Source: a virus. Taken from it: 45,895 nt of DNA. The first letter of the stretch is position 1; each line of letters starts with the position of its first letter. The notes beneath the pieces are model-generated. The model worked only from the letters and a program-made list of their open reading frames with translations, did no database searches and was not told the DNA's origin. Made by a program: the position numbers and the translations under genes. The DNA is taken from positions 1 through 45,895 of the IMG/VR virus record IMGVR_UViG_3300030108_005478; one strand, 5' to 3'. Below, one piece after another: positions 1 through 45,895 of the stretch.

Positions 1-389
1 TATATGTCAAACAAAACCACTATCAACAAATATGCACTTGTATGGAAAATTTGATCAAAGGCAGTCAGAATCCAAAATTCTCTGTCCTGTTGTTTCATCT
101 GGTTTGCAATAACAAAGTTAGCTTTACACCAATCGATAAAAAAGTGTAACACATAATCTAATAATGGAAATAAAAGGATTGTTATGAAAATAACTTTGCC
201 ATGTGCGTATGCATAACTGGACACAAACAAAAATACTAATGCAGTACCAATTGCATGATCAAGAGCATGTGAGTGGCCTTTCTTAGATGTTAGCAGATGT
301 TTATCATGTGTAAGTTTTAATCTTCCTTGTAGTGCAAAATCTCCTATAAAATGTTTTACCATTAGTAAGAAAAAAACAAGTAATGACAT
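1..389 (-). CDS. DUF3307-family membrane protein (partial)
   Basis: The reverse strand reads from ATG at 389 through the window edge without a stop, so the 3' end is missing (about 129 residues visible). The N-terminus has a hydrophobic helix followed by a KHFIGDFALQ motif, then a His-containing segment (HSHALDHAIG), a hydrophobic stretch, and LDYVLHFFIDWCK. This KH..DF.LQ / H...H / D...H..D.K pattern is that of DUF3307, a small membrane family of unknown function found in bacteria and some phages. The start is set by a promoter whose -10 box ends 6 nt upstream, so the transcript is probably leaderless. No function can be assigned. Confidence 0.72.
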   Translation of the reverse strand, partial: MSLLVFFLLMVKHFIGDFALQGRLKLTHDKHLLTSKKGHSHALDHAIGTALVFLFVSSYAYAHGKVIFITILLFPLLDYVLHFFIDWCKANFVIANQMKQQDREFWILTAFDQIFHTSAYLLIVVLFDI

Positions 390-395
390 TTTAAA

Positions 396-424
396 ATATT
401 ACGATCTATACAATACTTTGTCAA
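396..424 (-). promoter_or_regulatory. sigma70-type promoter for the DUF3307 gene
   Basis: Reading leftward: -35 TTGACA (419-424), a 17 nt spacer, and -10 TAATAT (396-401). The ATG at 389 follows after only 6 nt, leaving no room for a ribosome binding site. The -35 is perfect and the -10 matches 4 of 6 positions. Confidence 0.55.
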
Positions 425-430
425 GTCCAG

Positions 431-1057
431 TCAATGCGGTTGATGAATCATTGTGCCAAAAATTTTGATGGATCCAGAAAAATTTGTTAGGTAATACACC
501 ACAGTGTGCAGTGCTGAATTGGAGTTTTGATTTGGTTTTGCATCCACAGATGATGATACAAATTCATCACCGATCAATGTAAATTGTGTTATCAATTGAG
601 ATGCTGTAAATTCTGGAGTTGTGTCTCCAACAACTTCAAACTGTATAGCCGCATCATATCTAGTATCAGCGTATAAAATTTTAACTGTTGAATCTTGATC
701 AGTGAAACGCAAAGAACCATGATAGAACTTAGATTCTAAGTTCAACATGTTTGATTCTGTGATAGTAAACTTGATGTGACCTTTCGTGGAAGCTGTTGAT
801 CCATCATCCTGCACTTCGCCAACAATAGTGGTTACAAGATTGCCCCTCTCATCTGATATTTGTAGTTCACACTCAGTACCATTAACAAATTGTTTCTTTT
901 GGTCTTGATTCTTTACAACGACCGTGAATACATTGTCGAATTCTTTGTATAATTTTATTGATCTTTCGTACACTTTTTCAAACCTTCGCTCAGTACCTTG
1001 GGTGTGAACAAACACATCTATTTGATTAGTAAGTTTATATCCTGTATGATACTGCAT
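431..1057 (-). CDS. putative virion (structural) protein, beta-rich
   Basis: A 208-residue protein with alternating short hydrophobic and polar segments, many Thr, Ser, Asn and Asp residues and no membrane segment, as in phage neck, baseplate or fibre proteins. I place the start at the ATG at 1057 (MQYHTGYKL) rather than the longer frame at 1081, because a T4-late promoter box (TATAAATA, 1069-1076) lies between the two and would put the transcription start near 1062. Late-promoter control fits a structural role, but I recognise no named family. The gene stands alone, facing away from the plus-strand gene to its right. Confidence 0.6.
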   Translation of the reverse strand: MQYHTGYKLTNQIDVFVHTQGTERRFEKVYERSIKLYKEFDNVFTVVVKNQDQKKQFVNGTECELQISDERGNLVTTIVGEVQDDGSTASTKGHIKFTITESNMLNLESKFYHGSLRFTDQDSTVKILYADTRYDAAIQFEVVGDTTPEFTASQLITQFTLIGDEFVSSSVDAKPNQNSNSALHTVVYYLTNFSGSIKIFGTMIHQPH

Positions 1058-1068
1058 GGCATTTGAAA

Positions 1069-1076
1069 TATTTATA
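1069..1076 (-). promoter_or_regulatory. T4-type late promoter
   Basis: The leftward strand carries an exact TATAAATA, the T4 late consensus read by the phage sigma factor gp55. It sits 11 nt before the chosen start at 1057 of the putative virion protein. In an AT-rich genome an 8-mer can arise by chance, but the position just before a structural-type gene supports it. Confidence 0.5.
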
Positions 1077-1118
1077 ACCAATAACTATCGCAAATTGGAA
1101 TAAATGTAGTAATTACTC

Positions 1119-1496
1119 ATGATGAAGTTACAATTAGATGAAATCCAACAACAATATCCCTTTTTGTCATTGGTCAAAGTTGGAGCATTTGAACACATAG
1201 GAATTATACAAAATAAAGACACAAGAGTCATTAGTTTATATTGTTATGACATGGTTCCAGATGCGTTTAAGGAGAAGTTTTTAAAATTTGGGAAGATTTG
1301 GTGGTGGGAATCTAACAGAAAAATACCAATTAATTTGTTCATTGGCAAAGAATTTGATATAATGAAATCATGTTTGAGAACATATTCAGTGAAAGAGAGC
1401 ATAGTTGAGTTTGGACCAATAGTATCTTTGTCTGACCTAACGCTTAATAAAAGATATCGTAAAAAAACAGTACAGTTAATTCGCAGAGTTGATTAA
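1119..1496 (+). CDS. conserved T4-like phage protein of unknown function
   Basis: 125 residues, basic C-terminus (RYRKKTVQLIRR), with a conserved-looking centre KIWWWESNRKIPINLF. I believe similar proteins occur in marine T4-like phages, but that is recollection rather than a search. No membrane segment, signal peptide or known catalytic motif. ATG codons at 1119 and 1122 are both possible starts; no strong Shine-Dalgarno is seen. The last 21 nt overlap the 3' end of the convergent DnaE-like gene. It is the only plus-strand gene in the first 5.4 kb. Confidence 0.6.
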   Translation: MMKLQLDEIQQQYPFLSLVKVGAFEHIGIIQNKDTRVISLYCYDMVPDAFKEKFLKFGKIWWWESNRKIPINLFIGKEFDIMKSCLRTYSVKESIVEFGPIVSLSDLTLNKRYRKKTVQLIRRVD

Positions 1497-2039
1497 GTTC
1501 ATATGAACTATTACTGCGCCAGCGTATGAAAATGCGTGTGCCTTTTTAAAAAAATATTGATCATCTTCTGGTTTTTGCCAAACTTTATCAAGGATTTCAG
1601 TCCATGTTTCATCAACCAAATATCTTTTGGCAGGTCGGATAATAGCCAAACAAGCTGCCAACTGTTCTAGTGTAACTGGTTGTAACTTTGACACAACATC
1701 ATAGTGGCCATTGAGATGAAATAACTGATCAACAAAACTTTTGTCCTGTAGTTTGTGCCAAGGAGGATCTTGGTTGAATAGTTCCTGTAAATGTTGTCGA
1801 GATTTCACTTGTGAATAAATGTTTACATTGAGAAAATCAAGTTTAAAATAACCTAACTGGTCAGCTACCTTGTGGTCAAAAGCAGATTGATCAGTGCCTG
1901 GAATAGTTGGGATATCAGTGAAGTATACTCCAGTGTTGTGTGATTTAATCCCCTTGTCATCCCATATGGTTGCACGAGTGTGCGGCAACACATCTAAAAT
2001 TTTTTGTCTGTCAGCAAAGTCGATATCTATATCAGGCAT
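1476..2039 (-). CDS. miniature DNA polymerase III alpha (DnaE) palm-like protein
   Basis: 187 residues that read like a compressed bacterial C-family polymerase core. Residues 2-8 are PDIDIDF, matching the DnaE motif with two catalytic aspartates. Residues 66-70 are KLDFL, matching the KFDFLGL motif with the third. Residues 107-140 (FHLNGHYD...SKLQP..LEQLAA...IIRPAKR) parallel FQLES..M...L.P..FEDL.A...LyRPGP, and 165-172 (KKAHAFSY) parallels FNKSHS.AY. The PHP nuclease, most of the fingers, beta-binding and OB domains are absent; real DnaE exceeds 1,100 residues. Whether it polymerises DNA is unknown. It is the last gene of a leftward operon and its ATG overlaps the stop of the 44-residue gene upstream. 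Confidence 0.6.
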   Translation of the reverse strand: MPDIDIDFADRQKILDVLPHTRATIWDDKGIKSHNTGVYFTDIPTIPGTDQSAFDHKVADQLGYFKLDFLNVNIYSQVKSRQHLQELFNQDPPWHKLQDKSFVDQLFHLNGHYDVVSKLQPVTLEQLAACLAIIRPAKRYLVDETWTEILDKVWQKPEDDQYFFKKAHAFSYAGAVIVHMNLINSAN

Positions 2040-2166
2040 CTATGTGCTTTCTAATCTGCTGTAAAATTTTTTGGAAGTTTTCAAAATCTTTTGGTTTGTA
2101 TCTTTTGTCTTTTGGATCATGTTTGAGTACGTCAATCAATGCTTGTTGTTTTGTAATTTTGTTCAC
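2032..2166 (-). CDS. 44-residue basic protein, unknown
   Basis: Starts at GTG (2166), overlapping the stop of the upstream 49-residue gene by 4 nt, and ends with a stop overlapping the ATG of the DnaE-like gene by 8 nt. The product is Lys/Gln-rich and largely helical (NKITKQQALIDVLKHD... ending KILQQIRKHIDA). Overlaps at both ends indicate translational coupling and support a real gene. Its invariable position before the DnaE-like gene could mean a partner protein, but that is inference. Confidence 0.6.
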   Translation of the reverse strand: MNKITKQQALIDVLKHDPKDKRYKPKDFENFQKILQQIRKHIDA

Positions 2167-2312
2167 TTGAATATTTTTTTAAATCTATCAATACTTTTAC
2201 TTAATGGATTGTAAACTGATTCGATAAACGTTATGTGTTTAGTCAGTTTGGCATCTATGCTATCGATCTGCTTCTGCATCTTTTTTAGTTCTTTTAGTAT
2301 TTTGTCATCCAT
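2163..2312 (-). CDS. 49-residue coiled-coil protein, unknown
   Basis: Begins MDDKILKELKKMQKQIDSID and continues with heptad-like hydrophobic spacing (KLTKHITFIESVYNPL), typical of a short coiled coil with a basic end (RFKKIFK). The ATG at 2312 overlaps the stop of the upstream gene by 8 nt, and its stop overlaps the GTG of the next gene. Similar tiny coiled-coil proteins are common in T4-like phages; no function is assigned. Confidence 0.6.
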   Translation of the reverse strand: MDDKILKELKKMQKQIDSIDAKLTKHITFIESVYNPLSKSIDRFKKIFK

Positions 2313-2595
2313 GTGTTAACATAAAGTATACAGCATCTTGCTTCATTTTAAAAGTTAAAATTGCGTTTTGGTTTTCATAATCCGCAAAGTCTTCACAATT
2401 TTTTTTGGGAATAAAATACCAACCCCACTTTGATTTACAATTTTTACTACACCATGTTAATATTTCAAACCCAACTCCATATTGTTCCAAATTAATTTTG
2501 TATCTATAACGTTTGTTGTATCCATAACCAGGTGGCAATAAATCACTACCGAAGCCTCCAATTGTAGCAGTAAATGTATCAATAAGTTTTTTCAT
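2305..2595 (-). CDS. hypothetical phage protein (96 aa)
   Basis: Soluble, aromatic-rich protein with three cysteines (two in WCSKNCKSKW), ending NQNAILTFKMKQDAVYFMLTHG. The Gly/Pro-rich segment GGFGSDLLPPGYGYNKRYRYK near the N-terminus is striking but unrecognised. It overlaps the upstream SGNH-like gene by 4 nt (ATGA) and the downstream coiled-coil gene by 8 nt, so it belongs to the 5383-1476 operon. Confidence 0.55.
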   Translation of the reverse strand: MKKLIDTFTATIGGFGSDLLPPGYGYNKRYRYKINLEQYGVGFEILTWCSKNCKSKWGWYFIPKKNCEDFADYENQNAILTFKMKQDAVYFMLTHG

Positions 2596-3302
2596 ACAAT
2601 AATTTTTGAACGATTATTTTCTAACCATTGTCTGTATGTGAGTTCCTGGGTTTTTGGATATGAATTTAGGAAATTTTTTTGGTTGAGCCAAGTTGGCCAA
2701 CTTTCAATTTTGCCGTCAAAATCTATCAAGTATTCTTCTGGTGGATCGAAGTAATTGTAATATGTTGTCCAATTGAAATGGACATTTAAATTTGCCAGCA
2801 TGTTAACACAATCATTAATACATGCCAAAGATAAATCCATTGTGTGTAAAATATCAGTATCTATATAATATGGAAGGAATAATTTTTGTGTCCATTTATG
2901 ATTCAACCAAGATCCAGTACTACCACCTGAAATAATCCATTTAAACCAATCTGTTTCTCTAATGTTGTGTGGCATTTTTTCTTCTTGTTCATGTGTATCA
3001 TATGATTTTGACAGATGTAAGTCTATCCTTTTCAGACCGGTGAATTGTAGATATGTATAATCTGGGATTCCTATATTGTTGATGTACTCTAATAGTCTGC
3101 CTTTGATATAAAAATTGCCAGCTCCTGGGTGAGATAGATTGTATATGATAGTGTTTTCATCTTCTAGTATTTCGTCTTGGATGCTGCCTTTTGGATAATC
3201 TTTGTCTTTTTCATCGAAAGGCTTTTTATTAAGAAAGCACAACCATGCTTGTGATTGTAATAATAGCTGGGAGCAACCTATTAACAGTATTTTTTTCTTC
3301 AT
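2592..3302 (-). CDS. SGNH-hydrolase-like protein
   Basis: 236 residues. The N-terminus KKKILLIGCSQLLLQSQAW matches the first strand and nucleophile turn of SGNH/GDSL esterases (GxS instead of GDS), and HPGAGNFYIKGRL near residue 58 resembles the glycine/asparagine block. The expected C-terminal D..H motif is not clear, so activity is doubtful. Two better SGNH members occur at 15669-16457 and 20234-20854, suggesting a small paralogue group in this genome. SGNH proteins often add or remove acyl groups on glycans. Overlaps both neighbours by 4 nt. Confidence 0.5.
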   Translation of the reverse strand: MKKKILLIGCSQLLLQSQAWLCFLNKKPFDEKDKDYPKGSIQDEILEDENTIIYNLSHPGAGNFYIKGRLLEYINNIGIPDYTYLQFTGLKRIDLHLSKSYDTHEQEEKMPHNIRETDWFKWIISGGSTGSWLNHKWTQKLFLPYYIDTDILHTMDLSLACINDCVNMLANLNVHFNWTTYYNYFDPPEEYLIDFDGKIESWPTWLNQKNFLNSYPKTQELTYRQWLENNRSKIIV

Positions 3303-3973
3303 TCTATTCCTGCTTCTCTTAAAGTTGCTTTTACAAAATCTGTATCTTCATCACGTTTCTGAAATGTGCGTTTCCAATATGCCGGATCAATCATTTCATG
3401 TATAATCTTTATATGATCATCATGCATTATTGTAATCATGTCTTTGCCAGTTTCACAGTTTAATAACACCCATGGAGATATCTTGCCATTGGCAATCATT
3501 TGTGTGACTCTGTTTAAATTAACATACTTAAAAAAGTCTTCCAGCCTAGCATTTTCATTTTCGGCCCATTGGCCCATAGTGAGTATTGTCCGATTCAACG
3601 CTTGTGTCACACCCTCAGTGCGTACTAAGTGTTTTATATATTGATCAATAGTTGCTTGTTTTGGCCAAGAATCGATTCTTATTTTTGATGTACATAGCCA
3701 GTCAATAAAAGCACCAATTTCAATAGGAGTGTTGTTTGTAATGAATTCAGATGTTTTTATAAACGCTTTATAATATTGTGAATTAACAAAATCTACAAAC
3801 TGTTTTGGCTTTTGATTGGAATAATTTATTTCATAAAACCGTTTGTATATTTCAAATGCTAATACATGAACTTTGTTGTCTTTTTGATCCCAGCGTCTTT
3901 TTGGTTCACACATATGTATATCCAAGGTGCTCTGACGTGTGAATGTTCTTGAACAATATTGACAAACTGGCAT
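3299..3973 (-). CDS. C2H2-type zinc-finger phage protein
   Basis: From the ATG at 3973 the product is 224 residues and opens MPVCQYCSRTFTRQSTLDIH followed by MCEPKRR, a C-x2-C-x12-H-x-C zinc finger at the very N-terminus. The rest is helical and soluble with no catalytic motif I recognise. A longer frame opens at 4015, but that would overlap the upstream epimerase by 29 nt; the shorter start places the finger at the terminus and leaves a 13 nt gap. Zinc-finger proteins of this type occur in marine T4-like phages with unknown function; nucleic-acid binding is plausible. Confidence 0.6.
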   Translation of the reverse strand: MPVCQYCSRTFTRQSTLDIHMCEPKRRWDQKDNKVHVLAFEIYKRFYEINYSNQKPKQFVDFVNSQYYKAFIKTSEFITNNTPIEIGAFIDWLCTSKIRIDSWPKQATIDQYIKHLVRTEGVTQALNRTILTMGQWAENENARLEDFFKYVNLNRVTQMIANGKISPWVLLNCETGKDMITIMHDDHIKIIHEMIDPAYWKRTFQKRDEDTDFVKATLREAGIE

Positions 3974-3986
3974 TGTATTTTTTATT

Positions 3987-4901
3987 TTAGCAGGATGATA
4001 ATTTAAAATCAACATGGTTTAAATTTATGGTGCTTAGGACATCCTCGAAAAGCATAGGAGTAAATTCAGGATACAGTTTACGCAATTTTGTCAAATCTGG
4101 TTTTCTCCTTTTGGCACTTCCTGGCAAGCCTTTTATTATATTCCATTTTACATTCTTTATGTTGATTGATCTAGCAATAATATTAGCGGCGTCTAAAATT
4201 TTTATTTCTTCATCTGATCCAATATTAACAACTTCTTTCTGGACATCTTTTATTTTCAACATGGCATCCACAGCGTCTTGAACATAACAAAAACAACGTG
4301 TCTCGTCAGCACCGATAAGGTCAAAATTTTTATCATGTAACTTGTCTACTATGTCTCTTATGAAATGTCCTTTGCCACTATGTTCGCTGAACACATTAAA
4401 AAATCTTAAGATTAAATAATTTATATTTGAATTTACCAAATAGTTTTCGCCAATCATTTTTCCTAAGCGATAGCTCCATCTAGGGTTATGTAAATTTGTA
4501 AGTGTTAAATTTTTTTCTTCGTTGGTTGGAAAGTTTTTAGTGTCAGCAATTATTTCACTTGATGACGCATATATTAATTTACAATTGTTATTTTGTTTTA
4601 CATAATCAAAGACAGCTAAATCTGCTTCTATATTATTTTCTATTAGTCTATTAGGTATGTCATAAAAATATTTTGTTCCGTTAATGTTACCCATGTGGAA
4701 AATGTAATCAAACTGGTTTGGTTGCGTAGAAACATATTCTTGAATTGGCACTTGAATAAAAGTGTTACAACTAGGAGGTTTGTCAAATCTAAAACCGCTG
4801 TCAACAGCAAAAACAACATGTCCTCCTTTGGACAACTGCTTACATAATTCTGTGCCAATAAGTCCACAAGCACCTGTGACTAAAACTTTTTTAGTGCTCA
4901 T
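3987..4901 (-). CDS. NAD-dependent epimerase/dehydratase (extended SDR)
   Basis: 304 residues. The Rossmann motif GACGLIG is at residues 10-16, a YASSSE strand is near residue 110, and the catalytic Y-x3-K is in YRLGK near residue 143. The nearest functional relatives are GalE/WcaG-type nucleotide-sugar epimerases and dehydratases. It sits immediately downstream (4 nt overlap) of a 2OG-Fe oxygenase. This gene lies outside the main glycan operon, so it may serve a separate small pathway with the aminotransferase and amidinotransferase cassette across the divergent promoter. The substrate cannot be told from sequence. Confidence 0.8.
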   Translation of the reverse strand: MSTKKVLVTGACGLIGTELCKQLSKGGHVVFAVDSGFRFDKPPSCNTFIQVPIQEYVSTQPNQFDYIFHMGNINGTKYFYDIPNRLIENNIEADLAVFDYVKQNNNCKLIYASSSEIIADTKNFPTNEEKNLTLTNLHNPRWSYRLGKMIGENYLVNSNINYLILRFFNVFSEHSGKGHFIRDIVDKLHDKNFDLIGADETRCFCYVQDAVDAMLKIKDVQKEVVNIGSDEEIKILDAANIIARSINIKNVKWNIIKGLPGSAKRRKPDLTKLRKLYPEFTPMLFEDVLSTINLNHVDFKLSSC

Positions 4902-5383
4902 TTGAATGTGCTTACTTGTGCTGTATGAAATGCAACGTTACTGGCATTTACAGCAAAGTGTAATTCATATCCTGTGAATTTCCATACGTCACCAGCCTTC
5001 CACTGTACGATGCTTTTATTTTCGAATCCTACGTAATGTCCAAATATCCAATCTTCCAAAAATATTAGATATCGAAAACAATCATCTAGTTCTATTTGAT
5101 GTTCTTGTCGCAGTGTGTAAAAAGTGTCTTTATGAGTAGGCAATATTACATCAGGCAAAATATTAGTCCAACTAACTGAAGATTTAGGAGCATCCATGGC
5201 AAGTTTAAATTTTTCAGCACAAGGCAGTTCATTATTAAAACTTTGTAGTAAGTAATCTTTATTGTAATACTTCCTATCAAGATGATCAAAGTTTTTTGCT
5301 ACAAAAGGAACTTGTCTAACATATGTGTGATCAGCAAGATCTTGTTTCCAAAAATTTTCAATATTTTTTACAAATTTAGGCAT
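4898..5383 (-). CDS. putative 2OG-Fe(II) oxygenase
   Basis: 161 residues with an iron-binding pattern typical of the double-stranded beta-helix oxygenases: H84-x-D86 in PTHKDTFY, and a distal histidine in ELHFAVNAS (H142), after a strand ending W..GDVWKF. Arg or Lys for 2-oxoglutarate is not obvious. Phage 2OG oxygenases of this size hydroxylate unknown targets. First gene of the leftward operon; divergent from the aminotransferase at 5452, with which it shares a 68 nt regulatory region. Confidence 0.6.
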   Translation of the reverse strand: MPKFVKNIENFWKQDLADHTYVRQVPFVAKNFDHLDRKYYNKDYLLQSFNNELPCAEKFKLAMDAPKSSVSWTNILPDVILPTHKDTFYTLRQEHQIELDDCFRYLIFLEDWIFGHYVGFENKSIVQWKAGDVWKFTGYELHFAVNASNVAFHTAQVSTFK

Positions 5384-5413
5384 ATGATTATATTTAAAAG
5401 GATGTGTCTGTCC

Positions 5414-5442
5414 TTTACAACCAAAACGGATAAGTCTATAAG
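5414..5442 (+). promoter_or_regulatory. promoter for the amidinotransferase cassette
   Basis: -35 TTTACA (5414-5419), 17 nt spacer, -10 TATAAG (5437-5442); each box matches 5 of 6 consensus positions. The ATG at 5452 follows after 9 nt with no Shine-Dalgarno, consistent with a nearly leaderless transcript. Confidence 0.5.
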
Positions 5443-5451
5443 TATTTTGAA

Positions 5452-6378
5452 ATGGTAACTTGGTATACTGATCTTCCTAACTTAGCACAAAAACCATATG
5501 GGAGGGCATGGAGCATTCATGATAATGATACAATCAGTGCTAGAGATGAAGCAGTCAAAAAATTTATATCTAATCAATCAACTATATCTGATCAACAAAT
5601 AAAAAGTGAATTTCTTAATTTATATAAACAATGGATGTTTGCTCCACATCCTAATATATCAGGATGGGAAGATTACAATGAATTATGTTTTACCCAAGGT
5701 ACAACTGAGTCTTTTGCTCAGTTTTATCTAAGATTTCGAGAAAACAAACGACTAAGATTGGCCAAAGGAGAATATTTTTATTCTCAAATGATGAAGGGTC
5801 TTTGGTATAAAAATAATTTTGCTTGGCTTCATGAAGATGACATCAAAGCAAATGATGTATTATTAATAAGTGTACCGTTTTCAGACACTGGCGCAGTGCC
5901 AGACAATTTAGAAACTATACTAACAGAATGTGACAAAAATGGTGTGCCAGTAATGCTTGATCTTGCTTATATAAATTTGTCTATAAATCAAAAAATAAAT
6001 CTATCTCATCCATGTATAGAATACGTAGTCTCATCACTTTCTAAAGTATTTCCAGTGGAACTGTATAGAATAGGAATTAGGATGCAGAGGAAAAAATTTG
6101 AAGATCAACTGTATGTGGTTAACGAAGCAGATTACAATTACGTAAACATCATGAGTGCTTTTGTAGGAACTGAACTTATGAAAAAATTTCCTGCAGATTA
6201 TATTTTTAAAAAATATCATCCGAAACAAATTGATATGTGTAAAAAACTTGAAGTTGAGACATCACCATGTGTGTGTTTTGGAATAGATAAAAACAATCAA
6301 TACCAAGTTTACAATCGCGGAACCAAAACAAATCGTCTATGTTTTTCACGCATATGGGACGGAAGAATTAAACTTTGA
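5452..6378 (+). CDS. PLP-dependent aminotransferase-like protein (fold type I)
   Basis: 308 residues, shorter than the usual 380-400 of class I/II aminotransferases. Visible landmarks are FTQGTTESF near residue 80 (phosphate-binding turn), PVMLDLAY with D170 for the pyridine nitrogen, and SSLSKVFPVELYRIG with K198 as the Schiff-base lysine followed by the R-x-G phosphate motif. First gene of a rightward cassette, with a TGATG junction to the amidinotransferase gene. An amine product passed to the amidinotransferase would be a natural logic, but the substrate is unknown. Confidence 0.72.
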   Translation: MVTWYTDLPNLAQKPYGRAWSIHDNDTISARDEAVKKFISNQSTISDQQIKSEFLNLYKQWMFAPHPNISGWEDYNELCFTQGTTESFAQFYLRFRENKRLRLAKGEYFYSQMMKGLWYKNNFAWLHEDDIKANDVLLISVPFSDTGAVPDNLETILTECDKNGVPVMLDLAYINLSINQKINLSHPCIEYVVSSLSKVFPVELYRIGIRMQRKKFEDQLYVVNEADYNYVNIMSAFVGTELMKKFPADYIFKKYHPKQIDMCKKLEVETSPCVCFGIDKNNQYQVYNRGTKTNRLCFSRIWDGRIKL

Positions 6379-7439
6379 TGGACAGTATAGTTTGTAGCCA
6401 TAATGATTGGGATCCTTTAGAAGAGTGTTTTGTTGGAATAGCCACAAATGCACAGTTTCCAAAAATAGATAAAAGCACCCACGCTTTAGTTTTCTCAACA
6501 GAAAAATATGATGACATTAAGGATCTAGAAGGATCCATTGAACAAAGGATTATTGACGAAGCAAATGATGATTTGGATAATCTAGCTACCACTCTTACTA
6601 AATTAGGAGTAAAGGTAAGACGGCCAATGGCACTAGATCACAAGAAAAGTTTCAGCACGCCAGATTGGACTACCACAGGATATCAAACATACTCATGTAG
6701 GGATCTATTGTTGCCTTTGGATAATCTAATAATCGAGAGTGCTTCACCTCACAGAAGTAGGTTTTTTGAAACTACAAGTTATAGAAATTTTTTGTATGAA
6801 GTCATGCTTAATGGTAGCGAATGGATTTGTCCTCCTAGACCACAACTATTAGACAATTTGTATCAATTTGAAAACTTAGATGACCCAACTGTTCTCAATA
6901 AAGAAATTATTTTTGATGCCCCTAATGTTGTTAGATTAGGAAATGATCTATTATATCAAGTAAGTAACACAGGCACAATGCTTGGAGCTCAATGGCTTAA
7001 AAGTATTCTTGAGCCTCGGGGATACAGAATCCATGTAGCAGAAAAGTTCTATTCATTTGCTCATTTTGATAGCACAGTCATTCCATTGCGGCCTGGTTTG
7101 GTCTTATTCAACGGAGCAAGACTAAATCAAAATCACTATCCTGAACTATTTAAAAAATGGGACAAAATATTTTTATCTCCAGATAAAATTATTGATCAAA
7201 CATCTTCACTGCCAAGAAACATTTCAACCACTTCTGCTTATATAGGATTGAATCTTTTAAGTGTAAATGAAAATTTAGTAATATGTGATGTAAATCAAAC
7301 GCATCTGCGTAAAGTCTTAGAAAAACATAAAATAGAAACTATTGGCCTAGAAATGAGACATGCTAAGGTGTTGGCAGGAGGATTTCATTGTGTAACTTTA
7401 GATACTAAAAGAAAAGGTGAAAGACATAATTATTTTTAA
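6378..7439 (+). CDS. amidinotransferase (glycine/inosamine-phosphate amidinotransferase family)
   Basis: 353 residues from the ATG at 6378, which shares one base with the upstream stop. The opening NDWDPLEECFVG is the family signature. The catalytic triad is present: D180 in FDAPNVVRLG, H229 in FAHFDST followed by LRPGLVLFNGARL, and C338 in AGGFHCVTLDTKR. Family members (GATM, StrB, AmtA) move the amidino group of arginine to an amine acceptor, releasing ornithine. Length is close to bacterial StrB (about 350). The acceptor could be an amino acid, amino sugar or polyamine made with the preceding PLP enzyme. Confidence 0.85.
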   Translation: MDSIVCSHNDWDPLEECFVGIATNAQFPKIDKSTHALVFSTEKYDDIKDLEGSIEQRIIDEANDDLDNLATTLTKLGVKVRRPMALDHKKSFSTPDWTTTGYQTYSCRDLLLPLDNLIIESASPHRSRFFETTSYRNFLYEVMLNGSEWICPPRPQLLDNLYQFENLDDPTVLNKEIIFDAPNVVRLGNDLLYQVSNTGTMLGAQWLKSILEPRGYRIHVAEKFYSFAHFDSTVIPLRPGLVLFNGARLNQNHYPELFKKWDKIFLSPDKIIDQTSSLPRNISTTSAYIGLNLLSVNENLVICDVNQTHLRKVLEKHKIETIGLEMRHAKVLAGGFHCVTLDTKRKGERHNYF

Positions 7440-8032
7440 TGTTTATCAAACAAGAAACATCTAACTACATTAATAATTTATTTGACACTTATGTAGATCA
7501 TAAACAATCTAGTGATACAAAACGGATGCACCCTAGTGTGGATGAATTTTCAGATGTTTTACAGGAGATTAACATTAGTCAAGAAGATGTGTCCAAAATA
7601 AGGATAGAAGAAACTTCAAATACTTTCGCAGTTCCAATACATGCGGATTTGCCAAAAGGATCGACAACAACTTTACTTCCATTAAAATTCAAACCATCTG
7701 TGTGGACCATACTATTTCAATCTTTTTACGTGGGTAATAATGCTGGAGGATGTGACTATAGACCTTCTAATAAAAAATATTATGAGGATGATGAATTACA
7801 CACAGACATAGAAAATATTACAAGCATAACTGACAATGATTTTGACCAAGCACAGTATGAAAAATACTTGTCATATATGCCCAAAGAAGATTTGTATGGC
7901 CTTACAATATCAGCAAGTATTGAATGGCAAGAAAACAAAATAATTCAGTTTCCATCTAACCAATTACACAGTGGTAGTTGTTTTTTGGATAGTAAAAGAT
8001 GGCTAAGAATTTTGTCTACTACTTCTTATTAA
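7439..8032 (+). CDS. putative 2OG-Fe(II) oxygenase, cassette partner
   Basis: 197 residues; its ATG shares a base with the TAA of the amidinotransferase gene. H68-x-D70 (VPIHADLPKG) and a distal H177 with nearby Arg187/Arg190 (NQLHSGSCFLDSKRWLRIL) give the His-x-Asp...His...Arg layout of 2-oxoglutarate oxygenases. Its place at the end of the cassette suggests hydroxylation of the guanidino product or of its acceptor. The 3' end overlaps the convergent small membrane-protein gene by 14 nt. Confidence 0.6.
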   Translation: MFIKQETSNYINNLFDTYVDHKQSSDTKRMHPSVDEFSDVLQEINISQEDVSKIRIEETSNTFAVPIHADLPKGSTTTLLPLKFKPSVWTILFQSFYVGNNAGGCDYRPSNKKYYEDDELHTDIENITSITDNDFDQAQYEKYLSYMPKEDLYGLTISASIEWQENKIIQFPSNQLHSGSCFLDSKRWLRILSTTSY

Positions 8033-8207
8033 ACATATTAAAAAAAATAAAGTCAGTCAAAACAATTAAAGTTAATATGCTCAGGCCACTTGGTAACTTG
8101 CCAATTAGTAGTATAGTCATGAACAAAAATACTAACATATTCCTTAATATGGCATTGATGTAAAGCCTAAAATATTGTTTAGGAACAGCATAATCTAACC
8201 AACTATT
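8019..8207 (-). CDS. small membrane protein (62 aa), unknown
   Basis: From the ATG at 8207, which overlaps the stop of the ferredoxin gene by 5 nt, the product has a polar N-terminus ([20 protein letters not shown]) and two hydrophobic segments ([13 protein letters not shown] and [15 protein letters not shown]), predicting a two-helix membrane protein. A longer frame opens at 8237 but would run deep into the ferredoxin gene. No family recognised; coupling to the ferredoxin gene is visible, function is not. Confidence 0.55.
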
Positions 8208-8535
8208 CATTTGTACCTTCATCAAAATATTTGTCAAATTTATTATCTTCGCCTGAATATTTTTCGTAATTCTCTAAAGGTTGTTTTTCTTCTGCTATAT
8301 TTGGCCATATGTTGGAGTATTTTTCATTGAGTGCTTTCCATTTTCCATCTTCATCTAGGGAATCAGGGGTAATTGCTTCTTCAGGACATTCTGGCTCACA
8401 AACCCCACAGTCAATACATTCTTCAGGATTTATTACTAACATATTAGGACCTTCATAAAAACAATCAACAGGGCACACAGCAACACATGTGGTGTGTTTA
8501 CACATAATACACTTGTCATTTACTACATATGTCAC
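8203..8535 (-). CDS. fdxA: 7Fe ferredoxin (3Fe-4S/4Fe-4S), FdxA type
   Basis: 110 residues, the usual length of alphaproteobacterial FdxA. Cysteines are C9-x7-C17-x3-C21 with C50 for one cluster, and C40-x2-C43-x2-C46 with C25 for the other; the stretch [20 protein letters not shown] is characteristic. The acidic C-terminal tail is also typical. It is an electron carrier and in a virus would be an auxiliary metabolic gene, perhaps feeding the radical SAM enzymes or oxygenases in this window. Overlaps the gp62 candidate by 4 nt. Confidence 0.9.
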
Positions 8536-8981
8536 TTATCGTTCCCGTGTTGCTTCTTGATTTCTGTCCACTCACGTGTAGTTAGTTGAGAATCCAACAC
8601 ATTTAAATCAGCTTGTTTCATTGTGGGATAATAATCTTGTAGTTCTTTCATCTTGGATTTTTCAGATGTTTTTTTCTTTTTGGGATAAAACCATTTGTGA
8701 AACATCTGAAATGTTGACCCACACATGGCAGTCAATCTCCACAGCAATGACTTGTGATTTTTTGACAATGTCCATAGATGTTTATTGACATTTTCGTTGA
8801 CTTCTTCAATGTAGAATTCTTGAATGACTTTGTCTTTGTGTTCCACAGCCGCTGTCCATTTCATTGACATGTATGGTGAATACAATTTCTTATCTTCATC
8901 AGTAAGTCTGTCATACCAAGTTTTATCTCTTGAATCTACTGCTCTCATCATTGACTTGATGTCTAAGAAGTTGCCTGGCAT
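8532..8981 (-). CDS. putative clamp-loader small subunit (gp62-like)
   Basis: 149 residues, helical and basic. The order W..L...DKKLY.PY, then a conserved [27 protein letters not shown] core, then a C-terminal YYP.MK..DL..L...LT..EW.EIKK..G resembles gp62 of T4-like phages, which pairs with gp44 to load the gp45 clamp. T4 gp62 is somewhat longer (187). The assignment rests on pattern and context with UvsW; gp44 and gp45 are not in this window. It could instead be another conserved helical T4-like protein. Confidence 0.5.
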
Positions 8982-8987
8982 ATTTTA

Positions 8988-9779
8988 TTATAACTTTTGT
9001 TTGACTGTGGAATCAAGTATTTTAAGTTTGGTAATTAGTTTTCTAAATTGATCAGGTAAAAGCATGTTAGGACCATCTGATGGTGCTGAGTTAGGATCAT
9101 TATGGACTTCAAGAAATACTCCTGCTATGCCAAGAGCCACTGCAGATGTACATATAGGATCAACAAATTCTCTGTCACCTCCGGAGGATTGCCCCATACC
9201 TCCAGGTTGTTGTACAGCATGAGTGCCGTCCATTATTACTGGATACCATTCTCGCATGGCGTGTACTCCACGCATATCCACAACAAGATTATTATAACCA
9301 AAAGTAGTGCCTCGCTCTGTAATCATAAAATTTGTGTTAGGTGATTTATTTTTTATATTGTGTACTTCTGAATAGGAAAGAAATTGTCCTTTTTTTACAT
9401 TGACCCATTTACCAGTTTGTCCAGCTGCTAAAATTAAATCTGTTTGTCTACACAAAAACGCAGGGATTTGGATGATATCAACAACTTGAGCGACTGTGTC
9501 AGCTTGATGATGTTCATGTATGTCTGTGATAGTAGGCACAGAAAAACTTTTTGATATTTTTTCAAGTATTTTTAGTCCTTGATCTATACCAACCCCTCTA
9601 GCAGATTTTATAGAAGATCGATTTGCTTTGTCGAAAGATGATTTATACACCCAACGGATCCCTACATCTTCACATATGCCAGCAATTATTTCAGCCATCA
9701 TTATAGCATGTGATTCAGATTCTATCTGACAGGGACCAGCAATAACTTTCAGTGGGGCTTGGTTGTTAAAATTAAGCAT
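8988..9779 (-). CDS. kdsA: 3-deoxy-8-phosphooctulonate synthase (KdsA)
   Basis: 263 residues with the full KdsA fold signature: AGPCQIES at the N-terminus, KSSFDKANRSS, ITDIHE, IPAFLCRQTDL, ITERGTTFGYNNLVVDMR, DGTHAVQQPGG, and EVHNDPNSAPSDGPNML. The enzyme condenses phosphoenolpyruvate with arabinose-5-phosphate to Kdo-8-phosphate, the first committed step to LPS Kdo. The cysteine at residue 17 in GPC suggests the metal-dependent class, since metal-independent enzymes carry Asn there. A complete KdsA inside phage replication genes implies active steering of Kdo supply. Overlaps the upstream gene by 8 nt. Confidence 0.93.
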   Translation of the reverse strand: MLNFNNQAPLKVIAGPCQIESESHAIMMAEIIAGICEDVGIRWVYKSSFDKANRSSIKSARGVGIDQGLKILEKISKSFSVPTITDIHEHHQADTVAQVVDIIQIPAFLCRQTDLILAAGQTGKWVNVKKGQFLSYSEVHNIKNKSPNTNFMITERGTTFGYNNLVVDMRGVHAMREWYPVIMDGTHAVQQPGGMGQSSGGDREFVDPICTSAVALGIAGVFLEVHNDPNSAPSDGPNMLLPDQFRKLITKLKILDSTVKQKL

Positions 9780-10281
9780 GGAATAAACTATTTAAATTTA
9801 CAATATCTGTGTTACGATTTATTTCTTTTATAAAGAAAGCACACTGTGGTTTGTCTTGTTCGGACAACGGCACGGTCAATAATTGATTATTTTTTATTCT
9901 TGGAAAATACCATTCGACTTCGTTATAGATATTAACCATTTTTATTTCAGCGTATTTTGGTAAAGGATCACTAATAGGATTAAAACAAAAAGCATGGAAA
10001 GAACGATCATTGAGAGATGTAATTGGAACAATTTCTAAATCTCCACAATCTGGATCACCTAATAATATGTGCCAATCCAATGGCATCTGAATTCTTTGAT
10101 TGTCTATTTCTAAAACAGCAGCTGGAGAAGAAAATGATTCTAGGTATATTAATGGAATAAAATAAAAGTCAGGATTTTTTATATCATTATTGTCTAGTAT
10201 AGAAAAACGCATATCATCGCTAACTTTGTTAGGGATCTTGTTTAACAAATAACATTTGTTTTCTAGTGTTAATATCTGCAT
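9772..10281 (-). CDS. conserved phage protein of unknown function (169 aa)
   Basis: Soluble, mostly beta-type sequence with a notable central block MPLDWHILLGDPDCGDLEIVP followed by a short FHAFCFNP motif. No catalytic motif is evident. It is transcribed from its own promoter just inside the gap after UvsW and is coupled by overlap to KdsA. I have an impression that similar proteins occur in marine T4-like phages near replication genes, but no name can be given. Confidence 0.6.
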   Translation of the reverse strand: MQILTLENKCYLLNKIPNKVSDDMRFSILDNNDIKNPDFYFIPLIYLESFSSPAAVLEIDNQRIQMPLDWHILLGDPDCGDLEIVPITSLNDRSFHAFCFNPISDPLPKYAEIKMVNIYNEVEWYFPRIKNNQLLTVPLSEQDKPQCAFFIKEINRNTDIVNLNSLFHA

Positions 10282-10289
10282 ATATTTGT

Positions 10290-10319
10290 ATTATATGTTG
10301 ATTTATTTCTGATAGTCAA
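10290..10319 (-). promoter_or_regulatory. promoter ahead of the 169-aa gene and kdsA
   Basis: Leftward -35 TTGACT (10314-10319), 18 nt spacer, perfect -10 TATAAT (10290-10295). The start codon at 10281 follows after 8 nt without a Shine-Dalgarno, so translation is probably leaderless. The -35 box lies inside the last codons of uvsW. Confidence 0.6.
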
Positions 10320-11757
10320 CCTTTGTCACAGTAAAAGGGTACTGCGCCTCACGATAAAATTTTTTACGTTCTGTAAGATGACGCTTAGAAAACTTTGCTG
10401 TAGAACATATATCCCATACTTGAACAAAATCTTTGTCCTGTGCTTTACGTATGCCTCTTCCTATTGATTGTATCACTCTGACAAACGACTTTCCTGGCTC
10501 TATTAAAACAAGATTGAAGATACGTGGCAAGTTTATTCCCACAGCTGCCACGCCATATGTGGCCACAATAACTTTGTCATCTGATATTCTGACTTCATCA
10601 TAGTGTTCTTTTCTTTCATCTGCTTTAGTGGCGCCTCTTACAAACACAGACTCTGGAATAACTTCTGTCAAAAGTTCTCCTGATTTTACTCTATCAACTA
10701 ATACTAAAGTATTTCCAGTTTGTCGCATCTGTTCAACCATTCTACCAATATAATCTATTCTAGCCTGTTTAGTCACAAGATGTGTTTGTTCTTCTCGATA
10801 ATTTTTATAGTCTACATAATCCCACATCTGTAGGATTTCAATTTGACATTTAGCCAACAGTCCTTTGGCCTGTAGTTCGGCGGCCGATACTCTGTTTATT
10901 ACGTCACCTAATGATACGTGTAACGATTTAAATTCATAGTCTGCTTTCGGAACGGTTCCTGTGAGTCCCCAGCGGATTGGCACATAGCCATACACGTTTG
11001 TCAGTAATCTTCTCAGCACATCTGCTTTGGCTTGATGAACTTCGTCAACAATTACACAGACTACATCACGCTTGAATTCTTCAATAAGATCATCCTCAGC
11101 GTTTTGTCTTTTCTTCTCAAGTATATTGAGTGACTGCCATGTACAAATTGTGTGTGTTCTGCCTGGCTCTTTCCTATCACCAAAATATACCCCAACATCT
11201 AGCCCCATGTTAACATAGTCTTCTTCTGTCTGTGTGACTAATGATTTGTTTGGCACAATTATGATTGATCTACCATATGGTTCAATCAGTTTTGATAATG
11301 CCGCTGTTATGATTGTTTTTCCAGCTGCTGTAGCCACTTCTTGTAGACACTGTGGATTATTAATAAAGTTATTAATTACTTCAACTTGGTGATCACGCAA
11401 AATGATTGGTTGTCCCTCCATTGTGTGTCCTTGAGGCCATGTTACATCCGAAAATGTATCTTCTACCACTGGATCAAATTGTAGATCAAATGATTGTCTT
11501 CTGTCATCAAGATCAAATGTATAATTATTTTCTTCAAGTATAGGAACAATTTCTTCTAACAAATTAACGTAAGTAAGACCACCTTGTGTAAAGAAGGACA
11601 CTGTACCATCCCATCTTCCTAGTTTCACAGCAGGCATAAATCTTGCTCCCGGTATTTCATATTTAAATTTATTGGTTAGTTTACGCCTAGTTACCAGATC
11701 AAGCCCATCTAGTTTTACGTTCACTTCATCTTTTATTATGATATTGCAATGAGGCAT
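10303..11757 (-). CDS. uvsW: UvsW-type DNA/RNA helicase
   Basis: 484 residues, close to T4 UvsW (503). Superfamily 2 motifs are clear: ATAAGKT (Walker A, residues 142-148), DEVH (238-241), WGLTGTVP (motif III), and VIQSIGRGIRK (motif VI). The N-terminal about 110 residues hold the small UvsW accessory domain (GARFMPAVKLGRWDGTVSFF). UvsW unwinds R-loops and branched recombination intermediates and switches T4 from origin- to recombination-dependent replication, matching the presence of UvsX and gp32 here. Divergent from the radical SAM gene at 11806 across 48 nt of very AT-rich DNA. Confidence 0.95.
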   Translation of the reverse strand: MPHCNIIIKDEVNVKLDGLDLVTRRKLTNKFKYEIPGARFMPAVKLGRWDGTVSFFTQGGLTYVNLLEEIVPILEENNYTFDLDDRRQSFDLQFDPVVEDTFSDVTWPQGHTMEGQPIILRDHQVEVINNFINNPQCLQEVATAAGKTIITAALSKLIEPYGRSIIIVPNKSLVTQTEEDYVNMGLDVGVYFGDRKEPGRTHTICTWQSLNILEKKRQNAEDDLIEEFKRDVVCVIVDEVHQAKADVLRRLLTNVYGYVPIRWGLTGTVPKADYEFKSLHVSLGDVINRVSAAELQAKGLLAKCQIEILQMWDYVDYKNYREEQTHLVTKQARIDYIGRMVEQMRQTGNTLVLVDRVKSGELLTEVIPESVFVRGATKADERKEHYDEVRISDDKVIVATYGVAAVGINLPRIFNLVLIEPGKSFVRVIQSIGRGIRKAQDKDFVQVWDICSTAKFSKRHLTERKKFYREAQYPFTVTKVDYQK

Positions 11758-11805
11758 GTTTAAATATAATATAACATACTAAACATGAATTTACAACTTA
11801 GATAA

Positions 11806-13221
11806 ATGAAACTAACAATTGCGTCTATACCTTGGAGTGATACAGAATCTCCTTTATTAGCGCCAGCACTATTAAAATCAATGTGTATGAGCAAAGGCAT
11901 AAACACTACCGCTATAGATCTTAATCAAGAAGTGCTGAATTTTGTTAAGACAAAATTACCAAATAGATATTATGAAATACAATCAGCACTGATACAAAAT
12001 CACAATAAATGTAATCCTGATGAAGTAAAGATAATAATTGAATTTATGGCACAGAGGATTTTACAATACAATCCTACACATATAGCTCTATCGCTTTTAA
12101 CGTATGCTAGTCAATTTATTTGTGAATGGCTTTGTTTTTATTTTAGAAGACATCATCCAAATATTAAACTTATTATAGGTGGTCCTGGAGTGTTTAACAC
12201 ATTAGGTACTGAAATGGGATTTGGCGATAGATTACTTGCACAAAAACAAATCGATTATTATATTAAAGGAGATGGTGATGAAACACTGCCTGAGATAGTA
12301 CTTAAAAATCCTGTTACTTTACCAGGAGTCAATAACATAGATTGGGAACAACTAGATAGTTTGAATGATAAACCATATCCTATGTACGATGATTACGACT
12401 GGAGTGTGTACCAAAATCAAAGTATTGGAATAGTTGGCTCAAGGGGTTGTGTGCGTAAGTGTTCTTTCTGCGATATTCATCAGCATTGGAAAAAATTTCA
12501 ATGGCGCACTGCTGAAGACATATTTGCCGAACTAGTATATCAAAATAAATCCACAGGTGTAACAAAGTTTAAATTTCAAGATTCTTTAATAAATGGTAAT
12601 CAAAATGAATTTATGAAACTTATGAGATTGTTAAGTGAATATAATGAACAAAACAAAGATGCCAAAATAGAATGGTCAAGTTTTTTTATTTTTAGGCCTG
12701 AAAGGCAAATGACAGAAAGAGACTGGGAACTAATCAGTCATAGCGGAACTTTTTTAATTGTGGGTGTTGAATCATTGGTAGAAGATGTAAGGATGCACAT
12801 GCGTAAAAAATTTACTAATAAAGACTTAGACTATTGTTTGAGAATGTGCCAAAAATTTAATATATCAGTTGGTATGATGTTAATTGTTGGGTATGTAACA
12901 GACAATGAAGATACAAATTTAGAAACTATTCAATGGTTTGAAAAGAACAAAAAATACGCTGGTAATCCTATAAAATATGTTACATTTGGAGGAGGACTAG
13001 GAATACTACCTGGTACTGAAATTTTTAGAAGGCGTGATGAATTTAACATTATTCTAAATGACGTGAATTTTGATCATCAATGGCAAACAAAGGACGGAAC
13101 TAATACACATGATATTCGAATGAGATGGATGCGTCAACAACAATCTGCTTGTATTAAAGCAGGATTCAATGACAAAGGCAGAGTTGATAATCATTTATTA
13201 ATGGAAATGGAAATGAAGTGA
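11806..13221 (+). CDS. radical SAM enzyme with B12-binding-like N-domain (copy A)
   Basis: 471 residues. Residues 1-190 resemble the Rossmann-like domain of B12-binding radical SAM proteins (LLTYASQF..., IGGPGVF, YYIKGDGDETLPEI) but lack the DxHxxG cobalamin-histidine motif. The radical SAM cluster motif is C215-x3-C219-x2-C222 in SRGCVRKCSFCD, followed by HQHWKKFQW. A second, diverged copy is at 35620-37053 with the same post-cluster motif, and each is followed by a homologous small gene. The reaction is unknown; relatives methylate or rearrange unactivated carbons. It is coupled (GTGA overlap) to its partner gene. Confidence 0.85.
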   Translation: MKLTIASIPWSDTESPLLAPALLKSMCMSKGINTTAIDLNQEVLNFVKTKLPNRYYEIQSALIQNHNKCNPDEVKIIIEFMAQRILQYNPTHIALSLLTYASQFICEWLCFYFRRHHPNIKLIIGGPGVFNTLGTEMGFGDRLLAQKQIDYYIKGDGDETLPEIVLKNPVTLPGVNNIDWEQLDSLNDKPYPMYDDYDWSVYQNQSIGIVGSRGCVRKCSFCDIHQHWKKFQWRTAEDIFAELVYQNKSTGVTKFKFQDSLINGNQNEFMKLMRLLSEYNEQNKDAKIEWSSFFIFRPERQMTERDWELISHSGTFLIVGVESLVEDVRMHMRKKFTNKDLDYCLRMCQKFNISVGMMLIVGYVTDNEDTNLETIQWFEKNKKYAGNPIKYVTFGGGLGILPGTEIFRRRDEFNIILNDVNFDHQWQTKDGTNTHDIRMRWMRQQQSACIKAGFNDKGRVDNHLLMEMEMK

Positions 13222-13643
13222 CAAAAGTTTGCTTTAGCATTTACAGTAGCAATTATCACGGATCTATGTCTGCTAAATTTGTTGCTAATAAAAAGATATT
13301 GCACACTGTAAAAAAATTTAGTGCAGGTATAAACAATGTATCAATTGACGTTGAGTTACCAACAACAATTAATATTATTACTGACGGTAAAGACAACAAC
13401 AATGACACGTTGTTAGATGACAAGGGTAACGTGATTAAGGATAAATTTTTAAGGATTGATGAGATATCTATAGATAAAAAACCAATAGACACAAACGCAC
13501 TTTACAAGATTATTAAAATCCATACTGTAGAAAAACAATTGATATATTCGAATTATGTGGGATTCAACGGCGTCACTTCTATCAATCTAGAGTATTCAGA
13601 TAGCCTGATTGCTCATTTACAGATTAATAGTTTACTTGGTTAA
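13218..13643 (+). CDS. small beta-rich partner of radical SAM copy A
   Basis: 141 residues beginning at GTG (13218), overlapping the radical SAM stop by 4 nt. Strand-rich with no cysteine cluster. Residues 63-102 (DTLLDDKG..IKDKFLRIDEISID...) align without gaps to the partner of copy B at 35217-35633, and both end with a GF/SFNG..SINL strand. The D..D...DK.L.I..I.ID pattern faintly recalls calcium-dependent carbohydrate-binding beta-sandwiches, which is a weak hint only. It may bind the substrate of the radical SAM enzyme. Confidence 0.65.
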   Translation: MTKVCFSIYSSNYHGSMSAKFVANKKILHTVKKFSAGINNVSIDVELPTTINIITDGKDNNNDTLLDDKGNVIKDKFLRIDEISIDKKPIDTNALYKIIKIHTVEKQLIYSNYVGFNGVTSINLEYSDSLIAHLQINSLLG

Positions 13644-13666
13644 TTGTGTTAGGATTTTTTTCCAGA

Positions 13667-13709
13667 ACTGCTGAGCCCATTTAGACTCAGCAGTATAAAT
13701 TATTTTTTT
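13667..13709 (+). terminator. terminator after the radical SAM pair
   Basis: A perfect 9 bp stem, ACTGCTGAG (13667-13675) with CTCAGCAGT (13686-13694), 10 nt loop, then a T run at 13703-13709. It lies between two convergent transcripts; the T run favours rightward termination. Confidence 0.65.
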
Positions 13710-13737
13710 AACGTTTGATATTCTTATTAAACGTAAT

Positions 13738-14064
13738 TTAGACAGCAATTGCTTCTGATTGTTCTTCAATTACAGTTTCCTCAGCAACAGGAGTTTGTGC
13801 TTGGATTTCTGCTGTAATTGCCTTAGAAGTTTTTGTAGCGATACCTGTAAATCTCATCACAGTACCATCTTCTAATATTTTAAAGGAACCAGCAGTTTTA
13901 GATACTCCTTGTTCGTCTAACTTTTTAACCACTCCGTTTATTGTTCCTTCGTGGGTTGTTTTGCCTTCAATAAACATGTAAGTTCCTGAATTTCCTTTGT
14001 ATGTTGTACCTTCATGGCAAAGTGTTGACTTTATTTGTTCTAAGACTAATTGTGCGTTTGTCAT
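13738..14064 (-). CDS. small soluble protein with its own regulated promoter (108 aa)
   Basis: Unrecognised. The N-terminal 80 residues are compact (MTNAQLVLEQIKSTLCHEG... FKILEDGTVMRFTGIATKT) and the tail is acidic and low in complexity (VAEETVIEEQSEAIAV). It is the last gene before the terminator region, has a clear Shine-Dalgarno (GAGG, 12 nt before ATG), and a strong promoter containing a palindrome. Promoter strength suggests high expression, perhaps early in infection. A nucleic-acid-associated role is possible but unsupported. Confidence 0.6.
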   Translation of the reverse strand: MTNAQLVLEQIKSTLCHEGTTYKGNSGTYMFIEGKTTHEGTINGVVKKLDEQGVSKTAGSFKILEDGTVMRFTGIATKTSKAITAEIQAQTPVAEETVIEEQSEAIAV

Positions 14065-14096
14065 TGTTGTTACCTCTTAATTTATTTTATATTTTT

Positions 14097-14125
14097 ATTA
14101 TATGGTATTATACCAAATTAGTCAA
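14097..14125 (-). promoter_or_regulatory. promoter with a palindromic operator in the spacer
   Basis: Leftward -35 TTGACT (14120-14125), 17 nt spacer, -10 TATAAT (14097-14102). The spacer contains a perfect 13 bp inverted repeat TGGTATTATACCA (14103-14115) abutting the -10 box, a position where a bound protein would block RNA polymerase. A leader of about 25 nt with a Shine-Dalgarno follows. Confidence 0.65.
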
Positions 14126-14139
14126 CCAATAAAAAAGTG

Positions 14140-14499
14140 TTATTTTTTGCGAGATTTATTATGAATGTTTTCTTTTAGAAAGTCCAATAACCATGGATTA
14201 TCTTTGAATACACCCATTAACCAATTGGTCATGGAGTTAACTGCTTGTTCTTCATCTTCACTGTCATACAAAGGACCGCCTTCTGCGTTCAATGAAGAAT
14301 GATACACAATGGCGTGAATTATTTCATGCACTAATGTGTTAGCTAGATCTTGGCCCTGTGCTTCTTCTTGGATTTCAATTTTGTTTTGACGAACAATGTA
14401 TTGTCCCCAATAGTCAGAATTATTTTTTACAAATGAAACTTTGACTCTTTGTAGATCAACATCTTTCCATCCTATTTTAATTTTATCAGGTAGTTTCAT
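14140..14499 (-). CDS. zinc metallopeptidase-like protein (HExxH)
   Basis: 119 residues with H58-E59-x2-H62 in NTLVHEIIHAIVYH, the zinc-binding helix of gluzincin and SprT/ImmA-type peptidases. The third ligand may lie in the acidic DSEDEEQAVNSM segment. Small single-domain HExxH proteins are common in phages; targets are unknown. Its start overlaps the end of the upstream gene by 14 nt, and a T4-late box 6 nt upstream suggests additional late transcription. Confidence 0.7.
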   Translation of the reverse strand: MKLPDKIKIGWKDVDLQRVKVSFVKNNSDYWGQYIVRQNKIEIQEEAQGQDLANTLVHEIIHAIVYHSSLNAEGGPLYDSEDEEQAVNSMTNWLMGVFKDNPWLLDFLKENIHNKSRKK

Positions 14500-15172
14500 T
14501 TTTTGTATTTATATGCGTATTTAATTCATTGTATTGCCATGTGGAACAGTTGTCAAGATTCAAGAAATCACCTGGTATTTCGCAGTCAACAAAAATCCAT
14601 TGTATCGTTGGATTATTGATCATTAATTTGTAAATTTCTTTTGCCCAAACTGTCTGATCAACATTTTCAGTGCTTGATTTATAAGCATTGGTGTCTTTGT
14701 ATACATTATTATTAGGCCCATTCAAGGTACAGTCGAACCCTAAGCAGATTAACTTTTTATGGCCATCATGAATCGCAACATGCATAGCAGTTCCGCCTGC
14801 TCCAAGATATTGATTATGGGGAATCAAATGACTGGCACCTTGATACTTCAACATGTTACTTCTATTTGTGTAAACAATGCCTTTTTGGGGATAGTCATTT
14901 GCTATCACTTCTTGATACATAGGGGCATCAATGACAACTAAAAAATTTGGATCATAATCTCTATATAAAGCATTACAACCATATGTGTCATTAGGAAGGC
15001 ATGTGAGATCAAAGCCTTGTCTTGATTCGCCATTACCTATGATATAAGCATCCTTATCTTTAGTATCATTAAAGACAGTCCGTGGCATCCACTTTTTATC
15101 AAAGTATTTCTTACCTTGTCTAATGGTTATTGAGTCAATTATTTCTTCGCCTTGATAGTTGGATAGCACCAT
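14486..15172 (-). CDS. DUF115/MptE-like or sialyltransferase-like glycan protein
   Basis: 228 residues from the ATG at 15172, whose first base is the last base of the peroxiredoxin stop (TAATG). The segment AYIIGNGESRQGFDLTCLPNDTYGCNALYRDYDPNFLVVID, then HNQYLGAGGTAMHVAIHDGHKKLICLGFDCT, follows the layout of DUF115 (MptE-like) proteins and CstI-type sialyltransferases: a glycine-rich first loop, a cysteine/asparagine turn and a late GFD turn. These families act on nonulosonate or flagellin glycans. Part of the glycan operon; substrate unknown. Confidence 0.55.
   Translation of the reverse strand: MVLSNYQGEEIIDSITIRQGKKYFDKKWMPRTVFNDTKDKDAYIIGNGESRQGFDLTCLPNDTYGCNALYRDYDPNFLVVIDAPMYQEVIANDYPQKGIVYTNRSNMLKYQGASHLIPHNQYLGAGGTAMHVAIHDGHKKLICLGFDCTLNGPNNNVYKDTNAYKSSTENVDQTVWAKEIYKLMINNPTIQWIFVDCEIPGDFLNLDNCSTWQYNELNTHINTKNETT
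14506..14513 (-). promoter_or_regulatory. T4-type late promoter box before the metallopeptidase
   Basis: Exact TATAAATA on the leftward strand, inside the last codons of the upstream gene, 6 nt before the ATG at 14499. Transcription from it would be leaderless or nearly so. A chance match cannot be excluded. Confidence 0.4.
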
Positions 15173-15669
15173 TATAGTTTTTTTAAACAATTTTCTGCAG
15201 ATGATACATCTAAATCACGTTCATCTACAACCATGTCTACTATCTTTCCTTTTTTTATGATTGCGGCAAATCGTTTTGATCTTTTTCCTAAGATACCCAT
15301 GTCTGTCAGTAGTCCTAGTTGCTCAGTAATTTCTCCAAAAGGATCAGACGCCATTGTAATTTTTGATCCTTCGAAATTTACAAAGTCAGCAAATGCACTC
15401 ATGACATGTGGATCATTCACACTCATACAAATAATTTCTTGAATGCCTTTTTTGTAAAAACTATTTTCATTTTTTACAAATCCTGGTAAATGCTTTTCTG
15501 TACAGGTAGGAGTAAATGCCCCGGGAATCCCAATTAATATAACATTTCTATCTTCTATGTATTGATCAAGATTAATACTTTCGATTTCGTCATTTGTTTG
15601 ATTGACTAAATGTATTTCACCTGAAGGAACTTGTTTAGAATCATACTGTTCAAAATCAAAAAGTGACAT
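15172..15669 (-). CDS. peroxiredoxin, Prx5 type
   Basis: 165 residues, standard Prx5 length. The peroxidatic motif GIPGAFTPTCTEKHLPGF places C56, with P-x3-T-x2-C intact; SVNDPHVMSAF and FAAIIKKGKIVDMVVDE are also typical. It reduces hydrogen peroxide and alkyl hydroperoxides with thiol donors in the cytosol. Its position at the distal end of a glycan operon is unusual; it may protect iron-sulfur or radical SAM enzymes encoded here. Overlaps both neighbours by one nucleotide. Confidence 0.9.
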   Translation of the reverse strand: MSLFDFEQYDSKQVPSGEIHLVNQTNDEIESINLDQYIEDRNVILIGIPGAFTPTCTEKHLPGFVKNENSFYKKGIQEIICMSVNDPHVMSAFADFVNFEGSKITMASDPFGEITEQLGLLTDMGILGKRSKRFAAIIKKGKIVDMVVDERDLDVSSAENCLKKL

Positions 15670-16457
15670 TATGTTTGCTCCTGTGTAGTGTGTTTAGTAT
15701 AGTTTAAAAGCCATGGTTTAACAACTAAATTATAGAATTGTTCATGACCATTATCAGTAGGATGATGTCCTTTATCATTGGTATTATCGTGACACCAATC
15801 CATAATTCCTCCTGTTTCTGTGTACTTATTTTTCCAAAACCATACTTGATTCCAATCAATGTAATCTAACCAGGAGTTGTGTTTTAAAAAATTTTTCCAT
15901 CTTTTTTGGTTATAATTTTTCGTTGTCTGAAACTTTTTCTCAAATTCAATAAATGACATTGGTGTAAAAGTATCAAATGAAAAGAAATTTATAAATTTTT
16001 TTCCGTGTATTTTTAACAAAGACTGTACTAACAATAATTGTTCTAGTGTTTTCCTCCAACAATCTTCAACTTGGAAATATTTTTTATAAATTGGTTCCCA
16101 TAATTTTATAGAATCTTTGTTATTTCGATAACCCCTTAGTCCATTTGACATTAACCAAAGATTTTGGTCAATCATAGCAATTTGATTATTTGTTTGTTTA
16201 TAATAGTTGATAGTCTCTTTGTCCTGTAGTTGAATATCATATCTTGATGTGTCAGTCCAATTTATAATTACAATATTGTATGATTTAAAATTTGATAATA
16301 CAGCATTACAAATACTACTATTACCCGCACCTGGAATGGCTTTAATGTCTACACTATTAAAGTCTTGGGCAACGTGTTTAGCGTATGTTATGGTTTTGTC
16401 ATATACGCCAGAATTTGAAACAAAACTGTCTCCTACTATTAATATTTTTTCATTCAC
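15669..16457 (-). CDS. SGNH/GDSL hydrolase-like protein
   Basis: 262 residues from a GTG at 16457 that overlaps the upstream stop as GTGA. Block I is ILIVGDSFVSNSG with the catalytic Ser, block II is GAGNSS, and the C-terminal HHPTDNGHEQF gives the Asp/His block. These enzymes hydrolyse or transfer acyl esters, often O-acetyl on polysaccharides. The aromatic- and Lys-rich middle (about residues 90-200) is an insertion relative to short SGNH proteins. Glycan-operon member, likely glycan decoration. Confidence 0.7.
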   Translation of the reverse strand: MNEKILIVGDSFVSNSGVYDKTITYAKHVAQDFNSVDIKAIPGAGNSSICNAVLSNFKSYNIVIINWTDTSRYDIQLQDKETINYYKQTNNQIAMIDQNLWLMSNGLRGYRNNKDSIKLWEPIYKKYFQVEDCWRKTLEQLLLVQSLLKIHGKKFINFFSFDTFTPMSFIEFEKKFQTTKNYNQKRWKNFLKHNSWLDYIDWNQVWFWKNKYTETGGIMDWCHDNTNDKGHHPTDNGHEQFYNLVVKPWLLNYTKHTTQEQT

Positions 16458-17155
16458 TGCCAATTTTCTTTTACTAATGGATCACGTTCAACTTCAGCAG
16501 GATTAGGCTTACCATGAAACACAGCAACACAACAATCTTCAGGCAAATTGTGTTTTCGATCAGTGTATGGTTGTTTAACAAATAAATCGTTTGGCGATCT
16601 TCTTTTTTCACCTGGTTCCAATCCTATTTCCCATTTATATGACATAATCCAATTCCTTGGCCAAATTGGGCCTTCTCTATATTTGGCAGTCATGTAATCT
16701 TGATCGCCTCTATATTTAGAAATAACTTTTTGAGAGTTTTGTTTGAACTCATTCCATACATGCACTTCTTGGCCAGCATTGAATTTCATTACAGATGAAT
16801 TACGGACATGATAGTTTGGTATCCGACATCGATTAAAGTCTTGAATTATTACAAACGCATCACCTTCGAAATCCCATAAATGATTGATGTTTCTAAATAT
16901 CACAACATCTAAATCCATAAACAACACTCGGCCCTCCAAACCTATGTCATCTCTAAACATATGGATCTTATTCCACCATGTCGGATATATTGGATTAACA
17001 ATTATTTGGTTTATTTCATTACGCCAATTTTTTTTTTGGTCTGTAATGACACTAAATTTAAAATCAGTGGCATGGCGTGATGCCATATTATATAACTTGT
17101 CAACATATTCGGTACCATACTTAGTGCCAGTGCATACACAAACAAAATTATTCAT
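16454..17155 (-). CDS. glycosyltransferase, GT8-like
   Basis: 233 residues. FMDLDVVIF near residue 80 is the D-x-D metal/nucleotide-sugar site, and AVFHGKPNP near the C-terminus is a typical last motif of GT8-like phage transferases, where the His joins metal binding. The N-terminus (VCVCTGTKYG..YVDKLYNM) is the first Rossmann strand. It would transfer a sugar from a nucleotide donor to a cytosolic acceptor. ATG at 17155 overlaps the stop of the 26-residue peptide gene. Confidence 0.75.
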   Translation of the reverse strand: MNNFVCVCTGTKYGTEYVDKLYNMASRHATDFKFSVITDQKKNWRNEINQIIVNPIYPTWWNKIHMFRDDIGLEGRVLFMDLDVVIFRNINHLWDFEGDAFVIIQDFNRCRIPNYHVRNSSVMKFNAGQEVHVWNEFKQNSQKVISKYRGDQDYMTAKYREGPIWPRNWIMSYKWEIGLEPGEKRRSPNDLFVKQPYTDRKHNLPEDCCVAVFHGKPNPAEVERDPLVKENWQ

Positions 17156-17232
17156 CTTGTTTCGAGATATAGTAGAATCAAGAAAATAGATGGAAAACCA
17201 AAAAACATTATTCCGAAGTATATTTTAGTCAC
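17152..17232 (-). CDS. 26-residue membrane micropeptide
   Basis: A GTG at 17232 overlaps the upstream stop (GTGA) and its stop overlaps the next ATG (ATGA), so the reading frame exactly bridges two genes. The product is one hydrophobic helix (YFGIMFFGFPSIFLILLYLE) with basic ends. The double 4-nt overlap is the operon's usual junction, which argues that ribosomes translate it. It could be a tiny membrane protein or only a coupling device. Confidence 0.5.
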   Translation of the reverse strand: MTKIYFGIMFFGFPSIFLILLYLETR

Positions 17233-18083
17233 CCATTTATCAAATGGGGTCTCAGCCTTTTCCACGGAATCCCTTGTTTTATTTCTTCTACTAACCATTC
17301 TGTATAACTTATCTCTTTTTGCCATTCAGTACGATCAGGTTTGGCGGGTAAGTTAATATTTCCTTTGATTGGATTGCCTACAGGATAGCATAAGGATGAC
17401 TGATCAACGTATACTGGGATGCCTTTTAAAACAGCCTCTATTGCCGGATTTGAATTGAAATTTACAACAGCATAGGCATTAGTAAGAGCTGTATCGAAAT
17501 CTACCTCATCATATCCTTTTATTTTTTTTGGTACACTTATAAGCACGTTGTTAGTTTTATTTTCAGCAAAGGACACAGGAAATCTTGGATGTGGTCGAAA
17601 CCAAATTGGTCTATCTGTCTGTTCACGGATCCACTGTATCATCTCAGTTGCCCAATCAATTGTTCTTCCTTTATTCCATGCTAAACTTTTTTCATTTTGT
17701 CCACAGATAATAATATGATCACCATCAATCTGCCATGGCTTCGCATTTAGGTTGAACATGGCTAATCTATTTCCATCCACTGATTGGTTTCCAAAGTTAG
17801 CATCTCTGTTGATACCTCCTATGGCAACTTTCCATGAAACGTTCCTATGTAAAGCGCCAACTTCAAGGATAACAAATTTTGTATTAGTTTTTTTGTAATG
17901 ATTGTATATGGCATCACGTCCATACATGCCGAGAAGCCATGACCACATCACCACAACGTCTGCATCTGGTCTTTCGTGATTTTCGCAGATTATCAGATTC
18001 TCCTGGCGTAATGACTCTATGAAGGCATTCATTACTGGCCTACCAGCTATAGCACTTGTTTTTGGAAAAATTGCTATTTTCAT
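17229..18083 (-). CDS. capsule-type glycosyltransferase paralogue 1 (KpsC/KpsS-like)
   Basis: 284 residues, GT-B-like. Key parts are RPIWFRPHPRF (residues 158-168), then VVNFNSNPAIEAVLKGIPVYV, a phosphate/nucleotide-binding turn seen in capsule Kdo transferases and related proteins, then a C-terminal W..EI.YTEWLVEEIKQG..WKRLRPH. The same C-terminal motif ends three paralogues (25125, 30570, 31345). With KdsA in the genome, Kdo transfer is an attractive guess, not proven. Start ATG at 18083 shares a base with the upstream stop. Confidence 0.65.
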   Translation of the reverse strand: MKIAIFPKTSAIAGRPVMNAFIESLRQENLIICENHERPDADVVVMWSWLLGMYGRDAIYNHYKKTNTKFVILEVGALHRNVSWKVAIGGINRDANFGNQSVDGNRLAMFNLNAKPWQIDGDHIIICGQNEKSLAWNKGRTIDWATEMIQWIREQTDRPIWFRPHPRFPVSFAENKTNNVLISVPKKIKGYDEVDFDTALTNAYAVVNFNSNPAIEAVLKGIPVYVDQSSLCYPVGNPIKGNINLPAKPDRTEWQKEISYTEWLVEEIKQGIPWKRLRPHLING

Positions 18084-18430
18084 TAATCGCCTTTTATTAT
18101 TCTATATGAATCACTTTCAAAATGTGAAGTTGAAAATTCAAAAATATCGGAATCAACTATGCCTTTCATTTGATGCTTTAGACCAATTGGGACTTGAAAA
18201 GACATGCCTGGCTTCAAAATTAGTTTTTTTGCTTGTTCGATATCTTCGTGCCAACCATACAATAGTTCTATTTCGCCATGTTGCACGTAGAATGTTTCGT
18301 GTTTTAGTTTGTGATAATGCCAAGAACATTTTTTATTTTGTGTGAAGTGTAAAATTTTTCCACAGTAATTTTTATTATTAACAATCCACAGTTCATATCC
18401 CCAACCTTTAGGATGTTTTACTGGCTCCAT
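18083..18430 (-). CDS. cupin protein, mannose-6-phosphate isomerase C-domain type
   Basis: 115 residues. Starts HPKGWGYELWIVNN, then CSWHYHKLKHETFYVQHGEIEL and GMSFQVPIGLKHQMKG, the two cupin motifs with metal ligands H-x-H...E...H. This resembles stand-alone type II phosphomannose isomerase or sugar-nucleotide epimerase-like cupins found in LPS clusters. It overlaps the heptose-kinase gene by 13 nt. It may isomerise or bind a hexose phosphate that feeds the pathway. Confidence 0.72.
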   Translation of the reverse strand: MEPVKHPKGWGYELWIVNNKNYCGKILHFTQNKKCSWHYHKLKHETFYVQHGEIELLYGWHEDIEQAKKLILKPGMSFQVPIGLKHQMKGIVDSDIFEFSTSHFESDSYRIIKGD

Positions 18431-19437
18431 GTTATAGTCCCTTTATGGGTAAAACTAAAAGGCACTACATGTCCATCTAGAGAATTTAATGTTTTAATAA
18501 GATTATGCCTTTTTGTGAAATCAGTAAAAAATATCATGTGTCCCCCACCACCTGCGCCGCATATTTTTCCTGACATGGCACCATGCGTAATAGCAGTTTG
18601 ATATATTTCTTCTATGTAAGGATCTATAATTTTTGAACTTAATTGTTTTTTTAGTAAATGATTTTCATTCATTAATTCAACAATACGTTGTTGATCGCCG
18701 GTTGTAATCGCCGTGAAAAAACTATTACAATTTTCTTTCAATTGAAAAGTTTTTGTAATTGTGTCTTTGTTTTCTTGTAAATTTTTGATGTTGTCTTCAA
18801 TGACAGAATGATTTCTTTGTCCGCCTATGTAGTATAATACTGTTGACATCTGAAGTTTCTCTTGGAAAGATTCAGGCAACTCTATTGGATTGACTAGCAC
18901 TTGATTTTTGAATTCTATAAAATTTATTCCACCAAATGTAGAGGCATATTGATCTTGTTTACCTCCAGGGAGACTGCATACATCTCTTTCAATATAATGA
19001 GATACATCAGCTATGTCATATTTGCTAAGTCCTAGAGCATAATATCTGTTTATAGCAGATACTGTTGCGACTGTATATGCACTAGAGGACCCTAGTCCAG
19101 AACCAGGCGGCGTTTCACAATATCCTGTAATTTTTACTGGCGATAATTCAAATTGGTATTTTTTATACATGTGCTTATATGTTTTAACCAAAAGAGTAGA
19201 TTTGTTTGTATCCCAATCGTCAATATCTCCTGTCAATTTATTTTCTTCACTAAAATCAGGTGAGCAAAACATCCATGTGTCATCAGTTAAAGATGGGTTT
19301 GGTTCAATTTTTACATATGCGTATTGATTAATGGTGGCACTCAAAACACATCCACCATGAGTTGAACAAAATGGTTCTAAATCTGTACCTCCGCCAGCAA
19401 AACTAATTCTTAATGGTGCTTTAGATATTATTGCCAA
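18418..19437 (-). CDS. GHMP sugar kinase, HddA-like (heptose-7-phosphate kinase)
   Basis: 339 residues, the HddA length. ISKAPLRISFAGGGTDL at the N-terminus, ETPPGSGLGSSSAYTVA (ATP loop, about residues 109-125), LPGGKQDQYASTFGG and KICGAGGGGHMIFF are diagnostic. HddA phosphorylates D-glycero-D-manno-heptose-7-phosphate on the GDP-heptose route; fucose or related sugar kinases are alternatives. The likely start is TTG at 19437, overlapping the upstream stop by 10 nt, since no ATG precedes the conserved N-terminus. Confidence 0.82.
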   Translation of the reverse strand: MAIISKAPLRISFAGGGTDLEPFCSTHGGCVLSATINQYAYVKIEPNPSLTDDTWMFCSPDFSEENKLTGDIDDWDTNKSTLLVKTYKHMYKKYQFELSPVKITGYCETPPGSGLGSSSAYTVATVSAINRYYALGLSKYDIADVSHYIERDVCSLPGGKQDQYASTFGGINFIEFKNQVLVNPIELPESFQEKLQMSTVLYYIGGQRNHSVIEDNIKNLQENKDTITKTFQLKENCNSFFTAITTGDQQRIVELMNENHLLKKQLSSKIIDPYIEEIYQTAITHGAMSGKICGAGGGGHMIFFTDFTKRHNLIKTLNSLDGHVVPFSFTHKGTITWSQ

Positions 19438-20219
19438 TGTGTATCTTGCCTTTTTACTTTCATGTCCTCAACAGATGATTGTATGTCTTTCCTTTCACCT
19501 TTGAGATGATCCATGTAGTCACCAAGTTCCGAATTTACAAAAGGATGTTTCGATCCCCTAAGACCTAGGTATCTCCCGTCATTCAAATCGTTGTCTAATG
19601 ATCTATTAGTTGTGTCAATTCTTGCCGCATCATATGTGTAGGAATCTGTAAATCCCTGCAGGTTCTGCCAAAGATCTTTGGTATAGTATTCTTTCCAACG
19701 GGCAAAAAACTTTTTGGATTCCGGCATTTTTAAATTAAACGTAATAAATCCGGTTTCGGAAAAACCTTTTTTTGGTCGCCCTAAAAATGTAGTAAACTTG
19801 TTATAAGGCGCAATGTGTTCCAGCCATTCCATAGGTATTGGTTTGTATGTCACAGTGTCTGCATCAATAAAAATTAAAACATCTGTTTGACATTTTTCTG
19901 CGGCATCCAACATGCAGAATACCTTGTAACTAAATCTAACAGCATCATATTCAAATGCACTTCGCATTGGTTTGTTCATTCTCTCTTTAATCAAATCGTT
20001 ATTATTGTTTCTGTCTATGAACTCCTGTAGTTCTGATTGATTGGTTTTAAGATCATAGTAAAAAGTATTATCAGCATCAATGCGTTGTGAATTATTATCA
20101 GGGTAATATATTTTTTTTACATCATGTGGCCAAAATTCTGCTATCGATTCCACACATCTTTTAGCATACACATTCCAGTGTGCTTCTCCCCAAGTGGTTG
20201 TAATTGTAAATGTCCGCAT
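19428..20219 (-). CDS. glycosyltransferase, paralogue group B member 1
   Basis: 263 residues. One of four related proteins here (also 26983, 28969, 29755). Features: N-terminal FTITTTWGEAHW, FEYDAVRFSYKVFCMLDA, the D-x-D motif LIFIDADTVTY, LGRPKKGFSETGF, and a C-terminal FVNSELGDYMDHLKGERK. The D-x-D and flanking hydrophobic strand indicate a GT-A enzyme acting in the cytosol. Closest relative in the window is 26983-27819. Donor unknown. Confidence 0.72.
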   Translation of the reverse strand: MRTFTITTTWGEAHWNVYAKRCVESIAEFWPHDVKKIYYPDNNSQRIDADNTFYYDLKTNQSELQEFIDRNNNNDLIKERMNKPMRSAFEYDAVRFSYKVFCMLDAAEKCQTDVLIFIDADTVTYKPIPMEWLEHIAPYNKFTTFLGRPKKGFSETGFITFNLKMPESKKFFARWKEYYTKDLWQNLQGFTDSYTYDAARIDTTNRSLDNDLNDGRYLGLRGSKHPFVNSELGDYMDHLKGERKDIQSSVEDMKVKRQDTHWQ

Positions 20220-20233
20220 GTTTTAATTTTATA

Positions 20234-20854
20234 TTATTTGATGAAACTATACAAGTAATCAGCTATTAGTGTGTGTCCTTTCTGATTTGGATGATATTTG
20301 TTTGGAGTAATGTATTCATTTTTTTGAAATTTGGCAAGTTCTAATGTGTGTGCGTTTGTGTCTGCACCAAATAGTTCTGCGGCACTTTTTGGCAAAAGTT
20401 TTTGCTTGTCAATACCAGCGTATGTCCATGGAATATTAGTCCATCCCTCCATATAATAATCTTTATAACCAAGATGTCTACACATTTGTTGAAGGGCAAG
20501 TATTGTCATATTTGCTTTGTGATTGTCTAATTCATCTGACTGTACCTGTGTAAAATAAAATTTAGTCAGATCACTTTTATCGCCAGTGGGCCGTAATATT
20601 TTTGGTTTATCATTTTCGAAGTATAGATATCTTGCTGGATTAGTAATAAAAAAAATGCACAAACAATTTTTTATTTCTTTATTGGCAAATTTATTAAGTT
20701 GTATGACAAGTGAATCGATAGTGCTACCTTGTTCAGCCATGTTGTAAAAGTTTTCCGTCTTCATCTTTTTGTGTAATAAATTGCCAAAAGGACTTTCTCC
20801 TTCACTTAGTTCTACTCCTACAGGCCAACTATCACCAAACACTGCTAAATTCAT
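20234..20854 (-). CDS. SGNH/GDSL hydrolase-like protein
   Basis: 206 residues, the cleanest SGNH member here: LAVFGDSWPVG (block I, Ser), AEQGSTIDS (block II), FFITNPARY (block III, Asn) and NKYHPNQKGHTLIADYL (block V, His). Likely an acyl esterase or O-acyltransferase-like enzyme for the glycan. It overlaps the upstream GT2-like gene by 4 nt and is separated from the next gene by 14 nt. Confidence 0.8.
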   Translation of the reverse strand: MNLAVFGDSWPVGVELSEGESPFGNLLHKKMKTENFYNMAEQGSTIDSLVIQLNKFANKEIKNCLCIFFITNPARYLYFENDKPKILRPTGDKSDLTKFYFTQVQSDELDNHKANMTILALQQMCRHLGYKDYYMEGWTNIPWTYAGIDKQKLLPKSAAELFGADTNAHTLELAKFQKNEYITPNKYHPNQKGHTLIADYLYSFIK

Positions 20855-21528
20855 TTATTACAGGCCTTAATAAGTTTTGCTACATCATATTCAAAATAAC
20901 ATTGTTTAGTTTTTTCATATACCCATAGATCTCTTTTGTTGACTGCGTCTGTCCTGATACGTTTTGCTGTGTTGTCTTCTGTTATTTTTTTAACCTTAAT
21001 CATTACATCTTCTAAAAAAATATATCTATTAATTTGAGTTGCTAGATCATTAGTGTAGTTGTCTAAACACCAATGATGAAACTGCACAGGCCAAAAATAA
21101 CCTAAAGCATTTCTCCATTCTTGAGTAATAACAGGATGTGGTGATGTTTTATGTATTAGGCCATGTTGTTTTCCTGTTGCTGTGCCTATCATGAATATAC
21201 CATCAGGATATTTTTTGTATTGATCTAAAAATATTTGATCCCAATTTTTTGTAATAAATTCTGCATCATCCCCTACTAACATGTACATAATACTTGGTGA
21301 ACTCTCGGCAATTAGGTTCCAACTCATAACTGTACTTCTATCAATGCCAACTTCATAATCAATACATTGGTAATTTTTTAGTTCTGGATCGTCTTGATTA
21401 AGATAAAATTTAATTTTTATTTTGTCGGGATGTTTAGCAGTTTGTAATGCACTGTCTTGCATACGTTTGGCGTAATATGGTCGACCTCTGCTTGGGCAAC
21501 ATAAGGTTATATTAATTTTTTTGTCCAT
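20851..21528 (-). CDS. GT2-like glycosyltransferase
   Basis: 225 residues. ITLCCPSRGRPYYAKRMQDS..QTAKHP at the N-terminus and YMLVGDDAEFITKNWD (about residues 80-97) match the GT-A first strand and the D-D acidic site of family 2 transferases. The middle has HKTSPHPVITQEWRNALGYFWP, and FLEDVMIKVK late. The 22 nt overlap with the upstream epimerase gene is larger than most in this operon. Donor and acceptor unknown. Confidence 0.62.
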   Translation of the reverse strand: MDKKINITLCCPSRGRPYYAKRMQDSALQTAKHPDKIKIKFYLNQDDPELKNYQCIDYEVGIDRSTVMSWNLIAESSPSIMYMLVGDDAEFITKNWDQIFLDQYKKYPDGIFMIGTATGKQHGLIHKTSPHPVITQEWRNALGYFWPVQFHHWCLDNYTNDLATQINRYIFLEDVMIKVKKITEDNTAKRIRTDAVNKRDLWVYEKTKQCYFEYDVAKLIKACNK

Positions 21529-22511
21529 GTTTGTGGCGTGTGTTCATTATCTATTTCGATTGGCAAGGAGTAATTAAATTTTTTTATGCCCCTTTTTCTT
21601 ATGAAATCTAATGTTTTATGAATCCCCTCAGACAAGGATACCTGTGTTTTGTAATCAAAATACTTTCTAATTTTATCAGCTGAACATGTAGCATATTTTA
21701 CTTCTTTGGGTCTATCAGGCATGTATTCAGGTGGACCGTTATATCCAGTTGCATTCGCACACATTTTTGCTAGGTCATTAATTGTTACATAATCTTCATC
21801 TGGTCCAATATTAAATGTTTCTGACGCGGATTTGGATCCAAAGCATATTTCATCGAACACCTGTAGAGTATCATCTATGTATGAAAAACATCTCATTTGT
21901 TGACCATCACCATAAACTATAGGTGCTTTGCCTTGTAAGTTCCTGTGCAGAAATATTGACACGACATTTCGAAAAGGATCGTCATAAACTTGGTTAGGAC
22001 CATAAATGTTGTGCGGGACCACAATCGACCAATTTATTCCATTAACATCACACAAACATTTAACAGTGTCTTCAGCGGCAACTTTAGCAATGCCATATGG
22101 ATCTTCTGGTGCTGGTTTCATGTCTTCAGTAAACGGAGCTGATTGGTTTCCGTATCTTGCCATTGAGCTCATATACACAAATTTTTTAACATTATGTTTA
22201 ATAGCCACAGTTAAAACATTAACAGTTGCATCATATGTGTTACGTGTAACAAACACAGGAGACACTACAGATAGTCCTTCATATGCCGTACATGCCGCAT
22301 GAATTACCAAATCAAAATTATTTTTCGCAAACAAGTTATCTAAATTAGATTGATCACAACAGTCTATTTTATAGGTTTGTACTTCTGTAAGATTATCATC
22401 ATAACCACCAACTCCATTGTCTATGCCAACTACATTATGTCCTTGATAGTGATATCTTTTTGCTAGATGTGATCCAACAAAGCCTAATGAACCTGTAACT
22501 AAAATGTTCAT
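21507..22511 (-). CDS. UDP-glucose 4-epimerase-like SDR
   Basis: 334 residues, full-length GalE-like. VTGSLGFVGSHLAKRY (NAD loop), MSSMARYGNQSAPFTEDMKPAPEDPYGIAKVAAE with Y-x3-K in YGIAK, and VPHNIYGPNQVYDDPFRNVVSIFL are typical. Residues GDGQQMRCFSYIDD form the nucleotide-sugar region. It would convert a UDP- or GDP-hexose for the downstream transferases. Overlaps the FkbM gene by 4 nt. Confidence 0.88.
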   Translation of the reverse strand: MNILVTGSLGFVGSHLAKRYHYQGHNVVGIDNGVGGYDDNLTEVQTYKIDCCDQSNLDNLFAKNNFDLVIHAACTAYEGLSVVSPVFVTRNTYDATVNVLTVAIKHNVKKFVYMSSMARYGNQSAPFTEDMKPAPEDPYGIAKVAAEDTVKCLCDVNGINWSIVVPHNIYGPNQVYDDPFRNVVSIFLHRNLQGKAPIVYGDGQQMRCFSYIDDTLQVFDEICFGSKSASETFNIGPDEDYVTINDLAKMCANATGYNGPPEYMPDRPKEVKYATCSADKIRKYFDYKTQVSLSEGIHKTLDFIRKRGIKKFNYSLPIEIDNEHTPQTWTKKLI

Positions 22512-23143
22512 TTTTTAACGTAGATACAGTCTCTTGTAATTTTTATTTCTCTTGAATAACCAAGTTGTTCCAAAAGCACATGACTGTCATTCTTACTGTA
22601 TCCATAAGCAGTTGAATTCAAAACACATCGTTCAATAACAATAATAGGAGAGCATCTGGCTAAAGTTTCTCTGGCGCCATTTAGCACTGGAATTTCAAGT
22701 CCTTCTACATCAACCTTTAACACATCGATGTGATCATAGTTATGTGAATCAAGTGTTTTTAATACAATGTCACCATCCACACTAGGATGTACTCGAGTTG
22801 ATCCTAAATGTTCCCCAATGGCCACTGACAAGTTACCTTTTCCTGGTTTATCTGAAAGTCCATATTCATGTAGTGTGATGTTTGTCTTTTCTTCCGTATT
22901 TTTTTTAAAACATTCAATGTTATAATAAGCTGGTTCGAATGCTGTTACTTTATCAAAAATATCTGCGTAATAATTAGACCATCTACCAACATTACCACCA
23001 ATGTCAATCATGTGTTTACGTCCTTTACACAATTTTAAAACTTCACTATGTATTTTGCCGTCATGTTCTTTTACATTACCACCTGTGTGATGTACAGGAT
23101 CGTCTCCATCAGGTATCCAATAACCGTCTTCTAGTAACTTCAT
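22508..23143 (-). CDS. FkbM-family methyltransferase
   Basis: 211 residues. MIDIGGNVGRWSNYYADIFDKVTAFEP is the SAM-binding loop and acidic strand end; HEYGLSDKPGKGNLSV and DVLKVDVEGLEIPVLNGA (with the DVEG motif) are FkbM hallmarks. These enzymes O-methylate hydroxyls of sugars or amino-sugar natural products, so this gene likely caps a glycan residue. Sits between two SDR genes with 4 nt overlaps. Confidence 0.85.
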   Translation of the reverse strand: MKLLEDGYWIPDGDDPVHHTGGNVKEHDGKIHSEVLKLCKGRKHMIDIGGNVGRWSNYYADIFDKVTAFEPAYYNIECFKKNTEEKTNITLHEYGLSDKPGKGNLSVAIGEHLGSTRVHPSVDGDIVLKTLDSHNYDHIDVLKVDVEGLEIPVLNGARETLARCSPIIVIERCVLNSTAYGYSKNDSHVLLEQLGYSREIKITRDCIYVKK

Positions 23144-23871
23144 AATTTGTTTTCCATGATATCAACTTTTGGTTCCCATCCAAGACCACGTAGTCTATGT
23201 GAGGGCAACAAATTTTCTTCAAGTTCATAATCTTTGCCGTCAACAATTGGTACGTCAAGTCCGTTGGATGCTACTAATTGATCCACAGATACTGTTTTGC
23301 CTGTGCCAACTTCAAACACACCTGTTTGTTCAGGATGGTCTATAATACATTGTATGGCACTTACAACATCTGATACATGAATTAGATCACGTTTGTGTGT
23401 TGTGGCATATTTTAATGTTCGGTTAACAATTTGTGGCACTAACATATCTCCTCTAGCACCGTCTCCCCACACTGTTGAAAATCTAAGCCCAACTGAATTT
23501 TTCGGTGCTATGAATTCATTTACATATTTCGAAATAGCATATGGATTTCCATGCCATCTTTTACATGCGGATGATGAAGCATAAATTACTCTTGTGTTTG
23601 TTTCTTCGGCTACAGCAAACACACGTTTTGTGTATTCAACATTTACTTTCCAATATTCATCGGGATCTTCGATCGATTCTCTTATGCCCGCCAGTGCCGC
23701 AAGATGAACTATAACATCTGTTGTATCCTCTAGCACACTTTTAAGTGTGAAGTCGGAAATATTTTTTCCTATCTCAGTGTCCCAACAATTTAGCCAATGT
23801 TTGTTATCCAAAAAGTGTTTTACTAGATGTGTTCCAATAAAACCATGTGATCCTGTTACTGTGATATGCAT
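23140..23871 (-). CDS. NAD-dependent epimerase/dehydratase (short SDR)
   Basis: 243 residues, shorter than GalE. ITVTGSHGFIGTHLVKH is the NAD loop, VIYASSSACKRWHGNPYAISKYV contains Y-x3-K (YAISK), and VGLRFSTVWGDGARGDM follows. The shorter length comes from a reduced C-terminal substrate domain. Probably modifies a nucleotide sugar for the glycan. Ends 4 nt inside the FkbM gene start and is separated from the GT25 gene by 4 nt. Confidence 0.83.
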   Translation of the reverse strand: MHITVTGSHGFIGTHLVKHFLDNKHWLNCWDTEIGKNISDFTLKSVLEDTTDVIVHLAALAGIRESIEDPDEYWKVNVEYTKRVFAVAEETNTRVIYASSSACKRWHGNPYAISKYVNEFIAPKNSVGLRFSTVWGDGARGDMLVPQIVNRTLKYATTHKRDLIHVSDVVSAIQCIIDHPEQTGVFEVGTGKTVSVDQLVASNGLDVPIVDGKDYELEENLLPSHRLRGLGWEPKVDIMENKL

Positions 23872-23875
23872 ATGA

Positions 23876-24505
23876 TTATATATAGAACGATCTGTTGCCA
23901 GTCAAACTGTCTTGACTGCTAACATATACTGCCCTTGGTTTTACAACCTGTATACGAACATACTTGTCTTTTACGAACATGTCTGATGCTGTAATACCAT
24001 CTTCGTGTGCGCCTTTTATCAGTCTTTCAGCGGCGTGTGGTTTGATTACATAGCCATATGTTCCCATGAGTTGATTTTCACCTTTACGTATATTAACAAA
24101 ATCTTCGACCACTAAACTTTTGCCTTTGTCTGGATCCTGTTCAAATCTATGTGCATCTAAATGTAATACATCTTCAAAGTCAGCTCTATAAGTTTCACTT
24201 ACAACTCTTGAGTCATGTTCAAGCACAACAATCGGCTGATCCAATTCTATACATTTTTTCCAGACATGATAATGTGATATCATACAACCACGCACTCCAC
24301 CCTTTTGCCATTTAATTTCAAATAATTTAGGCCCTGGCGAGTATGGTTTTAAATTTTGTTCTTTAATAAATTGATCTGCCCTGGATGGAGTAAATCCTTC
24401 CATTAACCATGCGTCTAAACCATATTCACGTGCTGTGCGTTTGCATTCCAAAGCAGAATCTATTGTAGATTGTACTTCTTTAAGGTATATTATAAATGCT
24501 TTCAT
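23876..24505 (-). CDS. GT25-family LPS glycosyltransferase
   Basis: 209 residues. KWQKGGVRGCMISHYHVWKKCIELDQPIVVLEHDSRVV (about residues 66-103) is the GT25 core, with GC..SH...W and an acidic cluster (LEHDS) in place of the usual LEDD. Late YGYVIKPHAAERLI resembles the GAY.v...a...L motif. GT25 includes LPS core galactosyltransferases. Overlaps the methyltransferase gene by 4 nt. Confidence 0.72.
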   Translation of the reverse strand: MKAFIIYLKEVQSTIDSALECKRTAREYGLDAWLMEGFTPSRADQFIKEQNLKPYSPGPKLFEIKWQKGGVRGCMISHYHVWKKCIELDQPIVVLEHDSRVVSETYRADFEDVLHLDAHRFEQDPDKGKSLVVEDFVNIRKGENQLMGTYGYVIKPHAAERLIKGAHEDGITASDMFVKDKYVRIQVVKPRAVYVSSQDSLTGNRSFYI

Positions 24506-25128
24506 ATTATTTTTCCTGCTACTTGAAGGAAATGATTCCTACTAAAAAATTGTATATTACGTCCCCAGTTTTTGCAAGCTAAAAGTCCATGATTCCATAT
24601 ATTGCTCCATTTTTTAAGATCTGCCTGTTCAAAAGCATGACACTGTCCTATTACAATTACTGTATTACTAGTGATATTATGGTCAAGTGCTGTTAACACT
24701 TGTGTTGCCGATTTATAATAGTTGGAATCTATGTGTAAAAAACTTATTGGTTGATTGTATTCTTTTATAAATTTAGGCAATGTGTCCTCAAATAGTCCAC
24801 TCCAAAATATTTGTGTGTCATCAGTCTTTGGTATTGTTTTTGCCGCAAGATGGGGACCTGTTTTGTCAGGCTCAACTAATCTTGTAAGTTGCCATGGCCA
24901 AGGCATACCAGTCCAGGAGTCGAATCCATGTACGACACTTGAATATTCTTTTATTATGTTAAAAGTTCTCCTGTCTCTTACTCCGAATTCTAAAAATAAA
25001 TCTTGAGTGCTTACTTGAGATAGTGCGTAGCGTAAATGCTGTTCTATATCCTTATTAGGAAAAATTTTAATATCTGGTAATGAGTGATCAGCAAACCACT
25101 GATCAGCTTCATGTTTTGTTAGTATCAT
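24502..25128 (-). CDS. SAM-dependent methyltransferase, TylF/macrocin-like
   Basis: 208 residues. DLFLEFGVRDRRTFNIIKEYSSVVHGFDSWTGMPWPW is the SAM-loop region (LEFGV...GFDS.TG.P), GLFEDTLPKF follows, and ISFLHIDSNYYKSATQVLTAL contains the HID..Y.S motif of TylF-type O-methyltransferases. A catalytic Asp expected near VIVIGQCHAF is not evident, so activity is less certain. Position among glycosyltransferases suggests sugar O-methylation. Confidence 0.65.
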   Translation of the reverse strand: MILTKHEADQWFADHSLPDIKIFPNKDIEQHLRYALSQVSTQDLFLEFGVRDRRTFNIIKEYSSVVHGFDSWTGMPWPWQLTRLVEPDKTGPHLAAKTIPKTDDTQIFWSGLFEDTLPKFIKEYNQPISFLHIDSNYYKSATQVLTALDHNITSNTVIVIGQCHAFEQADLKKWSNIWNHGLLACKNWGRNIQFFSRNHFLQVAGKII

Positions 25129-26108
25129 TTGATGATATTTTCAATGTGTGGTCTGAATCGACGCCACACAGTACCATTGCGAACTTCATCTATAGTCCAA
25201 TTTGCATAGGCAAGATTGTGTAACCACTGATCTCGATCTGGTTTGACAGGTTTTTCTACTTGGGTAAGGTTGTTGGATCCAACGTCCCATGCTAGACACA
25301 AGTCAGATGTCATAAACACAGGCACTCCGTATGTTGCGGCATCAACCACTGCGGTGGAGTTGTGTGTGATAGCACAGTGGATATCAGAAGCATCCAGTTC
25401 TTCAAGAAATGTCCAACGATAATCTTTGAACATACCACCGCCTCTGGTCATGTCAGCAATTTTGATCTTTGGATGGCGTTTGCGGATATCTTCTGCACAT
25501 TTGTCTGCATGATTAGGATGTGGCCTTAACAACAGTGTTTTGTCTGTTACACCTTTTAAAGCATTAACCACCTCATCAACCCATTCATAAGGATCTTTTT
25601 GTGCCATGGACCAGTTGTCTTTAGGTTGTGTGCATAGCATAATATACTTGCCATCATCCTTCCATGGACGATTATCTATGTTAAAAGTTTTCTTTATATT
25701 TTCCCATCTGTCTGCAGGTGAATCTTCATTAAGAAAGTTACCATTACGCATGGGTGACCAAAGGGCACATCTAAAATAATGCTTATTCCAGTCAGTAGCT
25801 CTGTTACCAAACGATGTCCAAAGGCCACCATCAAACACTATACACACCCCTCCATTCTTTTCGTGATGCTGTCTTATTTTCCTACGATTGCCTTTGAGAA
25901 AATCACCTGCATTGTCAGGCCCATATCCAAAATGCACAGCCACTTTTTCTTTAGGATCACCCATCCAACGTTCTGGATCACTACGGCCTTCAATCCATAT
26001 TGGTTCATCGCCTACTGATTTTATGCCATCATACCAGGCCTTCACCATTTCAAATGATGCACCTTTGCCTCTACGTTTCACCGTGTTGCGAAAAACTTCA
26101 ACTTTCAT
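25125..26108 (-). CDS. capsule-type glycosyltransferase paralogue 2 (KpsC/KpsS-like)
   Basis: 327 residues. LLLRPHPNH, AITHNSTAVVDAATYGVPVFM and C-terminal W..LAYANWTIDEVRNGTVWRRFRPH align with the 17229 paralogue, making a clear pair that keeps R-P-H-P. The N-terminus (residues 1-100) is longer and Trp-rich. Role is likely transfer to a glycan using an activated Kdo or similar sugar, as inferred from motif likeness. It is coupled by overlap or adjacency to both neighbours. Confidence 0.65.
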   Translation of the reverse strand: MKVEVFRNTVKRRGKGASFEMVKAWYDGIKSVGDEPIWIEGRSDPERWMGDPKEKVAVHFGYGPDNAGDFLKGNRRKIRQHHEKNGGVCIVFDGGLWTSFGNRATDWNKHYFRCALWSPMRNGNFLNEDSPADRWENIKKTFNIDNRPWKDDGKYIMLCTQPKDNWSMAQKDPYEWVDEVVNALKGVTDKTLLLRPHPNHADKCAEDIRKRHPKIKIADMTRGGGMFKDYRWTFLEELDASDIHCAITHNSTAVVDAATYGVPVFMTSDLCLAWDVGSNNLTQVEKPVKPDRDQWLHNLAYANWTIDEVRNGTVWRRFRPHIENIIK

Positions 26109-26986
26109 TATTGTCCTTGGTAATATTTTATAATGTTTTCAATATCCAACGGTCTTTCAGCTTTGAATATGGCTTCTTGTTTTGAATAATCTACATAATA
26201 ATCTCTTTGATCTTTGTCTTCATCTTCTACAATATTAACATCAACATCAATGTATTTTTGTATTTCTTCAATTATGCCTCTCTTAGTAATGTTAAGTTGT
26301 GTTGAACCTACATTAAAAGTTTCACCCTTCCATTGATCAAAATTACACACTGTATGTTTAATAGTGTTTGCTAAATCATTTACATGATAAAAAGTTCTTT
26401 TAGCATCGGGTTGATATAGATCTATTCTACCACCTTTCACTGCATCATGGCACAGTGTGTGTATCAACAGATTATGACGTGTCTTAAACGACAATCCATA
26501 CGCAGTAGCTGGTCTAAGTATGGTGTATTGTTCAAGTGTGTCTTTTACAATCTGTTCACCTTGTAGTTTAGTTTTAGCGTAGAGTGTTGCAGGATTACAT
26601 TCTAAATCTTCAACACAGGGTTGATCAAGTTTACCATACACACTGCCAGTGGACAAAAAGATTGTAGGTTTACCCAACGAACAAATGTTTTTTACTCCTT
26701 CAATGTTTGTTCTGTGTGTTTCTTCTGGATGGTCATCACAGTCAACATAACCAACCTTAGCCGCCAAATGTAGAATCATATCAACATCTTTGAATATGCT
26801 TAGATCATCTACAATGTCATATTTTTTGAATATTACATTTTTGTTGTACTCTAGTGCTATGCCAAGTCTTTGTTCTAATGATTTTTTTGATGAGTCAATA
26901 CACATCAATGTATGACCAATATCACGCATATTGTATATGAACTGAGTGCCTATATAACCTAATGCGCCTGTTACTAATATCTTCAC
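26108..26986 (-). CDS. NAD-dependent epimerase/dehydratase
   Basis: 292 residues from a GTG at 26986 that overlaps the stop of the upstream glycosyltransferase as GTGA; a longer TTG-initiated frame opens at 27001 but is less consistent with this operon's junctions. VTGALGYIGTQFIYNM is the NAD loop, FLSTGSVYGKLDQP and YAKTK (Y-x3-K) the catalytic site, LRPATAYGLSFKTRHNLLIH the substrate region. Likely a UDP- or GDP-sugar epimerase or 4-reductase for this operon. Confidence 0.85.
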   Translation of the reverse strand: MKILVTGALGYIGTQFIYNMRDIGHTLMCIDSSKKSLEQRLGIALEYNKNVIFKKYDIVDDLSIFKDVDMILHLAAKVGYVDCDDHPEETHRTNIEGVKNICSLGKPTIFLSTGSVYGKLDQPCVEDLECNPATLYAKTKLQGEQIVKDTLEQYTILRPATAYGLSFKTRHNLLIHTLCHDAVKGGRIDLYQPDAKRTFYHVNDLANTIKHTVCNFDQWKGETFNVGSTQLNITKRGIIEEIQKYIDVDVNIVEDEDKDQRDYYVDYSKQEAIFKAERPLDIENIIKYYQGQ

Positions 26987-27819
26987 TTTAGGTCTCTCCA
27001 ATATTTGTGTGCTTGTTTTGTTGTTAGATCTTTAGCGTTGCTTTTCATATTTGTCTTTCTGTCGAATCCTTTAAGATGATCCATATATTGTCCAAGTTCA
27101 GAATTGATAAACGGATGCCTTGCTTTTCTCATTCCGGCAAATCTTCCATCATTAAGATCTTCATTGACCATTTTACCAGCTTGTTCAAATTCTAATCTTA
27201 CTGCGTCAAACGTAAATGAGTCTGTGTAACCAGCACGTGGAAAGTGGTTGAGAAATCCTTTTTGTATATCAAAATACAAATCCTTTTCATAATACTCCGA
27301 CCATCTTGTGAAAAAATCTTCTGCATATTGATGTGCTGTGTTAAATGCGTAATAACCTGTTTCAGAAAATCCTTTTTTTGGCCTACCCAAGTATGATGTA
27401 AATGCGTGATCAGGAATAATGTGTTCTAACCATGACATTGGAATCTTTTCAAATGTTATTATGTCTGCATCAAGATACCACATCATGTCTGGTTTTGTTT
27501 TTTGATATGCATCAATACAAGCAAACACTTTATAACTAAATCTTATGGCATCGTATTCAAACTCATAATCTTTTTGTCCTAATGTCTGTAGTTTTGGATT
27601 GTTTTTATTCCTAGCAATAAATTTATCCAACACAGGTTGTTCTCTGCAGAGATCATAGTGTTGTAATCTACTATGTGACATGCATTGAGTTTGATCATCT
27701 GGATACACTAGTATTTTTGCATGATCTGGCCAATTTTCTAGTGTGCTTTCAATTGACTTTTGTATGGGTAAAGGCCAATACCTTGGACTATATGTTGTAA
27801 CAATAGTTAAACTTTTCAT
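26983..27819 (-). CDS. glycosyltransferase, paralogue group B member 2
   Basis: 278 residues. Strong internal likeness to 19428-20219: FEYDAIRFSYKVFACIDAY, D-x-D in MWYLDADIITF, YLGRPKKGFSETGYYAFN, and C-terminal FINSELGQYMDHLKGFDRK. Same fold and probably related donor; differences in the middle suggest different acceptors. Overlaps both flanking genes by 4 nt. Confidence 0.72.
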   Translation of the reverse strand: MKSLTIVTTYSPRYWPLPIQKSIESTLENWPDHAKILVYPDDQTQCMSHSRLQHYDLCREQPVLDKFIARNKNNPKLQTLGQKDYEFEYDAIRFSYKVFACIDAYQKTKPDMMWYLDADIITFEKIPMSWLEHIIPDHAFTSYLGRPKKGFSETGYYAFNTAHQYAEDFFTRWSEYYEKDLYFDIQKGFLNHFPRAGYTDSFTFDAVRLEFEQAGKMVNEDLNDGRFAGMRKARHPFINSELGQYMDHLKGFDRKTNMKSNAKDLTTKQAHKYWRDLK

Positions 27820-28976
27820 ATTAATTTTTGTATGACCTCATACATGGCGTCAATGCCTTTGGTTACATCCTGCATGCCGTTACCCACGAAAAATCCTTCA
27901 TCTTCAATAAGGTCGGCTCCAGAGTAATCACCAGTTGCTGTGTAGTCTAACATGTTCATCACGGGTTGTCTCAACCAATTACCTGATGCTAATGGTCTTG
28001 ATTGGATGCCTGCTTCTGTGAGAGCAGTGACCAGTTCATCTCTTCTGCCTGTTAATGCTCCAGTGCATATACAACCAAAAGAAAACCAAGTGCTTTCGCC
28101 TTGTGTCTTTTGTAATTTTAAATATTTTTCATCGCCAAACTTGTTAAAAAAATGTTCTTTGTTTTTTAATCTTGCTGACATAATTTCTTCCCATTTTTTC
28201 AATTGTTCAGAACCGACTGCTCCGCTCATTTCTAATGGACGCACAGTATAACCTGGAGTAACAAATGTAAAATTGTCTTTCCAAGAACCTGTCTTATGAA
28301 ACAATGGATTTTCCGGAGACAAATCTCTGCACCATCCATGGGCTCTCAGAGAACGCAACCAATCATCATCTTCTTGATTATCCACAGTGACCATACCGCC
28401 TTCCATTGTCTGCATGTGATGTGAAAAGAAAAAAGACTGCGTACCAATGATGCCATGGCCGCCAGTGTACCTACCATTATATTTTGCACCCATGGATTCA
28501 CAGTTATCTTCGATTACAAAAATGTTGTGTTTATCTGCGATCTTATAGATAGCATCAAAGTCACAAGGATTACCCAACAGATTAATAGCCATGATAGCAC
28601 AAGTGTTTGGAGTAATTGCTTGTTCAATTTTTGTTGTGTCTATATTGTATGTTTGTGGGTCAACGTCTACAAAGTTTAATTTAAATCCATTTTGATTAAC
28701 AGGAAAGTAACTGGTTGACCAACCCACAGCAGGCACAATTATATCACCAGTCAGTTTGTATTTTAGTTTTAACAATGACAGCATCAACAGATTTGCTGAA
28801 GAACCTGAGTTACACATTACAGCATATCCATGATCGAAATGATCCGCATATTCTTGTTCAAACTGTTTTACTCTACGTCCCATAGTGTACATATCTGATG
28901 CTATAACATCTTGAATTGCTTCTATTTCTTCTGCACCCCATGTGCTTGAGGCCAAAGGATAAACAACATCAGCCAT
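27816..28976 (-). CDS. DegT-fold PLP dehydratase, ColD/RfbH-like (Lys to His)
   Basis: 386 residues. The DegT/DnrJ/EryC1 fold is clear: NSGSSANLLMLSLL, VIEDNCESMGAKYNGRYTGGHG with D157 for PLP. At the Schiff-base site the sequence is SFFFSHHMQTMEGG, so H186 stands where aminotransferases have Lys. ColD and RfbH, which remove the 3-hydroxyl of a 4-keto sugar to make 3-deoxy sugars, carry His here. It therefore likely deoxygenates rather than aminates a sugar. RfbH needs a partner reductase and iron-sulfur; ColD does not. Confidence 0.8.
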   Translation of the reverse strand: MADVVYPLASSTWGAEEIEAIQDVIASDMYTMGRRVKQFEQEYADHFDHGYAVMCNSGSSANLLMLSLLKLKYKLTGDIIVPAVGWSTSYFPVNQNGFKLNFVDVDPQTYNIDTTKIEQAITPNTCAIMAINLLGNPCDFDAIYKIADKHNIFVIEDNCESMGAKYNGRYTGGHGIIGTQSFFFSHHMQTMEGGMVTVDNQEDDDWLRSLRAHGWCRDLSPENPLFHKTGSWKDNFTFVTPGYTVRPLEMSGAVGSEQLKKWEEIMSARLKNKEHFFNKFGDEKYLKLQKTQGESTWFSFGCICTGALTGRRDELVTALTEAGIQSRPLASGNWLRQPVMNMLDYTATGDYSGADLIEDEGFFVGNGMQDVTKGIDAMYEVIQKLI

Positions 28977-29703
28977 TCTTTTTTTCTCCCTTTAGATGAT
29001 TTAAAAATGTGCCTAATGGAGAAGTTGGTACTGGATCTTTTATATCTACATCAGGATGATATTTTACAAGATCCATTTGTTTACAATCTTTGAATGAATC
29101 TCTGCCATATGCCATTGTGTATTGGTCAGCGGCCCTGTTTTCTTCATAAGTCCATACTTCACCAGACAAATAAATTTCTTCTAATCTATCGGCCCAATCT
29201 TTAGCTCTTTCATGTTTTGGATTGTGCATATAGAAACCTGTTTCATCTCTAAACTTTGGCCTATCAAAAAATGTACATAACGAATCTGCAGGACATATTT
29301 CTTCCAAATAATCAAAGTTTGGAGTTGCCACATATTCTGTGTCAGCATCCGAATACAATATGTAATCCGCAGTTGAATTTTTTATTCTGTGTGTTTGTGC
29401 GAACACTTTGTGCGAAAACTTAACTCCATCATTTTTCCATACCCATTTTTGTCTGTCTTCACGCCATCCATTTTTTTCTGGATCATCTTTCCATTTGTCA
29501 ACAAACTGTTTTAACTGCGGTTGAACTTTATATAGTTCATGGTAGACAATGTTGTCTTGTATAATTTCTGGTTGTTGTTCTTGCCAGTATACATGCAGTT
29601 GAACCTCCTTTGGCCAATACTTTACGAATGACTCAACCATACGTTTTCCAACTAAGTCATAATATTTTTTATTGTACGTGGTTGCTACTTCAATGGTTCT
29701 CAT
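28969..29703 (-). CDS. glycosyltransferase, paralogue group B member 3
   Basis: 244 residues. D-x-D in LYSDADTEYV, KNDGVKFSHKVFAQTHRI, FFDRPKFRDETGFYMHN, and C-terminal SPLGTFLNHLKGEKK place it in the same group as 19428, 26983 and 29755 but as the most diverged. It is the first gene of the leftward glycan operon and faces the fourth paralogue across 51 nt, so the two likely arose by local duplication followed by inversion or divergence. It overlaps the dehydratase gene by 8 nt. Confidence 0.7.
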   Translation of the reverse strand: MRTIEVATTYNKKYYDLVGKRMVESFVKYWPKEVQLHVYWQEQQPEIIQDNIVYHELYKVQPQLKQFVDKWKDDPEKNGWREDRQKWVWKNDGVKFSHKVFAQTHRIKNSTADYILYSDADTEYVATPNFDYLEEICPADSLCTFFDRPKFRDETGFYMHNPKHERAKDWADRLEEIYLSGEVWTYEENRAADQYTMAYGRDSFKDCKQMDLVKYHPDVDIKDPVPTSPLGTFLNHLKGEKKNG

Positions 29704-29716
29704 GATTTCACAATAA

Positions 29717-29745
29717 TTGAACTTTCATTATGTGCTATTTAAATA
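29717..29745 (+). promoter_or_regulatory. promoter in the divergent 29.7 kb gap
   Basis: Rightward -35 TTGAAC (29717-29722), 17 nt spacer, -10 TAAATA (29740-29745). The ATG at 29755 follows after 9 nt with no Shine-Dalgarno, consistent with leaderless initiation. The matching leftward promoter for 29703 is not clear by eye. Confidence 0.4.
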
Positions 29746-29754
29746 CTTGCTGAT

Positions 29755-30573
29755 ATGCCAACATCAAAAACGGTCATAACCACCATGTCACAGTCCGGAT
29801 ACGGACAGTATGGAAAACGCATGATTGAGACCTTTGATAAACATTGGCCTCAATCAATTAAATTAAAAATTTATTATGAATGGCTTCCTTATGACTATCA
29901 AAAAAACCTTTCAGATAGAATAGAATGGCTTGACATCAACACTGCTTGTCCTAAGTTAGGAGAATTCAAACAAAGGCACAAGTCCAACCCTCATGCCAAC
30001 GGCATCAAGCCAGGCACTGATCCAAATGGAAAATATTCATATTTGTGGGACGCTGTTAAATTTGCACATAAATCATATTGTGTATCACATGCGGCTCTCA
30101 ATGATACCTCAGACTTAGTTGTCTGGCTGGATGCAGATGTTGTTACCCACTCTAATGTTCCAGAAGGTTTTGTTGAGAGCCTTTTACCTAGTGAAAACTA
30201 TTGTGCTTACCTAGGAAGGCAAAAAATATATCCTGAATGTGGATTTGTAATTTACGACACACGTTCTGAATTTAATCAACAATTTCAGGAAGATTGGCAA
30301 AACATGTACCGCACAGATTCTCTTTTCAATGAACTTGAATTTCACGATTCATATTTGTTTTGGGTGTTACAAAAAAAATATACAGATCGTGGAATGAAAT
30401 CTTTTAATATATCTGAAGGACATCCACACATACCTGGAGGTCATGTGTTTATCAATTCGCCTCTTGGTGCTTACATGGATCATCTCAAAGGCCCACGCAA
30501 ATTAGACGGGCGTTCCAAACGTAAAGATATCTATCGTCCACACAAAAATGATTATTGGGATAAAATTAAATGA
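29755..30573 (+). CDS. glycosyltransferase, paralogue group B member 4
   Basis: 272 residues. VVWLDADVVTH (D-x-D), LWDAVKFAHKSYCVSHAAL, YLGRQKIYPECGFVIYD, and C-terminal VFINSPLGAYMDHLKGPRK. First gene of a short rightward operon with two capsule-type transferases. Its stop overlaps the next ATG by 4 nt. Same inferred GT-A activity as the other three members. Confidence 0.7.
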   Translation: MPTSKTVITTMSQSGYGQYGKRMIETFDKHWPQSIKLKIYYEWLPYDYQKNLSDRIEWLDINTACPKLGEFKQRHKSNPHANGIKPGTDPNGKYSYLWDAVKFAHKSYCVSHAALNDTSDLVVWLDADVVTHSNVPEGFVESLLPSENYCAYLGRQKIYPECGFVIYDTRSEFNQQFQEDWQNMYRTDSLFNELEFHDSYLFWVLQKKYTDRGMKSFNISEGHPHIPGGHVFINSPLGAYMDHLKGPRKLDGRSKRKDIYRPHKNDYWDKIK

Positions 30574-31361
30574 AACTTAACGTGATTAACAACAATCACG
30601 GTAAAGATTCAAAAGCATGGTACACACTAGGACCACTGCAGAAATATCATCAAGCACAGGGAATACCAACCATGTGGGGATTGGCAACCGGAAATTATGC
30701 TAGAGCAATTGAATATAAAAATACTAACAAGCCTTGGTTATTTTGTGACATGCCATACTGGGGACGCTGGAACCCTTTGAAACAAGCAGTCAATCCACAA
30801 GCAGAATATTTTTGGAGAGTTTGTTTTGAAGACATTCACGTGACAAAAATTTTTCCTAACCTTCCGCGCGACAGAATCGAACACATTAATATAAAACCAT
30901 GGAGGAAAAACACTGGCGATTATATTTTGGTCGCACCATCTTCCGTAACAATTAATTCTTATATTGGACAACGAGATTGGGAGCAACTCACTGTTGAATG
31001 GCTACGGACACAAACTGACATGCCTATCAAGGTGAGACACAAACCAAGAAAAAATGGTAAAAGTGGTCCTGCCTATGCACTAGTACCACTAGAAGAAGAT
31101 CTAAAATACGCTAACTGTGTAGTCACGTCCTGTTCAATGGTTTCGATCGACGCTATTATTGAAGGTATACCTGTGTATTGTCATGCTTCTTGTCCTGCAT
31201 TTCCTGTATCACAACCATTAGAAAAGTTTGGCACGCCGATGTATCCTAACAATCGTGATGATTGGTTAGCCACACTCAGTTGGCATCAATACACACAGGA
31301 AGAGATCGAGTCAGGACTATTCAAAGATATGTTTGAAAGGATGTATGATGCGTTGCGTTAG
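30570..31361 (+). CDS. capsule-type glycosyltransferase paralogue 3
   Basis: 263 residues. IKVRHKPRKNG replaces R-P-H-P, then VVTSCSMVSIDAIIEGIPVYC and C-terminal WLATLSWHQYTQEEIESG. The layout is the same as 17229 and 25125, but the loss of the second-position proline and the His shift mark a separate subgroup shared with the gene at 31345. The changed motif may mean a different donor or reduced activity. N-terminus NNNHGKDSKAWYTLGPLQKYH is shorter than in paralogue 2. Confidence 0.6.
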   Translation: MKLNVINNNHGKDSKAWYTLGPLQKYHQAQGIPTMWGLATGNYARAIEYKNTNKPWLFCDMPYWGRWNPLKQAVNPQAEYFWRVCFEDIHVTKIFPNLPRDRIEHINIKPWRKNTGDYILVAPSSVTINSYIGQRDWEQLTVEWLRTQTDMPIKVRHKPRKNGKSGPAYALVPLEEDLKYANCVVTSCSMVSIDAIIEGIPVYCHASCPAFPVSQPLEKFGTPMYPNNRDDWLATLSWHQYTQEEIESGLFKDMFERMYDALR

Positions 31362-32145
31362 AACAATGAGACCAGCCACTGAAGGCATTGTTAAACATTG
31401 GGCCAAAGGAACCAATGGTACAATAATTGATCCTATCCCCAACGGACAACCAATGCCTGATGATGAGTATTTTTATTTTGGCATACTCAGAGGTGCAGGT
31501 GACATGATGAAACGTGGTGGACATGATTATTATTTTTGTGATCACGCATATTTTAATGCGGGTCACGATAATCCAGTCAATTGGTATCGAATTACAAAAA
31601 ATGCTCACACTAATTCACAAATTTCAGAACAAAAACCTAACAGATATGAACAAAATTTTCAACAAGATATAGTGCCATGGCAAACAACTGGAACACAAGT
31701 TATAGTATGTCCACCGACAGGGGCCATTGAGTGGTTCTTTGATGCACAACAGTGGTTAGACACTACTGTAGAGACCTTAAAACAGCAAACAGACCGTGAA
31801 ATTGTGGTGAGAGACAAGCCTTTGAATCCACAAGTCCACACAGTGAATGGAGTTACACAATTACGTGGTTTTGATAAAAAGGAAAATCAGCCACCACTTG
31901 AACAAGACCTCAAAGATGCTTGGTGTGTGGTAACATTTAATTCAATGGTTGCCATTAAAGCAGTGTGCATGGGCATACCAGTGATATGTGGTACTGAATG
32001 TGCCGCTTATCCCATGGCGACAAAAATGGAAAATATTGAAACACCCAATCGTCCCGAAAGACAACCTTGGTTATGGCATCTAGCACATCAGCAGTTTACT
32101 CTTAAGGAAATGGCTTCTGGTTACGCTTTTAGTTCCATACAGTAA
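31345..32145 (+). CDS. capsule-type glycosyltransferase paralogue 4
   Basis: 266 residues from the ATG at 31345; a second ATG at 31348 sits 6 nt after AAGGA and a third at 31366 is also possible, while the longer frame opens with TTG at 31333. Motifs are VVRDKPLNP, VVTFNSMVAIKAVCMGIPVIC, and C-terminal WLWHLAHQQFTLKEMASG. It groups with paralogue 3. The 5' end lies in the end of the previous gene and the 3' end overlaps the convergent amidotransferase gene by 25 nt. Confidence 0.6.
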   Translation: MMRCVRTMRPATEGIVKHWAKGTNGTIIDPIPNGQPMPDDEYFYFGILRGAGDMMKRGGHDYYFCDHAYFNAGHDNPVNWYRITKNAHTNSQISEQKPNRYEQNFQQDIVPWQTTGTQVIVCPPTGAIEWFFDAQQWLDTTVETLKQQTDREIVVRDKPLNPQVHTVNGVTQLRGFDKKENQPPLEQDLKDAWCVVTFNSMVAIKAVCMGIPVICGTECAAYPMATKMENIETPNRPERQPWLWHLAHQQFTLKEMASGYAFSSIQ

Positions 32146-33839
32146 CTCTTTGCCCAAGTCCGCATCATCCAACTAACCACTTTAGTTTTCTTTTGATCCC
32201 AGTTGTCCATACCCACCACGTCTTTGAGACAATCATTACCCTTCATGTACTGCATGGCAAGATCACTTAGATTTTTATGATTACTAATCCAATATATCAA
32301 TGGCACACTCCAACCAGTTTTCATTTTGTTAATAATGTAGTCAGGCATGTGACCTTTGTATGCCAGTTTGGTAGGCAATTTTGTTTCTGATTTTTCTTTT
32401 CCAATCTTATGGTCACTGTGTATGTCCATACAATATCTCATGAATCTTTTGGTCGCCAAAGGGAACCTACCTTCCATAGAAAATCTCATGCCAAACTGAT
32501 CATTGCGTGAGAAAAACTCTTCTGGCACTTGTGTTACACAATCAACTGCCATGTATGAGTTGATAGGATCACGGTCGTTCCATAATTCTTGTGGAATAAT
32601 CTTACACAGTTCACTGTGTATGTCTTGCGGATCTATTTTGCTTACCAATTTTATAGGACGTTTGATGCGATGCATCCATTTCCAAATCATGTCACTGAAT
32701 GACTTGGGTAGATCCTTCCTAAGTTTCCAATACTTAGGATATCCGCCCAACAGTTCATCGCCCATGTCGCCTGCCATGGTTACCACCACACCCTTGCTAC
32801 TAAGAAATTGATTGGTGTAGTAGTACATGGGTAGATTCATGTTATACACGGGTTGCTCCATAAGAAACATTGAGTCCGCCCAATATTGTTCAATTAGTTT
32901 AGGAGTAATTTCTACAGGATGATGATTGAAATTAAAATCTTCAGCAAATTTTCGGGCACAGTTGGCATCATCATTAAAGTCTTCGCCTATCACAACATTT
33001 GGATTCATCTGATTAGTAAAAGAATCTAGTTCACCTAGTATTTTTTTGAGTTCATATGCCACCAATGTGCTATCTAAACCACCTGATAAAAACATTCCAA
33101 ACTTTCTAATGCCAAGTGTTGACATTTTAACAGTTTCATGTGCTTCATGTCTAAACTGAGCAAGGTCAAGTGATGAATTAGATGTTGGAGTTATCACAGT
33201 TCTGTTGTGTGATATAAATTTTTTGTGTGCCACACTGTACACCACAGTTTCGCCTGGCATAATTTTTTTGATGTTGGTGAACATGGTGTTCCTGGTTACA
33301 TTATTGCCAGAGTATGACATACAGGCAGCTGCCAAATCATCAATCTTTCTGCTGTTAGGCACATAATCTAACATGCCTTTAATTTCAGATCCAAATATTA
33401 TACCGTCCGATATTTCAGCATAAAACAATGGTTTGATGCCAACATGATCTCTGCTTAGAATAATTGTTTTATTGCTTTTATCATAATAAGCAAAGGCGTG
33501 CATGGAATCGATAAGTTTGACTGCATCAACACCAAACTTATCAATGAGATACGCCAGAAGTTCTGTGTCACAAGTGGTCTTGGGGACAAAATCATATTGT
33601 TCGACTAGTTCTTGATAGTTGAATATTTCACCATTGTAAATCAGAATATTTCCTTTGTCAGTGATCCATGGTTGTTTGCCTTGTAATGGTTGAGATGTGA
33701 TTGAAAGTAAATTGTGTCCTAATGTAACATCATCATCATGCCAAGTGTCATGACCATCCGGACCTCTGTACCAACATGTGGATATGTATGATTCTATTAA
33801 TTGGACGTCTTTTTTGGTTATACCATAGATCCCACACAT
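32121..33839 (-). CDS. asnB: asparagine synthetase-type glutamine amidotransferase
   Basis: 572 residues, AsnB length. Catalytic Cys2 follows the start Met (MCGIYGI), with RGPDG, ILIYNGEIFNY and the glutaminase domain to about residue 200; the ATP-pyrophosphatase motif SGGLDS is at 252-257. It either makes asparagine from aspartate or, as in LPS clusters, amidates a uronic acid or other carboxylate on a nucleotide sugar. Glycan genes on both sides favour the second. The 3' end overlaps a convergent gene by 25 nt, so both may be trimmed by antisense effects. Confidence 0.85.
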   Translation of the reverse strand: MCGIYGITKKDVQLIESYISTCWYRGPDGHDTWHDDDVTLGHNLLSITSQPLQGKQPWITDKGNILIYNGEIFNYQELVEQYDFVPKTTCDTELLAYLIDKFGVDAVKLIDSMHAFAYYDKSNKTIILSRDHVGIKPLFYAEISDGIIFGSEIKGMLDYVPNSRKIDDLAAACMSYSGNNVTRNTMFTNIKKIMPGETVVYSVAHKKFISHNRTVITPTSNSSLDLAQFRHEAHETVKMSTLGIRKFGMFLSGGLDSTLVAYELKKILGELDSFTNQMNPNVVIGEDFNDDANCARKFAEDFNFNHHPVEITPKLIEQYWADSMFLMEQPVYNMNLPMYYYTNQFLSSKGVVVTMAGDMGDELLGGYPKYWKLRKDLPKSFSDMIWKWMHRIKRPIKLVSKIDPQDIHSELCKIIPQELWNDRDPINSYMAVDCVTQVPEEFFSRNDQFGMRFSMEGRFPLATKRFMRYCMDIHSDHKIGKEKSETKLPTKLAYKGHMPDYIINKMKTGWSVPLIYWISNHKNLSDLAMQYMKGNDCLKDVVGMDNWDQKKTKVVSWMMRTWAKSYCMELKA

Positions 33840-33876
33840 AAGTTAATTTATTGTTTTATTTTCTTGATGGAAAGAT

Positions 33877-34608
33877 TTACCAGCCACCGTCGTCGCGAGC
33901 AATCTTGTCTTCTACTGAATCTATTAATGTAGATTTGTATTCTTGTTCAGCATTTCGCCATTCTGTAGCATATGGTACATCTTGTAAATGTTCAAACCAT
34001 GGCCCACCTTCTGTGTAATGTAACATTTTGGGTTGACCATCTTCAGGCGATTGATACCAGTCTGTCAGCCAGTTCCATTCATGAGATATTTCACCAATTT
34101 CATGATCTGCCAACCATACAAATCTATGATGCCACAATCCATCATTTGTGTTCATTGCGTTGAGATCCAACAGTTTATTTGAAGGATGTTCGCAGTTCCA
34201 TAACATACAGGATGACCAATTTTTCCTAGGATATACAGTTTGTGCTTTACCATCCATTTTGGTTGAAGATTTTGGAGTATAGTCATGCTTGGCAACCATC
34301 ACTGCGTAATTGTCATTTGCTTGGTTAAACAATTCTTTGATGTCTGTCAAACATAAAAAATCACAGTCAATGAACAAGGCCCAACCTTTATAGCCTGTCA
34401 ACATAGGCACAAAAAAACGTGAAAAAGTAAACTCTGTTGATGCTTTAGCATCAACATCACGAGTATAAATGCCAAGTTCTTTTAAAGTGTTTAATTTTAG
34501 TGGATAAACTTGTGCTTCGGGATTATGTTTTTTTATTGAATGTTTGGCAACTTGGTAGGCAATGTCCTCCCTGGAATCCCAGCCAATAAAAACTTTCATA
34601 TTTGTCAT
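33877..34608 (-). CDS. glycosyltransferase-like protein (GT8-like)
   Basis: 243 residues from the ATG at 34608 (ATGA overlap with the HAD gene stop), giving MTNMKVFIGWDSRE. The acidic site is FIDCDFL (D-x-D), preceded by FSRFFVPMLTGYKGWALF. C-terminal MLHYTEGGPWFEH parallels the H-x-G end of GT8 enzymes. The stretch HHRFVWLADHEIGEISHEWNW is like phage glycosyltransferases that use one donor sugar. A longer frame opens at 34641 but invades the HAD gene. Confidence 0.7.
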   Translation of the reverse strand: MTNMKVFIGWDSREDIAYQVAKHSIKKHNPEAQVYPLKLNTLKELGIYTRDVDAKASTEFTFSRFFVPMLTGYKGWALFIDCDFLCLTDIKELFNQANDNYAVMVAKHDYTPKSSTKMDGKAQTVYPRKNWSSCMLWNCEHPSNKLLDLNAMNTNDGLWHHRFVWLADHEIGEISHEWNWLTDWYQSPEDGQPKMLHYTEGGPWFEHLQDVPYATEWRNAEQEYKSTLIDSVEDKIARDDGGW

Positions 34609-35183
34609 CGCTTGTTTATATAGTAATAGATCTGTTGCCAATTGTCAACCTTGGTGATACGCACATCTTCAAAATGTGCATTATATTCATGACGCATTAG
34701 TATAGGATCTAGTCCCATATCAGCACCAAGTTGGGCGTTTTCAAACTTGTCTTCGATCCATAAGTAGCCGGAATTTTTCCATGGCAACAAAGCTTTGTCT
34801 TTAGCACCACCGGTTGGCAAACATATAACCTTATCCCATACATCACCATATAAGTTTTTTAGATTAGATTCTCGTAGTTTTTGTGTTGCTTCATCATCAT
34901 GTATAGAAGTGATTGCTATAAAACGCCAACCTTCTTCATTCAGTTGTTTAATTATATTAAGAGAATCTCTTAAAGGATTCAGGTATCCCATCCAAGCACT
35001 CATATTAAAATGCCATAACACTTGATCCAATTGTGCTTTTGGTAGGGGCCATCTTAGATGTGCTTGATACTTTGTTGGATCTTTAACTTTTATTTTGTAA
35101 TGTTTGTTAATATAATTTTCAAATGCTTCTTCCCAATCAAGGACCACGCCATCTATGTCTGTAAGTATTATTTTTTCTTTCAT
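34605..35183 (-). CDS. HAD-superfamily phosphatase/nucleotidase
   Basis: 192 residues. Motif I is ILTDIDGVVLDW (D8-x-D10), motif II is FIAITSIHDD, motif III the lysine near GGAKDKALLPW, and motif IV WIEDKFENA. Such small HAD proteins dephosphorylate sugar phosphates or 5'-nucleotides. Here it could supply Kdo from Kdo-8-phosphate or recycle a sugar phosphate. Promoter boxes lie directly upstream with a 9 nt gap to ATG. Confidence 0.82.
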   Translation of the reverse strand: MKEKIILTDIDGVVLDWEEAFENYINKHYKIKVKDPTKYQAHLRWPLPKAQLDQVLWHFNMSAWMGYLNPLRDSLNIIKQLNEEGWRFIAITSIHDDEATQKLRESNLKNLYGDVWDKVICLPTGGAKDKALLPWKNSGYLWIEDKFENAQLGADMGLDPILMRHEYNAHFEDVRITKVDNWQQIYYYINKR

Positions 35184-35192
35184 TAAAGTTTC

Positions 35193-35220
35193 ATTATATA
35201 GTAAAATAAATTTTTGTCAA
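35193..35220 (-). promoter_or_regulatory. consensus promoter for the HAD/GT operon
   Basis: Leftward -35 TTGACA (35215-35220), 16 nt spacer, -10 TATAAT (35193-35198); both hexamers are perfect. The start codon at 35183 is 9 nt downstream and no Shine-Dalgarno is present. The -35 overlaps the last codon of the upstream partner gene. Confidence 0.7.
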
Positions 35221-35633
35221 TGTTGTTTTGTTGAAGCTAACCATTGAAAAGCCGTGGGAGTAAAATTTATTAAACAAATGCCATTGAATGACCAAAAGTT
35301 TGTTGTAATTTTGCCATGATCCAAACTATGAAAATCAATAAACCTTGAAAGATAATTTTTGTCAACAGAAAATCCATCAATCTGAATGTCTTTTAATATT
35401 ATAAATTTATCTTGAATTATTTTTCCCTTCTCATCTATAATTGTATCCTTTGGATCTTTTCCAAACGTTTCAAATTTACAAATTGACGGAAATTTGACTT
35501 CTATGTCTATGTTATTAATCTGGTCTAATTTGTCAAACGTGTAAGTCTTATTACTGCAGGAAATACAAAGTGACATGCTTTTGTTATTAACACTTTGAGA
35601 TTCAATTACGAATCTTACTTTAGACAAGTTCAT
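35217..35633 (-). CDS. small beta-rich partner of radical SAM copy B
   Basis: 138 residues from the ATG at 35633, which lies in the last codons of the radical SAM gene (14 nt overlap); the frame could open at 35657 but alignment with copy A favours the shorter form. Residues 63-102 (DTIIDEKG..IQDKFIILKDIQIDGF...) match copy A residue for residue without gaps, followed by WSFNGICLINF. Sequence identity outside the core is low. It is always encoded directly after its radical SAM gene in both copies, which suggests a functional complex or substrate carrier. Confidence 0.65.
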   Translation of the reverse strand: MNLSKVRFVIESQSVNNKSMSLCISCSNKTYTFDKLDQINNIDIEVKFPSICKFETFGKDPKDTIIDEKGKIIQDKFIILKDIQIDGFSVDKNYLSRFIDFHSLDHGKITTNFWSFNGICLINFTPTAFQWLASTKQH

Positions 35634-37053
35634 TATAAGCGCCTTGGATTCGTTCAATTATGAAATGATTATCATGAGGATGATATTCCACAAATCCTAA
35701 ATCTGTAAGTGTTTTACTGATTGTTTTATACCATCTTACTCTTGTGGCAGGATCACTATTTTCATTTTTCCAATCTTGATCATTATTCCCGGTCCAATCT
35801 AATCCTAATGAATGAAAATTTTCAGATAATGGCGTATTTTTTAAAATGCCTAATGGGGTACCTACATTAACTCTTATTATATCTTTGTAATTAACATGTT
35901 TTTCCCACCATTTTTGGGCATCAATTATATCCTGTTCTGTTTCAGTAATATATCCCACAATCATTAAAAATAATATTTGTATATCATATTTTTTACACAT
36001 TTGTAAGGCGAATTCTATGTCTTCATTTGTAAATTTTTTACCCATATGAAATCTTGCTTTTTCGCTTAATGATTCAATGCCCGTCACTACACGACTACAT
36101 CCACTTAGTTTTGTAAGTTTCCAATCTTCCTCTGTGAACTGATTCATTGGCTTAATTATAAATTCACTAGTCCAAGTGATAGGATCATCCGCATGTGTTT
36201 TATTGAATTCACTCAGTAAACTTATCATTTTTCTATATTCCTGCATGTTTCCATTTACTAAACTGTCAGTAAAGTGAAAACTTTTATACTCGTGCTTTGT
36301 GTAGAATTCTAACATTTCATTGAATATTTTTTCACCACTTTTCCATGTAAATTTTTTCCAATGCACATGAACATCACAGAAAGTACAGTTTCTTACACAT
36401 CCTCTACTACCTTGAATAGGAATCTCAAATCTTGGATAAAACGAAAAATCATAGTCTTCATAGTCAGGAATAGGCAAATTATTAAGTTCTTCATTTGTAA
36501 GTTGTGGATAAACTTTTTGTTTTATTTGTTCCGTGTTACAATTTTTTTGTAAAAAATCCTCCAATGGCTTTTCGCCGTCCCCTCTAATACATAGATCGAT
36601 TACACTATTTTCTATCAACGAAGGATCAATTATTGATTTTCCCGAAAAGTTTTCATATAATCCAGAACCACCACAGAGTATTTTAATGTTTGCTTTTTTA
36701 CGTTTTAATAACCACGAAATATAATGGGCAGATATTCTGCAGTCATATGTAAACACACTAAGACCAACAACTTGAGGATCGAATTGTAATATTTCATCTG
36801 TTATTTTATCTAGTAAATTTTCTACAAACTTTGCTACTGCTGGATCAAGCACTCCATTTTTAAAAAATTCTAAAACAAGATTGGATTTGGGGTGATTAGT
36901 AATAATGTTAAGATACTTGGCATTCAAATCCAAAGCAACAGATGAATAACCATTTTTAATAGCAATACTTTTGAGAGCACCGGGAGCCATCAATGGTCTG
37001 GTTGTATCCGTAAATGGAATACTTGTAAAAATTACTTGTGCCTTTTTATTCAT
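35620..37053 (-). CDS. radical SAM enzyme with B12-binding-like N-domain (copy B)
   Basis: 477 residues. C219-x3-C223-x2-C226 in SRGCVRNCTFCD, then HVHWKKFTW, as in copy A. N-terminal residues 1-190 hold VVGLSVFTYDCR..., LCGGSGLY, LCIRGDGEKPLEDF, matching copy A's Rossmann-like domain, again without a DxHxxG motif. The copies are full length and clearly diverged, so this is an old duplication or two acquisitions. The reaction is unknown. No Shine-Dalgarno precedes ATG; a GC-rich hairpin lies 11 nt upstream. Confidence 0.85.
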   Translation of the reverse strand: MNKKAQVIFTSIPFTDTTRPLMAPGALKSIAIKNGYSSVALDLNAKYLNIITNHPKSNLVLEFFKNGVLDPAVAKFVENLLDKITDEILQFDPQVVGLSVFTYDCRISAHYISWLLKRKKANIKILCGGSGLYENFSGKSIIDPSLIENSVIDLCIRGDGEKPLEDFLQKNCNTEQIKQKVYPQLTNEELNNLPIPDYEDYDFSFYPRFEIPIQGSRGCVRNCTFCDVHVHWKKFTWKSGEKIFNEMLEFYTKHEYKSFHFTDSLVNGNMQEYRKMISLLSEFNKTHADDPITWTSEFIIKPMNQFTEEDWKLTKLSGCSRVVTGIESLSEKARFHMGKKFTNEDIEFALQMCKKYDIQILFLMIVGYITETEQDIIDAQKWWEKHVNYKDIIRVNVGTPLGILKNTPLSENFHSLGLDWTGNNDQDWKNENSDPATRVRWYKTISKTLTDLGFVEYHPHDNHFIIERIQGAYNELV

Positions 37054-37063
37054 TGTTTTTATC

Positions 37064-37086
37064 GGGGGATGCCTAGTACACCCCCC
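37064..37086 (-). terminator. GC-rich hairpin between tRNA-Leu and radical SAM B
   Basis: Leftward 8 bp stem (37079-37086 with 37064-37071), five G-C pairs at the base and one G-U pair, 7 nt loop. It is followed by GATAAAAAC rather than a T run, so it may be a processing or attenuation hairpin at the 3' end of the tRNA transcript rather than a strong terminator. Confidence 0.4.
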
Positions 37087-37098
37087 AACTAGGATTAA

Positions 37099-37180
37099 TG
37101 GTACGCCGAGTGAGACTCGAACTCACAAACCGAAGCACTGGCTCCTAAAACCAGCGTGTCTACCATTCCACCATCGGCGT
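37099..37180 (-). tRNA. tRNA-Leu(TAG)
   Basis: 82 nt including encoded CCA (37099-37101). Acceptor ACGCCGA/TCGGCGT is fully paired, the anticodon loop is TTTAGGA with TAG in a CTGGT/GCCAG stem, the T arm is GTGAG-TTCGAGT-CTCAC, and the variable region is long as expected for leucine. The T arm matches bacterial consensus. Confidence 0.95.
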
Positions 37181-37217
37181 ATAGTAATTATAACATTTTA
37201 GATACTAGAGGTAAAGT

Positions 37218-37292
37218 TGGCATCTCCTACGGGAATCGAACCCGTGTCTTCACCGTGAAAGGGTGATGTCCTAACCGCTAGACGAAGGAGAC
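37218..37292 (-). tRNA. tRNA-Glu(TTC)
   Basis: 75 nt including encoded CCA (37218-37220). Anticodon loop carries TTC within CACCC-TTTCACG-type stem and loop; the overall order (TTCGTCTAGCGGTTAGGACA...) matches bacterial tRNA-Glu closely. The first acceptor pair is G-U. The upstream protein gene stops 1 nt before its 5' end. Confidence 0.95.
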
Positions 37293-37293
37293 A

Positions 37294-37560
37294 TTATCTC
37301 AGTTGTACAATCTGGTAATTTTGATCACCAGTCCAACTTAATTTAAAGTATACAACATCTTCATTTCGTGTCAAGTACATCATGTTGTAAAAGGTTTCGC
37401 CTTTAATATTGTTTTGCTGTAGCCAAACATCAAACAATGATTTGATTTTAAATGCTTTGCTCATGCCTTTTGGCCATCCACCGTCAGCGGGAATGAATAT
37501 TTTCCATTTATATTTTACGTCGAAATCTTTTTCAGTAGACGGTGGCTTATTAAGATTCAT
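37294..37560 (-). CDS. small protein gene threaded between tRNA-Ser and tRNA-Glu (88 aa)
   Basis: 88 residues, soluble, Trp- and Lys-rich (YKWKIFIPADGGWPKGMSKAFK...), no family recognised. The ATG at 37560 lies 4 nt after the CCA of tRNA-Ser and the TAA ends 1 nt before tRNA-Glu, so tRNA processing would free an mRNA with almost no leader. No Shine-Dalgarno precedes it. The perfect fit between two tRNAs argues for a real gene that may be translated without a leader. Confidence 0.55.
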   Translation of the reverse strand: MNLNKPPSTEKDFDVKYKWKIFIPADGGWPKGMSKAFKIKSLFDVWLQQNNIKGETFYNMMYLTRNEDVVYFKLSWTGDQNYQIVQLR

Positions 37561-37564
37561 TATG

Positions 37565-37654
37565 TGGCGGAGGGAGAGAGATTCGAACTCTCGATAGACT
37601 TGCGCCTATGCTGGTTTTCAAGACCAGTGCAATCAACCACTCTGCCATCCCTCC
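37565..37654 (-). tRNA. tRNA-Ser(TGA)
   Basis: 90 nt including encoded CCA (37565-37567). Acceptor GGAGGGA/TCCCTCC is fully paired; anticodon loop CTTGAAA (TGA) in a CTGGT/ACCAG stem; a long variable arm (CATAGGCGCAAGTCTAT) marks it as class II serine tRNA. Its 5' end shares one base with the stop of the upstream membrane-protein gene. Confidence 0.95.
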
Positions 37655-37938
37655 TAAATTAAAAACAATTGATATAAAGCAATTGTGTTCATAATGGTAA
37701 ACCATCCTGTCAATACAGTGACCCAGGGTGTTTTTCTTAATATGGCGGCATATAGTCCTGTAGAACTTCCTACAAAATAAAATGGAACAAATATATCTGG
37801 ACGTGGTGATAAAACTGTATAGGTCAAAATAGATGATCCGATTATCACTGAAATGGCAGAGACCATCTCTAAATAAAAAGCAAATGGATCAGATTGGTAT
37901 CCTTCTTGCCAGAATTTAGTTATCCTAGTAAGGAGCAA
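37654..37938 (-). CDS. three-helix membrane protein, unknown (94 aa)
   Basis: Hydrophobic segments around residues 24-44 (LEMVSAISVIIGSSILTYTVL), 49-65 (IFVPFYFVGSSTGLYAA) and 72-92 predict three membrane helices; WQEGYQSDPFAFY near the N-terminus is polar. The only start upstream of the first helix is TTG at 37938, overlapping the ferredoxin stop by 14 nt. I recall similar proteins in marine T4-like phages, function unknown. It may sit near the ferredoxin in a membrane redox role, which is speculation. Confidence 0.55.
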   Translation of the reverse strand: MLLTRITKFWQEGYQSDPFAFYLEMVSAISVIIGSSILTYTVLSPRPDIFVPFYFVGSSTGLYAAILRKTPWVTVLTGWFTIMNTIALYQLFLI

Positions 37939-38239
37939 TAGTAAAAGTCCAATCTTCCATATCTTGGGTGAGTATTATCTGGCAAGCCAGTCTTGAAGTG
38001 GGTCTAAGTTCATGCGCCATGTCTTCTAACAAATGTTTTTCCATTTCTTCCATAGGACTTAGTAAAGAAAATTTTTCCTCATCTATGTACACTTGGCAGG
38101 AAGAACATCCACATGCGCCTCCACAAATTCCAAAACTATCTTGCATGCCTGATTGTGTGATGGCAGTAAGAAGAGAGGTTTGTACATCAGCATCTATTTG
38201 ATGATTGATGCCTAACCGATCAATGACATTAATCTTCAT
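37925..38239 (-). CDS. 2Fe-2S ferredoxin, adrenodoxin/plant-type fold
   Basis: 104 residues from the ATG at 38239 (11 nt overlap with the upstream gene). Cluster ligands are C39-x5-C45-x2-C48 in GICGGACGCSSCQVYI and C86 in SRLACQI, the arrangement of ISC-type or terpredoxin-like ferredoxins; C43 is an extra Cys. The electron partner could be the radical SAM enzymes, oxygenases or a host reductase. A second ferredoxin type (7Fe) is at 8203-8535. Located in the tRNA operon, so expressed together with the tRNAs. Confidence 0.88.
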   Translation of the reverse strand: MKINVIDRLGINHQIDADVQTSLLTAITQSGMQDSFGICGGACGCSSCQVYIDEEKFSLLSPMEEMEKHLLEDMAHELRPTSRLACQIILTQDMEDWTFTIAPY

Positions 38240-38459
38240 CAAGTGGAAAATATTTGTCTAAAACTTCAATTTGATCATGATATCTAGCAACTACCTCGAT
38301 CTCTTTTTCAATTGCTTCTAGCACATCTGGATGTGCTTCGCCACCAACCCCAACAGCGTTTTTAAGGTAGACTTCAACATTCATTGAATGCTTAGAAATG
38401 TGTCCTTCAGCATGTTGACGTATGGCTTGAATCATGTTGTTTCTAGTAAATTTTGCCAT
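38229..38459 (-). CDS. conserved small phage protein (76 aa), unknown
   Basis: Helical, His-rich protein: MAKFTRNNMIQAIRQHAEGHISKH, then a NVEVYLKN turn and EAIEKEIEVVARYHDQIEVLDKYF. I recall relatives with this layout in marine T4-like phages. Start ATG at 38459 is preceded by GGAGAA. Its C-terminal codons overlap the ferredoxin gene. No function known. Confidence 0.6.
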   Translation of the reverse strand: MAKFTRNNMIQAIRQHAEGHISKHSMNVEVYLKNAVGVGGEAHPDVLEAIEKEIEVVARYHDQIEVLDKYFPLDED

Positions 38460-38474
38460 TTTTCTTCTCCTTTT

Positions 38475-38550
38475 TGGTGGAGGATACAGGAGTCGAACCT
38501 GCGACCTCCTCGGTGCAAACGAGGCGCTCTCCCAGCTGAGCTAATCCCCC
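38475..38550 (-). tRNA. tRNA-Ala(TGC)
   Basis: 76 nt including encoded CCA (38475-38477). Acceptor GGGGGAT/ATCCTCC (one G-U pair), anticodon loop TTTGCAC with TGC in a CCTCG/CGAGG stem, D arm AGCTCAGCTGGGAGAGC, T arm with GGTTCGACTCC. Typical bacterial alanine tRNA. Confidence 0.95.
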
Positions 38551-38552
38551 AG

Positions 38553-38628
<76 letters not shown>

Positions 38629-38631
38629 ACA

Positions 38632-38694
38632 TTAATCACAATAGCCATCGTCTTCTATTATAATTATTGGTTTTTTGTCAATGTCTTTATTCAT
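38632..38694 (-). CDS. possible 20-residue leaderless peptide ahead of the tRNA cluster
   Basis: ATG at 38694 opens a frame that stops at 38632, 3 nt before tRNA-Thr: MNKDIDKKPIIIIEDDGYCD. The -10 box ends 7 nt upstream, so the first transcribed base would fall at or next to the ATG. A purely chance frame is possible; the acidic, Ile-rich product has no family. Listed because it fits the leaderless pattern seen at several promoters here. Confidence 0.3.
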   Translation of the reverse strand: MNKDIDKKPIIIIEDDGYCD

Positions 38695-38701
38695 TATTGA
38701 T

Positions 38702-38730
38702 AGTATATAGTAGAGATAAAAACATGTCAA
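38702..38730 (-). promoter_or_regulatory. consensus promoter of the tRNA operon
   Basis: Leftward -35 TTGACA (38725-38730), 17 nt spacer, -10 TATACT (38702-38707). It lies directly upstream of the Thr, Ala, Ser, Glu and Leu tRNA genes and their interspersed protein genes. Near-perfect sigma70 match suggests early, host-polymerase transcription. Confidence 0.75.
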
Positions 38731-38771
38731 CGTGTTCTGTAGTGTATTACAAAAAACTGCTAAAACACCAC

Positions 38772-39677
38772 TTATACTTGAGAACAATGCATTTTACAAA
38801 CTAAATGTGCTGACTGCCATTGTTTTGTTGTTTCTAAAAAGTCTTTTTGTGTGCTTTTGAGTTGATAATTTTTGTTTGATATGTTGATGGGATCTTTACC
38901 AAAAGGTAGTTTATGCCTAAACCTGTATGTTGCTGTATGACAACATGGAAAAATATTCCCCTCAGCTGTGATATAAATTTCTTGATTTGACATACAGTCT
39001 GGATTCATTTCTTTAGGATCTTTAGCATCTTCATTTAATAACTTTTCCTGTATATCATATCTGTGCATTTTAATGAAATTATCAGAAGGCTTAAAATTAA
39101 TCGAGTCATCTAGCCATCTATGGCTTTTTAAAAGTTTGAATTTGTCAACTCCTAGGGTTTTACTTAATGTTTTTGCCTCATCTATTTGATGTTGATTAAA
39201 GTTAAAGGGTATAAATTGCCATACACATTTTGCTTTGCTTTTAACAATGGATTTGACACCAGTCATAACTTGATTCCATTTTTGGTTAATTCTATAAATT
39301 TTACTTGTATCTTCCAAACCATCTATTCCGAAAATAACTTCGTCTTGTTCTGTCAGTATATCACCTATTTGTATCCAAAATTTTTCAGTTTTTGCTGATC
39401 CGTTTGTGCTTATAAACAACATCATATCTAACGACTTTAACATTTCCACAAGTTTGATAATATTAGGATGATATATAGGATCACCATTTGATCCACACAA
39501 CCAAATTTTTTGTTTACGGAAATTATTGTGTTTAAAAAATTCATACAAATGATCAACATTTATATCACTTATAATTTGTTTGCCAAACGTTTTTTTGAAC
39601 CATGTCCTATCACAACCAGGACATTCCAACGTGCATCTTGTTGTTGGTTCTATGTGCCAAGATATAGGATTATACAT
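38772..39677 (-). CDS. radical SAM enzyme with SPASM-like C-terminus
   Basis: 301 residues. C15-x3-C19-x2-C22 in TRCTLECPGCDRTWFK, WLCGSNGDPIYHPNI and ISTNGSAKT are radical SAM landmarks; C-terminal cysteines in PDCMSNQEIYITAEGNIFPCC and CKMHC resemble a SPASM/twitch auxiliary cluster. Such enzymes modify peptides or build cofactors. It is separate from the two B12-type copies. Its gene follows the purine permease with a hairpin between, and no companion peptide is visible nearby. Confidence 0.78.
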   Translation of the reverse strand: MYNPISWHIEPTTRCTLECPGCDRTWFKKTFGKQIISDINVDHLYEFFKHNNFRKQKIWLCGSNGDPIYHPNIIKLVEMLKSLDMMLFISTNGSAKTEKFWIQIGDILTEQDEVIFGIDGLEDTSKIYRINQKWNQVMTGVKSIVKSKAKCVWQFIPFNFNQHQIDEAKTLSKTLGVDKFKLLKSHRWLDDSINFKPSDNFIKMHRYDIQEKLLNEDAKDPKEMNPDCMSNQEIYITAEGNIFPCCHTATYRFRHKLPFGKDPINISNKNYQLKSTQKDFLETTKQWQSAHLVCKMHCSQV

Positions 39678-39690
39678 TGTAGATATTTAA

Positions 39691-39713
39691 GGGGAACTAA
39701 CCTTTGGTTCCCC
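39691..39713 (-). terminator. hairpin after the purine permease gene
   Basis: Perfect 7 bp stem GGGGAAC (39707-39713 read leftward) with GTTCCCC, 9 nt loop, followed leftward by TTAAATATCT. The T run is short, so read-through into the radical SAM gene at 39677 is likely; it may act as an attenuator. Confidence 0.45.
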
Positions 39714-39743
39714 ACGTGTGTATTCGGGCACAACCCCAAGTGG

Positions 39744-41036
39744 TTAGGCAGCTACGAAGTAAAGAATACTTACTGCCGCAATGGCTAATGAGCCACCATT
39801 TAAGTCTGCTGTTTTGCCGCTAAGTGCTTTGATCAACACGTAAGCAATAAAGCCAAGTGCGATACCATATGCGATTGAGAATGTCAATGGCATTATAATG
39901 GCCGCAAGTACTGCCGGAGCATATTCTGATACATCTTCCCAGTCAATATCTTTAAGATTTCGTAGGAAATATGTAGCAATAAACACCAAAGCAGGACCAG
40001 TAGCAAAAGCGGGAATACTTTGTGCCAATGGAGCAAACACAAGACATGCTAAAAACAATACCGCTACTGTAACAGCAGTCAGTCCTGTTTTTCCGCCTTC
40101 TTTTATGCCTGCACCTGACTCAATGTATGATGTAGTGTTAGATGTTCCTAACAAGGCTCCTACAGTTGTAGCAGTTGAATCAGCTAACAAGGCCTTATCA
40201 ATGCCTTGAACTTCACCTTTCTTATCAACTTTTCCTGTAAGATTGGCCACTGAAGTCAATGTTCCTGCTGTGTCAAAAAAGTCAACGAACAAGAAAGCAA
40301 ACGCAGTGCCTATAAAGCCAGCTGTTGCTAACAATGAAAAGTCTAGTGAGAAAGCATGTGCTGGTGAAGGAACAGCTCCTACAACACCTGATATGTCTGC
40401 GACACCAAATATCCAAGCAAGTATACTCACTGCTAGTATTCCTATGATAATAGCACCTGGTATCTGCCGTTTGTCAAGAATTGCCATAATGGCAAATCCT
40501 AAACCAGCCAACAACACAGGTAATGATGAAACATCACCTAGACCCACAAGTGTGGCAGGATTGTCAACAACAATACCGGCATTTTTAAATCCTATAATGG
40601 CTAAAAACAAACCAATGCCTGCTCCAATGCCAAGTTTCATTGAACGTGGAATGGAATTTATAATATAGCGTCTTGCTGGCGTTACTGATAGTAACAAGAA
40701 CACAAGTCCTGCTACAAATACAGCTGCCAATGCTTGACTGTATGTGTATCCCATGCCAAAAATCACACCAAATGTAAAAAACGCATTCAGTCCCATTCCT
40801 GGTGCGAGAGCTACGGGCCATTTTGCCCATATTCCCATTATTAATGTACCTATCACAGCGGCAATTATTGTCGCAGTAAACACAGCACCAAATGCCATGC
40901 CAGTACCTTCAGTTGAAAGTATAGCTGGATTGACCACAGTGATGTATGCCATCGTAAGGAACGTTGCCACACCAGCCATGATTTCCGTTTTAACAGTTGT
41001 GCCGGCCTTTGATAGGCCAAACAGTTTTTCTAACAT
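39744..41036 (-). CDS. NCS2-family purine (guanine/hypoxanthine-type) permease
   Basis: 430 residues, full-length AzgA/PbuG-like. N-terminal EIMAGVATFLTMAYITVVNP is the family start; ALAPGMGLNAFFTF is the substrate-binding turn, SIPRSMKLGIGAGIGLFLAIIGFKNAG follows, then LFVDFFDTAGTLTSVANLTG, STTTVGALLGTS-like residues and about 12 helices. It imports purine bases with protons. In a phage it would feed nucleotide synthesis for its own replication. Clear Shine-Dalgarno AGAGGAGAT ahead of the ATG. A complete permease rather than a fragment is unusual in phage. Confidence 0.9.
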   Translation of the reverse strand: MLEKLFGLSKAGTTVKTEIMAGVATFLTMAYITVVNPAILSTEGTGMAFGAVFTATIIAAVIGTLIMGIWAKWPVALAPGMGLNAFFTFGVIFGMGYTYSQALAAVFVAGLVFLLLSVTPARRYIINSIPRSMKLGIGAGIGLFLAIIGFKNAGIVVDNPATLVGLGDVSSLPVLLAGLGFAIMAILDKRQIPGAIIIGILAVSILAWIFGVADISGVVGAVPSPAHAFSLDFSLLATAGFIGTAFAFLFVDFFDTAGTLTSVANLTGKVDKKGEVQGIDKALLADSTATTVGALLGTSNTTSYIESGAGIKEGGKTGLTAVTVAVLFLACLVFAPLAQSIPAFATGPALVFIATYFLRNLKDIDWEDVSEYAPAVLAAIIMPLTFSIAYGIALGFIAYVLIKALSGKTADLNGGSLAIAAVSILYFVAA

Positions 41037-41095
41037 ATTTGTTATCTCCTCTAATTATTGGATACAATTAGTTTAGCAGATTTAATAGTAAAAGT

Positions 41096-41773
41096 CTAAG
41101 CCTTTGATGTGCTTGTTTGTGGATTAATTTTTGGTTTATCGTCACTTGAATAGTACCAAATACATATTTGATCTCTTGGAACATCTAATGGATTATTCAA
41201 TATTTCTGGCATTCCATGCCATAAATCAGTGTGATATTTCCAAAATACTAATCTATTTGGTAATGGAAATAATTTTTCAACGCATTTAGTTTTATCTTTA
41301 TTCCAAAATTGTAGGTCACCGTTCCAATTTTCTTCCCATTTTTTAGTCAGATATAAAATAGCATTTATCGATCTATTAAGTTTTATATGGTTTGCCCAAT
41401 TAAAATCGCAATGTAACGAAAGTTTAGATCCTTGTTCAGTGCGACATAGGCCTGCTCCGTGAAGATAAGGATCAGTCACCAGTCCAGTGTTTTTAGTTTG
41501 TATATTAAGCCATTCACACATATAATTAGAATTCAGTAAAAGCAACAAAGACTGCAGTAATGGTGATTGATATAGTTTTGTTGTTTCTTTTCTTGTGGTT
41601 ACTTCATCTGAACAAAGTTCCCAATTATCTATGACATCAATTTCACTAGTAATCGCTTGATAGACATTATTTGGTAAAAAATTATCCACCATCCATATAC
41701 TTTTTTCTTTGTTTACTAGGACAGGACTTATAGAAGAAATATTAGAAAAAAAATTTAAAATTTTCTCATTCAT
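41096..41773 (-). CDS. prolyl-4-hydroxylase-like 2OG-Fe(II) oxygenase
   Basis: 225 residues. H121-x-D123 (LSLHCDFNWAN), H186 in DLWHGMPE and R200 (RDQICIWYY) give the complete iron and 2-oxoglutarate site; NAILYLTKKWEENWNGDLQFWN is the conserved core of P4H-type phage oxygenases. It is the third oxygenase in the window and the only one outside the 5-8 kb region. Target (protein, lipid or sugar) unknown. Confidence 0.8.
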   Translation of the reverse strand: MNEKILNFFSNISSISPVLVNKEKSIWMVDNFLPNNVYQAITSEIDVIDNWELCSDEVTTRKETTKLYQSPLLQSLLLLLNSNYMCEWLNIQTKNTGLVTDPYLHGAGLCRTEQGSKLSLHCDFNWANHIKLNRSINAILYLTKKWEENWNGDLQFWNKDKTKCVEKLFPLPNRLVFWKYHTDLWHGMPEILNNPLDVPRDQICIWYYSSDDKPKINPQTSTSKA

Positions 41774-41816
41774 CTAATTAGTTAATTTGGTTAGAATAAA
41801 GAGATGTTAAAAATGA

Positions 41817-42014
41817 TTATGTTGTTATCATAACCACTAGTGCGAGAACTATTAATGCTATCCCTTGAAATAGTACTCGTAACTGCATGAGTTGATTAGA
41901 ATATTTTTTATTGTATTCGTTGTTAAGAGCCATAGAAATAACTCCTACAACCACCGTTATGCCTGCTAGTATCATAAAAATAAGCATAACATAGTCACCA
42001 AAACTGCTAGGCAT
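41817..42014 (-). CDS. HIG1-domain / twin-transmembrane protein
   Basis: 65 residues with two membrane helices (YVMLIFMILAGITVVVGVISMAL and LFQGIALIVLALVVMI) joined by a polar turn NNEYNKKYSNQLMQLRVLFQ, the signature of HIG1-domain proteins (R-x-x-x-Q, as in LMRLRVLLQ). Alphaproteobacterial relatives are usually cell-encoded and associated with respiratory complexes. I know of no well-described phage version. Its AUG is inside an 8 bp hairpin (42010-42033) formed with the end of the upstream gene, so translation may be switchable. Confidence 0.75.
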   Translation of the reverse strand: MPSSFGDYVMLIFMILAGITVVVGVISMALNNEYNKKYSNQLMQLRVLFQGIALIVLALVVMITT

Positions 42015-42033
42015 CTTATATTTAAAAGATGCC
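42010..42033 (-). promoter_or_regulatory. hairpin sequestering the HIG1-like start codon
   Basis: In the leftward mRNA the arms GGCATCTT (from 42033-42026) and AAGATGCC (42017-42010) pair perfectly over 8 nt with an 8 nt loop of A/T. The AUG of the HIG1-like gene at 42014 is in the second arm, and the first arm lies in the last codons of the DUF3563-like gene. Ribosomes finishing the upstream gene would melt it, coupling the two. Confidence 0.5.
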
Positions 42034-42162
42034 TTTTCTAGTAAGTTCTAGTTGGCGTGCTTCAAGATCATATCTATCAACAGATTGTGCTAGATATGCC
42101 TCTATCCATTCCTGTTTGGTTTGTGGCTTAATTGCTTTTAAAAACTTTTTTATAAGTTTCAT
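42022..42162 (-). CDS. DUF3563-like small protein (46 aa)
   Basis: MKLIKKFLKAIKPQTKQEWIEAYLAQSVDRYDLEARQLE...: basic N-terminal helix, then EAYLAQSVDRYDLEARQLEL, which follows the DUF3563 core (EAYLA.S.D..DLE.R...L) seen in many Proteobacteria. Function unknown. ATG at 42162 directly follows the stop of the 44-residue gene (TAGATG). Part of the microprotein cassette 42819-41817. Confidence 0.6.
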   Translation of the reverse strand: MKLIKKFLKAIKPQTKQEWIEAYLAQSVDRYDLEARQLELTRKGIF

Positions 42163-42297
42163 CTACTTGTACCTTTTGCTTGTGTTAAAAGGTTTGCTGT
42201 TAGAGGCAAAAACAATTTTATTACTGTTCAAAGGCGAAAATTTAAAACTGGAAGATGCCTTTGATTCTTTCAGAATGTTATATGTGATTTTACTCAT
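42163..42297 (-). CDS. 44-residue polar protein, unknown
   Basis: Ser/Asn/Lys-rich (MSKITYNILKESKASSSFKF... ending FNTSKRYK), probably disordered. AAGGAG lies 6 nt before the ATG, and the start overlaps the upstream stop by 4 nt, so it is very likely translated. No family recognised; small basic proteins of this kind in T4-like phages often target host enzymes, which is only a possibility. Confidence 0.55.
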   Translation of the reverse strand: MSKITYNILKESKASSSFKFSPLNSNKIVFASNSKPFNTSKRYK

Positions 42298-42455
42298 TTT
42301 TTCTCCTTATATGGGTCTGGGCCTTCGCCCTTCATCCAGGCCCAACGTGCTTTGTCTTCATCGTTGGATGGAATAATTTTTAACATTAATATAATATTTC
42401 CTATTACTAAAATTAAAGCTGTAATAATAAAAAACCAAATATTAATTTCAGTCAC
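42294..42455 (-). CDS. 53-residue single-pass membrane protein
   Basis: Starts at GTG (42455), which shares a base with the stop of the 64-residue gene, and overlaps the next ATG by 4 nt. One membrane helix at residues 6-27 (IWFFIITALILVIGNIILMLK) is followed by a charged cytosolic tail (PSNDEDKARWAWMKGEGPDPYKEK). No family known. Encoded directly before a basic polar peptide and two genes upstream of the HIG1-like membrane protein. Confidence 0.55.
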   Translation of the reverse strand: MTEINIWFFIITALILVIGNIILMLKIIPSNDEDKARWAWMKGEGPDPYKEKK

Positions 42456-42649
42456 TAAGCGGCCTTCTTGTCAATGCTGTTAGGGAATCTTCCTTCCCTT
42501 TTGAATGTAGAATACGCCCACTGCCAATCGTTGCCGTATTCGATTCTGCAAAAGTCGACAAAGTTCTCGTCGTTACGACTAAAAATACGATTAATAAAAT
42601 TAGTGAACTGACCAAGACTCCTTGAAGTACTTTCAAATACTCTATACAT
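42455..42649 (-). CDS. 64-residue protein, unknown
   Basis: Reading MYRVFESTSRSLGQFTNFIN, then RIEYGNDWQWAYSTFKREGRFPNSIDKKAA. The ATG at 42649 is preceded by GAGGAGAA at the right distance; longer frames in this phase lack a Shine-Dalgarno and overlap the 23-residue gene. Soluble, with a DWQWAY segment likely buried. Function unknown. Confidence 0.5.
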   Translation of the reverse strand: MYRVFESTSRSLGQFTNFINRIFSRNDENFVDFCRIEYGNDWQWAYSTFKREGRFPNSIDKKAA

Positions 42650-42662
42650 TTTTTCTCCTCTC

Positions 42663-42734
42663 CTACCATTTGTACACAGGATGCCAAATCCCATGTGAAT
42701 ATACCCATTGGCCTAGTTTATCTTTAGTTGACAT
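42663..42734 (-). CDS. 23-residue peptide with strong Shine-Dalgarno
   Basis: MSTKDKLGQWVYSHGIWHPV followed by YKW. GGAGG sits 10 nt before ATG and the start overlaps the end of the 31-residue frame by 11 nt. The Trp/His/Tyr-rich end is striking for so short a product. Expression is likely from the site; function unknown. Confidence 0.45.
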   Translation of the reverse strand: MSTKDKLGQWVYSHGIWHPVYKW

Positions 42735-42819
42735 ATTTGTATGCCTCCGATACATTTTTCTTTTGGCCTAATGCTGTTAACTTTGTTAATGATGCCATTA
42801 ATTGTAAAATTTTTTTCAT
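42724..42819 (-). CDS. 31-residue peptide, first of the microprotein cassette
   Basis: MKKILQLMASLTKLTALGQKK then NVSEAYKYVN: an amphipathic basic helix plus a short polar tail. Preceded by AGGAT 6 nt from the ATG at 42819 and by a promoter with an overlapping palindrome. It may be a leader peptide or a small effector. Confidence 0.45.
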   Translation of the reverse strand: MKKILQLMASLTKLTALGQKKNVSEAYKYVN

Positions 42820-42836
42820 GTTGATCCTATTTCTCC

Positions 42837-42878
42837 AATACTAATTTAGTATTAAAATCGAGTAAAATATAGTGTTAA
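42837..42878 (-). promoter_or_regulatory. promoter with overlapping palindromic operator
   Basis: Leftward -35 TTAACA (42873-42878), 18 nt spacer, -10 TAATAC (42849-42854). A perfect 17 bp inverted repeat, AATACTAATTTAGTATT (42837-42853), covers the -10 and the likely start site, so a repressor bound there would shut the promoter. Boxes are only moderate matches. Confidence 0.45.
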
Positions 42879-42940
42879 TAAGTTACAGGAGACGTGCAGA
42901 AATCACACTGTTTAATTTGCGGATAACTTATGCGGAAATA

Positions 42941-43396
42941 TTATAAGTTGGCATCTTCCATGCCAGCCACTCTCAACTTTACAATGTTGGTGATGTGCCA
43001 TTGTTTTTGATCGAGTGCTTTAATTACGCCTAGCCACTTATTTCGCAAAAGTGCCCATTCATTAACAATTGCTTCATAATCACACACTTCATCTTCGCCT
43101 TCTGCGTATTTTTCGGCATCCCGTGATGTTAATGCTCTTTGATAGTTTTCAAGATATTTTTTGTAGTGTTTAGTTTTTAGTTTGCGAAGTTGTATTTCTA
43201 AATGTTTTAAAATACCCTCCACTTCCTGTAGTTGCCTAAAACGTGATTCAACAACGCCTGGCATAGCAGATGACTGTTTTTCAAGATTGCCATATAATTT
43301 TACTTCATGAGATGCTTTATCAAGCTCTGCTTCATAATGTGCTATAGCATCAGGGATTCGTGAAATGTCTTGAGTGATTACAGAAAACCAGTTCAT
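42941..43396 (-). CDS. conserved coiled-coil protein downstream of uvsX (UvsY candidate)
   Basis: 151 residues, helical and charged. Residues 20-90 form long helices (HYEAELDKASHEVKLYGNLEKQ...EGILKHLEIQLRKLKTKHYKKYLENY), followed by RALTSRDAEKYAEGEDEV and a C-terminal WLGVIKALDQKQWHITNIVKLR. The size, helical content and position after uvsX suggest a recombination mediator like UvsY (T4: 137 residues), but direct similarity is weak. It overlaps the small acidic gene by 4 nt. Confidence 0.5.
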   Translation of the reverse strand: MNWFSVITQDISRIPDAIAHYEAELDKASHEVKLYGNLEKQSSAMPGVVESRFRQLQEVEGILKHLEIQLRKLKTKHYKKYLENYQRALTSRDAEKYAEGEDEVCDYEAIVNEWALLRNKWLGVIKALDQKQWHITNIVKLRVAGMEDANL

Positions 43397-43614
43397 GCAT
43401 CCTCATAGTCTTCTTCGTCTTCTTCGATGTCAAGGTTGTATCGAATGGCTTCATCAAGTTCGTCATCATGTCCAATTAATTCCTTAAGTTCTTCGTCTTG
43501 AACGCCGTTATCCATGGCGATATCTACAAACTTTTCCGCCACAACTGATCTGTCCTTAGCAGGCACATATGATTTCATCAAACCCCAAACATCAATTAGC
43601 ATCTGTGTCTCCAT
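43393..43614 (-). CDS. small acidic protein co-transcribed with uvsX (73 aa)
   Basis: METQMLIDVWGLMKSYVPAK, then helices and a very acidic tail (DIEEDEEDYEDA). It overlaps the 3' end of uvsX by 23 nt and the next gene by 4 nt. I recall small proteins of this layout directly after uvsX in marine T4-like phages; function unknown, possibly DNA mimicry or regulation of UvsX. Confidence 0.6.
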   Translation of the reverse strand: METQMLIDVWGLMKSYVPAKDRSVVAEKFVDIAMDNGVQDEELKELIGHDDELDEAIRYNLDIEEDEEDYEDA

Positions 43615-44704
43615 CTTGTAATTTTTGTATAGCCTCTTCTTCTTGTAAGTTTATTTCTGGTGTCGCATGTTCATTCATTACGACTGGATTACTTACCTCT
43701 CTCATAACAATTTCAAGGTTTTGTTCTCCCCAGTTTTTCCTATAATCAAGAAGTTCTTGTCCTTCTGCTGTTATATATTTTAATCTGTTGCCAGACTGTG
43801 TGATAAGGCCTTTTTTCTCAAATAAGTCAAGCAGTCCAGAGTATGGATTCATGCCAGTTTCGTATGGAATTTTTACTTGAACGCCTTCGAAAGGCTTAGC
43901 AAAACGTGTTTTCATTACTTTACATGCCGAACGTATACCTCTTACGTCAGTGACTTTGTTACCTGCTTCATCCTCTTTAAGTTTTAATTTTTTCATAGCT
44001 ACAACAATAGATGATGCGTATATGAATCCTTGTCCACCACTAATTTTATCATCCGGATCAAACATGTCTTGTGATGCATATGTATGATTAGTTGCTACTA
44101 GTCCTACATTGTAAGATCCAAACATGTTTACACAGTTTCGGACAAGTGCTGTCAGTGCCTTAGGTTTTCTTCCCAAATCACCCTTCATATCGCCTTTTTC
44201 AAATTGATCAACATCAGTAGGAGTCATCATCATGCCCAAAGAATCAAGCACAAACAACACTTTTGGTCTGTCTGCTGGATCTTTGTCTCCATAATCTGAT
44301 TTGTATTCTTTCATAAAGTTGGAAATAGTTTTAGCAACATCGTCAATCATACTCATGCCTAACCTTAGTAGTTTGTCTTCTGCTGTGTCTACTCCAAGTG
44401 CTTGTAACCAATTTTCATCCAGTGCATTTTCTGAATCAACAAGTATTACAAATATTCCTTTTTTCTGTGCTTCTCTAATGATGTTTCCAGAACAAATGTA
44501 TGATTTGCCTGATCCTGATTCGCCGGCAAACACAGTTACTTTGCCTAATGGAATGCCTTTGTTGAAATCACCTGAAATTAGATAGTTTAGTGCGTAGTTG
44601 CCTGTGGAGATCCAGTCTGTTGGATCATTAAAGCCAATACCCAAGCCATCGATGGACTTTGTAATTGACTTTCTAAATTTTGTTACATCAAACGGTTTGA
44701 CCAT
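43592..44704 (-). CDS. uvsX: UvsX recombinase (RecA-like)
   Basis: 370 residues (T4 UvsX 391). Walker A GESGSGKS at 61-68, Walker B region FVLDSLGMM at 151-159, ATNHTY for the sensor, and the KISGGQGFIYASSIVV strand. It coats ssDNA displaced by gp32 and drives strand invasion for recombination-dependent replication, in which UvsW and gp32 act on the same intermediates. Start ATG at 44704 follows a clear AAGGAT site. Its own strong promoter lies 44725-44753. Confidence 0.96.
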   Translation of the reverse strand: MVKPFDVTKFRKSITKSIDGLGIGFNDPTDWISTGNYALNYLISGDFNKGIPLGKVTVFAGESGSGKSYICSGNIIREAQKKGIFVILVDSENALDENWLQALGVDTAEDKLLRLGMSMIDDVAKTISNFMKEYKSDYGDKDPADRPKVLFVLDSLGMMMTPTDVDQFEKGDMKGDLGRKPKALTALVRNCVNMFGSYNVGLVATNHTYASQDMFDPDDKISGGQGFIYASSIVVAMKKLKLKEDEAGNKVTDVRGIRSACKVMKTRFAKPFEGVQVKIPYETGMNPYSGLLDLFEKKGLITQSGNRLKYITAEGQELLDYRKNWGEQNLEIVMREVSNPVVMNEHATPEINLQEEEAIQKLQDGDTDAN

Positions 44705-44724
44705 GTTGTTTTATCCTTTTGCTT

Positions 44725-44753
44725 ATTATATGAAACTTTTGACATTGTGTCAA
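44725..44753 (-). promoter_or_regulatory. consensus promoter of uvsX with palindromic -35 region
   Basis: Leftward -35 TTGACA (44748-44753), 17 nt spacer, -10 TATAAT (44725-44730), both perfect. The -35 is half of a 15 bp perfect palindrome TTGACACAATGTCAA (44739-44753), a plausible operator. About 18 nt of leader follow, with a Shine-Dalgarno. Confidence 0.75.
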
Positions 44754-44754
44754 C

Positions 44755-44770
44755 GGGGGCCGAAGCCCCC
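44755..44770 (-). terminator. GC-rich UUCG hairpin between gp32 and uvsX
   Basis: Six-pair stem GGGGGC/GCCCCC with a TTCG tetraloop in the leftward RNA, very stable. It follows the gp32 stop by 6 nt. There is no T run after it, so it may stabilise the 3' end of the gp32 mRNA or act as a partial terminator directly upstream of the uvsX promoter. Confidence 0.6.
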
Positions 44771-44776
44771 AATTGA

Positions 44777-45778
44777 TTACTTCTGTTGTCTTGCTCTGAT
44801 CATTGCCAGAATGTCTTCTGCTTTGCTATTACCACCACTTGCGGGTGCTGGTTGTTCTGGAGCAGATGTTGTTTCTGGTTGTGGAGCAGGAGCAGGCTCG
44901 GGTGTCGCAGTCACAGTTGGTTGTGCTGTTTCTGTTTTTATTTCAGGAACAGGCTGTGGCTGTGCTGTTGTGCCACTACCAGTCATAGGCGCTTTAAGGC
45001 CTGCTGGTCTAAAGTACTGTGAATATTTGTCTGCGTCATAAGGCTCACCATCCACTGATGCTCTAAACATTTCTTCCATTACCTTGATTTCAACTTCGCC
45101 TGGCTTTTTAGGCAAAAAGTCACCAAGATTGTGTAGTCCATGTGTTTCAATTGCTTTGTTCTGTTCTTCTGACAGTGGAGTTGTTTTTCTTGACCATTTT
45201 GATGTGGAGTAATCAGCATAACCACCTTTTGTAGTCTTGTTGATTCGGAAGTCAACTCCTCTTGTGTAGTCAGTAGGCAGATCTTCCATTTCTGGATCCA
45301 TCAGTGCAGATTTTATAATGTTAAAGATCTGAGGACCGATTATAAATCTCCTGATTGGATTTTCTGGTTGTGCATCTTCTTGTAACGGAGATGCTGTTAC
45401 AAATCCTTGGAAAATATACGAACGTTTCTTCCAATATTTTCTTCCTAAGTCTTCCAATGATTTGTCTTTGAACCATTGTCTTACTTCAGCAAGTATTGGA
45501 CATGCGTCACCATACATTTCCATACATGGAATCTGTACCTGTACAGGCCCTGATGTCGCATCACCTTTCACTGAGTTGAAAGGCAGTTTGATCATTGCCC
45601 TCTCGGTCCAAAAGAATGTGTTGTTTGAATCGCCATCGGGTAAAAACCTTAAAACTGCTTCTGAATTTTCAGGAATATTCCAATGAGGATATATTGCGTT
45701 GTCTCCAATTTGCCCTTCGCCTGATGGCTTAGAGTTTTGAGCTTGGAGTTTTGCTCTTATATCTGCCAGTGTTGCCAT
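44777..45778 (-). CDS. 32: gp32-type single-stranded DNA-binding protein
   Basis: 333 residues (T4 gp32 301). Starts MATLADIRAKLQAQ; the conserved core VQIPCMEMYGDACPILAEVRQWF, LGRKYWKKRSYIFQGFV and RRFIIGPQIFNIIKSAL is T4-like. Only C85 and C93 remain of the T4 zinc site (three Cys, one His), so zinc binding may be altered. Residues about 260-320 are a Pro/Ala/Thr-rich linker ending in a charged tail (KAEDILAMIRARQQK) rather than the acidic tail of T4. Upstream is a perfect promoter and Shine-Dalgarno AGGAGG. Confidence 0.95.
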   Translation of the reverse strand: MATLADIRAKLQAQNSKPSGEGQIGDNAIYPHWNIPENSEAVLRFLPDGDSNNTFFWTERAMIKLPFNSVKGDATSGPVQVQIPCMEMYGDACPILAEVRQWFKDKSLEDLGRKYWKKRSYIFQGFVTASPLQEDAQPENPIRRFIIGPQIFNIIKSALMDPEMEDLPTDYTRGVDFRINKTTKGGYADYSTSKWSRKTTPLSEEQNKAIETHGLHNLGDFLPKKPGEVEIKVMEEMFRASVDGEPYDADKYSQYFRPAGLKAPMTGSGTTAQPQPVPEIKTETAQPTVTATPEPAPAPQPETTSAPEQPAPASGGNSKAEDILAMIRARQQK

Positions 45779-45816
45779 AATGTAAGCCTCCTTTGTGTTG
45801 CCTAGTGTGTATCACT

Positions 45817-45855
45817 GTAATGCACATTATAAACGCATTACTATTCTTTTGTCAA
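45817..45855 (-). promoter_or_regulatory. consensus gp32 promoter flanked by an inverted repeat
   Basis: Leftward -35 TTGACA (45850-45855), 18 nt spacer, -10 TATAAT (45826-45831). A perfect 7 bp inverted repeat GTAATGC ... GCATTAC (45817-45823 and 45835-45841) brackets the -10 box, a classical operator position. A leader of about 40 nt with AGGAGG follows. T4 gene 32 is regulated at translation; here transcriptional control also seems possible. Confidence 0.7.
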
Positions 45856-45895
45856 GAATTATTTTACGCCTGGTTTTACGAATCCACGCCTTTGG

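Follow-up and report, generated by a model that had tools for sequence, protein, structure and literature searches.

A radical SAM enzyme and a small protein with a predicted CBM60 fold form a co-inherited gene pair in uncultured phages

Why would a phage carry, at two separate loci, a gene for an oxygen-sensitive radical SAM enzyme that overlaps a gene for a small beta-rich protein, and what might the small protein do for the enzyme? The window, by which we mean the whole stretch of DNA analysed here, is a complete 45,895-base virus record from a T4-like phage, with genes for a UvsW-type helicase, UvsX, UvsY and a gp32-like single-strand binding protein, and with five tRNAs. At the first locus, an enzyme of 471 aa (copy A; 11806-13221, + strand) is followed by a partner of 141 aa (partner A; 13218-13643, +), whose GTG start codon lies inside the enzyme gene in a 4-nt overlap (GTGA). 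At the second, an enzyme of 477 aa with the same architecture (copy B; 35620-37053, - strand) precedes a partner of 138 aa (partner B; 35217-35633, -) that matches the family HMM, starts from an internal ATG at 35633 and overlaps the enzyme gene by 14 nt; an alternative TTG start at 35657 would give 146 aa. Open reading frames, coordinates and BLASTP thus agree with the first-pass annotation, which had described two loci on opposite strands, each with a radical SAM gene and then an overlapping small gene.

The same annotation had called the pair duplicated and had aligned the two partners without gaps over residues 63-102. The likeness is real but extends past these residues and lies far above chance, with 33% identity over 124 aa and two small gaps (BLASTP, E=8e-20); for the enzymes the figure is 35% over 475 aa (E=1e-98). 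A recent duplication within this genome is ruled out by the tree, in which the copies are not each other's nearest kin: copy A groups with L003 and L005 (57-58% identity) and copy B with L008 and L009. Copies A and B are old, separately inherited lineages.

Among 50,697 isolate phage records, we found no relatives of the copy A enzyme or of partner B, and the arrangement of enzyme plus lectin-like partner was absent from these records as searched. Nucleotide patterns searched directly, whether for the enzyme alone or for the two-sequence partner alignment, gave no match; the relatives were recovered with broader alignment-based patterns. The enzyme alignment, used for a profile-type scan of IMG/VR, returned 80 loci, and a scan of prokaryote genome contigs returned 34 loci with an enzyme match, two of which also carried the partner and are probably phage contigs inside MAGs. 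The pair is widespread among uncultured phage contigs. Partner families were sought with an iterative HMM, and most records are fragments.

The partner occurred at the 3' end of the enzyme gene in 39 of the 65 rows of the enzyme tree, in a pattern that takes three gain/loss changes, as compared with a mean of 20.6 after shuffling; the 24-row group holding both window copies has the partner in 21 rows and lacks it in three. When the partner alignment alone served as bait, it returned 15 new contigs, in which a B12-type radical SAM enzyme adjoins the partner in 11, the contig ends in two and another enzyme adjoins in two, so that the enzyme stands beside the partner in 11 of 13 informative contigs. 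Profile searches with a tabulation of adjacency, which the first-pass annotation had proposed as a check, gave, after clustering at 70% identity, a B12-type radical SAM neighbour for 38 of 47 partner clusters and a partner for 34 of 83 enzyme clusters, with 47 of the 83, many of them distant, lacking it. Every non-redundant pair (38/38) has a possible start codon for the partner within the enzyme gene, the nearest plausible start falling 1-62 nt before the end of that gene; L055 also has a partner start 16 nt after it. Pairwise distances of enzymes and partners are correlated (Mantel/mirror-tree r 0.84, reached in 0 of 2,000 shuffles) at mean identities across pairs of 36% for the enzyme and 23% for the partner, a correlation that stems partly from shared ancestry and so shows co-inheritance rather than contact.

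We regard the two-gene unit as virtually certain. The annotation's claim of a co-inherited enzyme-partner unit is upheld by these adjacency counts, the overlaps and the distance correlation, whereas its word "obligate" fails in both directions: enzymes without partners are common, and some partner homologues stand beside other enzymes. It had counted frequent absence of the partner among enzyme relatives against the unit, and absence is indeed frequent, yet it takes only the three changes on the tree. Two Bdellovibrionia MAGs (L084 and L085) carry, on bacterial contigs, tandem pairs of the window-type radical SAM family with no partner.

The AF2 model of the copy A enzyme (pLDDT 90.9) has an N-terminal B12-type Rossmann domain (residues ~1-165), a radical SAM core and a short C-terminal helical part. 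Pfam Radical_SAM (PF04055) lies above its cut-off in both copies (1.2e-13 in A, 6e-15 in B), and B12-binding lies under it in both (0.0035 and 3.2e-5). Among NCBIfam profiles, copy A matches the PhpK family (1.5e-26) and the ladderane B12 family (1.2e-21), and the best match of copy B is the RiPP maturation C-methyltransferase rSAM_ocin_1 (4e-26), all short of the curated cut-offs (92.9 vs 600, 83.7 vs 360 and 91.7 vs 281.85 bits, respectively); the AprD4 profile matches copy B only, at 3e-4. Foldseek matched the enzyme model to TsrM, MgmA, AprD4, CysS, OxsB and TokK, with 10-16% identity to the class-1 B12 enzymes and MgmA in structural alignments.

The 4Fe-4S site (CxxxCxxC) of copy A falls in SRGCVRKCSFCD (residues 212-223; 12439-12474, +), in which C215, C219, C222 and D223 are invariant in 44 of 44 aligned relatives; its counterpart in copy B, by sequence and by alignment with copy A, is SRGCVRNCTFCD (residues 216-227; 36373-36408, -). 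The SRGCVRxCxFCD and HxHWKKF motifs reported earlier are present in both copies, and DxHxxG, the MetH-type motif of a His-on B12 domain, is absent from both, as had also been reported. With PF04055, the invariant cysteines and a TIM-barrel-type core, the enzyme is a member of the radical SAM superfamily, below all the curated family cut-offs tested. The class-1 arrangement, a Rossmann domain of the cobalamin type ahead of the radical SAM domain, is seen in the AF2 model and its Foldseek matches and in a GG motif of the Rossmann domain kept in 44 of 44 relatives.

The missing DxHxxG motif is not evidence against cobalamin, because the solved class-1 enzymes bind it base-off, with no histidine ligand and with the cobalt lying over a residue from the loop that follows strand 3; OxsB, TsrM and TokK bind B12 with no such ligand (PMC13331322). 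Aligned with OxsB and CysS, the corresponding loop of copy A is SLLTY (codons 96-100; 12091-12105, +). Profile alignment places OxsB Asn186 at position 98, which is F or L in 44/44 relatives, and the CysS loop Trp at position 100, which is Tyr in 28/44 and Phe in 11/44 (Y/F in 39/44) and is Trp in one distant partner-bearing clade; S96 is kept in 43/44. These residues predict a hydrophobic lower face for the cobalt and are compatible with cobalamin binding. A B12-like domain with a candidate site free of histidine, which the first reading had proposed to test for, fits both the fold and the loop residues, while the use of cobalamin itself is read from the fold. AprD4, which is not known to use B12, is a structural neighbour, so the fold alone does not prove use of the cofactor.

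Neither Pfam nor PHROGs holds a family for the partner, and searching the PDB with a profile of the partner alignment yielded chance-level matches only. The AF2 model of partner A, built on a 37-sequence alignment, reached pLDDT 94 and pTM 0.86, and Foldseek returned two PDB matches below E=1e-3, 2xhh (4.4e-5) and 2xfd (1.1e-4), both of vCBM60, a Ca2+-dependent carbohydrate-binding module, with TMt of 0.67-0.72. The next-best match was two orders of magnitude weaker (1.3e-2), with an rmsd near 10 A. CBM60 domains of bacterial genomes align with the partner colinearly and end to end in profile-profile comparison (P 1-3e-4, at a probability of only 28-41%), such that the CBM60 ND...DRN motif falls on GKN/D...DK of the partner. 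The Pfam CBM60 gathering score (PF16841) is reached by neither partner A nor partner B, and one family member, the best of 37, has a weak direct CBM60 match (E 0.0088). At the level of the model, the partners make up a new family whose fold is that of CBM60.

CBM60 modules bind sugars via Ca2+ (PMC4444583). In partner A, the equivalent motif is GKD...DT...DK (residues 57-76; 13386-13445, +), with K58 in 37/37, N/D59 in 28/37, D63 in 27/37 and D75 in 35/37 sequences, ligand positions being assigned by alignment only; calcium binding cannot be assumed, since CBM60 has Asn at the place of Lys58. Also kept, ahead of the last strand, is N117-G118 (13566-13571, +; N117 in 35/37), and NG occurs here in some CBM60 sequences too. 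The protein opens directly with a strand and no signal peptide is evident, so it is likely cytoplasmic.

We rejected several other identities for the partner. A QueE-like assignment (NCBIfam 0.0011, partner A) founders on the lack of a radical SAM motif and on a different fold, and a C2 domain (Foldseek ~1e-2) on TM scores of 0.25-0.34 and an rmsd near 10 A. The partner is not an abundant phage beta-sandwich either, as phage records up to 353 kb hold just 0-3 copies. The annotation had allowed that a generic beta-sandwich with no co-occurrence might explain the partner alignment, and on both counts the outcome was the opposite: the fold is specifically CBM60-like and the pair co-occurs. Nor does the partner have the leader and core of a RiPP precursor peptide, being one globular domain.

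Homologues of the partner also adjoin PLP aminotransferase-like, SPASM radical SAM and 2OG-oxygenase-like genes, and related partners attached to other phage enzymes make the partner appear to behave as a reusable adaptor. CBM60-like homologues adjoin a PLP aminotransferase-like gene at L181:1618-3197, L030:9165-10377 and L025:9448-10762, the order in L181 being partner-PLP-partner-PLP. Two further homologues, L137:1507-1950 (-) and L138:1501-1956 (-), occupy a region of structural genes, flanked on one side by what looks like a small structural protein and on the other by a nucleotidyltransferase-like gene, and are possibly a virion or ancestral version. A second type of small partner (Q; ~137 aa, motif WPWxIKPxxRxxGHLV) was seen at L155:748-1152 and L156:550-963, in two phage records that also have a CBM60-like pair; there it overlaps a distant paralogue of the B12-type radical SAM enzyme at the 5' end. 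A search for type Q found it only in G001 and G002.

Joint inheritance over so great a distance suggests a role for the small protein in delivering substrate to the enzyme. Building on the co-inheritance, the overlap geometry, the cluster motif and the two folds (at model level), which are demonstrated, we tentatively favour, at a little under an even chance, a class-1 B12 radical SAM enzyme to which a cytoplasmic adaptor with the CBM60 fold presents a substrate that bears a sugar. The two proteins would be made together by overlapping translation and act as one complex. The [4Fe-4S] cluster of the enzyme would cleave SAM, and the N-terminal Rossmann domain would most likely hold base-off, His-off cobalamin over an aromatic or hydrophobic residue, the most likely reaction being methylation of an unactivated carbon. 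The partner, a putative divergent and free-standing relative of CBM60, would recognise a sugar-containing phage or host intermediate and then present it to the enzyme. We favour the adaptor because partner homologues stand beside several types of enzyme, for which a shared ligand is the simplest common denominator, and the fold says sugar. The adaptor reading is weakened by the enzyme relatives that lack a partner, three of them inside the window clade, by a CBM60 calcium site that is not clearly kept (Lys58; N/D59) together with the low profile probability, and by pairs that do not generally lie near glycan genes. Its B12 part is weakened by its derivation from the fold and by the structural neighbour AprD4, which is not known to use B12.

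The main rival makes the partner a protein substrate, with the enzyme C-methylating or otherwise modifying an invariant residue such as Lys58 or Asn117, in the manner of MgmA and methyl-coenzyme M reductase (MCR) or of RiPP methyltransferases. In RiPP and PTM systems, an enzyme and its substrate are typically encoded side by side with coupled translation; here these features accompany the rSAM_ocin_1 match of copy B (4e-26), nearby clusters of SPASM radical SAM and 2OG oxygenase-like genes, an invariant Lys58 (37/37), and the presence of MgmA, which modifies MCR (PMC11796369), among the closest solved folds. We nevertheless hold this unlikely, if a serious contender, since the partner is a wholly folded domain (pLDDT 94) with no leader or tail, PLP aminotransferase-like neighbours better fit a small-molecule or sugar substrate, and Lys58 is equally invariant where no B12 radical SAM enzyme abuts (L025, L029/L030 and L053; it is seen too in L137 and L138), so that its conservation is not specific to the enzyme. 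It is also rather improbable that the partner is a structural or regulatory subunit with no sugar role, acting in stability, electron transfer or active-site capping and keeping CBM60 as a scaffold only, with Lys58 in place of calcium. The replacement of the ND-motif Asn by Lys58 with acidic ligand positions partly kept, the many enzyme relatives that work without a partner, and the apparently unrelated partner Q at the 5' end of two distant paralogues would all suit such a subunit; a family that adjoins other classes of enzyme is better explained by a shared ligand than by a fold-specific stabiliser.

A further alternative, overlapping with the adaptor reading, concerns the cofactor: the Rossmann domain would be degenerate and the enzyme B12-independent, as in AprD4, carrying out radical dehydration, epimerisation or deoxygenation of a sugar held by the partner. 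AprD4 bound to an aminoglycoside, its substrate, ranks among the top fold matches (TM 0.64-0.66) and is similar in length, and the absence of DxHxxG and the sub-cut-off Pfam B12-binding scores of both copies point the same way. The profiles, however, favour B12 families by many orders (1.5e-26, 1.2e-21 and 4e-26 vs 3e-4 for AprD4), and the GG motif and hydrophobic lower-face residues are conserved, which makes this account doubtful. Least probable by far is that the two genes are functionally unconnected and merely travel side by side on a mobile phage cassette. Both genes do occupy variable parts of T4-like genomes, and trees become correlated through co-inheritance alone, but the overlap persists at identities of ~36% for the enzyme and 23% for the partner, at different places in the genome and with either bait.

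The enzyme resembles TsrM, OxsB, TokK, CysS and MgmA in its N-terminal Rossmann domain, its CxxxCxxC core and its lack of a His ligand motif, and differs from them in being paired with a small beta-sandwich protein, in reaching no equivalog cut-off and in coming mainly from uncultured phage contigs. AprD4, a top-ten fold match that acts on a sugar-containing substrate, is similar in size, with a sequence match that is weak and limited to copy B; it is a radical diol dehydratase that works with the reductase AprD3 rather than with a lectin-like protein. CBM60 (vCBM60, 2XFD/2XHH) is the only significant solved fold for the partner and has colinear motifs; in the genomes examined, CBM60 modules lie within long proteins (open frames of 299-961 aa), in contrast to the free-standing phage partner with its invariant Lys for Asn and, in the window copies, no Pfam CBM60 assignment. 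RiPP and PTM systems (rSAM_ocin_1, MgmA-MCR) share an enzyme adjoining a small co-translated protein, which in the phage is a folded CBM60-like domain rather than a leader peptide plus core. In the literature on phage radical SAM enzymes and on CBM60, we found no description of this combination. Radical SAM cassettes occur in the glycosyltransferase-rich host-recognition region of pelagimyophages (PMC7029224), and radical SAM genes are enriched in Tasman Sea phages (PMC7150976). With this pair, viruses join a demanding radical reaction to a lectin-like protein; it suggests that modified glycans or proteins overlooked by current annotation, PHROGs and Pfam included, are made by phages that infect aquatic bacteria. 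The pair is a defined, expressible two-gene unit, for which a complex, bound cobalamin, a sugar ligand and partner-dependent activity are predicted.

The annotation had further proposed that the two pairs bracket a glycan gene block and hence serve its pathway. The block is real in the window, where sugar-nucleotide and glycosyltransferase genes lie between the copies, and a comparable case is seen only in L157 (the record of L008), with two pairs and, by eye, glycosyltransferase-like genes between them. As a general rule bracketing is rejected, and the link to the pathway that had been drawn from it is not supported: GT8 genes occur in 5 of 31 records, and the pairs of other T4-like genomes lie at the primase-helicase junction, beside gp46/gp47 or beside UvsW. 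A wider and unlikely proposal, conceivable nonetheless, is that free-standing CBM60-fold proteins of uncultured T4-like phages are interchangeable sugar adaptors that would plug B12 and SPASM radical SAM, 2OG oxygenase-like and PLP aminotransferase-like enzymes into one glycan-tailoring pathway, installing C-branched or unusual sugars; we know of no such interchangeable adaptor system.

A 2OG-oxygenase-like gene is a recurrent third neighbour of the pairs (by eye; no Pfam match). Near copy A, the window encodes KDO-8-phosphate synthase, a lipopolysaccharide precursor enzyme (8988-9779, -; above the NCBIfam cut-off). A run of three genes in the window at 5452-8032 (+) comprises a PLP aminotransferase-like protein (PF00155), a 354-aa protein with the look, by eye, of an amidinotransferase (only match phrog_25854, of unknown function) and a 2OG-oxygenase-like protein (by eye). 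A 4Fe-4S ferredoxin (8203-8535, -), with a similar protein beside the pair in L083, and a 2Fe-2S ferredoxin (37925-38242, -) might donate electrons to the radical SAM enzymes. A third radical SAM gene, of the SPASM type, lies 1.7 kb from copy B (38772-39677, -); it matches tungsten cofactor maturase (1.6e-16) and viperin-like (2.5e-8) NCBIfam profiles, both below cut-off, and 25 of the examined loci contain a member of its family. The gene at 39744-41036 (-) is a full-length match to Xan_ur_permease (PF00860, 3.4e-52); its PHROG, phrog_27398 (1e-134), bears the label "tail protein", an apparent misannotation of a phage-encoded purine or pyrimidine permease.
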